Shown here piece after piece: positions 1 through 46,195 of a stretch of 46,195 bases of DNA (the first letter of the stretch is position 1; each line of letters starts with the position of its first letter). The position numbers and the translations under genes are program-made. This DNA comes from Candidatus Peribacteraceae bacterium (GTDB taxonomy: Bacteria > Patescibacteriota > Gracilibacteria > Peribacterales > Peribacteraceae). The notes below the pieces were generated by a model, which did no database searches, had not been told where the DNA came from, and was given only the letters and a program-made list of their open reading frames with translations. The stretch lies in assembly GCA_028707875.1 (NCBI GenBank), contig JAQWAC010000002.1, positions 1-46,195 of the forward strand, in the 5' to 3' direction.

Positions 1-84
1 GTGGAGTGGACGTTATCCAATTATGGATGCGAAATCAGATGATTTATCTACATATTTTAATCAGAGTATGGAAATCGTTATTGA

Positions 85-399
85 CTCTTACGAATCTCTA
101 AGATTCTCGATGGGCGCGGAGCGAAGGAGAAGGAGATCCACGGCGTTCCCGTCCGCGGCAAACTGGACAAGCTTGAGGAGATCATCAAGCAGGAAAAGAT
201 CACGCACATGATTCAGGCAAGCGGGCTCGAACAGACCCTGAACCTCCTGAGTGCCTGTCGGCACCACCGCATCACGTACATTCTCCTTCCGTCCGTCCTC
301 GGCATCGTGGACCGCGACAAGCGCGTGGAGGATCTGGAAGGATACCCCGTCACCGTCGTCCGTCCCCGACGTTCCGAACTCCTGAGTTTCTTCCGATAA
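85..399 (+). pseudogene. Fragment of a nucleotide-binding domain like that of polyprenyl-phosphate sugar phosphotransferases; N-terminus and catalytic C-terminus missing
   Basis: Frame 1 reads DGRGAKEKEIHGVPVRGKLDKLEEIIKQEKITHMIQASGLEQTLN...LEGYPVTVVRPRRSELLSFFR*; stop at 82-84 in the same frame; upstream ~105 bp is AT-rich and unrelated. Confidence 0.45.
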
Positions 400-403
400 C
401 GCG

Positions 404-1360
404 ATGCATGCATTTATTTTAGCCGGCGGATTCGCCACACGTCTGTGGCCCCTCACGGAACGCCGTGCAAAGCCGCTTCTGCCGCTTGCAGGCGAACCCA
501 TTATCAATCATCTCCTGCGGCATCTCTCGTGGGAAATCCCCATCACCATCAGTGTCAATGCGACGTTTGAAGCGAGCTTTCATAAGTGGAAGGAACGCGA
601 ACACCGCACAAACATCGAGATCGTCATCGAGGAATCGAAGAGGGACGACCAGAAGCTCGGGGCGCTGGGTGCCGTCGGACAATGGATCACGCACCACGGC
701 ATCACGGATGACATCCTTCTCCTTACGGGAGACAACTACTGCGGATTCTCCTTCCATGATTTCCTCAGCCACTTCACGGCCGGCACCCCCCTGATCGCCG
801 CCCACAACATCGGGGATCTCGAGAAAGCCAAATCCTTCGGAACCATCATCCCCGCACCGGACAGTAAGACGGTGGAGGCGTTTGAGGAGAAGCCTCTCAA
901 ACCGCGAAGCACCCTCGTGAGCACCGGCTGCTCCGTCATCCCCGCCCCCCTCCTGCCGACCCTGGTGGAATTTGCACGCGAGCGACCGGACAACCTCGGC
1001 GGAATCTTCGAGGAATTCCTGCGTCGCGGCATTCCGGTTGAGTTCCGCGCCTATACGGATCTGTGGTTCGACATCGGTTCCTTCGAGGCGTACCTCGAGG
1101 CCAACCGCGCACTCGTCGGAGACAAACTGCTTCTGGGAAAGGATGCGACCAGCGAGAGAACGGATACGCACGGCACCGTGGTTCTCGGGCAACGCTCGGT
1201 TGTCCGCGATTCCACGCTCTCCAATGTGGTCCTCTTTGAAAATTGTACGGTGGAGGATTGCGTGCTTGAGGACTGCATCCTCGACGATCACTGCACGCTC
1301 AAGGGCATTGACCTCAACGGACAAATGCTCCGGGAAGGCACCGTATTGACACGCAAATAA
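404..1360 (+). CDS. NDP-sugar nucleotidyltransferase (mannose-1-phosphate guanylyltransferase/glucose-1-phosphate thymidylyltransferase-like)
   Basis: N-terminal MHAFILAGGFATRLWPLTERRAKPLLPLAGEPII signature; C-terminal hexapeptide-like repeats (VVLGQRSVVRDSTLSNVVLFENCTVEDCVLEDCIL). Confidence 0.9.
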   Translation: MHAFILAGGFATRLWPLTERRAKPLLPLAGEPIINHLLRHLSWEIPITISVNATFEASFHKWKEREHRTNIEIVIEESKRDDQKLGALGAVGQWITHHGITDDILLLTGDNYCGFSFHDFLSHFTAGTPLIAAHNIGDLEKAKSFGTIIPAPDSKTVEAFEEKPLKPRSTLVSTGCSVIPAPLLPTLVEFARERPDNLGGIFEEFLRRGIPVEFRAYTDLWFDIGSFEAYLEANRALVGDKLLLGKDATSERTDTHGTVVLGQRSVVRDSTLSNVVLFENCTVEDCVLEDCILDDHCTLKGIDLNGQMLREGTVLTRK

Positions 1361-1412
1361 GCCTGTGGTCGCGATTGCGCGCCTTCCTCTCCTTCCCTAC
1401 ACTCAGCGGGCC

Positions 1413-2081
1413 ATGTTTCGCCGCCTTTTGCCTGTCGCGCTCTGTCTGCTCCTCATAAGTTGCGGATCATCCGCTCTGCACTTCACCCTGACCATGGATG
1501 TCAGTGATGCCGCAAAGCAAACGGAGCTCATGAATGCAAGCAAGAGAGTGGTGGAACGTCGTCTGGGCAGTCTCGGGACCAAGTCGACCGACCTGACCGT
1601 CGTCTCCGGAACGGGCGGAACGGCCTCATTGTCGTTCTCTCCGCAGGACGACACGGTGAAGGATGAGATCACAAAAGAACTCATCACGCCCTTCTCTCTG
1701 GAGATCATGCTCTTCACGGGGAAAGACAAGGAGAAGGACAAAGGCGATCTTTTCGTAGAGGAGCAGGGATGGTTCACCAAGACCGGCATTAATGAGAAAA
1801 CCATCATTTGGGCGCAGGCAAGCAGGGATGAATGGGGGAAAGGGGAAGTGGAGTTGAATTTCACACCCGAAGGACACACGCTCCTCAATAAGACTTTCCG
1901 CGAGAATGTGGGAGGGCAGCTCGGACTCTTCGTGCGAGAACGTCTCATGTCGAAGCTCCTCATCGAGACGAAGGACCTTAAGGAAAATATCGTGATTGCG
2001 GGTATCCCTTCCCCGGATATTGCTGCTATCTTTGCCGACGACGTGAATACCGGTGTACACGTGACATTCTCTCTTCCATAA
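1413..2081 (+). CDS. Lipoprotein resembling the SecD periplasmic (P1) domain
   Basis: Lipobox MFRRLLPVALCLLLISCGSS; VVERRLGSLGTK and NVGGQLGLFVRERLMSKLLIETKDLKENIVIAG..FADDVNTG parallel SecD motifs in the next gene. Confidence 0.7.
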   Translation: MFRRLLPVALCLLLISCGSSALHFTLTMDVSDAAKQTELMNASKRVVERRLGSLGTKSTDLTVVSGTGGTASLSFSPQDDTVKDEITKELITPFSLEIMLFTGKDKEKDKGDLFVEEQGWFTKTGINEKTIIWAQASRDEWGKGEVELNFTPEGHTLLNKTFRENVGGQLGLFVRERLMSKLLIETKDLKENIVIAGIPSPDIAAIFADDVNTGVHVTFSLP

Positions 2082-2106
2082 GCCTTTTTAAGTCCCATCC
2101 TTCCGT

Positions 2107-4557
2107 ATGCAATCCAAACGCTCCTTCCTCTGGCCGATCCTCGTCGCCGTCATCGGCGCCTTCTTCCTCTTCGTCGCTCTTCCCGATTCATGGAAGGCAT
2201 GGGCTCCCGGTTTCCTCCGGAGTCCGACCATTCACTTCGGTCTCGATCTTGTAGGAGGAACCCAACTGGATTTCCGCATTTCCGAGCAGGAAATGGATGA
2301 CCAGATGAAGCGCATTCAGGCGGAAATCGACCAACTGAAGAATCAGAACGCAGATTCCCAGAAAATCGCGATTTTGGAGCAGCAGCTCCGCAGCACCGAA
2401 CAGCAGAAAACCACCATTGTGGAATCGATCCGCACCGTCCTCGAGCGCCGCATCAACGCGCTCGGCGTGAGCGAGGCAGTGATCACCCCCTCTTACATGG
2501 GCACGGAGAAGCACCTCCTCGTGGAATGCCCCGGTGTCGTGGACATGCAGAAATGCATCGCAACGGTGGGAAAAACCATCCAGCTCGAATTCAAGGAGGA
2601 ATTCACCGAAGCGACGGCTGAGTTTGAGAAGAGCGTGCACGACCGCGCCGATGCCGCCCTGAGACGGATCACGGTGAGCGGTTCCACTCTGAGCGTCGTG
2701 GGGCAGGATCTCGGCTCCACACTCGGCGTGGCCTACACGGACAAACAGTGGCTCATCAAGAGCGCCCTGCCGAAAGGCCTCGAGGGTGTCTGGAATCAGA
2801 AACCGGGCGTCGTCGTGAAGCGCGAAGGTTCCGTCATGGTCCCCGATCAGGATCAGAACGGAAATCCCATAGAAAAACCTGTTTCCGGCATCTTCCTGAC
2901 CGAAGTCACGGAACCAAAGACGCAAACGGGCCACACGGTGAATGAGGCTCCCACGGCTTTCTCCCTCCTCGCGGAAGGGAAGAAGAATCGATCCTATATC
3001 CCCATGCTCGACACCGTTCTCGATGACAAAGTGGATGCCTCCATCAAGTCCACAATCCTCGCCATGGGCGCCGGAGAGCTGAAGATCGCCAACCTCGCCG
3101 ACGGTTCTGCAGCATTGATCTTCCTCCGCGGGAATACGCCCGGTCAGGAGCAAATGGCGGCCAGTCACATTCTGATCTCCTACGCCGGAGCGACGGGAGC
3201 GGCCAAGACCGTGACGCGCACGAAGGATCAGGCACTCACCACCGTCCGAAAACTGAAGCAGGATATTGACGGAGGCGCCTCATTCGCGGAACTCGCGAAG
3301 AAGTATTCCGACGATACCGGCAACGCCTCCAAAGGAGGAAGCCTGGGAACGTTCGGCAGAAACGCGATGGTGCCCGCCTTCGAGGAGGCGGCCTTCGCCC
3401 TCCCGACGGGAGGCGTCAGCGACCCCGTGGAAACGCAATTCGGTTATCACCTGATTCGCGCCGATCAGGCGGTCACCAAAGCAGCCGACCGCGCCGCCTT
3501 CGACGAATTGCTCATCACCGGTACCGGAGCCGTCGTTGAGGCGGGAGGAGTGCTCGCAGACCTCAAAGCGGGCCGCGTGAAGAAGTTCGAGGATTCCATC
3601 GCTCTGCGTTCTCTCTTCTTCTCCCTCCTCCCCACAGGCTGGAAGGATACGACCCTGAACGGTAAGCATTTCCGCTCCGCAGGCGTGACACTCGATCCGA
3701 CTTCTTCGCTCCCCATCGTGCAAATCTCGTTCGATGAAGAGGGTGCAAAACTCTTCCAGGAACTCACCAAGAAGAATGTCGGCAAGCGCATCGCCATCTT
3801 CGTCGGCGGCGATCTTGTCTCCGCCCCCATGGTCCAGTCGGAAATTTCCGGAGGAACCGCCATCATCACCGGCAGCGGCAACTTCGATGAGGCGCAGAAT
3901 CTCGCACAGGACCTGAACACGGGTGCCATCCCCGCTCCGATCTACCTCTCGGGTCAGAACACCATCGAGGCGACGCTCGGAGGCGAGGCGCTCCGCACCT
4001 CCCTGAAGGCCGCCCTCATCGGCGTCGTCATCCTGATGCTCTACATGATCCTGATTTACCGGTTCCTCGGCTTCCTGGCCGACGTTGCTCTGAGCATCTA
4101 TGCTCTGCTCTTCCTTGCGATCCTCAAGCTCCCGCTCCTCCTTCTCACCAGCCAGTATATCGTCCTCACGCTCGCAGGCATGGCCGGTATTATTCTCTCC
4201 ATGGGTATGGCCGTGGACGCGAACGTGCTCATCTTTGAACGCATCAAAGAGGAATTGCGCAAAGGAAAATCCATTTCCACTTCCGTCACCATCGGCTTCA
4301 AGCGGGCATGGCCGAGTATCCGCGACGGAAATGCCTCGACGCTCCTCACCTGTCTGATTCTGTTTATGATCGGAACCTCCATCGTCCGCGGATTCTCCGT
4401 GACGCTGAGCATGGGAGTTTTGATGTCCATGTTCACCGCAATCACAGTCACGCGCTGGCTGATCGAGAAAACCTCGCATCTCTCCATCGTACAGAATACG
4501 TACTTCTTTGTGGGCATCCGCACGGAGAAGAAGCCGATTGAGCCTTTCCATGCCTGA
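2107..4557 (+). CDS. secD: Protein translocase subunit SecD with inserted parvulin-type PPIase domain
   Basis: DLVGGTQLDFRI, VLERRINALGVSE, GGEALRTSLKAALIGVVILMLYMILIYRFLG, GMAVDANVLIFERIKEELRKGKS; internal parvulin motifs. Confidence 0.95.
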   Translation: MQSKRSFLWPILVAVIGAFFLFVALPDSWKAWAPGFLRSPTIHFGLDLVGGTQLDFRISEQEMDDQMKRIQAEIDQLKNQNADSQKIAILEQQLRSTEQQKTTIVESIRTVLERRINALGVSEAVITPSYMGTEKHLLVECPGVVDMQKCIATVGKTIQLEFKEEFTEATAEFEKSVHDRADAALRRITVSGSTLSVVGQDLGSTLGVAYTDKQWLIKSALPKGLEGVWNQKPGVVVKREGSVMVPDQDQNGNPIEKPVSGIFLTEVTEPKTQTGHTVNEAPTAFSLLAEGKKNRSYIPMLDTVLDDKVDASIKSTILAMGAGELKIANLADGSAALIFLRGNTPGQEQMAASHILISYAGATGAAKTVTRTKDQALTTVRKLKQDIDGGASFAELAKKYSDDTGNASKGGSLGTFGRNAMVPAFEEAAFALPTGGVSDPVETQFGYHLIRADQAVTKAADRAAFDELLITGTGAVVEAGGVLADLKAGRVKKFEDSIALRSLFFSLLPTGWKDTTLNGKHFRSAGVTLDPTSSLPIVQISFDEEGAKLFQELTKKNVGKRIAIFVGGDLVSAPMVQSEISGGTAIITGSGNFDEAQNLAQDLNTGAIPAPIYLSGQNTIEATLGGEALRTSLKAALIGVVILMLYMILIYRFLGFLADVALSIYALLFLAILKLPLLLLTSQYIVLTLAGMAGIILSMGMAVDANVLIFERIKEELRKGKSISTSVTIGFKRAWPSIRDGNASTLLTCLILFMIGTSIVRGFSVTLSMGVLMSMFTAITVTRWLIEKTSHLSIVQNTYFFVGIRTEKKPIEPFHA
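3156..3471 (+). other. Parvulin/PpiC-type peptidyl-prolyl isomerase domain inside secD
   Basis: ASHILISY...ASFAELAKKYSDDTGNASKGGSLGTFGRNAMVPAFEEAAFALPTGGVSDPVETQFGYHLIRAD. Confidence 0.92.
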
Positions 4558-4891
4558 TCTCCTCACTATCGAGAATCTGGAACTCCGGACCCGCATAGGG
4601 CTCCCGGAGGAGGAAAGGGCGAAGGAGCAGCGTGTCCTCGTGACTGTTGAGCTGTCACTTGCGACCACGCAACACCATCACGACGATCTGGAGCAGAGCA
4701 TCGATTATGCCTCCGTCGTGGAGAGCGTGCTGGAGCTGGCGAAAACCGAACGCAGAACCATGGAGTTCTTCGCCGAAGAGATTGCCGCACTGATCCTGAA
4801 AAAATTCCGCGCCAAGAGTGTCTGCGTCACTGTGAAAAAATTCGCTCTTCCGGGAATCGATCATGCGTCGTTCACCGTGACACGACCATAG
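4550..4891 (+). CDS. folB: Dihydroneopterin aldolase
   Basis: LTIENLELRTRIGLPEEERAKEQRVLVTVEL...SIDYASVVESV...TMEFFAEEIAALIL. Confidence 0.88.
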   Translation: MPDLLTIENLELRTRIGLPEEERAKEQRVLVTVELSLATTQHHHDDLEQSIDYASVVESVLELAKTERRTMEFFAEEIAALILKKFRAKSVCVTVKKFALPGIDHASFTVTRP

Positions 4892-5349
4892 CCACTGTCT
4901 TCATCGGCATCGGCTCGAACATTGATCCGGAGAGGAACATGGAACGGTGTGCAGGACTGCTGCGCAAACAATGGCCGGACATCCGCTTCTCCTCCGTCTA
5001 TCGTTCCGCCCCGCAGCTCGTGGCGAATCAGCCGGCTTTCCTCAACGCCGTGGCGCGGTTCGAAACGGAAGAGGATCCCGATACGGTCTTCCGGAACATG
5101 CAGGTGATCGAGCGGATGCTCAAGAAAGATGTCCCCTATCGCTACGGCCCCCGCACGATCGACCTCGACCTGCTGCTCTATGATGACCCGAAACTCGACG
5201 CGCCGGGAATCGTGCTTCCGCACCCGAAAATGGAGGAACGACGCTTCGTTCTGGAACCGCTCTGCGAACTCACGGATGAGCCCCGATGGCATGAAATCCT
5301 CAAGAAAACCCTCGATCAACCCTGCGAGAAGACCGACATCGTCTTATAA
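4888..5349 (+). CDS. folK: 2-amino-4-hydroxy-6-hydroxymethyldihydropteridine pyrophosphokinase (HPPK); probable AUA start overlapping folB stop
   Basis: [22 protein letters not shown]...NAVARFET...[44 protein letters not shown]. Confidence 0.88.
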
Positions 5350-5359
5350 TCGGACTGCC

Positions 5360-5902
5360 ATGGAAAACCTGTACCGCGACCTGCTGAAGAAGATCGGCGA
5401 GAACCCCGACCGCGAGGGGCTGAAGAAGACGCCGCGGCGCTGCGAGGATGCTATGAAATTTTTGGCGTCCGGCTATGGACTCTCGTTGGAGAAAGTCGTG
5501 AACAATGCCCTCTTCAAGGCCGATACCGACGGCATGATCATCGTGAAGGATATTGAGTGCTACTCGCTCTGCGAGCACCACATGCTGCCGTTCGTCGGCA
5601 AAGTGCACGTGGGCTACATTCCGGATAAGAAGGTGATCGGTCTCAGCAAAATTCCGCGCGTCGTGGACATGTTTGCGCGCCGCCTGCAGACGCAGGAGAG
5701 ACTCGGCCAGCAGATCTGCGATGCGTTGGAAAAAGTCCTCAAACCCAAGGGTATCGGCGTCGTGATCGAGGCCAGCCACTTCTGCATGATGATGCGCGGC
5801 GTGGAGAAGCAGCATTCCACCGCCGTCACCAGCCACGTGAAAGGAACATTCCGGAAGGATCCGCGCACACGACAGGAATTCTTAAGACTTGTTGGAGCCT
5901 AG
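5360..5902 (+). CDS. folE: GTP cyclohydrolase I
   Basis: [13 protein letters not shown]...[49 protein letters not shown]...[11 protein letters not shown]. Confidence 0.97.
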
Positions 5903-5904
5903 TG

Positions 5905-5975
5905 AGGATGTCATCCTGAGTTCGTCGAAGGATGACGTCCGATGTCATGGTTCGACGAACTCACCATGACATCTT
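5905..5975. repeat. Two-hairpin palindromic repeat, CCTGAG-N-GTCGAAGG / GGTTCGAC-N-TCACCATGAC type
   Basis: TCATCCtgagttcgtcgaaGGATGA followed by GATGTCATGGttcgacgaactcaCCATGACATC; related copies near 40683 and 20106. Confidence 0.7.
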
Positions 5976-5985
5976 AAAGACAACG

Positions 5986-6627
5986 TTAAGCAGCCAGAGC
6001 CACACGGTTCTTCCTGGCTTCCAGAGCCTTAAATTGTCCTTTCCTGACCAATTCCCGATCCGCTGCATCCATCGTGAGATTCTGCGCGATGGACCGGTAT
6101 TCATCGGAGAGAAAATCGATGCGACTTTGCACACTGATGGCGGCCGCCTCGCGGATTTTGCGCGCATCGAATTTTTGCGAGCCGATCGTTATCTCTCCGG
6201 CGTCCGCGACGGAAGATTGCTTCGTGTGCTCCTGCTCATGCAGGAGAATATCTCCCGCCTTCTTCTTGTCGACGATCTTCCCGCCGTCGAAAGTGATCTT
6301 GGCGGGATCCACTCTGATCACCGATGAATCAAGTTGTGCCTCCCCCGCCGTATTTCCCTCGAGTTTTTTCAGCCCCGAGGATGATCCCTTGAATACATCA
6401 CCGACATCCTGTGCCGCCTCCTCCAGGTTCCTGGCCGTATCTTCCCGCTCTTCCGGAGAAGCATGTTCCAAAACTTCCGCGACCTCTCCGCGCGTTTTCT
6501 GAATTTCCGCCCCGCGAATTTCCTTGGCCCGCTCGCGCAGCTCCCGTGCCAACTCGTCCGCCGACCGTTCAACGGATGACTCGGTGACGTCATCGTAGAG
6601 AGTCCGTGCGTGATCAATGGATGCCAT
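5986..6627 (-). CDS. Hypothetical protein with HExxH (HEQEH) motif
   Basis: Continuous ORF with KKKAGDILLHEQEHTKQS; no longer competing ORF. Confidence 0.6.
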   Translation of the reverse strand: MASIDHARTLYDDVTESSVERSADELARELRERAKEIRGAEIQKTRGEVAEVLEHASPEEREDTARNLEEAAQDVGDVFKGSSSGLKKLEGNTAGEAQLDSSVIRVDPAKITFDGGKIVDKKKAGDILLHEQEHTKQSSVADAGEITIGSQKFDARKIREAAAISVQSRIDFLSDEYRSIAQNLTMDAADRELVRKGQFKALEARKNRVALAA

Positions 6628-6736
6628 ATACGCACATCGTGACGGAGAAAATCACCCCGACCAACCACTCTGCGCGCGAAATTCCTTAATTCTCCAAAAA
6701 TGGCTTCACCAAGCAATTATTTTTGTGTCTTCCAAG

Positions 6737-7231
6737 TCACTTGCGACGTTCGTACACCAGAAAAGTGAAGGGGAATCGATGCTCACTGTCCGCTTCATGA
6801 TCTTCGCGGCTCACTTCGATCCATTCCTCCGTCGGAAACTCCGGAAAAAAGGTGTCACCTTCACTCTCCGTATGAACACGCGTCAAATAGACACGATCCG
6901 CGGTCGGAAGCGCTTGCGCATAAATCTGGCCGCCCCCGATGATAAAGGCCTCCGCCTCCCCGCCTTTTTCCGCACATTGAAGAGCATCCTGAAGAGAGAC
7001 AACCGCCTCGCAGCCTTCGATCTTCAGATTCGCATCGCGGGTGATGATGATGTTCCTGCGCTTCGGCAGCGGATGCCCGATGGATTCGAACGTCTTCCGC
7101 CCCATGATCACCGCATGCCCTTTCGTCGTTTCGCGGAAGTGCTTCATATCGAGAGGCAAATTCCAGAGGAGCTGATTATTGGCGCCAATGGCACCATTCT
7201 CCGCAACGGCGACGATGAGGGAGAGGATCAT
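6737..7231 (-). CDS. folA: Dihydrofolate reductase
   Basis: [61 protein letters not shown]...FIIGGGQIY. Confidence 0.96.
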
Positions 7232-8022
7232 ACGGCGATGGGGGCTTTGATGGACGGATACGGGTCATAGCCGGTGATCTCAAAATCTTCAAACGTGAAA
7301 TCAAAGAGATCATGAACGGCAGGATTGAGCTTCAGCTGGGGCAAAGAACGCGGTTCCCGCGCAAGTTGCTCCCGCGTCTGATCGAGGTGATTGATATACA
7401 GATGTGCATCACCGAGTGTATGAACAAAGTCCCCCACCTTGAGGTCGCAGACCTGCGCGATCATGTGCGTGAGGAGCGCGTACGACGCGATGTTGAAGGG
7501 CACCCCGAGGAAAATATCGGCGCTGCGCTGATAGAGCTGGCAACTCAATTTCCCGTCCGCGACGTAGAACTGAAAGAGACAGTGACACGGAGGAAGCGCC
7601 ATACGGGGAATCTCCGACACATTCCACGCGCTCACGATGAGCCGCCGCGAGTTCGGATTGTTGCGGATCTGATCCAGAAGCATCGTGATCTGATCGTAAT
7701 TCCTGCCATCGGCCCCCGGCCAACTGCGCCACTGATGACCGTACACGGGCCCAAGTTCCCCCTGCGCATCCGCCCACTCGTCCCAGATCGTCACGTTGTT
7801 CTCGTGCAGATATTTGATGTTCGTTTCGCCCTTCAGAAACCACAGAAGCTCGTGAATAATGGAGCGGGTATGCAGCTTCTTCGTGGTGAGGAGCGGAAAT
7901 CCCTGACTCAAATCAAACCGCATCTGGTAGCCAAAAACAGAGAAAGTCCCCGTCCCGGTCCGGTCATCCTTCTTGGTTCCCGTTTCGAAGACGTGCCGGA
8001 GAAGATCGAGGTATTGGCGCAT
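7228..8022 (-). CDS. thyA: Thymidylate synthase
   Basis: [35 protein letters not shown]...[13 protein letters not shown]...[24 protein letters not shown]. Confidence 0.98.
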
Positions 8023-8056
8023 GGACGGACATCATACAGGAAACATCCCGACTCCA

Positions 8057-8812
8057 TCAGGTTTTTCTTTCATGCTTTGAATATCTCCATGCCATTTCAA
8101 AGATCTGCCGTTGGGTTTCCGCCACTTCCTTGCTCTCAATGATCACCCCGAACATGTTCTGCGGGGACCCGAAGGAGCAGATCGCCACCTTGTGATCGTA
8201 GATGTTGATCTCGTTCGTGAAATCGAAGTCTTTGGCGGGAACCAGACGGATCTCACGCAAGCGTTTTTTATCCTCGCCATGCACTTTGCGTCCCGCTTCA
8301 TCGTCCGGCGCGATACCCCTCAGATGAATCCCCTGTTTCACGCGTTCGCCGACATATTCTTCGTCATAATCGGGCCAATACGTGCGCACCACTGCGGAGT
8401 TCGCGAAGTTCAGGAGCTCGCTCTTGGCGGTAAACGTGTCCTCATAGACCCGCCGGATTCCCTCCCAGCCCTCGAAATAGCGTACGACGGGCCGACGATG
8501 ATCTTTGCCCTGCAAAGAGCGCAATTCCGGCAACACACGTGAGAGCGCATCGGCATTCTTCCGCGCTTCGATGGAGAGATGTTCCGGCGGCACGGGCATG
8601 TACCACTTGGCGCTCGCTTTCTTGATAACGGTCACAAGCCCGCGCCGCGCAAGCCCCTCCAGCGTGTTATACGCCGTGATGCGGTTCATCTTCGTCGCCT
8701 TGGCATAGTCGGAAGCGGGCGCGGAGCGGAGTTCCAGACCTGCGAGATAGAGGGACGCCTCTTTTTCATCGAGACCGACCGACCGGAGAATGTGAAGATG
8801 ATCTGTGGCCAT
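8057..8812 (-). CDS. TrmB-family transcriptional regulator
   Basis: HLHILRSVGLDEKEASLYLAGLELRSAPASDYAKATKMNRITAYNTLEGLARRGLVTVIKK. Confidence 0.75.
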   Translation of the reverse strand: MATDHLHILRSVGLDEKEASLYLAGLELRSAPASDYAKATKMNRITAYNTLEGLARRGLVTVIKKASAKWYMPVPPEHLSIEARKNADALSRVLPELRSLQGKDHRRPVVRYFEGWEGIRRVYEDTFTAKSELLNFANSAVVRTYWPDYDEEYVGERVKQGIHLRGIAPDDEAGRKVHGEDKKRLREIRLVPAKDFDFTNEINIYDHKVAICSFGSPQNMFGVIIESKEVAETQRQIFEMAWRYSKHERKT

Positions 8813-9035
8813 ACCTGACGAGAGTAGCAAGATGTAATTCATTTGAACAACAGAATGTCCGCGAAAGAAATCATGCGCGACTGTTCGCCCCTCCCGATCA
8901 TCCCCGGAAGCGGGAACCGCCCGATCCTGTTCAAGTGTTCAACGGGCGAACTCTCTGATCGGGAAGAGGAAAAACCGGTTGTGGAGATGCGCCGGATCCG
9001 TCACACCATGCGCATTGTTCTCCACCCCGCTCTCC

Positions 9036-10505
9036 ATGCCTTCCGCCACTGCCGAGAAAAGAATCGTGCGCCCCGCTCCTTCCCTCGCCGGACAACCGGA
9101 TCCGTCCGATCTTGTCTCCTGGGCGGGGAAGTGCGGCTGCACCGTCGCCGATCTCACCTTCGTGGATGTCCCCGGAACGCTCCAGCACCTGAGCAAGCCC
9201 ATCCGTGAGCTCCGAAACATGCTGGACGACGGGGCGGGATTCGACGGCTCCAGCATCCGCGGATTCAGGCAAATCCAGGAGTCGGACATGCTCCTCCGCC
9301 CCGATCCCGCAACGGCGATCCTCGACCCTTTTACCGCCGCACCGACCCTGAGCATGCTCTGCGATGTCACCGACCCCGTGACGGGAAAGCTCTACGACCG
9401 CAGCCCGCGTACCATCGCCAGGCAGGCAATGGAGTACCTGCGAAAGAGCAACATCGCCGACCGCGCCTACTTCGGCCCCGAGGCGGAATTCTTCATCTTC
9501 GATCATGTGAGTTACGAATCCGGCGCGGAAGGCGCCTCCTACCGCATCGACAGCAACGAGGCGACGTGGAATTCGGGAATGCGCAACGGCACGCCCAATC
9601 TGGGCTACACCATCCGCCACAAGGAGGGATACTTCCCCGCTGCACCGGCGGACACGCAGCAGGATATCCGTGCAGAGATGGTGGCGGAGATGGAACGCGC
9701 GGGAATTTCCGTGGAGGCATTTCATCACGAGGTCGCCACGGCGGGACAGGCAGAGATTGACATGGTGTTTGACGAACTCCTCCCCATGGCCGACAAGCTC
9801 ATGCGGTACAAGTACATCGTCCGCAACGTGGCGCGACGACACGGCAAGACAGTCACCTTCATGCCCAAGCCGATCTTCGGGGATAACGGCTCGGGGATGC
9901 ACACGCACCAAAGCCTGTGGAAGGACAATAGGCCGCTGTTCGCCGGCAACGGGTATGCCGGTCTGAGCACGATGGCGCTCCACTACATGGGGGGCCTCCT
10001 GAAGCACGCCCGCGCCCTCTGTGCACTCTGCAACCCAACCACGAACAGCTACAAGCGGCTGGTTCCGGGCTTCGAGGCGCCGGTGAACTTCATCTACTCG
10101 GCACGGAACCGCTCCGCCGCCATCCGCATCCCCATGTACTCCGGGAACCCCAAGACCAAGCGCGTGGAGTTCCGCTCCCCCGATCCCGCCGCGAACCCCT
10201 ACGTCGCCTTCGCGGCGATGCTCATGGCCGGCCTTGACGGAGTCCTGCACGAATATTCGCCGGGCACGCCCACGGACAGGAACCTCTACGAGATGAGCGG
10301 GGAGGAACTGAGCAAAATTCCACATGCTCCGGGAGACTTGGGTGAAGCATTGGACGCATTGGATGCCGATCATGCCTTCCTTCTGGAAGGAGACGTTTTC
10401 AGCGGGGAATACATACGCGACTTCGTGACACGGAAGCGCGAGGAAATCGCGGACGAAGCCAAGCGGCCCACGCCATCGGAGTTCTATCGTTACTTCGATA
10501 TTTAG
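9036..10505 (+). CDS. glnA: Glutamine synthetase
   Basis: DGAGFDGSSIRGFRQIQESDMLLRPD, FGPEAEFFIFD, SGMHTHQSLWKD, NPTTNSYKRLVPGFEAPVNFIYSARNRSAAIRIP. Confidence 0.97.
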   Translation: MPSATAEKRIVRPAPSLAGQPDPSDLVSWAGKCGCTVADLTFVDVPGTLQHLSKPIRELRNMLDDGAGFDGSSIRGFRQIQESDMLLRPDPATAILDPFTAAPTLSMLCDVTDPVTGKLYDRSPRTIARQAMEYLRKSNIADRAYFGPEAEFFIFDHVSYESGAEGASYRIDSNEATWNSGMRNGTPNLGYTIRHKEGYFPAAPADTQQDIRAEMVAEMERAGISVEAFHHEVATAGQAEIDMVFDELLPMADKLMRYKYIVRNVARRHGKTVTFMPKPIFGDNGSGMHTHQSLWKDNRPLFAGNGYAGLSTMALHYMGGLLKHARALCALCNPTTNSYKRLVPGFEAPVNFIYSARNRSAAIRIPMYSGNPKTKRVEFRSPDPAANPYVAFAAMLMAGLDGVLHEYSPGTPTDRNLYEMSGEELSKIPHAPGDLGEALDALDADHAFLLEGDVFSGEYIRDFVTRKREEIADEAKRPTPSEFYRYFDI

Positions 10506-10715
10506 TCATCGGGGTTCACGAACCTCGGCAACAGAAGAAAAAAATCTCACATACAGAAACAGCACAAAAAACAGAAGATTAGCTGCCTCAAAGCTCGTCT
10601 CTTGGGCAATGGGTACTATTAGGAGGGTAAGGGTGGTTTGGAGGGGGTAGGAAACCGAATAAGGTCCCCTCCTCCTCCAAAAGAGATGAGTTGAGCAACA
10701 GCCACAAGAAGCGGA

Positions 10716-11378
10716 TCAGGATCTCGACAAATCCCCCTTCCCCATCTCCAACGATGACGGACACTGCTTCCGGAACACACACTTCTCACACTGCCGGTTC
10801 TTTGCCGTGCAAACCGCCCGCCCGTGACTGATGAAGAGCGCGTTCATGCGTCCCCATTCCTTCCGCGGATAAAACTCCATGAGGTCGCGCTCGATCTTCC
10901 CCTGCGTCTTGTGCCGCGTCAGCCCGAGCCTGCGGGCCAGCCGCATCACGTGCGTGTCCGTGGCAATACCTTCGTTCTTATTGAATGCCCCGTACAACAC
11001 GATGGCAGCCGTCTTGCGACCCACACCCGGAAGATGCACCAGTTCCTCCATGGTTCGCGGGACTTTGCCCTGATGTTTCTCAAGGAGAATTCTGCATAAC
11101 TCCTGAATGTATCTGGCTTTCGCGCGGAAGGTGCCGCAGGAGTGAATGACCTGCTCCAGTTCCCTCCGCGGAATGCGCACATAGTCCTGCGGATTCCGCA
11201 GCTTTTTGAAGAGCGATTGCGTGACGATATTCACGCGCTTGTCGGTGCACTGCGCGCTGAGAATCGTCGCCACCAGAAGGTCCAAAGGGGTCTTCCAGTT
11301 GAGGAAAGAACGCGGCGGACGGTAGAGCCGCTTGAGAGCCTGCAAGATGATTTCGGGGCGAAGACCGATACGCTTCAT
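10716..11378 (-). CDS. nth: Endonuclease III
   Basis: LVATILSAQCTDKRVN, LPGVGRKTAAIVL, FeS cysteines CTAKNRQCEKCVFRKQC. Confidence 0.95.
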   Translation of the reverse strand: MKRIGLRPEIILQALKRLYRPPRSFLNWKTPLDLLVATILSAQCTDKRVNIVTQSLFKKLRNPQDYVRIPRRELEQVIHSCGTFRAKARYIQELCRILLEKHQGKVPRTMEELVHLPGVGRKTAAIVLYGAFNKNEGIATDTHVMRLARRLGLTRHKTQGKIERDLMEFYPRKEWGRMNALFISHGRAVCTAKNRQCEKCVFRKQCPSSLEMGKGDLSRS

Positions 11379-11445
11379 AATGACAGTATGACCAGCGGTA
11401 CCACCCGAAGAAAGAGCATCCAACGAAAACAATAGGAAAGATTTT

Positions 11446-11542
11446 TGTCGCGAAGCGCGGGTCTTGCGGGTCCCGCGCTGGAGCGACACATTTTGAGGAA
11501 GGGTGGGCCCGCGGGAGGGACACCAGGGGTGGCCATCCCGCG
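11446..11542 (+). repeat. Two-hairpin dispersed element, copy A
   Basis: TGTCGC-GA-AGCGCGGG-loop-CCCGCGCT-GGA-GCGACA followed by CGCGGGAGGGACACC-AGG-GGTGGCCATCCCGCG. Confidence 0.8.
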
Positions 11543-11606
11543 ATAGCAGACGAGTCAAGAGAACTGATCTGGCAGAGATGATTTTTTCCTCCTATAGTCG
11601 CGCCCC

Positions 11607-12182
11607 ATGCTTCCCGCATTCACCGTCTTCGACGTGGAAACAACAGGCCTCGACCCCCACCGGGGACATCGTGTTATTGAAATTGCCGGTGTGCGTATCG
11701 AAGGCGGGAGAATCCTCGAGGAACAGGCCTTCGTGGAGCTCGTGAATCCCGAGCGTACCATCCCGTGGGAAGCAAAACAGGTCAATAAGATCTCGGATGA
11801 AGACGTGGCTGCCGCCCCGACCATCGATCAGGTGCTCCCCCGCTTTCTCTCGTTTGCCCAGAACTCCATTCTCTTCGCCCACAATGCGGAGTTCGACATG
11901 GGCTTCCTGCATGCGGAGAAGGAGTGCTGCTGGGGCTACGTGGATCTGCCCGAGTGCCTCTGCACGATGAAGCTCAGCCAGTCGCTCTTCCCGCACGAAT
12001 TCAGACACAACCTCGATGTGGTGAGCCAGCGTCTGCAGCTCACCATGCCCGCCGCACGTCACCGTGCGCTTCCGGATGTCCTGCTCACGGCACAGGCGCT
12101 CCTGAAAATGATCGAGAAGGGAAACCTGCAATCGATTGATGATCTGCGAAAGCGCGCCGGCATCAGGAAACTCGTGGCTTGA
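11607..12182 (+). CDS. DEDDh 3'-5' exonuclease (DnaQ/epsilon-like)
   Basis: FTVFDVETTGLDP, FAHNAEFDMGFL, AARHRALPDVLLTA. Confidence 0.92.
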   Translation: MLPAFTVFDVETTGLDPHRGHRVIEIAGVRIEGGRILEEQAFVELVNPERTIPWEAKQVNKISDEDVAAAPTIDQVLPRFLSFAQNSILFAHNAEFDMGFLHAEKECCWGYVDLPECLCTMKLSQSLFPHEFRHNLDVVSQRLQLTMPAARHRALPDVLLTAQALLKMIEKGNLQSIDDLRKRAGIRKLVA

Positions 12183-12186
12183 AACG

Positions 12187-14001
12187 TCATTCGATGGATT
12201 TCAGCCGTCTGCGCGTATGCCGGCCGACTTTGCGTAAGTCCTCCATGATGTCGGCTTTGCCGGCCTTTTCCGGATGATCGATGCGTTTGAATGTGGCCTT
12301 CCCCTCATCCATTCGACCATGGAAAACGGAGGAAGCGGGAGAAGTCGCCTGCGAGAAACGATCTCCGTGAACGCGATGCGTCGCAGCCTTTCTCCGCAAA
12401 AGAGTGTCTTGTTGCCGGACATCGTCATTACTTCTTCGCGTGAAGAACGAGCGAAGATACTGAGAGATGGCATGCCAGTTCCATGAGGATGATTCACCGG
12501 AACGATCACCCTCCGATCCCCGCCGACGATCATCCTGATGATCTGCCTGAGTTGAAGATCGCACCGGGCGCTTATCAGGGGGAAAAACCGTTGAACGATC
12601 GCCGTCCGGAGAGACACTGTGAGAGGAAGATGTTCTTCCGGATCCGGCATCGGAAGAATGTCGCTCCTGCTCCTCCCGTCGCGATTCTGCCTGATCGCCG
12701 CGATTCCGCTCCGCGCTCCGAACGGTGGAAAAATCTTCCGACCGATCTCCGGCCGAACGCCGTTGCTGCGTCTCACGGCGCGTCACATCTGCCCGATAAC
12801 GCGATGCCATGCTTTCTTCCCTGGAGATTCGCTGACGATCATTTCGACTGATCTTCTCATCATGCGATGTCGCGGAATGTTTCTGTGAATCGGAAGCCAA
12901 CCTTTCACTGTCGTCCTGCGAAGATTCGCGTGACACGGATGAATATTCCCCGCCAACATCGGTTGAACGACGTTTTTGCGCCTCCTGCTGCCCGGCAATC
13001 TTTCGACCGTACGACGGTGTTCCCTCCTCCGACGACTGTCGGGAGGCACCGACACGCTGTTGTTCGGAAGCGGATCCGGACGAATGTCTGCCGGAGAAGA
13101 GCGCTGTCCCACTGTGCTCTCCGCGTGATGCTTTGTGCGCTCCGGAGGAATCATTCGACCGATCATTTCCGGAATGGAGATCTTCTCTCTCCTGCGGCTT
13201 CATCTTCGCACGATCCGTCCTGTCTTCATTCGCATCACGTCTGCGGGCCGGCGCAGCGAAGAGGAGTGCGGGAAGAACCCGCCGTCGGAAACGTCCGCCG
13301 GATTTCTCTTCTTCCTGCGAAGACTTGTTGCGATTTTCTTCGCGTTGATCCCGACTTTCGGCCTTCCGTGAGAATGGAACGAGCCACCACGATGTCCGGG
13401 ATCCGGAGGATGATCGTGTCGGGGCTCTCTGATTTTCCCGTGACTCCGAAGGTTCAAAGCGACGAACGAACCACCGGCCGATGCCCGAGAAAAACGCTTT
13501 CGCGTTCCTGAGGATTCTCCCCGCGACATCGGAGATCTGCCAAAAAAGCTGCCTGAAGAAGCGGAGAATGACGGCGAAAGACCCGCGCAGGAAGTCCGCT
13601 GTACGCGAGAAAAATGATCTGAGGAACCGCGACACACTCTCGAGCTCACGACGCAGTCCGACTTTTCTGAGGAGCTTCTCCGTATTCCGGGAAGCACGAC
13701 CGAGAACTTCTTTGAACTGCCGGAAGAGTATCGTGCACTGTTTCCAGAGCCATTGAAGAGCCTGTCCGCACAGAATGAAAATCCCGTAGAGAATGGCGGG
13801 AACCGCCAACGCAATCCGGCCAAGAACAAAAAGGAATCCTCCGAGTGCGAGCAGCGGCGAAATGAGAATGCCGCCGAGGATGGCGGGGAGCATCGAATCG
13901 CCGTCCGAACTCTTCGCCCCCTTCTTATCCTCCGCGAAATCCATCCCGAGGATCGCCCAAAAGATGAAGATGAAGCAGATGAGGGAGAGGGCTTGGTACA
14001 T
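12187..14001 (-). CDS. Membrane-anchored protein with long Ser/Arg/Glu-rich low-complexity region
   Basis: N-terminal hydrophobic segments followed by ~350 residues rich in S/R/E/D/Q; single continuous ORF of 604 aa. Confidence 0.6.
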   Translation of the reverse strand: MYQALSLICFIFIFWAILGMDFAEDKKGAKSSDGDSMLPAILGGILISPLLALGGFLFVLGRIALAVPAILYGIFILCGQALQWLWKQCTILFRQFKEVLGRASRNTEKLLRKVGLRRELESVSRFLRSFFSRTADFLRGSFAVILRFFRQLFWQISDVAGRILRNAKAFFSGIGRWFVRRFEPSESRENQRAPTRSSSGSRTSWWLVPFSRKAESRDQREENRNKSSQEEEKSGGRFRRRVLPALLFAAPARRRDANEDRTDRAKMKPQEREDLHSGNDRSNDSSGAHKASRGEHSGTALFSGRHSSGSASEQQRVGASRQSSEEGTPSYGRKIAGQQEAQKRRSTDVGGEYSSVSRESSQDDSERLASDSQKHSATSHDEKISRNDRQRISREESMASRYRADVTRRETQQRRSAGDRSEDFSTVRSAERNRGDQAESRREEQERHSSDAGSGRTSSSHSVSPDGDRSTVFPPDKRPVRSSTQADHQDDRRRGSEGDRSGESSSWNWHAISQYLRSFFTRRSNDDVRQQDTLLRRKAATHRVHGDRFSQATSPASSVFHGRMDEGKATFKRIDHPEKAGKADIMEDLRKVGRHTRRRLKSIE

Positions 14002-14110
14002 CTATATACTATTCTATTATATTTTGTCAATTTGTCAATATTCCTCGAATCCTTCATAGGGAGCATCGTTTTCAATATCCTGAAGATGCCGTATACTCTC
14101 CTTGCCTCCC

Positions 14111-14569
14111 ATGACAGCTCTCCCCGTCATCACCGGCGCCCAAAACCCCATCCTCCGTCGCAAGACGGCGAAGGTCCCCAAGGTGACGAAAGCGATTCAG
14201 AAATTGATCGCCGACATGCGGGAGACAGTGAAGCACGAAGACGGTGCCGGACTGGCCGCCCCGCAAGTCGGGGAATCCCTCTCCCTCTGTCTCGCCATGA
14301 TCGACGGAAAAATGACCGTGCTCATCAACCCGAAGATTCTCCGGAAAGGGAAGGAGACGGACAGGCAGGAGGAAGGATGCCTGAGTCTTCCCGGTCTCAC
14401 CGTCGTGGTGGAACGCCCCGTCGATATCACCCTGAAGTTCACGGATGAGAAAGGGAAGGAACAGGAACGCCGTCTCTTGGACTACAACGCACGCGTGGCC
14501 CAGCATGAGATCGATCATCTGGAAGGACGGCTGATCATAGACTATTCCTCCACTCCGCTTCGTCCTTAA
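14111..14569 (+). CDS. def: Peptide deformylase
   Basis: GAGLAAPQVG, EEGCLSLPG, QHEIDHLEG motifs. Confidence 0.96.
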   Translation: MTALPVITGAQNPILRRKTAKVPKVTKAIQKLIADMRETVKHEDGAGLAAPQVGESLSLCLAMIDGKMTVLINPKILRKGKETDRQEEGCLSLPGLTVVVERPVDITLKFTDEKGKEQERRLLDYNARVAQHEIDHLEGRLIIDYSSTPLRP

Positions 14570-15173
14570 CACAACTCATTAGTTCTTTTCTGAGCCGCTT
14601 GCGCGCCACATGCAGACGTCTTTTGATCGTTCCTTCCGGAGCCCGGAAATCATCTGACATTTCTCGGAGGCTCCTGTGCCGGAAATAGAATGCTTCGAGC
14701 GTCTCCCGATCCGTTGTTTTCAATCTCAGAAGAGCGGCCCGCAATTGCCCCCGACGATCCTGACTGATCATATGGGCAACGGGCTGCTGCTCACGTGCAT
14801 GAGGAGGAGAGACTTCGGTATCCAGCTCAACCTCCGATCTCTGGTGATGTTTGCGCTTCCATGTATTCACTGCGACCCTGCGGAGCAGCGTGGTAAGCCA
14901 GCTGCGGAAGGCATACGGATCGCGCAGCTGATCATGCTTCTCCAGAATCCGAACCCATGCATCCTGCGCGAGATCCTCCGCCTTATGCGTGTCAATACCG
15001 CCGAAGTTGTGCAGGAAATAACCGATCATCCACGGGTTGTAAGCTCGTACAATTGCATCCCGGTCCTCCCCGCTGCGGAACGCCTCAAAAAGCGCGGCAG
15101 CCAGACGCCTCTCTTGATCGGGAATCTTCTGCCGGGCGGGAGCGTCCGTGATTGAAATATCCTGAGACTCCAT
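14535..15173 (-). CDS. ECF-type sigma-70 family RNA polymerase sigma factor
   Basis: Region 2 AEDLAQDAWVRILEKHDQLRDPYAFRSWLTTLLRRVAVNTWKRKHH and region 4 LKTTDRETLEAFYFRHRSLREMSDDFRAPEGTIKRRLHVARKRLRKEL. Confidence 0.88.
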   Translation of the reverse strand: MESQDISITDAPARQKIPDQERRLAAALFEAFRSGEDRDAIVRAYNPWMIGYFLHNFGGIDTHKAEDLAQDAWVRILEKHDQLRDPYAFRSWLTTLLRRVAVNTWKRKHHQRSEVELDTEVSPPHAREQQPVAHMISQDRRGQLRAALLRLKTTDRETLEAFYFRHRSLREMSDDFRAPEGTIKRRLHVARKRLRKELMSCVKDEAEWRNSL

Positions 15174-15270
15174 AGAGTAACTCTAAACATTTATTTAAAT
15201 ATGTCAATAATTCGGAATTTGCCTCAGGAATTTGCGAAAGAACCATGGGAAACGGTACTCTTCCCACGTG

Positions 15271-16716
15271 CCAACAGAACTTGAAGCAGTCATCGGCCTG
15301 GAGGTTCATGCCCAGATGAACACGAAGACGAAGATGTTCTGCGGGTGCGATAATGATGCCTTCGGCAAAGCGCCCAACGTGACGGTCTGCCCCATCTGCA
15401 TGGGCCATCCGGGCACGCTCCCTGTGCCCAACAAGGAAGCGGTGGAGAAGGCGGTGCGGGCATCGCTGGCCATCCGATGTGCGATTCAGCCGTCCAGCCA
15501 CTTCGACCGCAAGCACTACTTCTACCCCGATCTTCCGGCGGGTTTCCAGATTTCGCAATACGACTTCCCTCTCGCCAAGGCGGGGCTCGTCGAGTATGAC
15601 ATCACGGATGCGAGCGGAAAGATTACGGAATCGCGCCGGTGCCGCATCACGCGACTCCATATGGAGAACGATGCCGGCAAACTCACGCACCGCGGGGACC
15701 GAACCCTCTGCGACTACAACCGTGCCGGTACCCCGCTCATGGAAATCGTGACGGAACCGGATCTCACGTCCTCCGACGATGCCGTGGCATTCGCACAGGA
15801 GCTCCGGCGCATCCTCATCTCCGTCGGTGCGAGCAATGCCGACATGTTCAAGGGAATGATGCGCTTTGATGCGTCGATCTCGCTCAGGGAAAAGGGAACA
15901 AAGAAGCTCAATCCGCGGAGTGAAATCAAGAATCTGAACTCCTTCAAGTCGCTCGAGAAAGCCCTGCAGTACGAGCAAAAACGGCTCACGAAGCTCTGGG
16001 AGAAGGACGGCGGACCGCTCAAAAACGACATCACCGTGGGATGGATGGATGACGAGGAGAAGACGCGCATGCTCCGCGACAAGGAGACCGCCGATGACTA
16101 CCGGTACTTCCCCGAGCCGGATATCCCGCCGATGAGCTTTGACCCGAAGTGGGTGGAGAAACTACGCGCGAGCCTGCCCCCGCTCCCGCGCGAGGAGAAG
16201 AAGAAGTTTTCGTCGCTGGGACTCACCGAAGCAGAAGCCACTCAACTGAATGATGATCCGACCCTCCGCGGCCTCTTCGATGCCGTATACGCCAAGACGA
16301 AAGATGCCAAGCGTGCCTCTTCGCTCGTCATCACGCAGCTGAAAGGCTTTCTGGGAGCGCAGAACAAGCCCGCGGAGGAAGGACCCGATGCCAAGGCGCT
16401 CCTTGCGCTCGTGGAGGCAATCGACTCCGGCACGATCTCCGCCAATGCGGGAAAGGAGGTGCTGGAACTGATGGTGGGAACGGGAAAATCCCCCGACGCA
16501 ATCATCACCGAGAAAGGCATGAAACAAATCTCCGACGATTCCGCGATCGAGGCGCTGGTGGACAAGGCGGTCGCCGCGAACCCGCAGGCCATTGAGTCCT
16601 TCAGGAGCGGCAAAGTCGCCGCCCTCGGAGCGATCGTGGGATGGGTGATGAAGGAATCAAAGGGACAAGCAAATCCTGGAAAAGTACAAGAAATTCTCCA
16701 CAAGAAAGTTAAGTAG
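15271..16716 (+). CDS. gatB: Aspartyl/glutamyl-tRNA amidotransferase subunit B
   Basis: EAVIGLEVHAQMNTKTKMFCGCDNDAFG, VCPICMGHPGTLPVPN, FDRKHYFYPDLPAGFQISQYD. Confidence 0.97.
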   Translation, partial: PTELEAVIGLEVHAQMNTKTKMFCGCDNDAFGKAPNVTVCPICMGHPGTLPVPNKEAVEKAVRASLAIRCAIQPSSHFDRKHYFYPDLPAGFQISQYDFPLAKAGLVEYDITDASGKITESRRCRITRLHMENDAGKLTHRGDRTLCDYNRAGTPLMEIVTEPDLTSSDDAVAFAQELRRILISVGASNADMFKGMMRFDASISLREKGTKKLNPRSEIKNLNSFKSLEKALQYEQKRLTKLWEKDGGPLKNDITVGWMDDEEKTRMLRDKETADDYRYFPEPDIPPMSFDPKWVEKLRASLPPLPREEKKKFSSLGLTEAEATQLNDDPTLRGLFDAVYAKTKDAKRASSLVITQLKGFLGAQNKPAEEGPDAKALLALVEAIDSGTISANAGKEVLELMVGTGKSPDAIITEKGMKQISDDSAIEALVDKAVAANPQAIESFRSGKVAALGAIVGWVMKESKGQANPGKVQEILHKKVK

Positions 16717-16727
16717 AAAAGGGACAG

Positions 16728-16787
16728 GGCACGGTGGTCGCGAACGACAGTGCCATGAGAGAAAAACCGCGAGGTTTGTCTCTCATG
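16728..16787 (+). repeat. Divergent copy B of the two-hairpin element, adjacent to efp stop
   Basis: GGCAC-ggt-GGTCG-cga-ACGAC-a-GTGCC then CATGAGAGAAAAACC-GCGA-GGTTTGTCTCTCATG. Confidence 0.6.
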
Positions 16788-16788
16788 A

Positions 16789-17346
16789 TTATACCTTCCT
16801 CATATACGCCCCCGTCTCCGTATTCACCTTGATTCTGTCCCCTTCCACGATAAACAGCGGAACGTTCACCACCAGACCGCTCTCCAGTGTGGCGGGCTTG
16901 GTGCCGCCGGTGGCGGTATCTCCGCGCACTCCCGGCATCGTTTCCTTCACCAGCAGATCCACCGTGGACGGGAGCTGAATCCCGATGGGCTTATCATCAA
17001 ACATCAGAGCATCCACCTCCCCGCCGTCCACCAGATACTGCGCCGCATCGCCCAGTGTTTCTTTGTCCAGAAAGAACTGGTCGTAGTCCTGCAAGTCCAT
17101 GAAGGTGAACTGCTCTCCGTCGTTGTAGAGGTACTGCACGCGACGATGGCTGATGTCTGCCGGTTCGATCTGCTCACTCCCCTGAAAGTTTTTGGGAATC
17201 ACGGCGCCGGTTTTCAGATTTTTCAGTTTGCACTGCATGTTCGCCTTGCTCTGGCTCTTGCGCCCGAATTGTGACGAGAGGATGAGATAGGGAACCCCAT
17301 CAATCTGAATGGCACGGCCGGGCTTGAGATCGGTAATAATGTACAT
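16789..17346 (-). CDS. efp: Elongation factor P
   Basis: MYIITDLKPGRAIQIDGVPYLILSSQFGRKSQSKANMQCKLKNLKTG...LPSTVDLLVKETMPGVRGDTATGGTKPATLESGLVVNVPLFI. Confidence 0.96.
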   Translation of the reverse strand: MYIITDLKPGRAIQIDGVPYLILSSQFGRKSQSKANMQCKLKNLKTGAVIPKNFQGSEQIEPADISHRRVQYLYNDGEQFTFMDLQDYDQFFLDKETLGDAAQYLVDGGEVDALMFDDKPIGIQLPSTVDLLVKETMPGVRGDTATGGTKPATLESGLVVNVPLFIVEGDRIKVNTETGAYMRKV

Positions 17347-17475
17347 AATGACGCCGAAGTGTGGCTGATGGAGGGAGATGGCGTCAAGAAAACGCAGAAG
17401 AAAGCTGTAAGCAAGCCTCAGGGCATAACAACAGAGGCCATGTAAAAGGTTTGTTCAAGGCTTTGGGCCGATGGC

Positions 17476-19407
17476 TTACAGCTTCGTTCCCCCCGTGTTC
17501 TTCCAGCTCAATTTGATGATTTCCTGCCTCACCTTTTCGGGGAAAGATTCGGGTCCGTCCGGCAGCGCGAAGTAGAGCCGTCGCAGGATACGCCCCTGAT
17601 CGGCACTTCCCTCGAGTGCACGAAGTTCTCTCATAAACTGATTGATGCGGGGCTGAGTCAGATGATACACGAAGATGCGCTCCTTGATGCCCGCGACAAT
17701 AGCCTGCACATCGGTCTCACTCAAAGTCGGCACACTCTCATCCGGCGGGAGGAACGCGGCGATCTCCTGACGGACCGCAGGATCGATCGCCTGCGCATCA
17801 GTGAGCTGTTCCTGCTTCTCAAGAGACAGCGCAAGCATTCCCAGTGCCGCATTCGCTTCCTTGCGCACGTCCGACGTGAGATCGGAACCGCTGCCGCGCA
17901 GGATGGCAAGCTGCGGTTCAAGCTCGGACCACATGCCCTCCACCCCCTTCACGTTGCCGCTCTCCACGGCCTGTGTGAGCACCGCGAGCGCATCGAGGAG
18001 CATGCCCCCCTGCACGTCCTCTTCCTTTGCCGGACTGTCGGAAAGAGCCGAACTCGTTTCGAGTACGACTTTCTTGATGATGTATCCTTCGTCGCCCGGA
18101 AGAGCCGCGGCCACCTCGCCGGTCGTCTGCACCACGGACTGCCGCAGAAGGAACTGTGCGAGCGTTCCGTCGCCGGATCCCGTCGCGAGGGCGAGCAGCG
18201 TGGAACGATACTCCTGCAGCGGAAGGGCGACTGCCCCCGTCTGTCCGGTCGCAATGAGCGCGGCCGCCTCCGTAAGGCGGGTATCGGCGTACTGGATTTG
18301 TTTCTGGAGCTTGGCCTCTTCTCCGAGCGTGAGAAACAGATCAACCGCCTCCACCGCACGCTTCATCGAATAGAGACCGGACGTGGGGAGAATCCCCGCA
18401 CGATCGGCAAGACGCGACTGCTGCAGAGCGGCGATTTCCTGACGATGCACGGCATCTCTGGAAAGATTTTCGCGGACCCACGGATCATTGAAGCGTGCAT
18501 CGGGCATCTTCTTCGCCACAAGGGACCTCCCCTCGGAAAGCTGCGTCCACTCACCCGTGATGAGCGTGGCCTCCTCCCCGTCATGTGTCACACGCGCCCG
18601 CCGGTCGAAGATCTCCACTTTTACCGTTTCGCCCTGTGCCATCGAAATGCTTCCTTCGTTCACCGTCACGAGCCCCGTATGCGTCTCCATCGTGATCCCC
18701 CGCAGATTCGCCGGAACCAACCCCTGCACCCACGCTCTGCCGGAAGAGAGCGTGACAGTCGGGACGAGTTCGGAAGCGGGCTCAAGACGATCGGAAATAT
18801 CGTTCAGAACAAGCAGCGTGTTGCTGTCCATGCGGATCACACCGTCGTCTCCGAGCACGATCGTCGCCTGCCCGTCCTCCGTTTTGATCGTCATTCCCGC
18901 CTTGAGCACAAGCTCATCGTTGAGCGGCTGCCACAGCTCATCCATCAGAAGATAGACATCACCGTGCGTCGGCAGCAGTGTCGCCTGCGATTCGGCGATC
19001 GACTGGGGCGCCAGAAGAAAACGCGGGCTCAGTTGCACCACGAACGCGATGAGCAGAACAGCCGTCACCCACTTGAAACCGCGAAAGAAAGAAGATGTTT
19101 CCTCGATGGGCCGGAGCCGCGGAAGCAGACGCTGCCAGAGGGAAAGACGAAGACCGTCCGCCGCCTCCACCAGAGATTTCAGATCGGAAAGAACGGTATG
19201 TGCCGTCGGTTGGAGTGAATGAATGATGCGCTCCCAGATGACCTTCTGCGCATCGGCGGGAGGTGTGAGTTCGGCACGAACGGAACGCAACGCTTCGGGC
19301 GCGGCGATGCGCGATTGAAGTCGCATACGCACGCGATCCTGCGCACCCTCGGAAGGGGTCGCATCATCACGCAGCCGGCGGAGGAGGTCCTCTGCGGACA
19401 TAGTCAC
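17476..19407 (-). CDS. FecR-like membrane protein with DUF5667-like C-terminal part; putative anti-sigma factor
   Basis: One TM (WVTAVLLIAFVVQLSP) then GDGQATIVLGDDGVIRMDSNTLLVLNDI..LSSGRAWVQG..METHTGLVTVNEGSISM; immediately downstream of an ECF sigma gene. Confidence 0.7.
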   Translation of the reverse strand: MTMSAEDLLRRLRDDATPSEGAQDRVRMRLQSRIAAPEALRSVRAELTPPADAQKVIWERIIHSLQPTAHTVLSDLKSLVEAADGLRLSLWQRLLPRLRPIEETSSFFRGFKWVTAVLLIAFVVQLSPRFLLAPQSIAESQATLLPTHGDVYLLMDELWQPLNDELVLKAGMTIKTEDGQATIVLGDDGVIRMDSNTLLVLNDISDRLEPASELVPTVTLSSGRAWVQGLVPANLRGITMETHTGLVTVNEGSISMAQGETVKVEIFDRRARVTHDGEEATLITGEWTQLSEGRSLVAKKMPDARFNDPWVRENLSRDAVHRQEIAALQQSRLADRAGILPTSGLYSMKRAVEAVDLFLTLGEEAKLQKQIQYADTRLTEAAALIATGQTGAVALPLQEYRSTLLALATGSGDGTLAQFLLRQSVVQTTGEVAAALPGDEGYIIKKVVLETSSALSDSPAKEEDVQGGMLLDALAVLTQAVESGNVKGVEGMWSELEPQLAILRGSGSDLTSDVRKEANAALGMLALSLEKQEQLTDAQAIDPAVRQEIAAFLPPDESVPTLSETDVQAIVAGIKERIFVYHLTQPRINQFMRELRALEGSADQGRILRRLYFALPDGPESFPEKVRQEIIKLSWKNTGGTKL

Positions 19408-19437
19408 ATAAGGTAAAACGGCTGAGGGAGGCTTCTG

Positions 19438-20007
19438 TTACAGGATTCCACGCGTTTCGGGGGGAAGGAGAGATTCAAGCTTCTCCAAAGCACGGAATTT
19501 GAGCACACGAACGGCTCCCTCACGCATTTTGAGGGTATGGGCGATTTCGCTGTGAGGCATATCCGCCATGTACGAGAGGAGGAGAATATCCCGATATCGT
19601 TTCGGCAGCTCGTCCATCGCTTTTCGCACGATCCGGAGGAGATCGGCGCGCTTCACGCGGTCATCGGCATTGTTCATCGAATCGGGATCGCCCATCTCCT
19701 CGGGCACCTCCACCGTCTCCTTGCGGGCACGGAAAGTGTCGATTACTTCGTAGCGCGCGATGCGGAAGAGCCACGCTCCGAAGGGCACGCCCTTGCGCTC
19801 CTGATAGGTATGCAATTTCTCCCACACCTTCACGAAAATATCCGAGACGATGTCCTCGGCCAATTCACGATCAAAGCGGAACGCCACATACCGGTACACC
19901 TGCGGGAAGAAGAATTCGTAGAGTCTGCTGAAAGCATCCGTGCTCCCCTCCTGCGCTTGACGCACAAGACCCAAGATCTCCGGTTCATTAAGTTCAGAAG
20001 ATGCCAT
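19438..20007 (-). CDS. ECF-type RNA polymerase sigma factor
   Basis: AFSRLYEFFFPQVYRYVAFRFDRELAEDIVSDIFVKVWEKLHTY...WLFRIARYEVIDTFRARK...LPKRYRDILLLSYMADMPHSEIAHTLKMREGAVRVLKFRALEKL. Confidence 0.94.
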   Translation of the reverse strand: MASSELNEPEILGLVRQAQEGSTDAFSRLYEFFFPQVYRYVAFRFDRELAEDIVSDIFVKVWEKLHTYQERKGVPFGAWLFRIARYEVIDTFRARKETVEVPEEMGDPDSMNNADDRVKRADLLRIVRKAMDELPKRYRDILLLSYMADMPHSEIAHTLKMREGAVRVLKFRALEKLESLLPPETRGIL

Positions 20008-20138
20008 GGAGGTGCGAAGTATAGCGGAATAGACGCAAGGATCCTACGTTCTGCGCACAATTCCTTAATTCATTCTTAATCGCATTACCCCCATTCAATC
20101 GTCGCCGGCGCCCTTCGACTCCGCTCAGGACCCCCGCT

Positions 20139-21962
20139 CTATTCCCATTCAATGGTGGCGGGGGGTTTACTGGTGAGGTCGTAGAACACCGCATCAATGC
20201 CCGTGAGACTCAGGATGCGTCCCGTCATATCCTTCAGGACATGCTCCGGCAACGAAGAGGCTCGTGCCGTCATCGCCTCCTGCGATTCCACCGGCCTCAG
20301 CACGACGGACTGACCACCCGCATTTTCGCCGAAGGGCAGGAGCACCACCGGGAACTGCCAGATTTTTTCGTAGAGACCGGCGCGCCGCATCTCCTCTGTC
20401 ACGATCGCATCCGCCTCTCGCAGAAGATCGGCCCGCTCCCGCGTGAGGAAACCCGGCGAGAACGTGAACGGCCGCGGCTCAGTCGACGAAGTGCAGAGCA
20501 GGACACGATTGAATTCGCGGTGTGCGTTTGGAATTTCCGTGGCGAGCCGCCACAATTCTTCCGTGACGGCGAAAGGATTCTTGGAATAGAGCGCGAGCGC
20601 ATGGCGGTACGTCCGCCCGTCCCCCTGCACTCCCACACTGCGCACCGGAAAAACCGCAGACTTCAATCGATCGCTGATCACTTTCCACTTTCCGCTTTCC
20701 ACTTCCGCACCTTTCGGAACATCGGATTTTTCCGCACACAAAATCCTCACTCCCAGCCCCGGCCCGGGGAACGGATGCCGCCACACGAGCTCATGGGGCA
20801 GTCCGAGCTCCTCGCCGAGTAGGCGCACTTCATCTTTGTAGAGCTCCTTCAGCGGCTCCAGTACAAGCCCTTTCTCGATCATATCCTGCACCGCCTTCAC
20901 GCGGTTGTGATGCGTCTTGATGTGATCGGCGTGCCTGGTGCCCTTGGACTCGATCGTATCCGGATAGATCGTCCCCTGCCCGAGCATCCAGCCGGACTTC
21001 GCCGTGAGCCCCGTCTCCTCACTCACGCGCTGCTGCACCGCAAGGAACGTGTCCCCGATGATGCGACGCTTCTCCTCAGGCTCGTAGATGCCTTTGAGAT
21101 TCCGGAAGAACTCCGCAGACGCATCCTCGATCCGCAGATTCGTGACGCCGAGCCGGCCGAAGGCGCTGCGGATTTCCGCGATCTCGCCCTTGCGCATCAT
21201 CCCCGTATCCACGAGCAGCCCCTGCACGCGCTCCTGACCCAACACATCATTGAGGAGCGTAAAGGCGACCGTGGAATCCACGCCGCCGGAAACAAGCATG
21301 AAGACCTTCCGATCCTTCACCTGACGACGGATCTCCTCGCCGATGCGCACGGCGTACCCCGTGACGGACCACGGCGTGGCATCGCAGAGTTCGACGAAGC
21401 GCTTGAGGATCTCCGTCCCGTGCTCCGTGTGCGTCACTTCCGGATGAAACTGCACCGCGAAAAATTTGCGCTTCCTGTCCTCGAACGCGGCATGTGTGCA
21501 GGAATCGGACGTTGCCGTGAGTGCGAATCCGGACGGAAGAATCGCCGCCTCGTCCCCGTGGGACATCCAGACCGTCGCATGTTCCCCGCAATCTTTCAGG
21601 AGCATTCCGCCGTCCTTCACCGTGCGAATCTCCGTCTGCCCGTATTCCTTCACCTTCCCCGGCTTCACCTCTCCGCCCAATGTCTTGGTCATCCACTGGA
21701 GCCCGTAACAGATGCCGAGAACGGGAATACCAAGATCGAAAATCTTGGGATCGGCGGCGGGGCTCGCCGCGTCATACACGCTCTGCGGTCCGCCCGAGAG
21801 AATGATGCCCGCCGCATGAACGAGCTTTTTGGCCGCAGTCTCCGGATCGAGGATTTCCGAGTACGCACCCAGACTCCGCACCCTGCGTGCGATCAGGTGC
21901 GCATACTGTCCACCGAAATCGAGGATGACAATGGAGCGCCGCTGGCCGGTCTTCCCTTTCAT
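20139..21962 (-). CDS. guaA: GMP synthase (glutamine-hydrolysing), long C-terminal architecture
   Basis: GAT domain PVLGICYGLQWM; ATP-pyrophosphatase MLVSGGVDSTVAF; C-terminus TSKPPATIEWE. Confidence 0.97.
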   Translation of the reverse strand: MKGKTGQRRSIVILDFGGQYAHLIARRVRSLGAYSEILDPETAAKKLVHAAGIILSGGPQSVYDAASPAADPKIFDLGIPVLGICYGLQWMTKTLGGEVKPGKVKEYGQTEIRTVKDGGMLLKDCGEHATVWMSHGDEAAILPSGFALTATSDSCTHAAFEDRKRKFFAVQFHPEVTHTEHGTEILKRFVELCDATPWSVTGYAVRIGEEIRRQVKDRKVFMLVSGGVDSTVAFTLLNDVLGQERVQGLLVDTGMMRKGEIAEIRSAFGRLGVTNLRIEDASAEFFRNLKGIYEPEEKRRIIGDTFLAVQQRVSEETGLTAKSGWMLGQGTIYPDTIESKGTRHADHIKTHHNRVKAVQDMIEKGLVLEPLKELYKDEVRLLGEELGLPHELVWRHPFPGPGLGVRILCAEKSDVPKGAEVESGKWKVISDRLKSAVFPVRSVGVQGDGRTYRHALALYSKNPFAVTEELWRLATEIPNAHREFNRVLLCTSSTEPRPFTFSPGFLTRERADLLREADAIVTEEMRRAGLYEKIWQFPVVLLPFGENAGGQSVVLRPVESQEAMTARASSLPEHVLKDMTGRILSLTGIDAVFYDLTSKPPATIEWE

Positions 21963-22027
21963 GGATACAGAATAGCTGGTGAGGAGTCGTTGACAACAGC
22001 GGAAGGGAGGGAGACCATGCCCCCCCT

Positions 22028-22807
22028 ATGCCACCAACCACTCCCTCTCCTGAAAAGAGCACAGACATTCAGTGGGCGGAAAAAGTCATCGACAGCCGCT
22101 CCAGAGACTTCGGGAAACTCCTCAGAAGATATGAGAAGTCACCCGATTCTGTAAGCAAGCCCATCAATGATTGTATGGACAATATGCGAAAGGCTCTGCG
22201 CGGGATGGGGCATTCCGATGCCATTGACGGAGATACCGCCGTTGTTGAACAGGTCGCACGAGAATTGCGCGCAGAGTTCAAGTCCGACACCGGCGCCGAT
22301 GCCGACGCAGCAGTCGATGAGGCAATCATCGCTCCTCTGGCATTGATCCATGCCCTCGCGCGGAGAATGCTCAGCGCCCCCCCTCCGAAGAAAATAGACG
22401 AAAAACCGACGGAAGCTCCACCCTCTCCGGCACCGACAGCCAAGAAAACTCCTCCGCTTCCCGCGGCAGCAAAGCCGAAGAAGATCGTCGCAAAGCCTCT
22501 CCCGAAAGCAGCGACGCTCGCTCCTCCAAAACCAACATCGGCAAAACGGCCTCCGCATGAGACTCCCCAGGCACCGACCGGGCAGAGCAAAGAATCAGGA
22601 GATGATGATTTTGAAGCCGGACCCGGAATGAAATTCGATCCGAATGCCCCCGTCAATCTGGGGGATAGCGGCATCATTGATTTTATGCCCGCCGATCCGC
22701 AAGAGAGCGGGGAACCGGCAGATGCGGTGGATCTTGGCCAATTCGGAATCGTGGAGGGGCAACCGCCCGTCCATGTCACAGGAAAGAAGCCAGGAAAAAA
22801 GCAGTAA
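22028..22807 (+). CDS. Hypothetical protein with Pro/Ala/Lys-rich linker
   Basis: ORF of 259 aa; C-terminal motif pair VNLGDSGIIDF / VDLGQFGIVEG. Confidence 0.5.
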   Translation: MPPTTPSPEKSTDIQWAEKVIDSRSRDFGKLLRRYEKSPDSVSKPINDCMDNMRKALRGMGHSDAIDGDTAVVEQVARELRAEFKSDTGADADAAVDEAIIAPLALIHALARRMLSAPPPKKIDEKPTEAPPSPAPTAKKTPPLPAAAKPKKIVAKPLPKAATLAPPKPTSAKRPPHETPQAPTGQSKESGDDDFEAGPGMKFDPNAPVNLGDSGIIDFMPADPQESGEPADAVDLGQFGIVEGQPPVHVTGKKPGKKQ

Positions 22808-24176
22808 GGAGCCACACCGTGTACGCCACCGCACTGTCCTCCCATGCGTGGAGGAAGAGCGCGGCAACGCTCAGCGCGAGGAAGGAGAGAAGCGTTGCAA
22901 TGCGTAATGGATAATTGATAATGGACAATTGTCCATTTTCCATTATCCATTTTCCATTATCGGAAATAAAACGGAGGAGCACTGCCAATACCAGGACAAC
23001 GAACAGGAGAAACCCCATTATCCCCAGTTCCACTCCGATTTGAATATACCAATTTTCGGGAAGATTGGGGCACACACACTCGCGATCCGTCGGCTGAACT
23101 TTCACGCCACCCACGAACACGCAGAGCTTCGGAATGTTCTTCGCCCACGCAGGATCATCCTGCGCGCGGAGGAAGACGCAGGTATCACGCAAATGCGTGC
23201 TGGCCGGCCCCGCCATCCCCAGCCCCTGCCCGAGCGGATTTCTCAGCACTTCCTGCATCGCCAGAATCGGCCGCGTGAGGTGACCGCGCGTGGACCCGAG
23301 CCGCCAGAACACTTGCGGGAAGAGGAGGACGAGAATGATACCGAGAGCGACACATCCCGTCAGGAAGCCATAGAAGACCTTCTTCCCGATCCGCGGCGAC
23401 AGGCCGATGCGGAGCGCAATGAGCGTGGCAACGAACCCGCCGAGGAAGGCGCTGCGCGAGAAGGACATCAGGAGGGCGAGCCCGATGAGTCCGAGCGGAA
23501 GCAAAAGTATCCACCTCCTCTCTTTGAGCAGCCTCACGAGGACGATGCACCACGGAATGAGAAGCCAGAGTCCCAGCTGATTGGGACCGCTCATGGAGGA
23601 CTGGACGCGGCGCAGGCTGGTATCCCCTATCTGCTGGAAGGCCGCCAGCGGCCCGTCGGCGAAGTAGAGGGAATGAACCGACGAATAGCCGAGACGGAGG
23701 AAAAATTTCTGCGGGAGGAGAAAGCCGACGATTCCGTAGACCGCCACGATGCACCCGACAACGATGAGTGTCCTGGAAACGGCGTTCACAAACCATTCCG
23801 ACCACGGCACTCTCCGTGCCATGAAGAAGGCGACGAGCGGAAGAAAATCGTACTTGAAACCGTAGAGCGCGGTCTTTACATCAACCCGCATCATGATCGT
23901 GACAACGAGCGAAAGTACGAGCAGTGCAATGATCAACACATCAATGACATCAATTATCCATTTTCCATTATCCATTTTCCATTTGGCACTCACCCACTCC
24001 AGAACAACCAACAGTACAATGATCCCGAGAAGAAATTCCTTCCACAGCGCGATCACTGTGAGCGGGGCATGTCCCGGCCCTGCAATCAGCTTCGTGCCGG
24101 CGGTCACAAGAAGCGCATGGAACGGCAATGCTGCAAGAAGGAAAAGGGTAAGCCGTTCACGGAGACGTCGGAGCAT
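22776..24176 (-). CDS. O-antigen ligase-like polytopic membrane protein
   Basis: Multiple TM helices; VQSSMSGPNQLGLWLLIPWCIVLVRLL...LLMSFSRSAFLGGFVATLIALR. Confidence 0.8.
   Translation of the reverse strand: MLRRLRERLTLFLLAALPFHALLVTAGTKLIAGPGHAPLTVIALWKEFLLGIIVLLVVLEWVSAKWKMDNGKWIIDVIDVLIIALLVLSLVVTIMMRVDVKTALYGFKYDFLPLVAFFMARRVPWSEWFVNAVSRTLIVVGCIVAVYGIVGFLLPQKFFLRLGYSSVHSLYFADGPLAAFQQIGDTSLRRVQSSMSGPNQLGLWLLIPWCIVLVRLLKERRWILLLPLGLIGLALLMSFSRSAFLGGFVATLIALRIGLSPRIGKKVFYGFLTGCVALGIILVLLFPQVFWRLGSTRGHLTRPILAMQEVLRNPLGQGLGMAGPASTHLRDTCVFLRAQDDPAWAKNIPKLCVFVGGVKVQPTDRECVCPNLPENWYIQIGVELGIMGFLLFVVLVLAVLLRFISDNGKWIMENGQLSIINYPLRIATLLSFLALSVAALFLHAWEDSAVAYTVWLLTAFFLASFL
22908..22963. repeat. 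AT-rich inverted repeat (ATGGATAAT)n/(CCATTATCC)n inside the O-antigen ligase gene
   Basis: AATGGATAATTGATAATGGACAATTGTCCATTTTCCATTATCCATTTTCCATTATC. Confidence 0.85.
23953..23985. repeat. AT-rich repeat of the same family inside the O-antigen ligase gene
   Basis: ATTATCCATTTTCCATTATCCATTTTCCATTTG. Confidence 0.8.
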
Positions 24177-24179
24177 GCG

Positions 24180-24265
24180 AATGGATAATTGAAAATGGAT
24201 AATCCTCACTTCAGTCAATTACGTTTCCATTATCCATTATCCATTATCCATTATCCATTTATTCT
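24180..24265. repeat. AT-rich inverted repeat between O-antigen ligase and epimerase genes
   Basis: AATGGATAATTGAAAATGGATAAT...GTCAATTACGTTTCCATTATCCATTATCCATTATCCATTATCCATTTATT. Confidence 0.85.
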
Positions 24266-24273
24266 ATTGGTTA

Positions 24274-25593
24274 TCAGAGACGCAATCGCGCTTCTTCGTC
24301 CCGGAACACTTCGCCTTTCGCAAGCACCTTTTCCACCGCATCAATGCACTTCGCGCTCACATTCTTCCCGTAGATTTTCGGGGCCTTACGCATGGTTCTA
24401 TTGTCCCATGCATACTCGATGATTGCCTTCACGATCTTCTCATCGACGGGCGGTGCAATCAGGTTGCCGCCGTTCATCGCGGACTCGCTGCGGTCGGACC
24501 CGAACCGGAGCGTGACGCACGGCACGCCCATCACATTCATCTCCTCTTGCATGGAACCGCTGTCCGTTGCGCAAACCGCGGCCTTCGTCATCGCCGCAAT
24601 CACATCCACGTACTCGGACCACACTGGCGAGAAAATGAAGTTCTTGTGCTTCTTCGCAAGAGCCTCCACTTCCTTCCTGAGCCCCAACCGTTCGAACGCG
24701 CGCTCCGTCTGCGTCATCGAGATCAGAAGAACCTTCCGCCCGTCTTTGATGAGAGACACCATGGCGTCGTAGAGGGCGCGGAACCTGCGGTCGGACCCGC
24801 AGTTCTCCCGCCGATGAATGCAGAAGCGCACGAAGTCGCCGTCCGCGAGCGCCGGAAAACGATCGAAGACGGTGGATTGCCCGATCCGCGTGAGCGCCTC
24901 CTCCGTGGCATCCACAACCGAGTTCCCGACGACGAAGATGCGATCTTCCGGAAATCCTTCCGAGAGCATGAACTCCCGATCCAGCTCCACGGGTGCCAGA
25001 TGCACGCCCGTCGCGGCCTCGCTGCATCGCGTATTGAATTGTTCGGGATACGGCTCCAGACTGCCACGTTCCCAGTTTTTGCGGTCTCGAAGGAATGCGT
25101 GCCACGCGGAGACATCGAAAGAGCTGGTATGACGTATTTCGTATTCCGTATTACGAGAATTTCCAACGTCCGCATACGGAATACCGAATACGGAATACTT
25201 CGGTGTGAGCGTCCGGATCCCCGCCTCCACATGCGCCGACGCAAACCCGTGGCAGAATCCCGCGTTGCTCGCCGCCATGGCCGTGGTCGTATCGCCGTGC
25301 ACATATGGAATCACGATCTTGCCCGCCTTTTTGAGCTCGCCGATGACGGAGCCGAGCCGCCCGATGATCTGACTCACGATCTCGTGCATTTCCCCCCGCA
25401 CATTCAGATTGAAGTCCGGCTCCACGCCGAATTCTTTCAGCATCCCGCCGCTCAGATTCTCGCTGTAGTGCTGCCCCGTGTGACCGAGAACCGCCAGATG
25501 TCCGCGTTTCTTCAGTTCGCGGTACAGAGGCACCTGCTTGATGATATCGGGCTTGGTGGCGATGAGGATCAGATGCACATGCCGGTTCGGCAT
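24274..25593 (-). CDS. Non-hydrolysing UDP-N-acetylglucosamine 2-epimerase-like protein
   Basis: HLILIATKPDIIKQVPLYRELKKRGHLAVLGHTGQHYSENL; VHGDTTTAMAASNAGFCHGFASAHVEAGIRT; CATDSGSMQEEMNVMGVPCVTLR. Confidence 0.88.
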   Translation of the reverse strand: MPNRHVHLILIATKPDIIKQVPLYRELKKRGHLAVLGHTGQHYSENLSGGMLKEFGVEPDFNLNVRGEMHEIVSQIIGRLGSVIGELKKAGKIVIPYVHGDTTTAMAASNAGFCHGFASAHVEAGIRTLTPKYSVFGIPYADVGNSRNTEYEIRHTSSFDVSAWHAFLRDRKNWERGSLEPYPEQFNTRCSEAATGVHLAPVELDREFMLSEGFPEDRIFVVGNSVVDATEEALTRIGQSTVFDRFPALADGDFVRFCIHRRENCGSDRRFRALYDAMVSLIKDGRKVLLISMTQTERAFERLGLRKEVEALAKKHKNFIFSPVWSEYVDVIAAMTKAAVCATDSGSMQEEMNVMGVPCVTLRFGSDRSESAMNGGNLIAPPVDEKIVKAIIEYAWDNRTMRKAPKIYGKNVSAKCIDAVEKVLAKGEVFRDEEARLRL

Positions 25594-25728
25594 GCCCGCT
25601 GTTTCCTCGAGGAATCGCGGTGAACGGAATGTGATCTCCTTCATAGGCGTATGTGTTGTCAGGATAGCTTGCATGCCGCCATGATGAAACTATAATTCCG
25701 CTCCTCTCTTCCCCCCCCCTTCCCGCCC

Positions 25729-26151
25729 ATGGGTATCCCCACGATTCCGAGCTCATCCAAAATGATCGGTACTCCCGAGAATGAAAGAATCGCTCTCGAC
25801 CCGCGCGATCGAAAGGTCGCGGCCGAAGTGGCTCTGGCGTCCAATCTGGTCCCGCCACGCGCCCCGTCGGAATTGAAAAAATATCAGGATGCATTTCGGA
25901 CGGAGATGGAACAGGCGATTGCGGAATTCCAACGTCAATTCCCGGAAGCGACTGTGACGCACACCATGTCGGGAGTCGGCACGATTTCCATGATCACCTC
26001 CGCTTATGACTTCAAAAGAATCCAAAATGGATTGGATGCGGAAGACAATGCGCTGCATGGAGGGAAAGTGCTCTCCAGCCTCCACCTCGATCATGAGGAA
26101 ATCCCGGCCGCACTGACGACGGATCAGCTTTATGGAAGAGGGCTGGCGTGA
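25729..26151 (+). CDS. Hypothetical protein
   Basis: ORF of 140 aa in a gap between opposing genes; no recognised motif. Confidence 0.45.
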   Translation: MGIPTIPSSSKMIGTPENERIALDPRDRKVAAEVALASNLVPPRAPSELKKYQDAFRTEMEQAIAEFQRQFPEATVTHTMSGVGTISMITSAYDFKRIQNGLDAEDNALHGGKVLSSLHLDHEEIPAALTTDQLYGRGLA

Positions 26152-26158
26152 AGCCAAG

Positions 26159-26827
26159 TCAGACACGCCCCTCTGAGACCTTCGTTTCGGTAAGGGAAGC
26201 TCCTTTGGTGACGATGCCGGGGACTTCCAATACTTCTCTCTTCGCAAGTTTGTCTCCTTCAAACATGTAGATGTAGGGCGTACAGAGGCCGATTTCCAGA
26301 CTTGCCGCCGCCTCGGGCTCCAGATGCTCCAGATACCGGATCATGGGACGCAAACTGTTGCCATGCGCGGCAACCAAAACAGTTTCGCCCTTCACGACGA
26401 AGGGGAGAATATACTGAAGGAAATACGGCTTCGTCCGGCGTTCACAATCCTCATGACTTTCCCCGTTGGGCGGCTGAACCGAAAAACTTCTGCGCCACTG
26501 CTGTACTTTATCCACACCGTATTTCTGAACGGTTTCCGCTTTGTTGAGCCCCTGTAAATCCCCGTAGAAACGTTCATTGAGAGCGGAGTCATAATCCACA
26601 GGAATCTTCGTCTGCCTGAGCTCTTTCAAAATCACATCAAGTGTCCGGTTCGCACGAATCAAGCGTGAGGTGAAAGCACGATCAAAATGATAGGAGCGCA
26701 GTACTTTGGCACAGGAAACCGCATCATTCTCTCCGCGTTCCGTCAGGGGTACATCGGACCACCCGGTGAAGCGGTTCTCCAGATTCCACTGAGATTGGCC
26801 ATGACGAAGCAGTATGAGCGTTCCCAT
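26159..26827 (-). CDS. gpmA: 2,3-bisphosphoglycerate-dependent phosphoglycerate mutase
   Basis: LILLRHGQSQWNLENRFTGWSDVPLTERG...LNERFYGDLQGLNKAE...AAHGNSLRPMIRYLE. Confidence 0.95.
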   Translation of the reverse strand: MGTLILLRHGQSQWNLENRFTGWSDVPLTERGENDAVSCAKVLRSYHFDRAFTSRLIRANRTLDVILKELRQTKIPVDYDSALNERFYGDLQGLNKAETVQKYGVDKVQQWRRSFSVQPPNGESHEDCERRTKPYFLQYILPFVVKGETVLVAAHGNSLRPMIRYLEHLEPEAAASLEIGLCTPYIYMFEGDKLAKREVLEVPGIVTKGASLTETKVSEGRV

Positions 26828-26885
26828 GACTTTCAGCTTACCAGCTTTCGGAATTCTGTACACGCGGTATACAATGACAACAGTC

Positions 26886-27203
26886 ATGGACATCCGCCGC
26901 ATTTCACATCTCCGGTTCTTCCACACCATCGCGTGGGCGGTGCTCGTCTGCGGACTCGTCGTCGGCGCGGCGGCATCCCTCGGGCGCGCAACCCTGAACC
27001 TGAAGGCGGCACTCACCGACAAGCCGGATATCGCCATCTATCTTCTCTTACCCGAGGAAAAAATCGGGAGGACGGTGCTTCTGCGGGATCTGGATACCGA
27101 GCGCGATTACCTCGCGGAAACGAAGGACGGACCAAAGCTCGTCCGCCTGAAAAAAACGGACAAGCAGTGGTTCGTATCGAGCGTGGAGCAACTCCGCGAG
27201 TAA
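26886..27203 (+). CDS. Small single-TM hypothetical protein
   Basis: MDIRRISHLRFFHTIAWAVLVCGLVVGAAASL...; ORF of ~105 aa. Confidence 0.5.
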   Translation: MDIRRISHLRFFHTIAWAVLVCGLVVGAAASLGRATLNLKAALTDKPDIAIYLLLPEEKIGRTVLLRDLDTERDYLAETKDGPKLVRLKKTDKQWFVSSVEQLRE

Positions 27204-27205
27204 TA

Positions 27206-27276
27206 CCTAATGGATAATGAACATTGGAAAATGGATAATCATCCATTGTCAATTTTCCATTATCCATTCACCAAAG
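27206..27276. repeat. AT-rich inverted repeat, intergenic
   Basis: AATGGATAATGAACATTGGAAAATGGATAATCATCCATTGTCAATTTTCCATTATCCATT. Confidence 0.85.
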
Positions 27277-27299
27277 GGGGAAAGTTCTATAATCACCCT

Positions 27300-28049
27300 A
27301 TGCCCCGTGTCGTTCTCCTCGGCGTTCCTCTCGATCCGGTCACGCCGGAAGAAGCCGTCGCATGTATCAAGAGATATCTGGCTGAAGAAAAGCAGTACCA
27401 TGTGATGACCCCGAACAGCGAAATGCTCGTGGAAGCCTCCCGAAATCCCGCATTTCGTGCGCTCCTCAATGATACTTCGCTCAATATCCCCGATTCAGCC
27501 GGGCTCCTCTGGATGGCGAAACTCACGGGACAGTCGCTCCCTGAGCGCGTCACCGGCGTCGATACGGTTTCCGCTCTCTGCCGGGAACTCACGGAGGAAC
27601 ATCCCGTCTTCCTGTTGGGTGCGGCTCCGGGAGTGGCGGAACTGGCGGCCGAAAAATTGAAGGCCATGAATCCCCGCCTGAAAATCGCAGGCTGCCTCAG
27701 CGGATCTCCGCGCGAAGAGGATGCACAAACGATCATCGAAAAAATCCGTGCCGTTTCGCCTCATCTCCTGCTCGTTGCGTACGGAGCACCGACGCAAGAT
27801 CAATGGATTCAGCGACACATCAGGGATCTTCCTTCGGTTCGTGTCGCCATGGGCATCGGCGGCACCTTCGACTTTCTGGCGGGAACACGGAAGCGCGCTC
27901 CGGTCTTTCTGCAAAAAACGGGCCTCGAATGGATGTGGCGGCTGTTCCGGGAACCAAAGCGCATCGGAAGAATCTGGAATGCAGTTGTTATCTTTCCCCT
28001 GCTGGTTGTGCAATACGGAAGAGGCAATCCGGGAAAGGATAAGAAATAG
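27300..28049 (+). CDS. WecG/TagA/CpsF-family glycosyltransferase
   Basis: VMTPNSEMLVEASRNPAFRALLNDTSLNIPDSAGLLWMAK...RVTGVDTV...VAYGAPTQDQWI...VAMGIGGTFDFLAGTRKRAPVFLQKTGLEWMWRLFREPKR. Confidence 0.96.
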   Translation: MPRVVLLGVPLDPVTPEEAVACIKRYLAEEKQYHVMTPNSEMLVEASRNPAFRALLNDTSLNIPDSAGLLWMAKLTGQSLPERVTGVDTVSALCRELTEEHPVFLLGAAPGVAELAAEKLKAMNPRLKIAGCLSGSPREEDAQTIIEKIRAVSPHLLLVAYGAPTQDQWIQRHIRDLPSVRVAMGIGGTFDFLAGTRKRAPVFLQKTGLEWMWRLFREPKRIGRIWNAVVIFPLLVVQYGRGNPGKDKK

Positions 28050-28112
28050 ATAATGAATAATGGATAATACTTCGTTCAATTATTCATTTTCCATTTTCCA
28101 TTTTCCATTTAT
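28046..28112. repeat. AT-rich inverted repeat, intergenic
   Basis: ATAATGAATAATGGATAATACTTCGTTCAATTATTCATTTTCCATTTTCCATTTTCCATTT. Confidence 0.85.
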
Positions 28113-28124
28113 AGTTGTCGCCCA

Positions 28125-28859
28125 ATGAAACGCCTTCTCCTCCCGTTCTTCGCGCTGATCCTCGCTTCGTGCACGCTCCCCGTACGCACACCGCCCGCAG
28201 AACAGGCAGAGTCTTCTTCCTCCTCGCTCTCCGTCAGTTCGGTCTCTTCCGCCCGGATCGAAGAGGTGGAGGGAACCGGTGAGCGCGCACCGACCACGGA
28301 GGAACTCACGGAAACGGGCTCGCTCGCGGAGCGGCTTCTCCCTTCAGGAGTACTGGAAGTCGGCGAAGCTGCGGCTCCGGTGACGCTCCTCATTTTCACC
28401 GAACACAACTGCAGCTACTGCCGCCAATTCCTCACGGAACTCTTCCCGAGGCTCCGGAGCGAATACGTCGACAAAGGAATCCTAAAGATCCAAATCGCGA
28501 TGCTGACGCTCAAAAAGTACGCAGCAAGCTCTGATGCGGCCCACGGACTCATCTGCGCCTCCGCGCAGGGAAAAGGATTCCAAATGCACCGGATTCTCTT
28601 TCAGAATCCGAACAAGAGCCCCGATGCCATCCGATCCTACGCACAGGAAATGGCACTCGACCAGAAAACATTCGACGCATGTCTGAAGAGCGGTGCGACG
28701 GCGGAACTCGTGAGCGGCCAGGAGGGGTGGGCGGGAAGCCTGAATGTTTCCGTCGTTCCGGCTTTCTTCCTGAATGGCGAGAAGTTCATCGGCCTGCCGT
28801 ACTATCCGGACCTGCGCGGCAGAATCGAGGAGGCGATCAAGAAGGCGAAGGAACAGTAG
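28125..28859 (+). CDS. DsbA-like thioredoxin-fold lipoprotein
   Basis: Lipobox MKRLLLPFFALILASCT; VTLLIFTEHNCSYCRQFLTELFPRL; SVVPAFFLNGEKFIG. Confidence 0.9.
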   Translation: MKRLLLPFFALILASCTLPVRTPPAEQAESSSSSLSVSSVSSARIEEVEGTGERAPTTEELTETGSLAERLLPSGVLEVGEAAAPVTLLIFTEHNCSYCRQFLTELFPRLRSEYVDKGILKIQIAMLTLKKYAASSDAAHGLICASAQGKGFQMHRILFQNPNKSPDAIRSYAQEMALDQKTFDACLKSGATAELVSGQEGWAGSLNVSVVPAFFLNGEKFIGLPYYPDLRGRIEEAIKKAKEQ

Positions 28860-28874
28860 AGCTATACTGAAACC

Positions 28875-29432
28875 ATGGTAACAATCTTCCTTTTCCACGG
28901 CGTCAGGGGACATCCTGAGGAAAACTGGTTTCCGTGGCTGAAGAAAGAACTTCAGAAAGTGAGGCACCCCGTCATCGTGCCGCCCTTCCCGCATGCCGAT
29001 CATCCGGAGCTCAGGGAGTGGCTCGATTTTTTTGAGCAATGGAGACCTCTTCTGAACGCTGGGACCATATTCGTCGGGCACAGCCTCGGGTGCACATTCG
29101 CTCTGCGACTGCTGGAACAATTGAAGCAACCGATACGTGCGACTTTCCTTGTCGCGCCCGTCTGGGGAGTCATGGAGAACAAGTTTGACCCGCTCATGAC
29201 AAGTTTCACATCGGCGCCCTTCGACTGGCGGGCCATTCGGGAAAATGCGGGTGCAATCACCGTCCTCCACTCCGATAACGATCCGTATATCGCACCGAAA
29301 AAGACCGAAGAGCTTGCGAAAAACCTCGGTGTCGGAGTGACGTTGATCAGGAACGGCGGGCACTTGAACGAGGCGGCCGGATACACGACGTTTGAAGAAC
29401 TCCGAGCCGCAATAATGGATATTCTCCCGTAG
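28875..29432 (+). CDS. Alpha/beta hydrolase, RBBP9/YdeN-like
   Basis: VTIFLFHGVRGHPEENWFPWLKKEL, TIFVGHSLGCTFALRLLE, GGHLNEAAGYTTFEEL. Confidence 0.85.
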   Translation: MVTIFLFHGVRGHPEENWFPWLKKELQKVRHPVIVPPFPHADHPELREWLDFFEQWRPLLNAGTIFVGHSLGCTFALRLLEQLKQPIRATFLVAPVWGVMENKFDPLMTSFTSAPFDWRAIRENAGAITVLHSDNDPYIAPKKTEELAKNLGVGVTLIRNGGHLNEAAGYTTFEELRAAIMDILP

Positions 29433-29454
29433 CAGGGATCCGCGGGTCCCTGCT
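29431..29454. repeat. Hairpin AGCAGGGA-TCCGCGGG-TCCCTGCT, possible half-copy of the two-hairpin family
   Basis: 8-bp perfect stem; apical region resembles copy A (GGGTCTTGCGGGTCCC). Confidence 0.5.
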
Positions 29455-29458
29455 GCAG

Positions 29459-29725
29459 TTATTGCCGGATGCGCACCACCTTCGTCTTCGCGGTATGCCC
29501 CTTCAGGATCTCCACATGAGACTTCGGTACGTCGAACTCATCCGCGAGGAACCGCACAAGCTCCTCATTCGCCTTGCCATCTTCCGGCACCGCCGCGATA
29601 TCCAGTTTGATTGTTCCGTCGGCCATCACTTCTTTGACACGCGTCCGCGAAGCGCCGGGATGCACACGAACATCAAAAGAGACTTCTCCTTTTTCCGCCA
29701 ATAATTTCTTTGATTCATCAAACAC
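29459..29725 (-). CDS. DUF167/YggU family protein
   Basis: VRVHPGASRTRVKEVMADGTIKLDIAAVPEDGKANEELVRFLADEFDVPKSHVEILKGHTAKTKVVRI. Confidence 0.88.
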   Translation of the reverse strand: MFDESKKLLAEKGEVSFDVRVHPGASRTRVKEVMADGTIKLDIAAVPEDGKANEELVRFLADEFDVPKSHVEILKGHTAKTKVVRIRQ

Positions 29726-29764
29726 AGGACCAGTATGCCATTCCTACGCTCTTCACCATACTCC

Positions 29765-30454
29765 CTACGCCCCAAGATTGGTTTTCCTCCACTTCTCAAT
29801 CTCTTTGTGATTCCCCGAGAGGAGCACATCGGGAACTTTCAGACCATGGAATTCCTCCGGCCGCGTGTAGTGCGGGTACTCCTTCTTGCGGCCGAGCGAA
29901 GCCGAGAAACTCTCTTCTGCCGCAGATTCGTCTTTGCCGAGCACGCCCGGAATGTGACGCGCCACCGCATCAATGAGTACCATCGCGGGGAGCTCCCCGC
30001 CCGTGAGCACGTAATCGCCGATGGAAATCTCCTCATCGATCCACCCGCCGTCGATGATCCGCTGATCGATGCCCTCGTAGTGTCCGCAGAGCAGAAGCAG
30101 CCAGTCCTCCTTGTGTGCTATGCGTTCAACTTTCGTCTGCGTGAGTCTCTTCCCTCTTGGAGAAAGATAGATCCTCCACGGTTTTCCTTTATTTCCTTTA
30201 CTTCTTTTATTTCCTTTCTCTCCTTCGTCCATAACCGCCTCAATCGCCTTCACCGCAACGTCCACCTTGAGCACCATTCCCGCCCCGCCTCCATACGGCG
30301 TGTCATCCACCTGACGGTACCGATTCAATCCGAACGTCCGGAGATCATGGAAGTGAATATCCAGAAGCCCTTTGCTGCGCGCCCGCTCGATGATGCTCTC
30401 GGTCAGAGGCCCCTGAAACATACCGGGAAAGAGAGTGAGAATGTCGATCCTCAT
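29765..30454 (-). CDS. trmD: tRNA (guanine-N1)-methyltransferase
   Basis: MRIDILTLFPGMFQGPLTESIIERA...DDTPYGGGAGMVLKVD...CGHYEGIDQR...EISIGDYVLTGGELPAMVLIDAVARHIPGVLG. Confidence 0.97.
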   Translation of the reverse strand: MRIDILTLFPGMFQGPLTESIIERARSKGLLDIHFHDLRTFGLNRYRQVDDTPYGGGAGMVLKVDVAVKAIEAVMDEGEKGNKRSKGNKGKPWRIYLSPRGKRLTQTKVERIAHKEDWLLLLCGHYEGIDQRIIDGGWIDEEISIGDYVLTGGELPAMVLIDAVARHIPGVLGKDESAAEESFSASLGRKKEYPHYTRPEEFHGLKVPDVLLSGNHKEIEKWRKTNLGA

Positions 30455-30494
30455 GGAAAGAAAAGATGTAGACTGCAGTCTACCAGACTGTCGC

Positions 30495-31448
30495 ATGGGA
30501 ACCCCGAAAATCTCCATTCTCGTGCCCACCTATAACCCCGTTCCGGAGCACCTCCGGGAGGCTCTGGAGTGCCTCAGGAGCCAAACCATGCGGGAGTGGC
30601 ATGCCGTCATCCATGATGATTGCTCGACCGTCGATGTGTTGGCAATTGTCGAGCCATTTCTCACGGATACCCGCTTCACCTTCGTGCGGAGCGACTGCCG
30701 CCTGGGAATCGGGGGGAACTGGAATGCGTGCCTGACATACGCAACGGCCCCCGTCATCCAATATCTCTTTCAGGATGACCTGTGGTCGCCTATGTTCCTC
30801 GAAAAAGGCCTCGCGATTCTCGAGACACATCCTTCCGTCGGCTTCGTCTCGATCGATCATGAGTACCGTTATGAGAACGGACGGAACAATGCGGCGTACT
30901 ACGACGAACTGAACGCGTTCAAGCGCATGAAGATCGCAGCGGGGGAACATCGTGGCGGGGAAATGCTCCGCCAATGGCTCGCATTCGATCTGAAGCCCGG
31001 CCTCATCGGGGAACCGTCCTTCGTCATGATCCGCCGCTCGCTCACGGAGAAGATCGGCCCGTTCCTCACGGACATGCCGCAGAGTCTGGATAACGAATAC
31101 TGGATCCGCGCACTCCTCTCCTCCGATTGGTACTTCCTGAAAGAATCACTCGGAGAATTCCGCGTACATGCCGCAGCCGCGAGCGCAATGAATGATCTGG
31201 CGGGGGCGGGGCTGGCCGATCGCCTCCGTATCTATCAGCTTCTTCTGAAACAACTTCCGCGCAAAAGTGATCTCCACGCGACAACGCAGACCTCGCTCAT
31301 TCGCGCACTCTCCGCCATGGTGCGGCGATTCTTCCAGCGCAGGAAGCAGGGCAAGAGCGTGGCGATGCGCGGAGGCAGCAAGAAAACCATTCTTCTGTTC
31401 GTGCTTCGACATCCGCTCATTTTTCTGAATAGTCTTCGTCGGAAATGA
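30495..31448 (+). CDS. Glycosyltransferase family 2
   Basis: KISILVPTYNPVPEHLREALECLRSQT...HDDCSTVDVLA...IGGNWNACLTYATAPVIQYLFQDDLW. Confidence 0.92.
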   Translation: MGTPKISILVPTYNPVPEHLREALECLRSQTMREWHAVIHDDCSTVDVLAIVEPFLTDTRFTFVRSDCRLGIGGNWNACLTYATAPVIQYLFQDDLWSPMFLEKGLAILETHPSVGFVSIDHEYRYENGRNNAAYYDELNAFKRMKIAAGEHRGGEMLRQWLAFDLKPGLIGEPSFVMIRRSLTEKIGPFLTDMPQSLDNEYWIRALLSSDWYFLKESLGEFRVHAAAASAMNDLAGAGLADRLRIYQLLLKQLPRKSDLHATTQTSLIRALSAMVRRFFQRRKQGKSVAMRGGSKKTILLFVLRHPLIFLNSLRRK

Positions 31449-31451
31449 GAA

Positions 31452-31847
31452 TCACAGGTGGCTGAGGAAGTTGCGGTTGCCGCTGTACGCATTCTCCCCT
31501 GTTCTCAGGGATCTTTTGTCTCTTTTTCCGAATCCGCGCGAATGAATTTCCTTGGGTGGCACCTCTCTAAGCAGAACTTTGAAACGCTCGTGGACCTTCG
31601 CACTCTCAGCCTCCAGCGCCCTGCAAACAGGATTCGTCTCGCCTGCCTTGCTCTCCAAGGCCATCAAGGTGGCGTTGAGTTTGTCACGGGTCTGACGCAG
31701 TGCGATGTCCACATCCGCGGGGAGGCCCTCGATCGTATTCTTTCTGCGTGCCCAGTTCAGTACATCACGACTCTCCTGAATGGCGCCGCGACACCGGTCC
31801 ACAAAAGGACGATAGCTCTTCGGGATCTGATCTTCGGATAAGCGCAT
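31452..31847 (-). CDS. Hypothetical protein
   Basis: ORF of 131 aa in otherwise empty interval; charged helical composition. Confidence 0.4.
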   Translation of the reverse strand: MRLSEDQIPKSYRPFVDRCRGAIQESRDVLNWARRKNTIEGLPADVDIALRQTRDKLNATLMALESKAGETNPVCRALEAESAKVHERFKVLLREVPPKEIHSRGFGKRDKRSLRTGENAYSGNRNFLSHL

Positions 31848-31906
31848 AGGGAAGCGGAAAGAGAGAGGGCATCTTAATGATTTCCCCTGTTCCGTCCAAG
31901 CAATAA

Positions 31907-32794
31907 CTACACAAATTTCTTCAGAAAACCGCTCACGTCCACGATCTTCACCTCTTCCACGGGCGTTGTTTTCACGCCCTGACGCGGCTTGAGGCGCTCA
32001 TGGAACGCCGGCTGCTCCTCCGTCTGATAGAGGATGCCCGTGGCCACGCGCTTGGAGGTGTCCACCGCGAGCTTCCGTGCCTTCTCGAAGTTCTTCGGAT
32101 CGTGCCCCTCCGCGGCGGCATCATAGCAATGCTCCAGAAGCCACTCGTGCGTGGCGAACTTGTTGTACGTGGGGCATGCCTGCAGGACGTCGACATACGC
32201 GAATCCGCGATGTCTGATCGCAGCCTTCAGGATTTCCGTGAGTTGCGGAATGTTGCCGGAGAATCCGCGTGCGACGAACGTGGGGGCAAGGGAGAAAATG
32301 AAATCCATGCTGTTGAGCGTCTCCTCGGGAATGCCGTTGGGCGAGGAATTCATCGGCTGCCCCTGCCACGTGAGGGCGCTCGCCTGCCCCGTCGTGAGGC
32401 CGTAGTTGGCGTTGTTGTGCAGCACGAAGGTCATCTGATAGTTGCTGCGCACGGCATGAACCAGGTGCCCCACTCCTTCCGAAAAACTGGCGCCGTCGCC
32501 GCCGAATGCGATGACGGGAACGGTGGGATTTGCGAGCGATGCACCCGCGGAGAGCGGGAGGACACGGCCGTGCAGACCGTGGAAGCGGTAGCCTCCTGTC
32601 TTGTCCGAGCCGTTGCCGTGGCATCCGACGTCGTAGCAGAGGAGCACCTGCCACGGTTTCAATCCGAGCTCGACGAGCGCAAGTTTCGTTGCGCCCCAGA
32701 TGCCGTAATTCCCGCACCCATCGCACCACGTGCAGGGATTTTGGGAGGCATAGTCCTTCATGGCGGCGCCGATTTCCGATGCGGAGAGGCTCAT
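31907..32794 (-). CDS. 2-oxoacid:ferredoxin oxidoreductase beta subunit
   Basis: WCDGCGNYGIWGATKLALVELGL, GDGASFSEGVGHLVHAVRSNYQMTFVLHNNANYGLTTGQASALT. Confidence 0.93.
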   Translation of the reverse strand: MSLSASEIGAAMKDYASQNPCTWCDGCGNYGIWGATKLALVELGLKPWQVLLCYDVGCHGNGSDKTGGYRFHGLHGRVLPLSAGASLANPTVPVIAFGGDGASFSEGVGHLVHAVRSNYQMTFVLHNNANYGLTTGQASALTWQGQPMNSSPNGIPEETLNSMDFIFSLAPTFVARGFSGNIPQLTEILKAAIRHRGFAYVDVLQACPTYNKFATHEWLLEHCYDAAAEGHDPKNFEKARKLAVDTSKRVATGILYQTEEQPAFHERLKPRQGVKTTPVEEVKIVDVSGFLKKFV

Positions 32795-34548
32795 GATTGC
32801 AGAGTGGTGAGAATGGAATCTCTGAGTTCATCATGAAAAAACGGACGTCCGTCATACTTCAGAATCGTCTGCGTCTCATCGCGGCCGCTCGCACGCTTGA
32901 GAAGAGAGGCCAACTGCCCCTCGTGACTGCACTCCACGAAGATCGTCCGCTTGGCCGTACGCGAGAGCATCTCGAACGCCTCGGTCTTGAGCGGCCAGAG
33001 GTACTGATAGTGCAAATATCCGATGCTCTTCTTCTTCAGCTCCTCGCACTCCATCACATCGAGGACGACGCCGCGATTGCTGCCCCAGCTCACAATCAAT
33101 GTCTCCGGATTCTTCGGCCCGACGTACACGGGCTCGGGGAGCGCCGCCTTCAGCGCGGCAATTTTCTTCATCCGCTTCTCCATCTGCAGACGGGCATTCT
33201 CCGCATCCTCGGAGTCCGAACCGTCCGCCGTATGCTCATCGCCCTGCGCGCAGAAGACCGCTGCTTCGCTGCCCGGCAGCCACCGCATGGAAACGCCGTC
33301 CGGCGCTGCGGGATCATAGCGATCGGAAGACCGGAGTTTTTTGAGTTCCGCTTTGTCCGTGACGAGCCGCCCGCGCTTGAGTTTGGCACGTGTCTGATCG
33401 AAGGGCTCCTGCGTGAAGAGTGCTTCCCCGAGCTGCTTGTCCGTGAGAACGATCACCGGAATCTGGAATTCCTCCGCATAATTGAACGCCACCGGAAGAA
33501 GATCGAACGCATCCTGCGTATCGCTTGCCGATACCACCAGCCGCGCGAATTCCCCGTGACCGCTCCCGATCGCCATGGAGAGATCCCCCTGCGCCGTCCA
33601 CGTGGGGAGCGCCGTGCCGGGACCCGGCCGCTGTGCGAGAATGAAGACGGCGGGAGTTTCCGTGATCCCCGTGAGCGAGAGCGTCTCCGTCATCAGATCG
33701 AACCCGCCGCCCGCCGTCGCCGTGATGGCGCGCGTGCCCATGTGCATGGCTCCGACCATCATCTGCGCCGCCGTGATCTCATCCTCCGCCTGCTTCACCG
33801 CCATACCCGTTTCATTCTGCATATCCGCGATGAAGGTGAGAATGGGGCTGCTGGGTGTCATCGGATAGCCGGCGTACACGCGGCATCCCGCATGGATGAT
33901 CCCGAGTCCCATCGCCTGACTGCCCGTGAGGAGCAGATGGTTCTTCCACTTGGGATCGGGCGTGGGAAGTGTGGGGGAGAGACCGGGTGCGATCTGTTGG
34001 CACGCAGTGAATCCTTCCGCGATACAGGCGAAGTTCAGTTCCAATAAGTCCTTCTTGTGCCCGAACTGTTCGCGCACCAGCTCGTGCAGTTGCTCCTGCT
34101 TCTGCCCGAGGAGCGACCACACGACGGCCGTGATGAGGACATTGCCCAGAATCGGCTTGGCCTTGAGCTTGCGAAGGATTTCCTCCGTGGGGAGATAGAG
34201 GACCCGAATGCCCTGCTCGGCAATATATGCCTCGTCCTCCTTCTTCCTGAATTTCCACTGCGACGTCTGATGGAGGAGGATGCCGCCTTTCTTCAGGTCG
34301 CGGAGATTCTTCTCGATCCCGTGATGGTTGAATGTCACCACAACATCGACCTTCGTCGCGGAACTGCGAACGGGATCGGCGGAAACATCCAGCTGGTAAC
34401 TCGAATGTCCCCCTTTGATGATCGACATGTACTCGCGGTAACCGAAGACGCAGTACCCGCTGCGCTTGAGCCCCTTGGCACACATTTCCCCGACGGAGTT
34501 CACCCCCTGCCCCTGCGCCCCGACGATTTTAAGAGCAAGCCTCACCAT
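32791..34548 (-). CDS. 2-oxoacid:acceptor oxidoreductase, fused gamma-alpha subunit
   Basis: VGAQGQGVNSVGEMCAKGLKRSG; GLGIIHAGCRVYAGYPMTPSSPILTFIADMQNETGMAVKQAEDEITA; RTIFVECSHEGQLASLLK. Confidence 0.93.
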   Translation of the reverse strand: MVRLALKIVGAQGQGVNSVGEMCAKGLKRSGYCVFGYREYMSIIKGGHSSYQLDVSADPVRSSATKVDVVVTFNHHGIEKNLRDLKKGGILLHQTSQWKFRKKEDEAYIAEQGIRVLYLPTEEILRKLKAKPILGNVLITAVVWSLLGQKQEQLHELVREQFGHKKDLLELNFACIAEGFTACQQIAPGLSPTLPTPDPKWKNHLLLTGSQAMGLGIIHAGCRVYAGYPMTPSSPILTFIADMQNETGMAVKQAEDEITAAQMMVGAMHMGTRAITATAGGGFDLMTETLSLTGITETPAVFILAQRPGPGTALPTWTAQGDLSMAIGSGHGEFARLVVSASDTQDAFDLLPVAFNYAEEFQIPVIVLTDKQLGEALFTQEPFDQTRAKLKRGRLVTDKAELKKLRSSDRYDPAAPDGVSMRWLPGSEAAVFCAQGDEHTADGSDSEDAENARLQMEKRMKKIAALKAALPEPVYVGPKNPETLIVSWGSNRGVVLDVMECEELKKKSIGYLHYQYLWPLKTEAFEMLSRTAKRTIFVECSHEGQLASLLKRASGRDETQTILKYDGRPFFHDELRDSILTTLQS

Positions 34549-34571
34549 AAGATAAAGAAAGGAATGGCCTG

Positions 34572-34640
34572 AGCGCCTGCCCGTCCGTAGCTCCGACCAC
34601 GAGCAGAGCCGAGGGGGAGGAGCGAAGGCGGGCCTACGAT
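34572..34640. repeat. Imperfect inverted repeat GCCCGTCCGTAGCTCC / GGAGCGAAGGCGGGC
   Basis: Read directly in the intergenic region upstream of the oxidoreductase genes. Confidence 0.55.
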
Positions 34641-34657
34641 TTTGAGAGCGAGGCGTG

Positions 34658-35128
34658 TCATGAAGCGAGGGCGGGAACTTTGGAAGGCAACTTCTGCGCC
34701 CACTTCGTCACCTTCTCCTCCTGACCGTAGGGATCATTCACGATGACGAGGGAATCCACCGTCATGCCGTTGTGCTGCGTCACAAATTGCATCAGGTGTT
34801 CCATCGCACGGGCGGTGTAGAAGTAGCGATTGTCTCCGAGTGCGACGAGGATGCACGGCTTCTTCTGCAGATCGACATCTTTGGCCTTCTCTTTGAGCAA
34901 TGCATGCATGTGCGGGTTGAGCTGACCTTCGGTGCCGCCGGTATTCCACGTGCCGCACGCAAGGAGCAGGACATCGCCTTTCAGGAGATCTTCCGACTTC
35001 ACCGATTCCGCGCGCCGCTTCTCGATCGTGAGCTTCGGCACGGAGGCACGAAGCACATCAATGAGCGTATCGACGACGTGTTCCGTGTGGCCGGTGGAGG
35101 TGGCGAAGATGATATGGAGAGAAGCCAC
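34658..35128 (-). CDS. Flavodoxin-like protein (probable GTG start)
   Basis: LHIIFATSTGHTEHVVDTLIDVL, DVLLLACGTWNTGGTEGQLNPHMHALL, GDNRYFYTARAMEHLMQFV. Confidence 0.85.
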   Translation of the reverse strand: MASLHIIFATSTGHTEHVVDTLIDVLRASVPKLTIEKRRAESVKSEDLLKGDVLLLACGTWNTGGTEGQLNPHMHALLKEKAKDVDLQKKPCILVALGDNRYFYTARAMEHLMQFVTQHNGMTVDSLVIVNDPYGQEEKVTKWAQKLPSKVPALAS

Positions 35129-35221
35129 AGAGAGAAGGAAGAGGCTCCATTGTAGCGCGTTCCGGCCTGAGTGCAGAAAAACCTTGCTTTCCATAATGAG
35201 CGGGTTATTCTCCCGTCCTTT

Positions 35222-35641
35222 ATGAAACTGGCAGTCATTAAAGATAACGGCACAACGAAGGAAGTTGTTCGCCTTGCGCAAGACGCCGGCTTCGCCGCGG
35301 AAGATATTCTCGTGGCACGGAGCCGGGAAGAGGCGTTGACCCTCCTTGAGAAACTCATTCCGGATGTTGCGGTGATCGATCCTCATCTCACGCCGCACAA
35401 CGAACGTCTGGAAGACGGAATCGACGTCATCCGTACACTCCGGGGAAAATCGAAGGAGTGCATCATCATCTGCTTCACAATGGGCAGCAATACGGAGCTT
35501 GGTGTGAGAGCATTGCAGGCAGGCGCACAGGATTACATCGATGCCAGTTGGCCTCGCGTGAATTGGTGCTCTCTCCTGCGGGAAAGGTTGAATATGTGGA
35601 GAGGCGTCGCTCTTGAGAGGGCGGAGCACGATGAAAAATAA
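35222..35641 (+). CDS. Receiver-domain-like protein, partly degenerate
   Basis: MKLAVIKDNG...LIPDVAVIDPHLTPHNERLEDGIDVIRTLRGKSKECIIICFTMGSNTELGVRALQAGAQDYIDAS. Confidence 0.6.
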   Translation: MKLAVIKDNGTTKEVVRLAQDAGFAAEDILVARSREEALTLLEKLIPDVAVIDPHLTPHNERLEDGIDVIRTLRGKSKECIIICFTMGSNTELGVRALQAGAQDYIDASWPRVNWCSLLRERLNMWRGVALERAEHDEK

Positions 35642-35695
35642 GACATCATGGTTTTCTTGCAGGAAGTCACGGAACACGGGTACCCTCTTTTTACC

Positions 35696-36661
35696 ATGAA
35701 GCTCAAAAAACTCTTCGAAAAAGCCGTCCAGTATGGAATCGACGCCGATCCGCGCGGCCGCAAGGCCGTGGAAAAGCTCCTGAAGAAGGTGAAGGAGAAG
35801 TCCGCAAAGATGGAGGGAAGCGAGAAAGAACTCTTCGATATGGAGCGCACGTGGAACCCGTTCCCGGACTCCCGCATCATCGCAGGAACGGGGGAAGAGG
35901 ATGTGAAAGTCCTCCTCGTGGGGATCGACATCGAGACGCCGGAAGTTCTGCTGGCCGACCGCTTGCGCGAGAAAGGCGAACGCATCGACGCACTGATGCT
36001 CCATCATCCGGAAGGCCGCGCACTCGCGGATCTGGAGAAAGCCATGGGATTGCAGGTGGAAGTTCTCGGTCTTGCCGGCGTACCGATGAATCAAAGTGAA
36101 GATATGTTGCGCCCCCGCATGGAACGCGTCTGGCGCGCCGTCCATGCCGATAACCTCTTCCGCACCGAGCGTGTGGCGGAACTGCTCGGCTTCCCCGCCT
36201 TCAACACGCACACTCCCGCGGATCATCAGGTTTGGAGTTTCATGGAAAAGAATATTTGCAAAAAGGAATATGACGATTTGGGTGAAGTCCTCACCGCGAT
36301 TCTCGCCATTCCCGAATACAAGCACTTCGCGCTGAAGGGCAATCCCCCCATCCTTGCAAACGGAGGAAAAAGCAGCCGCCCCGGCAGGATTGTTGCAACG
36401 GAGTTTACCGGCGGCACCAACGGACCGGAGGAATTCATCGAAGCGCAGATGCGCGCGGGCGTCGGCACCATCCTCTCCATGCACGTCACGGAGAAGACGC
36501 TGGAGGAAGCCAAGAAGCACCACGTGAATATGATCCAGTGCAGCCACATGGCGTCCGATACGCTGGGTATGAACCTTCTGCTCGATCTCCTGAGCAAAGA
36601 CGAAAAAGGGCTCCGGACTATCGATATCGCCGGCTTCATCCGCATAAAGCACTCGAAGTAG
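35696..36661 (+). CDS. NIF3-like conserved protein
   Basis: VLLVGIDIETPEVLLADRLREKGERIDALMLHHPEGRALADLEKAM...VWSFMEKNICKKEYDDLGEVLTAIL. Confidence 0.55.
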   Translation: MKLKKLFEKAVQYGIDADPRGRKAVEKLLKKVKEKSAKMEGSEKELFDMERTWNPFPDSRIIAGTGEEDVKVLLVGIDIETPEVLLADRLREKGERIDALMLHHPEGRALADLEKAMGLQVEVLGLAGVPMNQSEDMLRPRMERVWRAVHADNLFRTERVAELLGFPAFNTHTPADHQVWSFMEKNICKKEYDDLGEVLTAILAIPEYKHFALKGNPPILANGGKSSRPGRIVATEFTGGTNGPEEFIEAQMRAGVGTILSMHVTEKTLEEAKKHHVNMIQCSHMASDTLGMNLLLDLLSKDEKGLRTIDIAGFIRIKHSK

Positions 36662-36671
36662 GTTCGTTGCC

Positions 36672-37397
36672 ATGCCGAGTGTCTTCTCCCTCATCGGCCG
36701 ATCGTGGGAATTTACATGGAAACAAGCGGTGCTGTTCCGCATCATTTTCTGGCTCCTCATCCTGCCTTCCCTTGCCATCAATCTTCTCGAAACGCTCACG
36801 GGAACCCTCCACATTTTTCCGGAGACAGTGGAGATTTCCGTTCTGATCCTCCTCGTCGATCTTATTCTCTCAGTGGTCATTCTTTGGGGATCCGCCTGCG
36901 TGATCATCATCGGGAGACGCCTCCTCCGGAAAAAAGCGGGGCGTTCGCGCTCTTCCTTCCCAGCCGTTCGTCTGGAAGCTTCACACTTCGTGATGCCGCT
37001 CCTCTTCACCGGCATCCTCCGCGCCTGCTTCACGATCTTCTGGGGGCTCCTGCTCATCGTCCCCGGCATCGTTTATGCGCTGCGCACCTCCTTCTGCAAT
37101 CTGGTGGTCATCTTCGAGCGAAAATCATTCCGAAAAGCGCTCCGGAGGAGCAAGGTCATCACCCGCGGACGCCTGAAGTGGATATTCTGGTATCTCCTCG
37201 CGCTCCTGGTCATCCTCTACGCTCCTCTCAATGTCTGTCTCGGACTCCTCGGGGGCTTCGCGCAGAACCGGGGGATCAATTTCCTCGTCGCGCTCGATCT
37301 CGCAGACGCCGTCCTGAATGCGCTCGCCTCCGTCCTCTTCTCCTTCTCCCTGATTCTCCTGTACGGCGAATTTACGAAACATACAAATATCGATTAG
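36672..37397 (+). CDS. Polytopic membrane protein (DUF-type)
   Basis: Several hydrophobic helices; ALRRSKVITRGRLKWIFWYLLALLVIL. Confidence 0.7.
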   Translation: MPSVFSLIGRSWEFTWKQAVLFRIIFWLLILPSLAINLLETLTGTLHIFPETVEISVLILLVDLILSVVILWGSACVIIIGRRLLRKKAGRSRSSFPAVRLEASHFVMPLLFTGILRACFTIFWGLLLIVPGIVYALRTSFCNLVVIFERKSFRKALRRSKVITRGRLKWIFWYLLALLVILYAPLNVCLGLLGGFAQNRGINFLVALDLADAVLNALASVLFSFSLILLYGEFTKHTNID

Positions 37398-37428
37398 CTC
37401 GCATACTTTGCACTGGAAATGTGGAGGG

Positions 37429-37522
37429 GTGGCGCGCCACGGGGCACAGTCGCACACGTGCGACGTGCCGGGGGGTGAAGGGGAAGGCCACTACGCAATC
37501 GTTGCGGCACGCACGACGATTG
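37429..37522. other. Cluster of strong intergenic palindromes/hairpins
   Basis: GTGGCGCGCCAC; GGCAC-A-GTCGCAC-AC-GTGCGAC-GTGCC; CAATCGT-TGCG-GCA-CGCA-CG-ACGATTG. Confidence 0.7.
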
Positions 37523-37640
37523 GAGATGCTCCGAAGAGGCAACCACTTGATTCATCAATTAACCGAAAAATCACTGACGCCCTCGGGGAAACCTACAGAA
37601 GCATTTGTTTGCTTGCGAAGAGTAACTGACAACAAACAAC

Positions 37641-37730
37641 TGTCGCGAAGACAGGCTCCGCCTGTCTGGAGCGACACCTCTCAGGGAAAAATGGGTTCGC
37701 GGGAGAAAAACCGCAGGTTTGTCTTCCGCG
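37641..37730 (+). repeat. Two-hairpin dispersed element, copy C
   Basis: TGTCGC-GA-AGACAGGC-TCC-GCCTGTCT-GGA-GCGACA then CGCGGGAGAAAAACC-GCA-GGTTTGTCTTCCGCG. Confidence 0.85.
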
Positions 37731-37732
37731 AT

Positions 37733-38080
37733 TTACTGAATCCCCGCCTCCGTGAGCACCTTCGCGAAGACCTCGGGGTTGTGGATGGCAAGCTCGGAAA
37801 GCACTTTGCGATCAAGCTCGATTTTGTGCTTCCTGAGTCCTGCGACGAGTGCGGAATATTTGGAACCCCGTGCGCGAAGAGCGGCATTCAGGCGGACAAT
37901 CCAGAGTGAGCGGAAATCACGCTTCTTGCGGCGGCGATCCTTGTAGGCATGCTGCCCCGCCTTCATCACCGCTTCATTTGCTTTCCTGAAGGTGGTGGAG
38001 CGCATCCCACGGTATCCCTTCGCAAGCTTGCGGATCTTCTGATGACGACGATGCCGGACTGTTCCTCGTTTGACACGCAT
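37733..38080 (-). CDS. rplT: 50S ribosomal protein L20
   Basis: MRVKRGTVRHRRHQKIRKLAKGYRGMRSTTFRKANEAVMKAGQHAYKDRRRKKRDFRSLWIVRLNAALR. Confidence 0.98.
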   Translation of the reverse strand: MRVKRGTVRHRRHQKIRKLAKGYRGMRSTTFRKANEAVMKAGQHAYKDRRRKKRDFRSLWIVRLNAALRARGSKYSALVAGLRKHKIELDRKVLSELAIHNPEVFAKVLTEAGIQ

Positions 38081-38083
38081 GAT

Positions 38084-38281
38084 TTACGAAAGGTACGGAA
38101 GGAGTGAAGTGAGCGTCTTGCGATCCACCCCATCCACGACGAGCGTGCGGCTGAGACGCTTCTGGCGCTTGCTCTTCTGCTGGAGAAGATGGCTGCGTCC
38201 GCGACGCTTCACCGCAACCTTGCCGCTGCCGGTAAGGCGAACCCGCTTCTTTGCGCCGCTGTGGGACTTTTGCTTGGACAC
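38084..38281 (-). CDS. rpmI: 50S ribosomal protein L35 (GTG start)
   Basis: SKQKSHSGAKKRVRLTGSGKVAVKRRGRSHLLQQKSKRQKRLSRTLVVDGVDRKTLTSLLPYL. Confidence 0.92.
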   Translation of the reverse strand: MSKQKSHSGAKKRVRLTGSGKVAVKRRGRSHLLQQKSKRQKRLSRTLVVDGVDRKTLTSLLPYLS

Positions 38282-38376
38282 AGGAAAAGAGGAAAGACGG
38301 CGAAGTGTAGCAAGAGGAGGGGGTGAGCTCAAAGGAAAAACCGTGATTTCTCCGTGGAAATGAGGGGATAACCCCC

Positions 38377-38925
38377 CTACTTCCCGATCTTCCCCCTCAA
38401 TATCACGAAAAATTGCGGCCCCTGCTGCTTCAGCTCCTGTTCGACCTCCGTCACATCCTTCAGTTGCTCCACGAGAGAGAGGAGCTTCGTCTTGGCATAG
38501 TCCTTGTTGGAGAGCTCGCGACCGCGCAGACGCACGACGAACTTCACGAGGTGACGCTCGGCGAGGAACTCCCGCGCACGATCCACCAGACGATCCAAGT
38601 CGTGCTTCTCGGTCCTGAACCCGAACCGGAGCATCTTCACCTCCGTCTGCTTGCTGTGCACACGTTGCTTCCGCTCCTTCTTGCGCAATTGGTAGAGATA
38701 TTGCCCGAAGTTCGCGATCTTCACGACCGGCGGAACGGCCTTCGGCGACACTTCGATCAAATCCAACTCCTGCTCCTGTGCGAGGCGCAGCGCTTCCGCA
38801 ACCGTAATGATTTTGGCTCCCGTGTCATCGACGAGGAGCACCTGCTCCGCGCGGATTTCCTGATTGATGCGCGGCCGCTTTTCCTGTCGGACGGGGAGCG
38901 GCGGACCTCGACGGCGTTTCTGCAA
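38377..38925 (-). CDS. infC: Translation initiation factor IF-3 (start codon uncertain)
   Basis: RINQEIRAEQVLLVDDTGAKIITVAEALRLAQEQELDLIEVSPKAVPPVVKIANFGQYLYQLRKKERKQR. Confidence 0.95.
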   Translation of the reverse strand: MQKRRRGPPLPVRQEKRPRINQEIRAEQVLLVDDTGAKIITVAEALRLAQEQELDLIEVSPKAVPPVVKIANFGQYLYQLRKKERKQRVHSKQTEVKMLRFGFRTEKHDLDRLVDRAREFLAERHLVKFVVRLRGRELSNKDYAKTKLLSLVEQLKDVTEVEQELKQQGPQFFVILRGKIGK

Positions 38926-39076
38926 ACAAGGAGGGGGAAATGACGATAAAACCGAAGAAAGCCTAGAGAAAGCGGGGGAAAGGCGCAAGGAAAGTGACGG
39001 GCGTTTGGTGTTTGGTGTTCGTAAAGCGAAGGCTAGGCGCTCATCGCTCACCGCTTGAATCGCGCAAGAACGGCAG

Positions 39077-39952
39077 TCACATCCCTCTCTGCAGCAGCGA
39101 AAGTCTCACATCCACCTGATACCAATCCTTCGCCTTGCCCGGACGGATATCGACGTAATCGAGCTTCATGAACTGTATCGGCCACAGGCGCCCGCGTTCG
39201 ATGGCCGATCCCAGATCACTCTGGAAGAGCGTGCGCGCATCCTTCAGGATCGACTGATCGAGAATGGTGCGGAACATCGCGCGGAAGCTGTCGCTCGCAA
39301 AGGAACGCTGCAATTGCTCCTCGAAGGAGCGGTTGTCATGACCGTACGCCGCGAGATCGGCGGCGAAGAATTGTTCGAGTGCGACGATGCCTGCCGGATT
39401 CTCTTCTTCCGTCGCGCGGATCATGGCCGTCTTCTCCGCACGGGAGAGGCTGTCGCCCACCGTGAGGAGACCCGCAAGCTTCACGAGGGAGAAAATATCC
39501 TGCATGCCGTCGCGCTTCACCGCAAAACGCACGGTGAATGGAGTCGCCGAGAGATTGCCATCCAGCGTCCGTGTGTCCTTCACCTCGATGGCGGACATGG
39601 ATCCGAGGAGCCCCCGCTTGGTGAGATCGTCCCGCAGCAGGTCGAACACGGTCATCGCGCGATCGAGCGCGGTCTTGGCCGGAAGGACGAAGACGCGGAC
39701 ACGCTCTTCCTGCGATCCCATGCGTAATGCCGCATCGAGCTCGCTCACCTCCACCTGCTCTTTCAGTACCGCGAGACGCCGTTCGAGCGTGGAGACGGTC
39801 CCCAGCACGGGCACGGTTTCGCTGCGCATCGCATTCACCTCCCGCACGTGCGCCGTCAGGAGGAGGCTCACCAGAATCAGGCTCATGAGCCCGACGCTGT
39901 AGAGGAACGACGTGGAGGACTTCAGCCGCGAGAGGACGGGAAGGAGCATCAT
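39077..39952 (-). CDS. Single-TM protein, possibly PilO-like
   Basis: N-terminal TM then coiled-coil-like segment (LERRLAVLKEQVEVSELDAAL); overlaps upstream gene by 4 bp. Confidence 0.45.
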   Translation of the reverse strand: MMLLPVLSRLKSSTSFLYSVGLMSLILVSLLLTAHVREVNAMRSETVPVLGTVSTLERRLAVLKEQVEVSELDAALRMGSQEERVRVFVLPAKTALDRAMTVFDLLRDDLTKRGLLGSMSAIEVKDTRTLDGNLSATPFTVRFAVKRDGMQDIFSLVKLAGLLTVGDSLSRAEKTAMIRATEEENPAGIVALEQFFAADLAAYGHDNRSFEEQLQRSFASDSFRAMFRTILDQSILKDARTLFQSDLGSAIERGRLWPIQFMKLDYVDIRPGKAKDWYQVDVRLSLLQRGM

Positions 39953-40578
39953 TTCAGCATCAGGCGAAATTGAAAGGGCGAGTGATAGCCGATATCAGGA
40001 TCCTTCTCCCGTGTGAAAGACGGATGTTCCGCATGCGCGACGAAAGGCAGCGCTCCGAATGCATCCACCAGCTCGGCGAGAACTGTCATGCTCCGGAGCC
40101 CCACATTCCGCACATCACCCCCGACCTCGATTGAACGCGAGGAGTCGTCGTAGCGGACGGATGTGAGCGCAATGGCATCGGATTGTTCGGGAACGACGGA
40201 ACGAGCCGTCCCCGTGATGGCCGCATGCATGGCGGGGAGAGACTGCATTTCCACTTTCGTCTGCGCAAGCGCCCCGTAGGAGGAACCGTCGAGCGGAAGG
40301 ATGAGCGCATCACGTTTCCTCTCGACCTTCCCGATCTCGGTCTTCACCTCCTGCACATACGCCTGAAGGTCATCGGCGTTTTGCAGCATTCCGTGAAGTT
40401 CCACCCGTGTGAATCGCGGGAGGAGGAGCACCCACGAGAGAACGAGGAGCAGAAGGAGCACGATCCCGAAGACCGCAAACGGAAGCGCGGCCCTGCGGAG
40501 AATTTCCCGAAAGCTCGGGACGGAGACGCGCGGGAGTGTCGGCATTTGTGTCATATGTTTTCCTTCTATTATAGCCAA
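39949..40578 (-). CDS. Single-TM protein, possibly PilN-like
   Basis: N-terminal TM (LPFAVFGIVLLLLLVLSWVLLL), then AIALTSVRYDDSSRSIEVGGDVRNVGLRSMTVLAELVDAFGAL. Confidence 0.45.
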   Translation of the reverse strand: MAIIEGKHMTQMPTLPRVSVPSFREILRRAALPFAVFGIVLLLLLVLSWVLLLPRFTRVELHGMLQNADDLQAYVQEVKTEIGKVERKRDALILPLDGSSYGALAQTKVEMQSLPAMHAAITGTARSVVPEQSDAIALTSVRYDDSSRSIEVGGDVRNVGLRSMTVLAELVDAFGALPFVAHAEHPSFTREKDPDIGYHSPFQFRLMLK

Positions 40579-40682
40579 AATGAACCGTTTTGAACATGGG
40601 GGAAGTTTGCGGTAATTCTATTTTATGTTTTTGTGAGACTTACGTTCTAAGCTTTACACATGGAGCGGATGAATCATTCCAA

Positions 40683-40760
40683 AAATTGTCACCCTGAGCG
40701 GAGTCGAAGGGCGACAATTTGGTTTCTGTCTGTGGTTCGACTCCGTTCACCATGACAGGA
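40683..40760. repeat. Two-hairpin palindromic repeat, second copy of the CCTGAG/GTCGAAGG type
   Basis: ATTGTCACCCTgagcggagtcgAAGGGCGACAAT then TGTCTGTGGttcgactccgttcaCCATGACA. Confidence 0.7.
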
Positions 40761-40837
40761 ACCTTCTTCAAGGAGCACTAACCACAACACCCGTCTCTGC
40801 GCTATAATGTTCACGCACTTCTCTCCCCCCTTCCTCC

Positions 40838-41924
40838 GTGGAAGACCTGCTGCAACATCTCCGGACCATAGCCTCCGCGATCTCTACGGGGAAGGACTCT
40901 CTTTGAGGCACGCAAAGTCCCCCACCGGATTGCGGAGCTCTCCGCGCTGACGACGGACGCGGATATCTGGAACGACCAGAAGCGGGCGCAGGGATTGTTC
41001 AATGAACTGAAAATTCTGAAGAAGCAGTGGGAACCCGTGGAGAAGATCGCACGGGAAGTCACCGCTCTCATCGAGATGATCGAAGCCGCTTCCGAGGCGG
41101 AGCGCGCGGAACTGGCGGAGGATGTGGAGAAACTGGAGAAGGACTGGCAGGCGCTCGAAACGCAGCTCTACCTGAGCGGTGAATTCGACGCCCTCAATTG
41201 TTACCTCACGCTGAGCGGCGGAGCCGGCGGCACCGAGGCGCAGGACTGGGCGGCGATGCTCATGCGCATGTACCTCCGCTACTGCGAACGAAAAGGATGG
41301 AAGACCACTCTTCTGGAAAAAACCGACGGACAGGAGGCGGGAATCAAATCGGCGACGATCCACGTGATCGGCGAATTCGCGTACGGGGAACTCAAGTGTG
41401 AGAAGGGAACGCATCGTCTGGTCCGGCTCTCGCCGTTCAACGCGAAGAACCTGCGCCAGACGAGCTTTGCGCTCGTGGAAGCTCTGCCGGAACTCCCCGA
41501 GTCCGCGGATGTCGCGATCAGCCCCTCCGACCTCAAAGTGGATACGTACCGCAGCGGCGGCGCCGGAGGACAGAACGTGAACAAGGTGGAGACGGCGGTG
41601 CGTATCACGCACATCCCCACAGGCATCGTCGTGGCGTGCCAGACCGAACGCAGTCAATCGCAGAATCGCGCGCAGGCGATGAACATGCTCCGCGCGAAGC
41701 TGCTGGAAAAGGAGAGGAAGGAAAAGGAGGAGACGAAGTCGGATCTCAAGGGGGCGCGGAAGAGTGCGGACTTCGGGCAGCAAATCCGCAGCTACGTCCT
41801 GCACCCGTATCAGATGGTGAAGGATCTCCGCACGGATACCGAGACGAGTGACACGACGGGGGTATTGGATGGCGATATCCAGCAGTTCATTGACGCGGAA
41901 TTGAAGCGACTCAGCAGAGAATAA
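40838..41924 (+). CDS. prfB: Peptide chain release factor 2 with programmed +1 frameshift at CTT TGA (40901-40906)
   Basis: Zero frame GTG-start [22 protein letters not shown] then CTTTGA; +1 frame [36 protein letters not shown]...; [19 protein letters not shown]. Confidence 0.95.
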
Positions 41925-41937
41925 TTTTCAGATGAGT

Positions 41938-42028
41938 AGTGCCGAAGTCGGGCTCCGCCCGACTGGAGGCACACCGCTTAAGGGAAGGGTGGGCTCGTGG
42001 GAGGGACACCGTAGGTGGCCATCCCACG
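41938..42028 (+). repeat. Two-hairpin dispersed element, copy D
   Basis: GTGCC-GA-AGTCGGGC-TCC-GCCCGACT-GGA-GGCAC then CGTGGGAGGGACACC-GTA-GGTGGCCATCCCACG. Confidence 0.85.
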
Positions 42029-42031
42029 CAA

Positions 42032-42056
42032 CAAAAAAGCACCCCGAAGGGTGCCT
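42032..42056 (-). terminator. Rho-independent terminator of the histone-fold gene
   Basis: Minus strand GGCACCC-TTCG-GGGTGC followed by TTTTTTTG. Confidence 0.85.
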
Positions 42057-42080
42057 TATTGTTTGAAGTAAACCTGACGA

Positions 42081-42251
42081 TTAAAGATCGCAGGCGCGGA
42101 CGGTCTTGCGGCCGTTCTCCTTTGCACGATCGGCGGCCTTCTTGAGGGCGCCCTCAACATGCTTGCTGAGTGCATCCGCGAGATCACCGGCGGTCATCAT
42201 GTCCAAACCCTTGAGAAGGTCCTTGACCTTGGAAGCGACGACGTAGCTCAT
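42081..42251 (-). CDS. Histone-fold protein (bacterial/archaeal-type small histone), 56 aa
   Basis: MSYVVASKVKDLLKGLDMMTAGDLADALSKHVEGALKKAADRAKENGRKTVRACDL*; AxxRAxxNGRKTVRAxDL matches the histone-fold RKTIKAEDI-type signature; dedicated promoter-like and terminator sequences. Confidence 0.82.
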   Translation of the reverse strand: MSYVVASKVKDLLKGLDMMTAGDLADALSKHVEGALKKAADRAKENGRKTVRACDL

Positions 42252-42284
42252 GAAAAAGGGGGGAGGAAGTAGAAATGCGGGGCA

Positions 42285-42314
42285 ATTCTACGCACCCTCA
42301 AATCACGAATGCAA
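42285..42314 (-). promoter_or_regulatory. Putative sigma70-type promoter of the histone-fold gene
   Basis: Minus strand TTGCAT - 18 bp - TAGAAT. Confidence 0.5.
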
Positions 42315-42494
42315 GCGGAATTTCCCGTCTTTCGGGCAAATTGCGACAAAATATGCAATTGACCTGCCCCCCCTTCCCCCGCCAAACACTTTCCATGAAA
42401 ATGGATGAAATGGTTCAAAAAGCTATTTATATGCATATTTCTTCACTTCTGAGAAACCGTCCAAAACGATGTTGCATCAACGTTAATAATTCGT

Positions 42495-42583
42495 GTGCCG
42501 AAGGCAGGCTTCGCCTGCCTGGAGGCACTCTGTTTAGGAAAAAGAGGGCTCGTGGGAGAGAAACCGTAGGTTTCTCTTCCGCG
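42495..42583 (+). repeat. Two-hairpin dispersed element, copy E
   Basis: GTGCC-GA-AGGCAGGC-TTC-GCCTGCCT-GGA-GGCAC then CGTGGGAGAGAAACC-GTA-GGTTTCTCTTCCGCG. Confidence 0.85.
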
Positions 42584-42588
42584 CAGTG

Positions 42589-42604
42589 TGGCGGAGGGAC
42601 AGGG
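42589..42604. repeat. 16-bp direct repeat of the tRNA-Ser 3' end
   Basis: TGGCGGAGGGACAGGG identical to 42694-42709. Confidence 0.85.
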
Positions 42605-42692
42605 CCGGCTTCACGGTGTTCCGCCGTGCCCTATTGGTTATTGTCATTATCATCTCACAGCCAATCACGGCGCAGTCCGCAGACGAAGCCGG
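42605..42692. other. Long imperfect hairpin between tRNA-Ser and its duplicated 3' end
   Basis: CCGGCTTC/GAAGCCGG outer stem; CGCCGTG/CACGGCG and ATTGG/CCAAT inner stem. Confidence 0.75.
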
Positions 42693-42693
42693 A

Positions 42694-42785
42694 TGGCGGA
42701 GGGACAGGGATTCGAACCCTGGAACCCCTTTATGGGGGTTACGCGATTTCGAGTCGCGCGCCTTCGACCACTCGGCCATCCCTCC
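42694..42785 (-). tRNA. tRNA-Ser(CGA), CCA encoded
   Basis: GGAGGGATGGCCGAGTGGTCGAAGGCGCGCGACTCGAAATCGCGTAACCCCCATAAAGGGGTTCCAGGGTTCGAATCCCTGTCCCTCCGCCA; long variable arm. Confidence 0.97.
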
Positions 42786-43301
42786 GTACCTGCATTGTAG
42801 CGAAACAGTTTGAAAAAGAACCATCGATAAGTGTGTACTCCCGATGAAAAAATCGCCGGTCATTCATACATATGTATTTTTGATTTTCAAAAATAATCCA
42901 CATTCATGACGACAATTTCTCTTGTCTATTCCTGCCGATAGTAATCGGTTGACATATCAAAAATTAACACAATAACTTACATCGAGGTCTCATCCAAATG
43001 AACTTATTGGGAGCGGCGATTCAAAAAACGATCGGCATCCCGGAGTCTTGATTTTCCAGTGGGTGCGGGTAGCATAGACAGGTTTGAGTAATATGTTTTC
43101 GCTACCTTTTCGGCCCGCGCGCACAGAGACGAACGACTGAGATTTTCCCCCCTCTCTATGGAGCCTCCACTGGCACCATACCCTGTCTCTCTTTCAAACG
43201 TTTCCACCATCGCAAGCGGCGAAGCCGCTCCGCCGCCGGAGACCCAAGTCCGGACTCCCGCAAAGGCGAACAGCCTCACGGTTCGGGGTGTGCGGCAACG
43301 C

Positions 43302-44219
43302 ATGAAGTTGCTCACACTCCATGATCAGCCGCTCATCAATGCATACTTCACAAAGTACCAGCCAAGCGTGTGTGAACTCACGTTCGCAAATCTCCTCAAC
43401 TGGAATTCAACCTATCCGCACTATCTGGGAAAAGCCTCCCCGCACTGTTTCTGCGAAGTGGACGGGCATCTGCTGATCGGCTTCTACGACAAGCTCGACC
43501 GCCTCAAGTTGTATCAGCCGGTCGGACCCGAACCGGAGAAATTGATCGTTGAACTCAACAGGGAATCTGCGGCACTGAAGTGGACCTGTGTCGAAGAATC
43601 CATCGCAAAGAAGGTCGGACCGGAATCGGAAGTGACGAGCGACCGTGACAATGACGATTACATCTACGATCTGAGGGAGATCCGGGCTCTCAGCGGCGAG
43701 AAGTTCCACAGGAAACGGACCTACATCAAGCACTGTCAGGAATGTCACCCCGCGGTCGTGCCTCTCACGGGAGCGATGACAGAATCCTGTCTGGAGGTGA
43801 ACAGAAAATGGCTCATGGACAAAGAACATCCGCACGATACCGATGCCACCGCTCTGGAAATCGCACTCACGCACTTCGATGAACTCAGGCTCGCGGGAAT
43901 CGGCGTCCTGATCAACGGGGCACTGGAGTCCTTCGCCATCGGCGAACCGCTGAACGGGACCACATACGTCTCGCATTTTCTGAAAGCGAACTATGATTTT
44001 CCGGGACTCTTCCAGTACACCGCGTACGCCTTCGCCCAATTCATCCCTCCGTCCTTCACACATCTGAATAAGGAGCAGGACCTCGGTCTGGAAGGACTGC
44101 GCATCGCGAAAGAGGGATGGTGCCCGTGTTCGATGGTCCGCAAGTTCACGATCCGGAACGCCAACTGGGTGACGACCGCACCGCACAATACCGCGAAGCA
44201 GGGGCCCACGGGGGAATAA
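43302..44219 (+). CDS. DUF2156-family (phosphatidylglycerol lysyltransferase C-terminal-like) protein
   Basis: FTKYQPSVCELTFANLLNWNSTYP; YIYDLREIRALSGEKFHRKRTYIKHCQE; QDLGLEGLRIAKEGWCPCSMVRKFTI. Confidence 0.75.
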   Translation: MKLLTLHDQPLINAYFTKYQPSVCELTFANLLNWNSTYPHYLGKASPHCFCEVDGHLLIGFYDKLDRLKLYQPVGPEPEKLIVELNRESAALKWTCVEESIAKKVGPESEVTSDRDNDDYIYDLREIRALSGEKFHRKRTYIKHCQECHPAVVPLTGAMTESCLEVNRKWLMDKEHPHDTDATALEIALTHFDELRLAGIGVLINGALESFAIGEPLNGTTYVSHFLKANYDFPGLFQYTAYAFAQFIPPSFTHLNKEQDLGLEGLRIAKEGWCPCSMVRKFTIRNANWVTTAPHNTAKQGPTGE

Positions 44220-44263
44220 CGAGCTCTTGCTCCGCCCCTCCTCTCCCCCGCTACACTGGCGGC

Positions 44264-44764
44264 ATGGTTCTCCCCGCCATCCTCCGTCGTCGCGCCGTCC
44301 GCGAATACAGGAAGGATCCGATTTCATCCGAACAAATCGAGGAGATCATCAAGGCCGCGCAATTCGCCCCCACCGCACGCAACCGGCGGGCGGTCGAATT
44401 CATCGTGGTGACGGATCGGGAGACGAGAACCGCACTTTCCAATGCCCTCCTTCCGCAGGAATTCGTGAAGGAAGCTCCGGTCATCATCGTTCCGGTCGTG
44501 AATACGAAAGCGGCGAGCAAGCCGGTGATCGATCTGGCTCTCGCATCCCAGAATATCTTCCTGCAGGCGACGAGCATGGGACTCGGGAGTATCTGGAAAC
44601 ACGTGCATGAGGGGGAGGAGCTGGAAAAAGTCCGCGCTATCCTCGGCATCCCGGAGAACTTCCTGCTCACAAACATCATCCCGATCGGCTATGCGGAAGT
44701 GCCGCCTCCGCCGCATACGGATGCGGAGTATGACGCAAAAAAGATCCACCGGGAAAAGTGGTGA
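44264..44764 (+). CDS. Nitroreductase family protein
   Basis: ILRRRAVREYRKDPISSEQIEEIIKAAQFAPTARNRRAVEFIVVTD...LASQNIFLQATSMGLGSIWK. Confidence 0.92.
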   Translation: MVLPAILRRRAVREYRKDPISSEQIEEIIKAAQFAPTARNRRAVEFIVVTDRETRTALSNALLPQEFVKEAPVIIVPVVNTKAASKPVIDLALASQNIFLQATSMGLGSIWKHVHEGEELEKVRAILGIPENFLLTNIIPIGYAEVPPPPHTDAEYDAKKIHREKW

Positions 44765-44802
44765 GAGGAAGAAACGGGAGAAACACGCTACACTCCGCAC
44801 CG

Positions 44803-45228
44803 ATGAACTTCCCCGTCGAACTCCCGCCGAAGGCACTCGCGCTCGCAGCGGAACTGAATGTCCTGCCGGAGGACATCGATGAATTCTTTGTGCGCGGCGG
44901 CGGCGCGGGAGGACAGAAAATCAATAAGACCGCCAGCTGCGTGGAGCTCACTCACCGTCCGACGGAAACCATGGTCCGCGTACAGCGCTTCCGCGAACAG
45001 CACCTGAACCGCATCGAAGCCTACAAGCTCCTGATTCTGAAGATTGAAGAAAAGATCAAAGGAGCGGCATCGCAGCGGCAACAAGAAATTTTCAAGGTCC
45101 GCAAGCAGAAACAGCGGCGTTCGCGCAGATCGAAGGAGAAGATGCTGGATCAAAAGCATCACCGTGGCAACATCAAAGAACAGAGACAGAACGCACTCCA
45201 TGACGTTCTCAAAGAGATCGGACACTGA
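44803..45228 (+). CDS. Stand-alone GGQ (RF-1 domain) peptide chain release factor-like protein
   Basis: VRGGGAGGQKINKTASCVELTHRPTETMVRVQRFREQHLNRIEAYKLL; basic C-terminus. Confidence 0.88.
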   Translation: MNFPVELPPKALALAAELNVLPEDIDEFFVRGGGAGGQKINKTASCVELTHRPTETMVRVQRFREQHLNRIEAYKLLILKIEEKIKGAASQRQQEIFKVRKQKQRRSRRSKEKMLDQKHHRGNIKEQRQNALHDVLKEIGH

Positions 45229-45289
45229 GGCAATGCGCGTTGACTCGAACGGGAGAAGTGAAATACTGGACATCAATTTCCTCTTTCCC

Positions 45290-45760
45290 ATGAACAAATT
45301 CTCCCCCGTCAGTCTGGCTGCCCTGAGTCTGATTCTTCTGGCCGGATGCGCTCAGAAAACGACCACCGTACCCACGCCCCCGATCGTCGGAGGCGACCGT
45401 GACGCGCACGGGTGCATCGGATCCGCGGGATACACATGGTGCGAGGCGAAGAAGAAGTGCCTGCGTGTCTGGGAAGAGGAATGCTTTGCCTCAGCCAAAG
45501 AGGCGATCGTATGGGAACTCACGCAGAAATACGAGCAGAGGATTCGCAAGGAGTTCACGGTCACGATCACACAGGAAACAAAGACCCACGCCTGCGGAAA
45601 AATTTCCTTCGGCGGGCCGGGCACGCCGGGAGGCATGGTGCTCGCCTCCAAGATGACCGGCATCTGGCGGGTTGTGTACGAAGGCAACGGCAGCGTGGAT
45701 TGCGCGGTGCTGAAAGCGGAGGAATTCCCCGCAGACATGCTGAAGGGCTTCTGCGACTGA
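45290..45760 (+). CDS. Putative lipoprotein with Cys-rich segment
   Basis: MNKFSPVSLAALSLILLAGCAQ; GCIGSAGYTWCEAKKKCLRVWEEEC. Confidence 0.7.
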   Translation: MNKFSPVSLAALSLILLAGCAQKTTTVPTPPIVGGDRDAHGCIGSAGYTWCEAKKKCLRVWEEECFASAKEAIVWELTQKYEQRIRKEFTVTITQETKTHACGKISFGGPGTPGGMVLASKMTGIWRVVYEGNGSVDCAVLKAEEFPADMLKGFCD

Positions 45761-45878
45761 ATTCTCCTGCCTACGCCTTCTCCCAGATGTTCATCCCATA
45801 AGGCGGGAGAAAAAAGTTCTTTTAAAACAACACAAAATGGAGTACAATGAACCTAACATTCACTTCCCTCATCTCTTT

Positions 45879-46195
45879 ATGAAGAATAGCTCCCTTTTCC
45901 CTGCCCGGAGAATTGCGCTTCTCGCCAGCTTCTTTGCGGCAGCGCTCGTGTTCAGCGTCTTGGTGCGCCTGCAGCATTCGCCTCTTCTGTCCGCCCAAGC
46001 CATGAACTCCGCCAACTCCTGCCCCCAGCTCTACAACCAAATAGTGTCGGCTTGGCGGAAGAGTTGCGGTCAGACCGGCTATAATCCGGTGGCTGATATC
46101 GATAAGAATAAACAAGTTGGCACGAGCGATTACGCTCTCTACTCCTCCAATTACAAAAAAATTGGCTGGTGTCAGCAGCAGCTGAGTAACACAAC
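45879..46195 (+). CDS. Secreted/membrane-anchored protein with dockerin-like Ca-binding motif, truncated by window end
   Basis: MKNSSLFPARRIALLASFFAAALVFSVL...YNPVADIDKNKQVGTSDYALYSSNYKKIGWC; open to the end of the window. Confidence 0.65.
   Translation, partial: MKNSSLFPARRIALLASFFAAALVFSVLVRLQHSPLLSAQAMNSANSCPQLYNQIVSAWRKSCGQTGYNPVADIDKNKQVGTSDYALYSSNYKKIGWCQQQLSNT

Follow-up and report, generated by a model that had tools for sequence, protein, structure and literature searches.

A Peribacteraceae-Specific Dispersed DNA Element Whose Linker Mirrors a Hairpin Arm and Whose Folded Strand Is Predicted to Form a Triplex

Peribacteraceae genomes carry a non-coding DNA element, some 89 nt long and dispersed, that is specific to this family, with only rare weak matches outside it, and in which the purine tract of a linker, read in reverse, covaries with one arm of the hairpin that follows. 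From the sequences of its many copies, we moderately favor the view that this is a REP-like dispersed element preserved by virtue of how one of its strands folds, with a triplex and mobility as its two predicted properties. The finding describes a major dispersed element of the Peribacteria, which are tiny uncultured bacteria, together with an unexplained rule of precise placement at gene boundaries. The biological role of DNA triplexes in bacteria is a long-standing open question; a triplex formed by this element would be, to our knowledge, the first DNA triplex with base-by-base covariation support. Neither the covariation of linker and hairpin 2 nor the genome-wide flush position of hairpin-2 ends was noticed in a first-pass annotation of the DNA described here.

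Architecture and distribution of the element

The window, the whole stretch of DNA that was analyzed, comprises 46,195 nt of a Candidatus Peribacteraceae bacterium whose assembly totals 1.32 Mb in 74 contigs. Twelve copies aligned without gaps give a unit length of 89 nt: hairpin 1 (a 5-bp outer stem, a GA/GGA internal loop, an 8-bp inner stem, and a loop of 3 nt, longer in certain copies), a linker of 22 nt, and hairpin 2 (a 15-bp stem and a 3-nt loop). An A-rich 5' flank comes in addition to this unit. The GA/GGA loop is nearly invariant in an alignment of 48 copies that was itself chosen for length (GA 48/48, GGA 47/48); the 193 intact copies used below for positions could not serve for this measure, because they had been pre-filtered for an intact hairpin 1. 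The copies in the window, and the parts of copy E, are as follows.

11447..11542, + strand: copy A, full element with a long hairpin-1 loop (R1 match, 63.9 bits)
16728..16758, + strand: a different hairpin, GGCACGGTGGTCGCGAACGACAGTGCC, preceding hairpin 2 of copy B (from sequence)
16754..16787, + strand: copy B, hairpin 2 only (from sequence; R1 partial match, 57–89)
37642..37730, + strand: copy C, full element (R1 match, 104.1 bits)
41939..42028, + strand: copy D, full element (R1, 90.2 bits)
42495..42583, + strand: copy E, full element (R1, 108.3 bits)
42495..42528, + strand: hairpin 1 of copy E (5-bp outer stem, GA/GGA loop, 8-bp inner stem, 3-nt loop)
42540..42548, + strand: linker segment of copy E, model columns 46–54, proposed third strand (from the mirror relation)
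42551..42583, + strand: hairpin 2 of copy E (15-bp stem, loop GTA)

Copies A, C, D, and E were recovered no more than 1 nt from where the first-pass annotation had put them, each with outer stem, GA/GGA loop, inner stem, linker, and hairpin 2. Copy B, which had been taken for a divergent full copy, instead lacks hairpin 1 and linker and consists of a hairpin 2 preceded by another hairpin; related CATGGCAC..GTGCCATG hairpins are found at the hairpin-2 foot in other copies (loci L055 and L023). The two subtypes of hairpin 2 that had been proposed give way to far more, there being 29 distinct 7-nt arm cores. It was correctly noted that two copies abut stop codons: copy B ends 1 nt from that of efp (16789), and the hairpin-2 end of copy C lies 2 nt from that of rplT (37733–37735, − strand), both genes being confirmed by Pfam. 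Copy A is intergenic, with nth (−) on one side and an exonuclease gene (+) on the other. Copy D lies, on its hairpin-1 side, 14 nt past a release-factor gene (40995–41924), and its hairpin-2 end is flush with the intrinsic-terminator T-tract of a convergent small gene (42081–42251, −). The hairpin-2 end of copy E is 5 nt from a 16-nt duplicate of a tRNA-Ser 3' end.

Several other features of the window and of related loci were recorded. The 16-nt duplicate of the tRNA-Ser 3' end adjoining copy E, TGGCGGAGGGACAGGG (42589–42604 and 42694–42709), is about 100 nt from the intact gene and resembles the attachment-site duplication left by an integrated element. Intergenic clusters of TCCATTATCCATTTTCCATT repeats in 7/14-nt units, with inverted copies, occupy 22885–28124. 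Hairpin repeats of the form CCTGAGC..GTCGAAGG occur at 20109–20129, 40693–40713, and 5907–5973, and hairpins of the CCTGAGC type form nested insertions within the hairpin 2 loop in L140, L144, and L163.

The genome to which the window belongs holds about 73 copies by covariance model at E <= 0.01, a count to be read with the roughness of covariance-model E-values and with genomes that are mostly MAGs. By the same means, 23 of the 35 further family genomes tested positive, with 37 copies in G027 (complete, single-contig), 34 in G012, and 29 in G006; 23 genomes of other families gave one weak match. A wider sample of 288 genomes of the class included 57 family members, 41 of them positive, and among other families 8 genomes with one to three weak matches each. 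When the exact hairpin-1 pattern was sought in GTDB genomes, Peribacteria or Peregrinibacteria made up 79 of 80 among the matches listed. The pattern was found in no viral contig of IMG/VR, and a viral origin was rejected on that ground. A published account of five complete Peribacteria genomes makes no mention of a repeat of this kind in the passages located (PMC4736985).

Covariation, the linker mirror, and the strand that probably folds

The first-pass annotation had claimed compensatory changes in the stems, and these stand far above chance in both a 12-copy and a 48-copy test. Double-sided changes were found in 14 of 28 stem pairs in the 12 copies, whose covariation score was reached by none of 500 shuffles. 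The 48 copies, taken from many genomes, show 199 double-change cells where shuffles give 64 ± 8.6, and the signal is abolished when partners are shifted by 1–3 columns; copy counts such as these overstate independence, because the copies are related by descent. Folded as DNA, single copies give z scores of −4 to −5.6 relative to their own shuffles. The covariation holds across genera, which supports the earlier suggestion of selection on, or copying through, nucleic-acid structure. That suggestion was to be abandoned if additional copies failed to covary, or if the element proved to belong to a family of REPs or terminators already described. No such identity emerged: Rfam covariance models matched nothing in the window at gathering score except one tRNA, and nothing over copies D and E at E up to 1; the composition of the flanks showed the hairpin foot to lack an unpaired GTAG or CGTC; and the element is accompanied by no REP-associated transposase.

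The linker, described earlier as purine-rich, is so, and is not merely that. Its purine tract reversed is the 5' arm of hairpin 2, with G opposite G and A or T opposite A, as in GGGAAAAGAGAG-CTCAT-GAGAGAAAAACC (L029), GGGAAAGGGGTG-TCCGT-GAGGGGAAAACC (L041), and GGGAAAGGATTG-CTCAT-GAAAGGAAAACC (L252). With G:G, A:A, and T:A scored as matches, 81 distinct pairs score 0.84 at one register, compared with <=0.57 at other mirror registers, <=0.60 at direct registers, and 0.65 ± 0.015 for re-paired copies. Over the 29 arm types the score is 0.91, best at register 0, and none of 5,000 shuffles (0.62 ± 0.03) was as high. The covariance model left the linker unstructured, and therefore the mirror signal cannot stem from the model. 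A linker acting as a direct repeat that competes for the 3' arm was rejected, since direct registers score far below the mirror. In an unbiased ranking of all 3,916 column pairs from 48 gap-free copies by mutual information, the top ten are stem pairs, and the mirror pairs 49-65, 53-61, 52-62, and 51-63 rank 11, 13, 14, and 29. Linker column 52 tracks arm column 62, not the wobble partner of 62, column 84; at G.T wobble sites of the arm the linker still follows the purine arm, with G in 85 of 88 cells.

The mirror relation might reflect, instead of a triplex, the descent of subtypes or a protein that reads both tracts, given that the copies have common ancestry and that many cores (GAGAG, GGGAGGG, GGAAGG) are themselves mirror-symmetric. 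Arm types whose core is not mirror-symmetric follow the mirror too, however, scoring 0.89 where the best direct register reaches 0.69, and the permutations concur with three separate sets in which the relation was replicated (the window's own genome, G027, and other genomes). The partner columns picked out by mutual information are exactly the mirror ones, and linker T stands opposite A in 96 cells and opposite G in 6; a rule that lets A or T face A but almost never sets T against G is what the triplet code prescribes. We consider either of these origins quite improbable.

In the purine-motif triplex code, G lies on G and A or T on A, the third strand running antiparallel to the purine arm, and in class I motifs the third-strand domain is 5', followed by the purine arm and then the pyrimidine arm (Holder et al. 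2015, PMC4666352). One strand of the element has this order, as linker, hairpin 2 5' arm, and hairpin 2 3' arm, and its antiparallel linker gives G.GC, A.AT, and T.AT triads at the score reported above for the arm types. The published search asked for at least six triads, at most one mismatch above seven, and loops of 1–6 nt (PMC4666352); most arm types have 6–9 matching triads, the arms running on past them, and the purine tract is short and in some subtypes interrupted by a C. The mirror code of linker and arm is that of a class I purine-motif intrastrand triplex, and the triplex itself is a prediction from it.

Which strand would fold is indicated by the imperfections of hairpin 2. On the + strand it reads as G.T in 95 cells but as A.C in only 15, and A.G mismatches number about 100, an imbalance that points to the + strand as the folded one; 64 of the 95 G.T cells fall in one column, and what the wobbles suggest about the strand leans largely on that column. 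The minus strand would, we infer, be limited to a pyrimidine-motif triplex, a misfit with the positions where T replaces A. RNA does not form purine-motif triplexes, as cited by Holder et al. (PMC4666352), and we conclude that the + strand probably folds as DNA.

Placement at gene boundaries and turnover

Genes in the loci were called with a codon-usage caller written for this analysis. The 193 intact copies are flush with a neighboring feature on the hairpin-2 side in 121 cases and on the hairpin-1 side in 7. Hairpin-2 ends are flush with a stop codon in 63 copies, with a tRNA 3' end (3–8 nt) in 20, with an intrinsic terminator in 27, and with a tRNA 5' end (5–11 nt) in 11; within 60 nt of a tRNA on this side, no copy lies at any other distance. 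Where a convergent gene is the neighbor (123 copies), 49 copies have 0–2 nt between its stop codon and the hairpin-2 end, against 59 of 1,653 in a random placement control. Some of the remaining copies adjoin promoter-like sequence; others lie by a 23S rRNA exon that neighbors a group I intron.

Such an intron was located in the 23S rRNA genes of two Peribacteria (L244:14029–18017 and L059:534–3089), and about seven loci have an element copy within a few nucleotides of one and the same 23S exon start. A separate sequence, CCAAACrGCCGTTGAGCAGGGACGCTATGCTCCTGG, is conserved a few nucleotides past hairpin 2 in L038, L242, L103, and L158; it has no match in Rfam and is perhaps an unannotated RNA or leader.

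Three simple ideas about the element and its neighbors were rejected. Gradual erosion of a spacer as the cause of the flush position is contradicted by high-scoring copies that are about as flush as low-scoring ones, or more so, and by other repeat families in the same genomes, which show no flush placement. A hairpin in the neighboring coding end is not the insertion target, such gene ends folding no better than controls; and the element does not truncate genes, most orthologs ending at the same residue.

The main rival to a folded single strand of DNA is an RNA 3'-end element on the strand of the flush gene, which would terminate, protect, or process RNA, with copies elsewhere as strays. Read in this way, the stop codon (or tRNA CCA) is followed by hairpin 2, a pyrimidine tract, hairpin 1, and a T-rich tail. 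Such an element would likewise be found after gene 3' ends, as 83 copies at stop codons or tRNA 3' ends are, along with the 27 at terminators; the RNA folds are strong, and the neighboring genes are untruncated, with conserved C-termini. However, 11 copies are found at tRNA 5' ends and others at promoter-like sequence, and the 27 lie beyond an intrinsic terminator that already exists. The tail past hairpin 1 reads RRN and then about 60–70% T at positions 4–8, not the immediate T run of an intrinsic terminator, and only 52 of 187 tails contain TTTT. The wobbles and mismatches favor the opposite strand, and a linker T:A would become A:A in a pyrimidine-motif triplex of that other strand, a misfit. 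On balance we regard an RNA 3'-end element as rather unlikely.

Comparison with G027 speaks to turnover. Among 45 flush genes with an ortholog in that genome, the element is present there at 4, and most of the proteins share their last residue. An empty tRNA-Arg site reads ..AACAGAAAAAG/TGG.. in G027 and ..ATCAAAAAACG(element)TTCTT/TGG.. in the filled genome; next to the element, a 13-nt spacer is absent at a tRNA-Gly site and a 25-nt spacer at a site upstream of a TATACT promoter-like box. The A-rich 5' flank is old sequence at the tRNA-Arg and tRNA-Gly sites, not at the TATACT-box site, and may belong either to the target or to the element. The rplT loci of relatives were too diverged for the empty site of copy C to be rebuilt, and neither an insertion between near-identical strains nor a target-site duplication was seen. 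Pairs of copies are inverted, hairpin 1 to hairpin 1, in 7 cases and tandem in 2, with none joined hairpin 2 to hairpin 2. In G027 the lagging strand carries the element's + strand in 23 of 33 cases.

Possible mobility and likeness to known systems

The case for mobility comes from presence and absence between diverged genomes, because none of the transposase, reverse transcriptase, and integrase families tested tracks copy number. Reverse transcriptase was rejected as a mobilizer for want of any correlation with copy number, and a tyrosine integrase acting on the element as on attC was rejected because PF00589 proteins number one or two in each genome, whether copies are many or absent.

The element could also be an ordinary REP/BIME-type sequence that owes its movement to an IS200/IS605-type (RAYT, Y1) transposase working in trans or no longer present; it has intergenic hairpins with conserved mismatches, tens of copies, and some head-to-head pairs, and the family does have Y1 transposases. 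These neither track copy number nor lie near copies, and RAYT mobilization was rejected. They are absent from G027 (a complete genome with 37 copies), from G012 (34 copies), and from G017 (11), several are present in some low- or zero-copy genomes, and the loci retrieved around ten Y1 genes contain no element. The missing tag at the hairpin foot also counts against an ordinary REP/BIME origin, which we judge unlikely. Open frames of about 1,000–1,060 aa with a Y1-transposase-like domain, an unusual size for that domain, were seen in several Peribacteria genomes (L180, L182, L183, and L184).

For the fold-maintained element that we favor, the following course may be proposed. The + strand would become single-stranded as an intermediate of replication, repair, or transfer; hairpin 2 and the linker would then form a class I purine-motif intrastrand triplex, with the linker occupying the hairpin-2 groove as reverse-Hoogsteen strand, and hairpin 1 would present the GA/GGA bulge. 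It is this fold that a protein, or the machinery of replication, would encounter. We are less sure that the element is a non-autonomous REP-like mobile element recognized as folded single-stranded DNA, and that it is joined beside A/T-rich tracts at gene ends, which would bring hairpin 2 directly against the neighboring functional unit. No supportable mechanism explains the precise flush position. It is a tentative and somewhat doubtful proposal that some enzyme of an ultra-small bacterium recognizes a mobile family through its triplex-containing folded strand and sets it flush at functional units such as stop codons, tRNA ends, terminators, and promoters.

Like intrinsic terminators, the element has GC-rich hairpins at gene 3' ends and, on one strand, a T-rich tail after hairpin 1; unlike them, it has a weak tail and a dispersed conserved sequence, and it also occurs at tRNA 5' ends and behind terminators. 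With REP/BIME sequences (PMC2817692, PMC3733652) it shares short intergenic palindromes, stem mismatches, tens of copies, and dimers; it differs in lacking a GTAG/CGTC tag and an associated RAYT, and in having two hairpins with a third strand and a one-sided flush position.

The closest parallels are the BoxC/PIT elements and TM-ECO (PMC4666352), which are likewise intergenic repeats with a single strand capable of a purine-motif triplex. The triads G.GC, A.AT, and T.AT are common to the element and the bacterial intrastrand triplex motifs, and BoxC motifs also form inverted pairs (PMC4666352). The Escherichia coli BoxC motif is a single, nearly invariant, 37-nt G/C-rich class II sequence at no fixed distance from genes (PMC4666352), whereas the present element is A/G-rich, follows the class I order, comes in about 29 arm types with matching third strands, carries an additional hairpin 1 with its GA/GGA loop, and lies flush at gene boundaries. 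Covariation is not mentioned in the main text of Holder et al. (PMC4666352), and the sequence of BoxC alone cannot show that its triplex matters, because it is nearly invariant. In the element, third strand and purine arm change by the triplet code across dozens of natural variants, and the predicted triplex is therefore directly testable, with these variants as a ready-made compensatory set.

Follow-up and report, generated by a model that had tools for sequence, protein, structure and literature searches.

The minus strand of the window, the whole stretch of 46,195 nucleotides analysed here, encodes at positions 42081..42251 a real histone of 56 amino acids (ATG..TAA), alpha3-truncated and FtF-like, as confirmed by translation, homologue searches, conservation and predicted structure. 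Histones were once thought to be absent from bacteria, and the host is Candidatus Peribacteraceae bacterium (Peregrinibacteria, CPR), apparently a lineage for which no earlier report of a histone is found. The gene, its fold, its conservation and the layout of its transcription unit are observed, and the explanation built on them, that an FtF-like histone forms a tetramer on DNA and compacts the chromosome next to HU, is given a probability of about 0.75.

A histone-fold protein in a bacterial genome had been proposed in the first-pass annotation, and the translation matches the protein quoted there exactly. Specifically, a single-sequence search of the PDB returned HBb (2.7e-6), HLp (6.9e-6) and HTkC (1e-4), that is, among solved structures exactly the known alpha3 histones, and the profile search proposed as a check, run with a family profile, found the same proteins more strongly (HLp 7.1e-17, HBb 1.2e-13, archaeal HTkC 6.9e-13), with HMfA at 0.0014. 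Against the Pfam model PF00808 (CBFD_NFYB_HMF) the protein scores 16.2 bits (E 0.013), below the gathering cut-off of 21.4; it is related to this histone family, yet too short and divergent for the model. A search of NCBIfam gave no match. Because the Pfam score lies below its cut-off and NCBIfam is empty, automatic annotation would probably leave the histone unnamed.

The AlphaFold2 model (pLDDT 89.5) places alpha1 at residues 6-15, a shortened alpha2 at 24-45 and an alpha3 of three residues at 53-55. Its best PDB match by Foldseek is HLp (9qt0_A, TM 0.97, rmsd 0.5 A), followed by HBb and HTkC at TM about 0.9, and the nucleosomal histones HMfA/B reach about 0.67. Alpha3 histones are defined by an alpha3 of 3-4 residues (PMC11390915) and, since the 3-residue helix fits this definition, the modelled protein is a complete alpha3-truncated histone and not a truncated gene. 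The motifs of the class are also present, with the RKT of loop 2 at R48-K49-T50 and D55 as partner in the Arg-Asp clamp; R48, T50 and D55 are invariant among 34 sequences. The long alpha2 and 10-residue alpha3 of nucleosomal archaeal histones (HMfB) are lacking, and the protein ends at DL. The likeness to archaeal histones noted earlier thus holds for the histone fold and not for a shortened archaeal nucleosomal type, since alpha3 is short by family design.

The closest characterized counterpart is HLp, the FtF histone of Leptospira perolatii (PDB 9QT0-9QT2; PMC12701072), which is alike in size, fold and truncated alpha3, and with which identity over the structure alignment is 38%; the HLp gene adjoins smc/map, whereas the gene studied here adjoins prfB. 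The FtF class is defined by the formation of a face-to-face tetramer (PMC11390915), which in HLp is held by R49, N53 and R55 with S52, T61 and F63, plus an R55-D62 clamp (PMC12701072). At an offset of 7 the corresponding residues are R42, N46 and R48, with E45, C54 and L56, and the clamp R48-D55. The conserved tetramer residues of HLp are all three present, and by these residue criteria the protein is an FtF histone, as is archaeal HTkC (PDB 9F2C), which has the same fold and the same FtF residues. An alignment of 34 relatives shows no variation at K10, N46, R48, T50 and D55, and at least 90% conservation of R42. Eight of the nine HLp DNA contacts are identical (A13, S14, K15, K17, K21, T27, G29 and T57), and the ninth, T56, is replaced by K49. 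Since R42, N46 and R48 are kept, as are almost all of the HLp contacts to DNA, DNA-wrapping tetramers like those of HLp are more likely than dimers of the HBb type.

A strict dimer that, like HBb, would bend or coat DNA with neither tetramers nor wrapping is the strongest competitor, and an unlikely one. HBb/Bd0055 of Bdellovibrio bacteriovorus (PDB 8FVX, 8CMP) is a close solved relative by both searches and by structure, is likewise alpha3-truncated and has the S-K, RKTV and RD-clamp motifs in common with the window histone; two positions of the HLp tetramer network are changed (S52 to E45, T61 to C54), and the fused Peribacteraceae relatives described below have lost R42, in their first half only. 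However, bacterial dimer histones are reported to be without the FtF Arg and Asn (PMC11390915), and HBb itself, a dimer, carries S and D at the positions of R42 and N46 (PDB search alignment), whereas both residues are present here and kept in nearly all family members. Furthermore, HLp outscores HBb in both the profile and the structure match, and the nearest relatives outside the lineage are archaeal FtF-type sequences.

For the tetramer, we infer the oligomeric state, DNA binding, wrapping, abundance and nucleoid role of the histone, and the course of events would be as follows. A short single-gene mRNA would be made from the gene's own sigma70-like promoter and translated without Shine-Dalgarno (SD) pairing. 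Two copies of the protein would form a dimer through the histone handshake. R42, N46 and R48, at the C-terminus of alpha2 and in loop 2, would then hold two such dimers together. The resulting tetramer would engage DNA over about 60 bp, regardless of sequence, and bend or wrap it; K8, K10 and K14, together with the T20/G22 and K49/T50 loops, would make the contacts, and the tetramer would act alongside HU in compacting a chromosome of roughly 1.3 Mb. The protein is basic (pI 9.25), and a DNA-wrapping role in the nucleoid is likely.

Leptospira, the host of HLp, is reported to be without HU (PMC12701072), whereas one HU gene is present in the window's own genome, and HU was found in 55 of 59 relatives. 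A histone that replaces HU is thus ruled out, and the histone adds to HU. The presence of HU in this genome and in nearly all relatives means that the histone is not needed as sole architect, which lends something to the improbable reading of a specialised histone-fold protein (a transcription regulator, an RNA-binding or a stress protein) rather than a general nucleoid protein, as does the report that some bacterial double histone-fold proteins are without DNA-binding residues (PMC13088155). Here, however, the DNA-contact residues are conserved, a single copy of the gene occurs almost throughout the family under a conserved promoter of its own, and its relatives in two tested bacteria are abundant nucleoid proteins (PMC10627809). 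Since almost every member of one CPR family has the gene, the histone probably belongs to the core chromatin of these cells, whose genomes measure about 1.3 Mb.

The distribution bears out the expectation that the ORF would recur in close relatives. It is found in 69 of 75 Peribacteraceae genomes (55 of the 57 of good quality; 37 of 40 genera), once in the genome to which the window belongs, and in 28 of 389 genomes sampled across the phylum. The two good genomes without it may reflect assembly gaps: in G457 the contig stops inside prfB, and in G027 the sole release-factor match, at 45%, was interpreted as RF1 and not as prfB. The nearest named relative, at 88% identity, comes from a Candidatus Peribacteraceae MAG, and the next-nearest are all from Peribacteraceae/Peregrinibacteria. 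Between the nearest relative and the window gene there are 7, 3 and 23 changes at codon positions 1, 2 and 3, and over 14 close pairs dN/dS is 0-0.40 with changes mostly at the third position; as judged from these substitutions, the gene is under purifying selection. The neighbourhood is conserved too, as a further check had asked: in most Peribacteraceae loci the histone gene is convergent to prfB, with rplT/infC beyond. In the window prfB (release factor 2, identity confirmed) lies at 40995..41924 on the plus strand.

A chance ORF, or contamination with archaeal DNA, might be entertained in view of the shortness of the ORF and of similar proteins in DPANN archaea. Both are ruled out, with a negligible residual probability, by the bacterial prfB/rplT/infC synteny that recurs across the family, by the family-wide presence of the gene and by the predominance of third-position substitutions; the gene is also without an SD, whereas archaeal homologues have GGAGG-type SDs. 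One apparent archaeal case was rejected in the same survey. On the contig labelled Euryarchaeota archaeon ARS80 (L068, NYYK01000002.1) a histone that matches a Peribacter one exactly lies in a Peribacteraceae prfB neighbourhood, and the contig is probably mislabelled or mis-binned.

The gene was described earlier as independently transcribed, and comparison of loci upholds this. The -35-like hexamer TTGCAT (42309..42314, minus strand) and the -10 box TAGAAT (42285..42290, minus strand) are present as described, 18 bp apart, the latter 33 nt before the ATG. Across 50 histone loci aligned on the start codon, TANAAT lies 30-35 nt 5' of the ATG in 49, and nearly all have a CTTGC-type -35 (the family consensus being CTTGC) upstream of it, which gives the conserved pattern CTTGC-N17/18-TANAAT; a simple promoter scan at the window locus returned no site. 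The 5' end of the transcript would probably lie about 26 nt before the ATG. Downstream, the strong hairpin and T-tract that had been read as a terminator are found at 42036..42057 (minus strand) as AAGGCACCCTTCGGGGTGCTTT followed by a T-rich tail, and a stable hairpin with T-tract stands 3' of the stop in 49 of 49 testable loci, with a stem sequence that varies between them. With the promoter kept at 49 of 50 loci and a terminator at all 49, the gene appears from its sequence context to be a monocistronic unit. A tRNA-Ser (cga) gene lies upstream on the same strand (42694..42785, minus). Farther along the window, a 353-aa ORF (43158-44219, plus strand) has no NCBIfam or PADLOC match.

The leader (42252..42284, minus strand) ends in TTCCTCCCCCCTTTTTC, with 19 pyrimidines among its final 20 nt and no SD; it had rightly been called pyrimidine-rich and SD-less, and only the sequence quoted for it was wrong, by one C too many. 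In the 50 aligned loci 15-19 of the final 20 nt are pyrimidines, and archaeal and other CPR histone homologues mostly have GGAGG-like SDs. This SD-less pyrimidine leader is a genome-wide trait of the lineage. Over about 303 kb of the same genome as the window, 25 of 229 ORF starts follow a leader with 15 or more pyrimidines in 18 nt; for internal ATGs the count is 19 of 1490 (p = 5e-12). SD-like motifs are not enriched at starts (12/229 vs 136/1490 internal ATGs). HU and genes resembling those for SSB and cold-shock protein carry the same kind of leader, and a leader special to the histone gene is thereby ruled out. In 25 of the 27 Peribacteraceae genomes with a match (G000:C70:15267-15289, L162, and 26 others), the 3' end of the 16S rRNA reads ACACTTCCTTA instead of ACACCTCCTTA, with CACTTCC in place of CACCTCC. 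The altered 16S end, the lack of SD enrichment and the enrichment of pyrimidine leaders together suggest SD-independent initiation throughout Peribacteraceae. An S1-domain protein is present, and the pyrimidine leader may be recognized in an S1-type manner.

Beyond Peribacteria, the closest homologues come from DPANN archaea, chiefly Diapherotrites, at 53-68% identity; these uncharacterised proteins reach 68% identity to the window histone over 53 residues, and as archaeal FtF histones they differ from it in their archaeal hosts, their SD leaders and their gene neighbourhoods, none of which is in common with it. Viral relatives are weaker (39-62%). In a tree of 56 columns, with limited support, the Peribacteraceae histones sit with DPANN and the other CPR histones (families f30, f61 and f23) group with HLp; neither a single CPR histone clade (AU p = 0.175) nor Peribacteraceae monophyly (p = 0.451) is rejected. 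An origin separate from the f30, f61 and f23 histones is tentatively favoured by this tree, and the closeness to DPANN suggests transfer of the gene from archaea. Loci L128-L137, from these Patescibacteria families, make up another group of CPR histones, which lie nearer to HLp and whose leaders contain a Shine-Dalgarno sequence.

Some relatives carry two histone folds in one chain. Such proteins of 119 aa occur in genomes G001, G017 and G029 and on contigs L094 and L102, and another doublet in G039 (L097); the fused doublets, of about 119 aa, lie at L072:6001-6357, L063:5442-5798, L094:132-488, L102:263-619 and L097:6001-6363. In the tree the halves of the first set, to which the G039/L097 doublet does not belong, fall inside the Peribacteraceae singlets; the doublets derive from FtF-like singlets, the first set within Peribacteraceae and L097, from another family, apparently separately. 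The model of the L072 doublet (pLDDT 94.2, pTM 0.87) matches the Methanopyrus doublet 1F1E and single-chain H2A-H2B; the two folds are predicted to pair intramolecularly, which supports dimerisation of the singlet. The layout recalls the DUF1931 proteins (Aquifex 1R4V, Thermus 1WWI), also bacterial histone folds; these are pseudodimers, whereas the window protein is a singlet and the Peribacteraceae doublets derive from FtF-like singlets. Tentatively, and at somewhat worse than even odds, the ancestor of this CPR family acquired its FtF histone from DPANN archaea and put it to use as a core component of chromatin beside HU, and some descendants duplicated and fused the gene, the first half losing the tetramer Arg. 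If true, the doublets would be a bacterial parallel to those of archaea and giant viruses.

Histones are rare in bacteria: alpha3 histones have been found in 1.15% of bacterial proteomes (PMC11390915) and any histone fold in 1.86% of bacterial genomes (PMC10627809), and the bacterial FtF histones come mainly from Spirochaetota, Planctomycetota, Bdellovibrionota and Myxococcota (PMC11390915, PMC12701072). CPR bacteria are unmentioned in the main texts of the histone surveys, and a search of article texts for histones with Peregrinibacteria or Patescibacteria returned nothing relevant; some of the sequences may be listed in the survey supplements. Histone-based DNA packaging would thus extend into ultra-small uncultured bacteria, a branch for which no report was found. 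Singlets, independent doublets and HU are all found in this one small group, which thus provides a natural series for studying how the nucleoid is shared by histone and HU and how dimer fusion arises. Two FtF-like histones from Planctomycetota (L109, L113) have an N-terminal tail rich in Lys, Gly and Ala that recalls the tails of eukaryotic histones.
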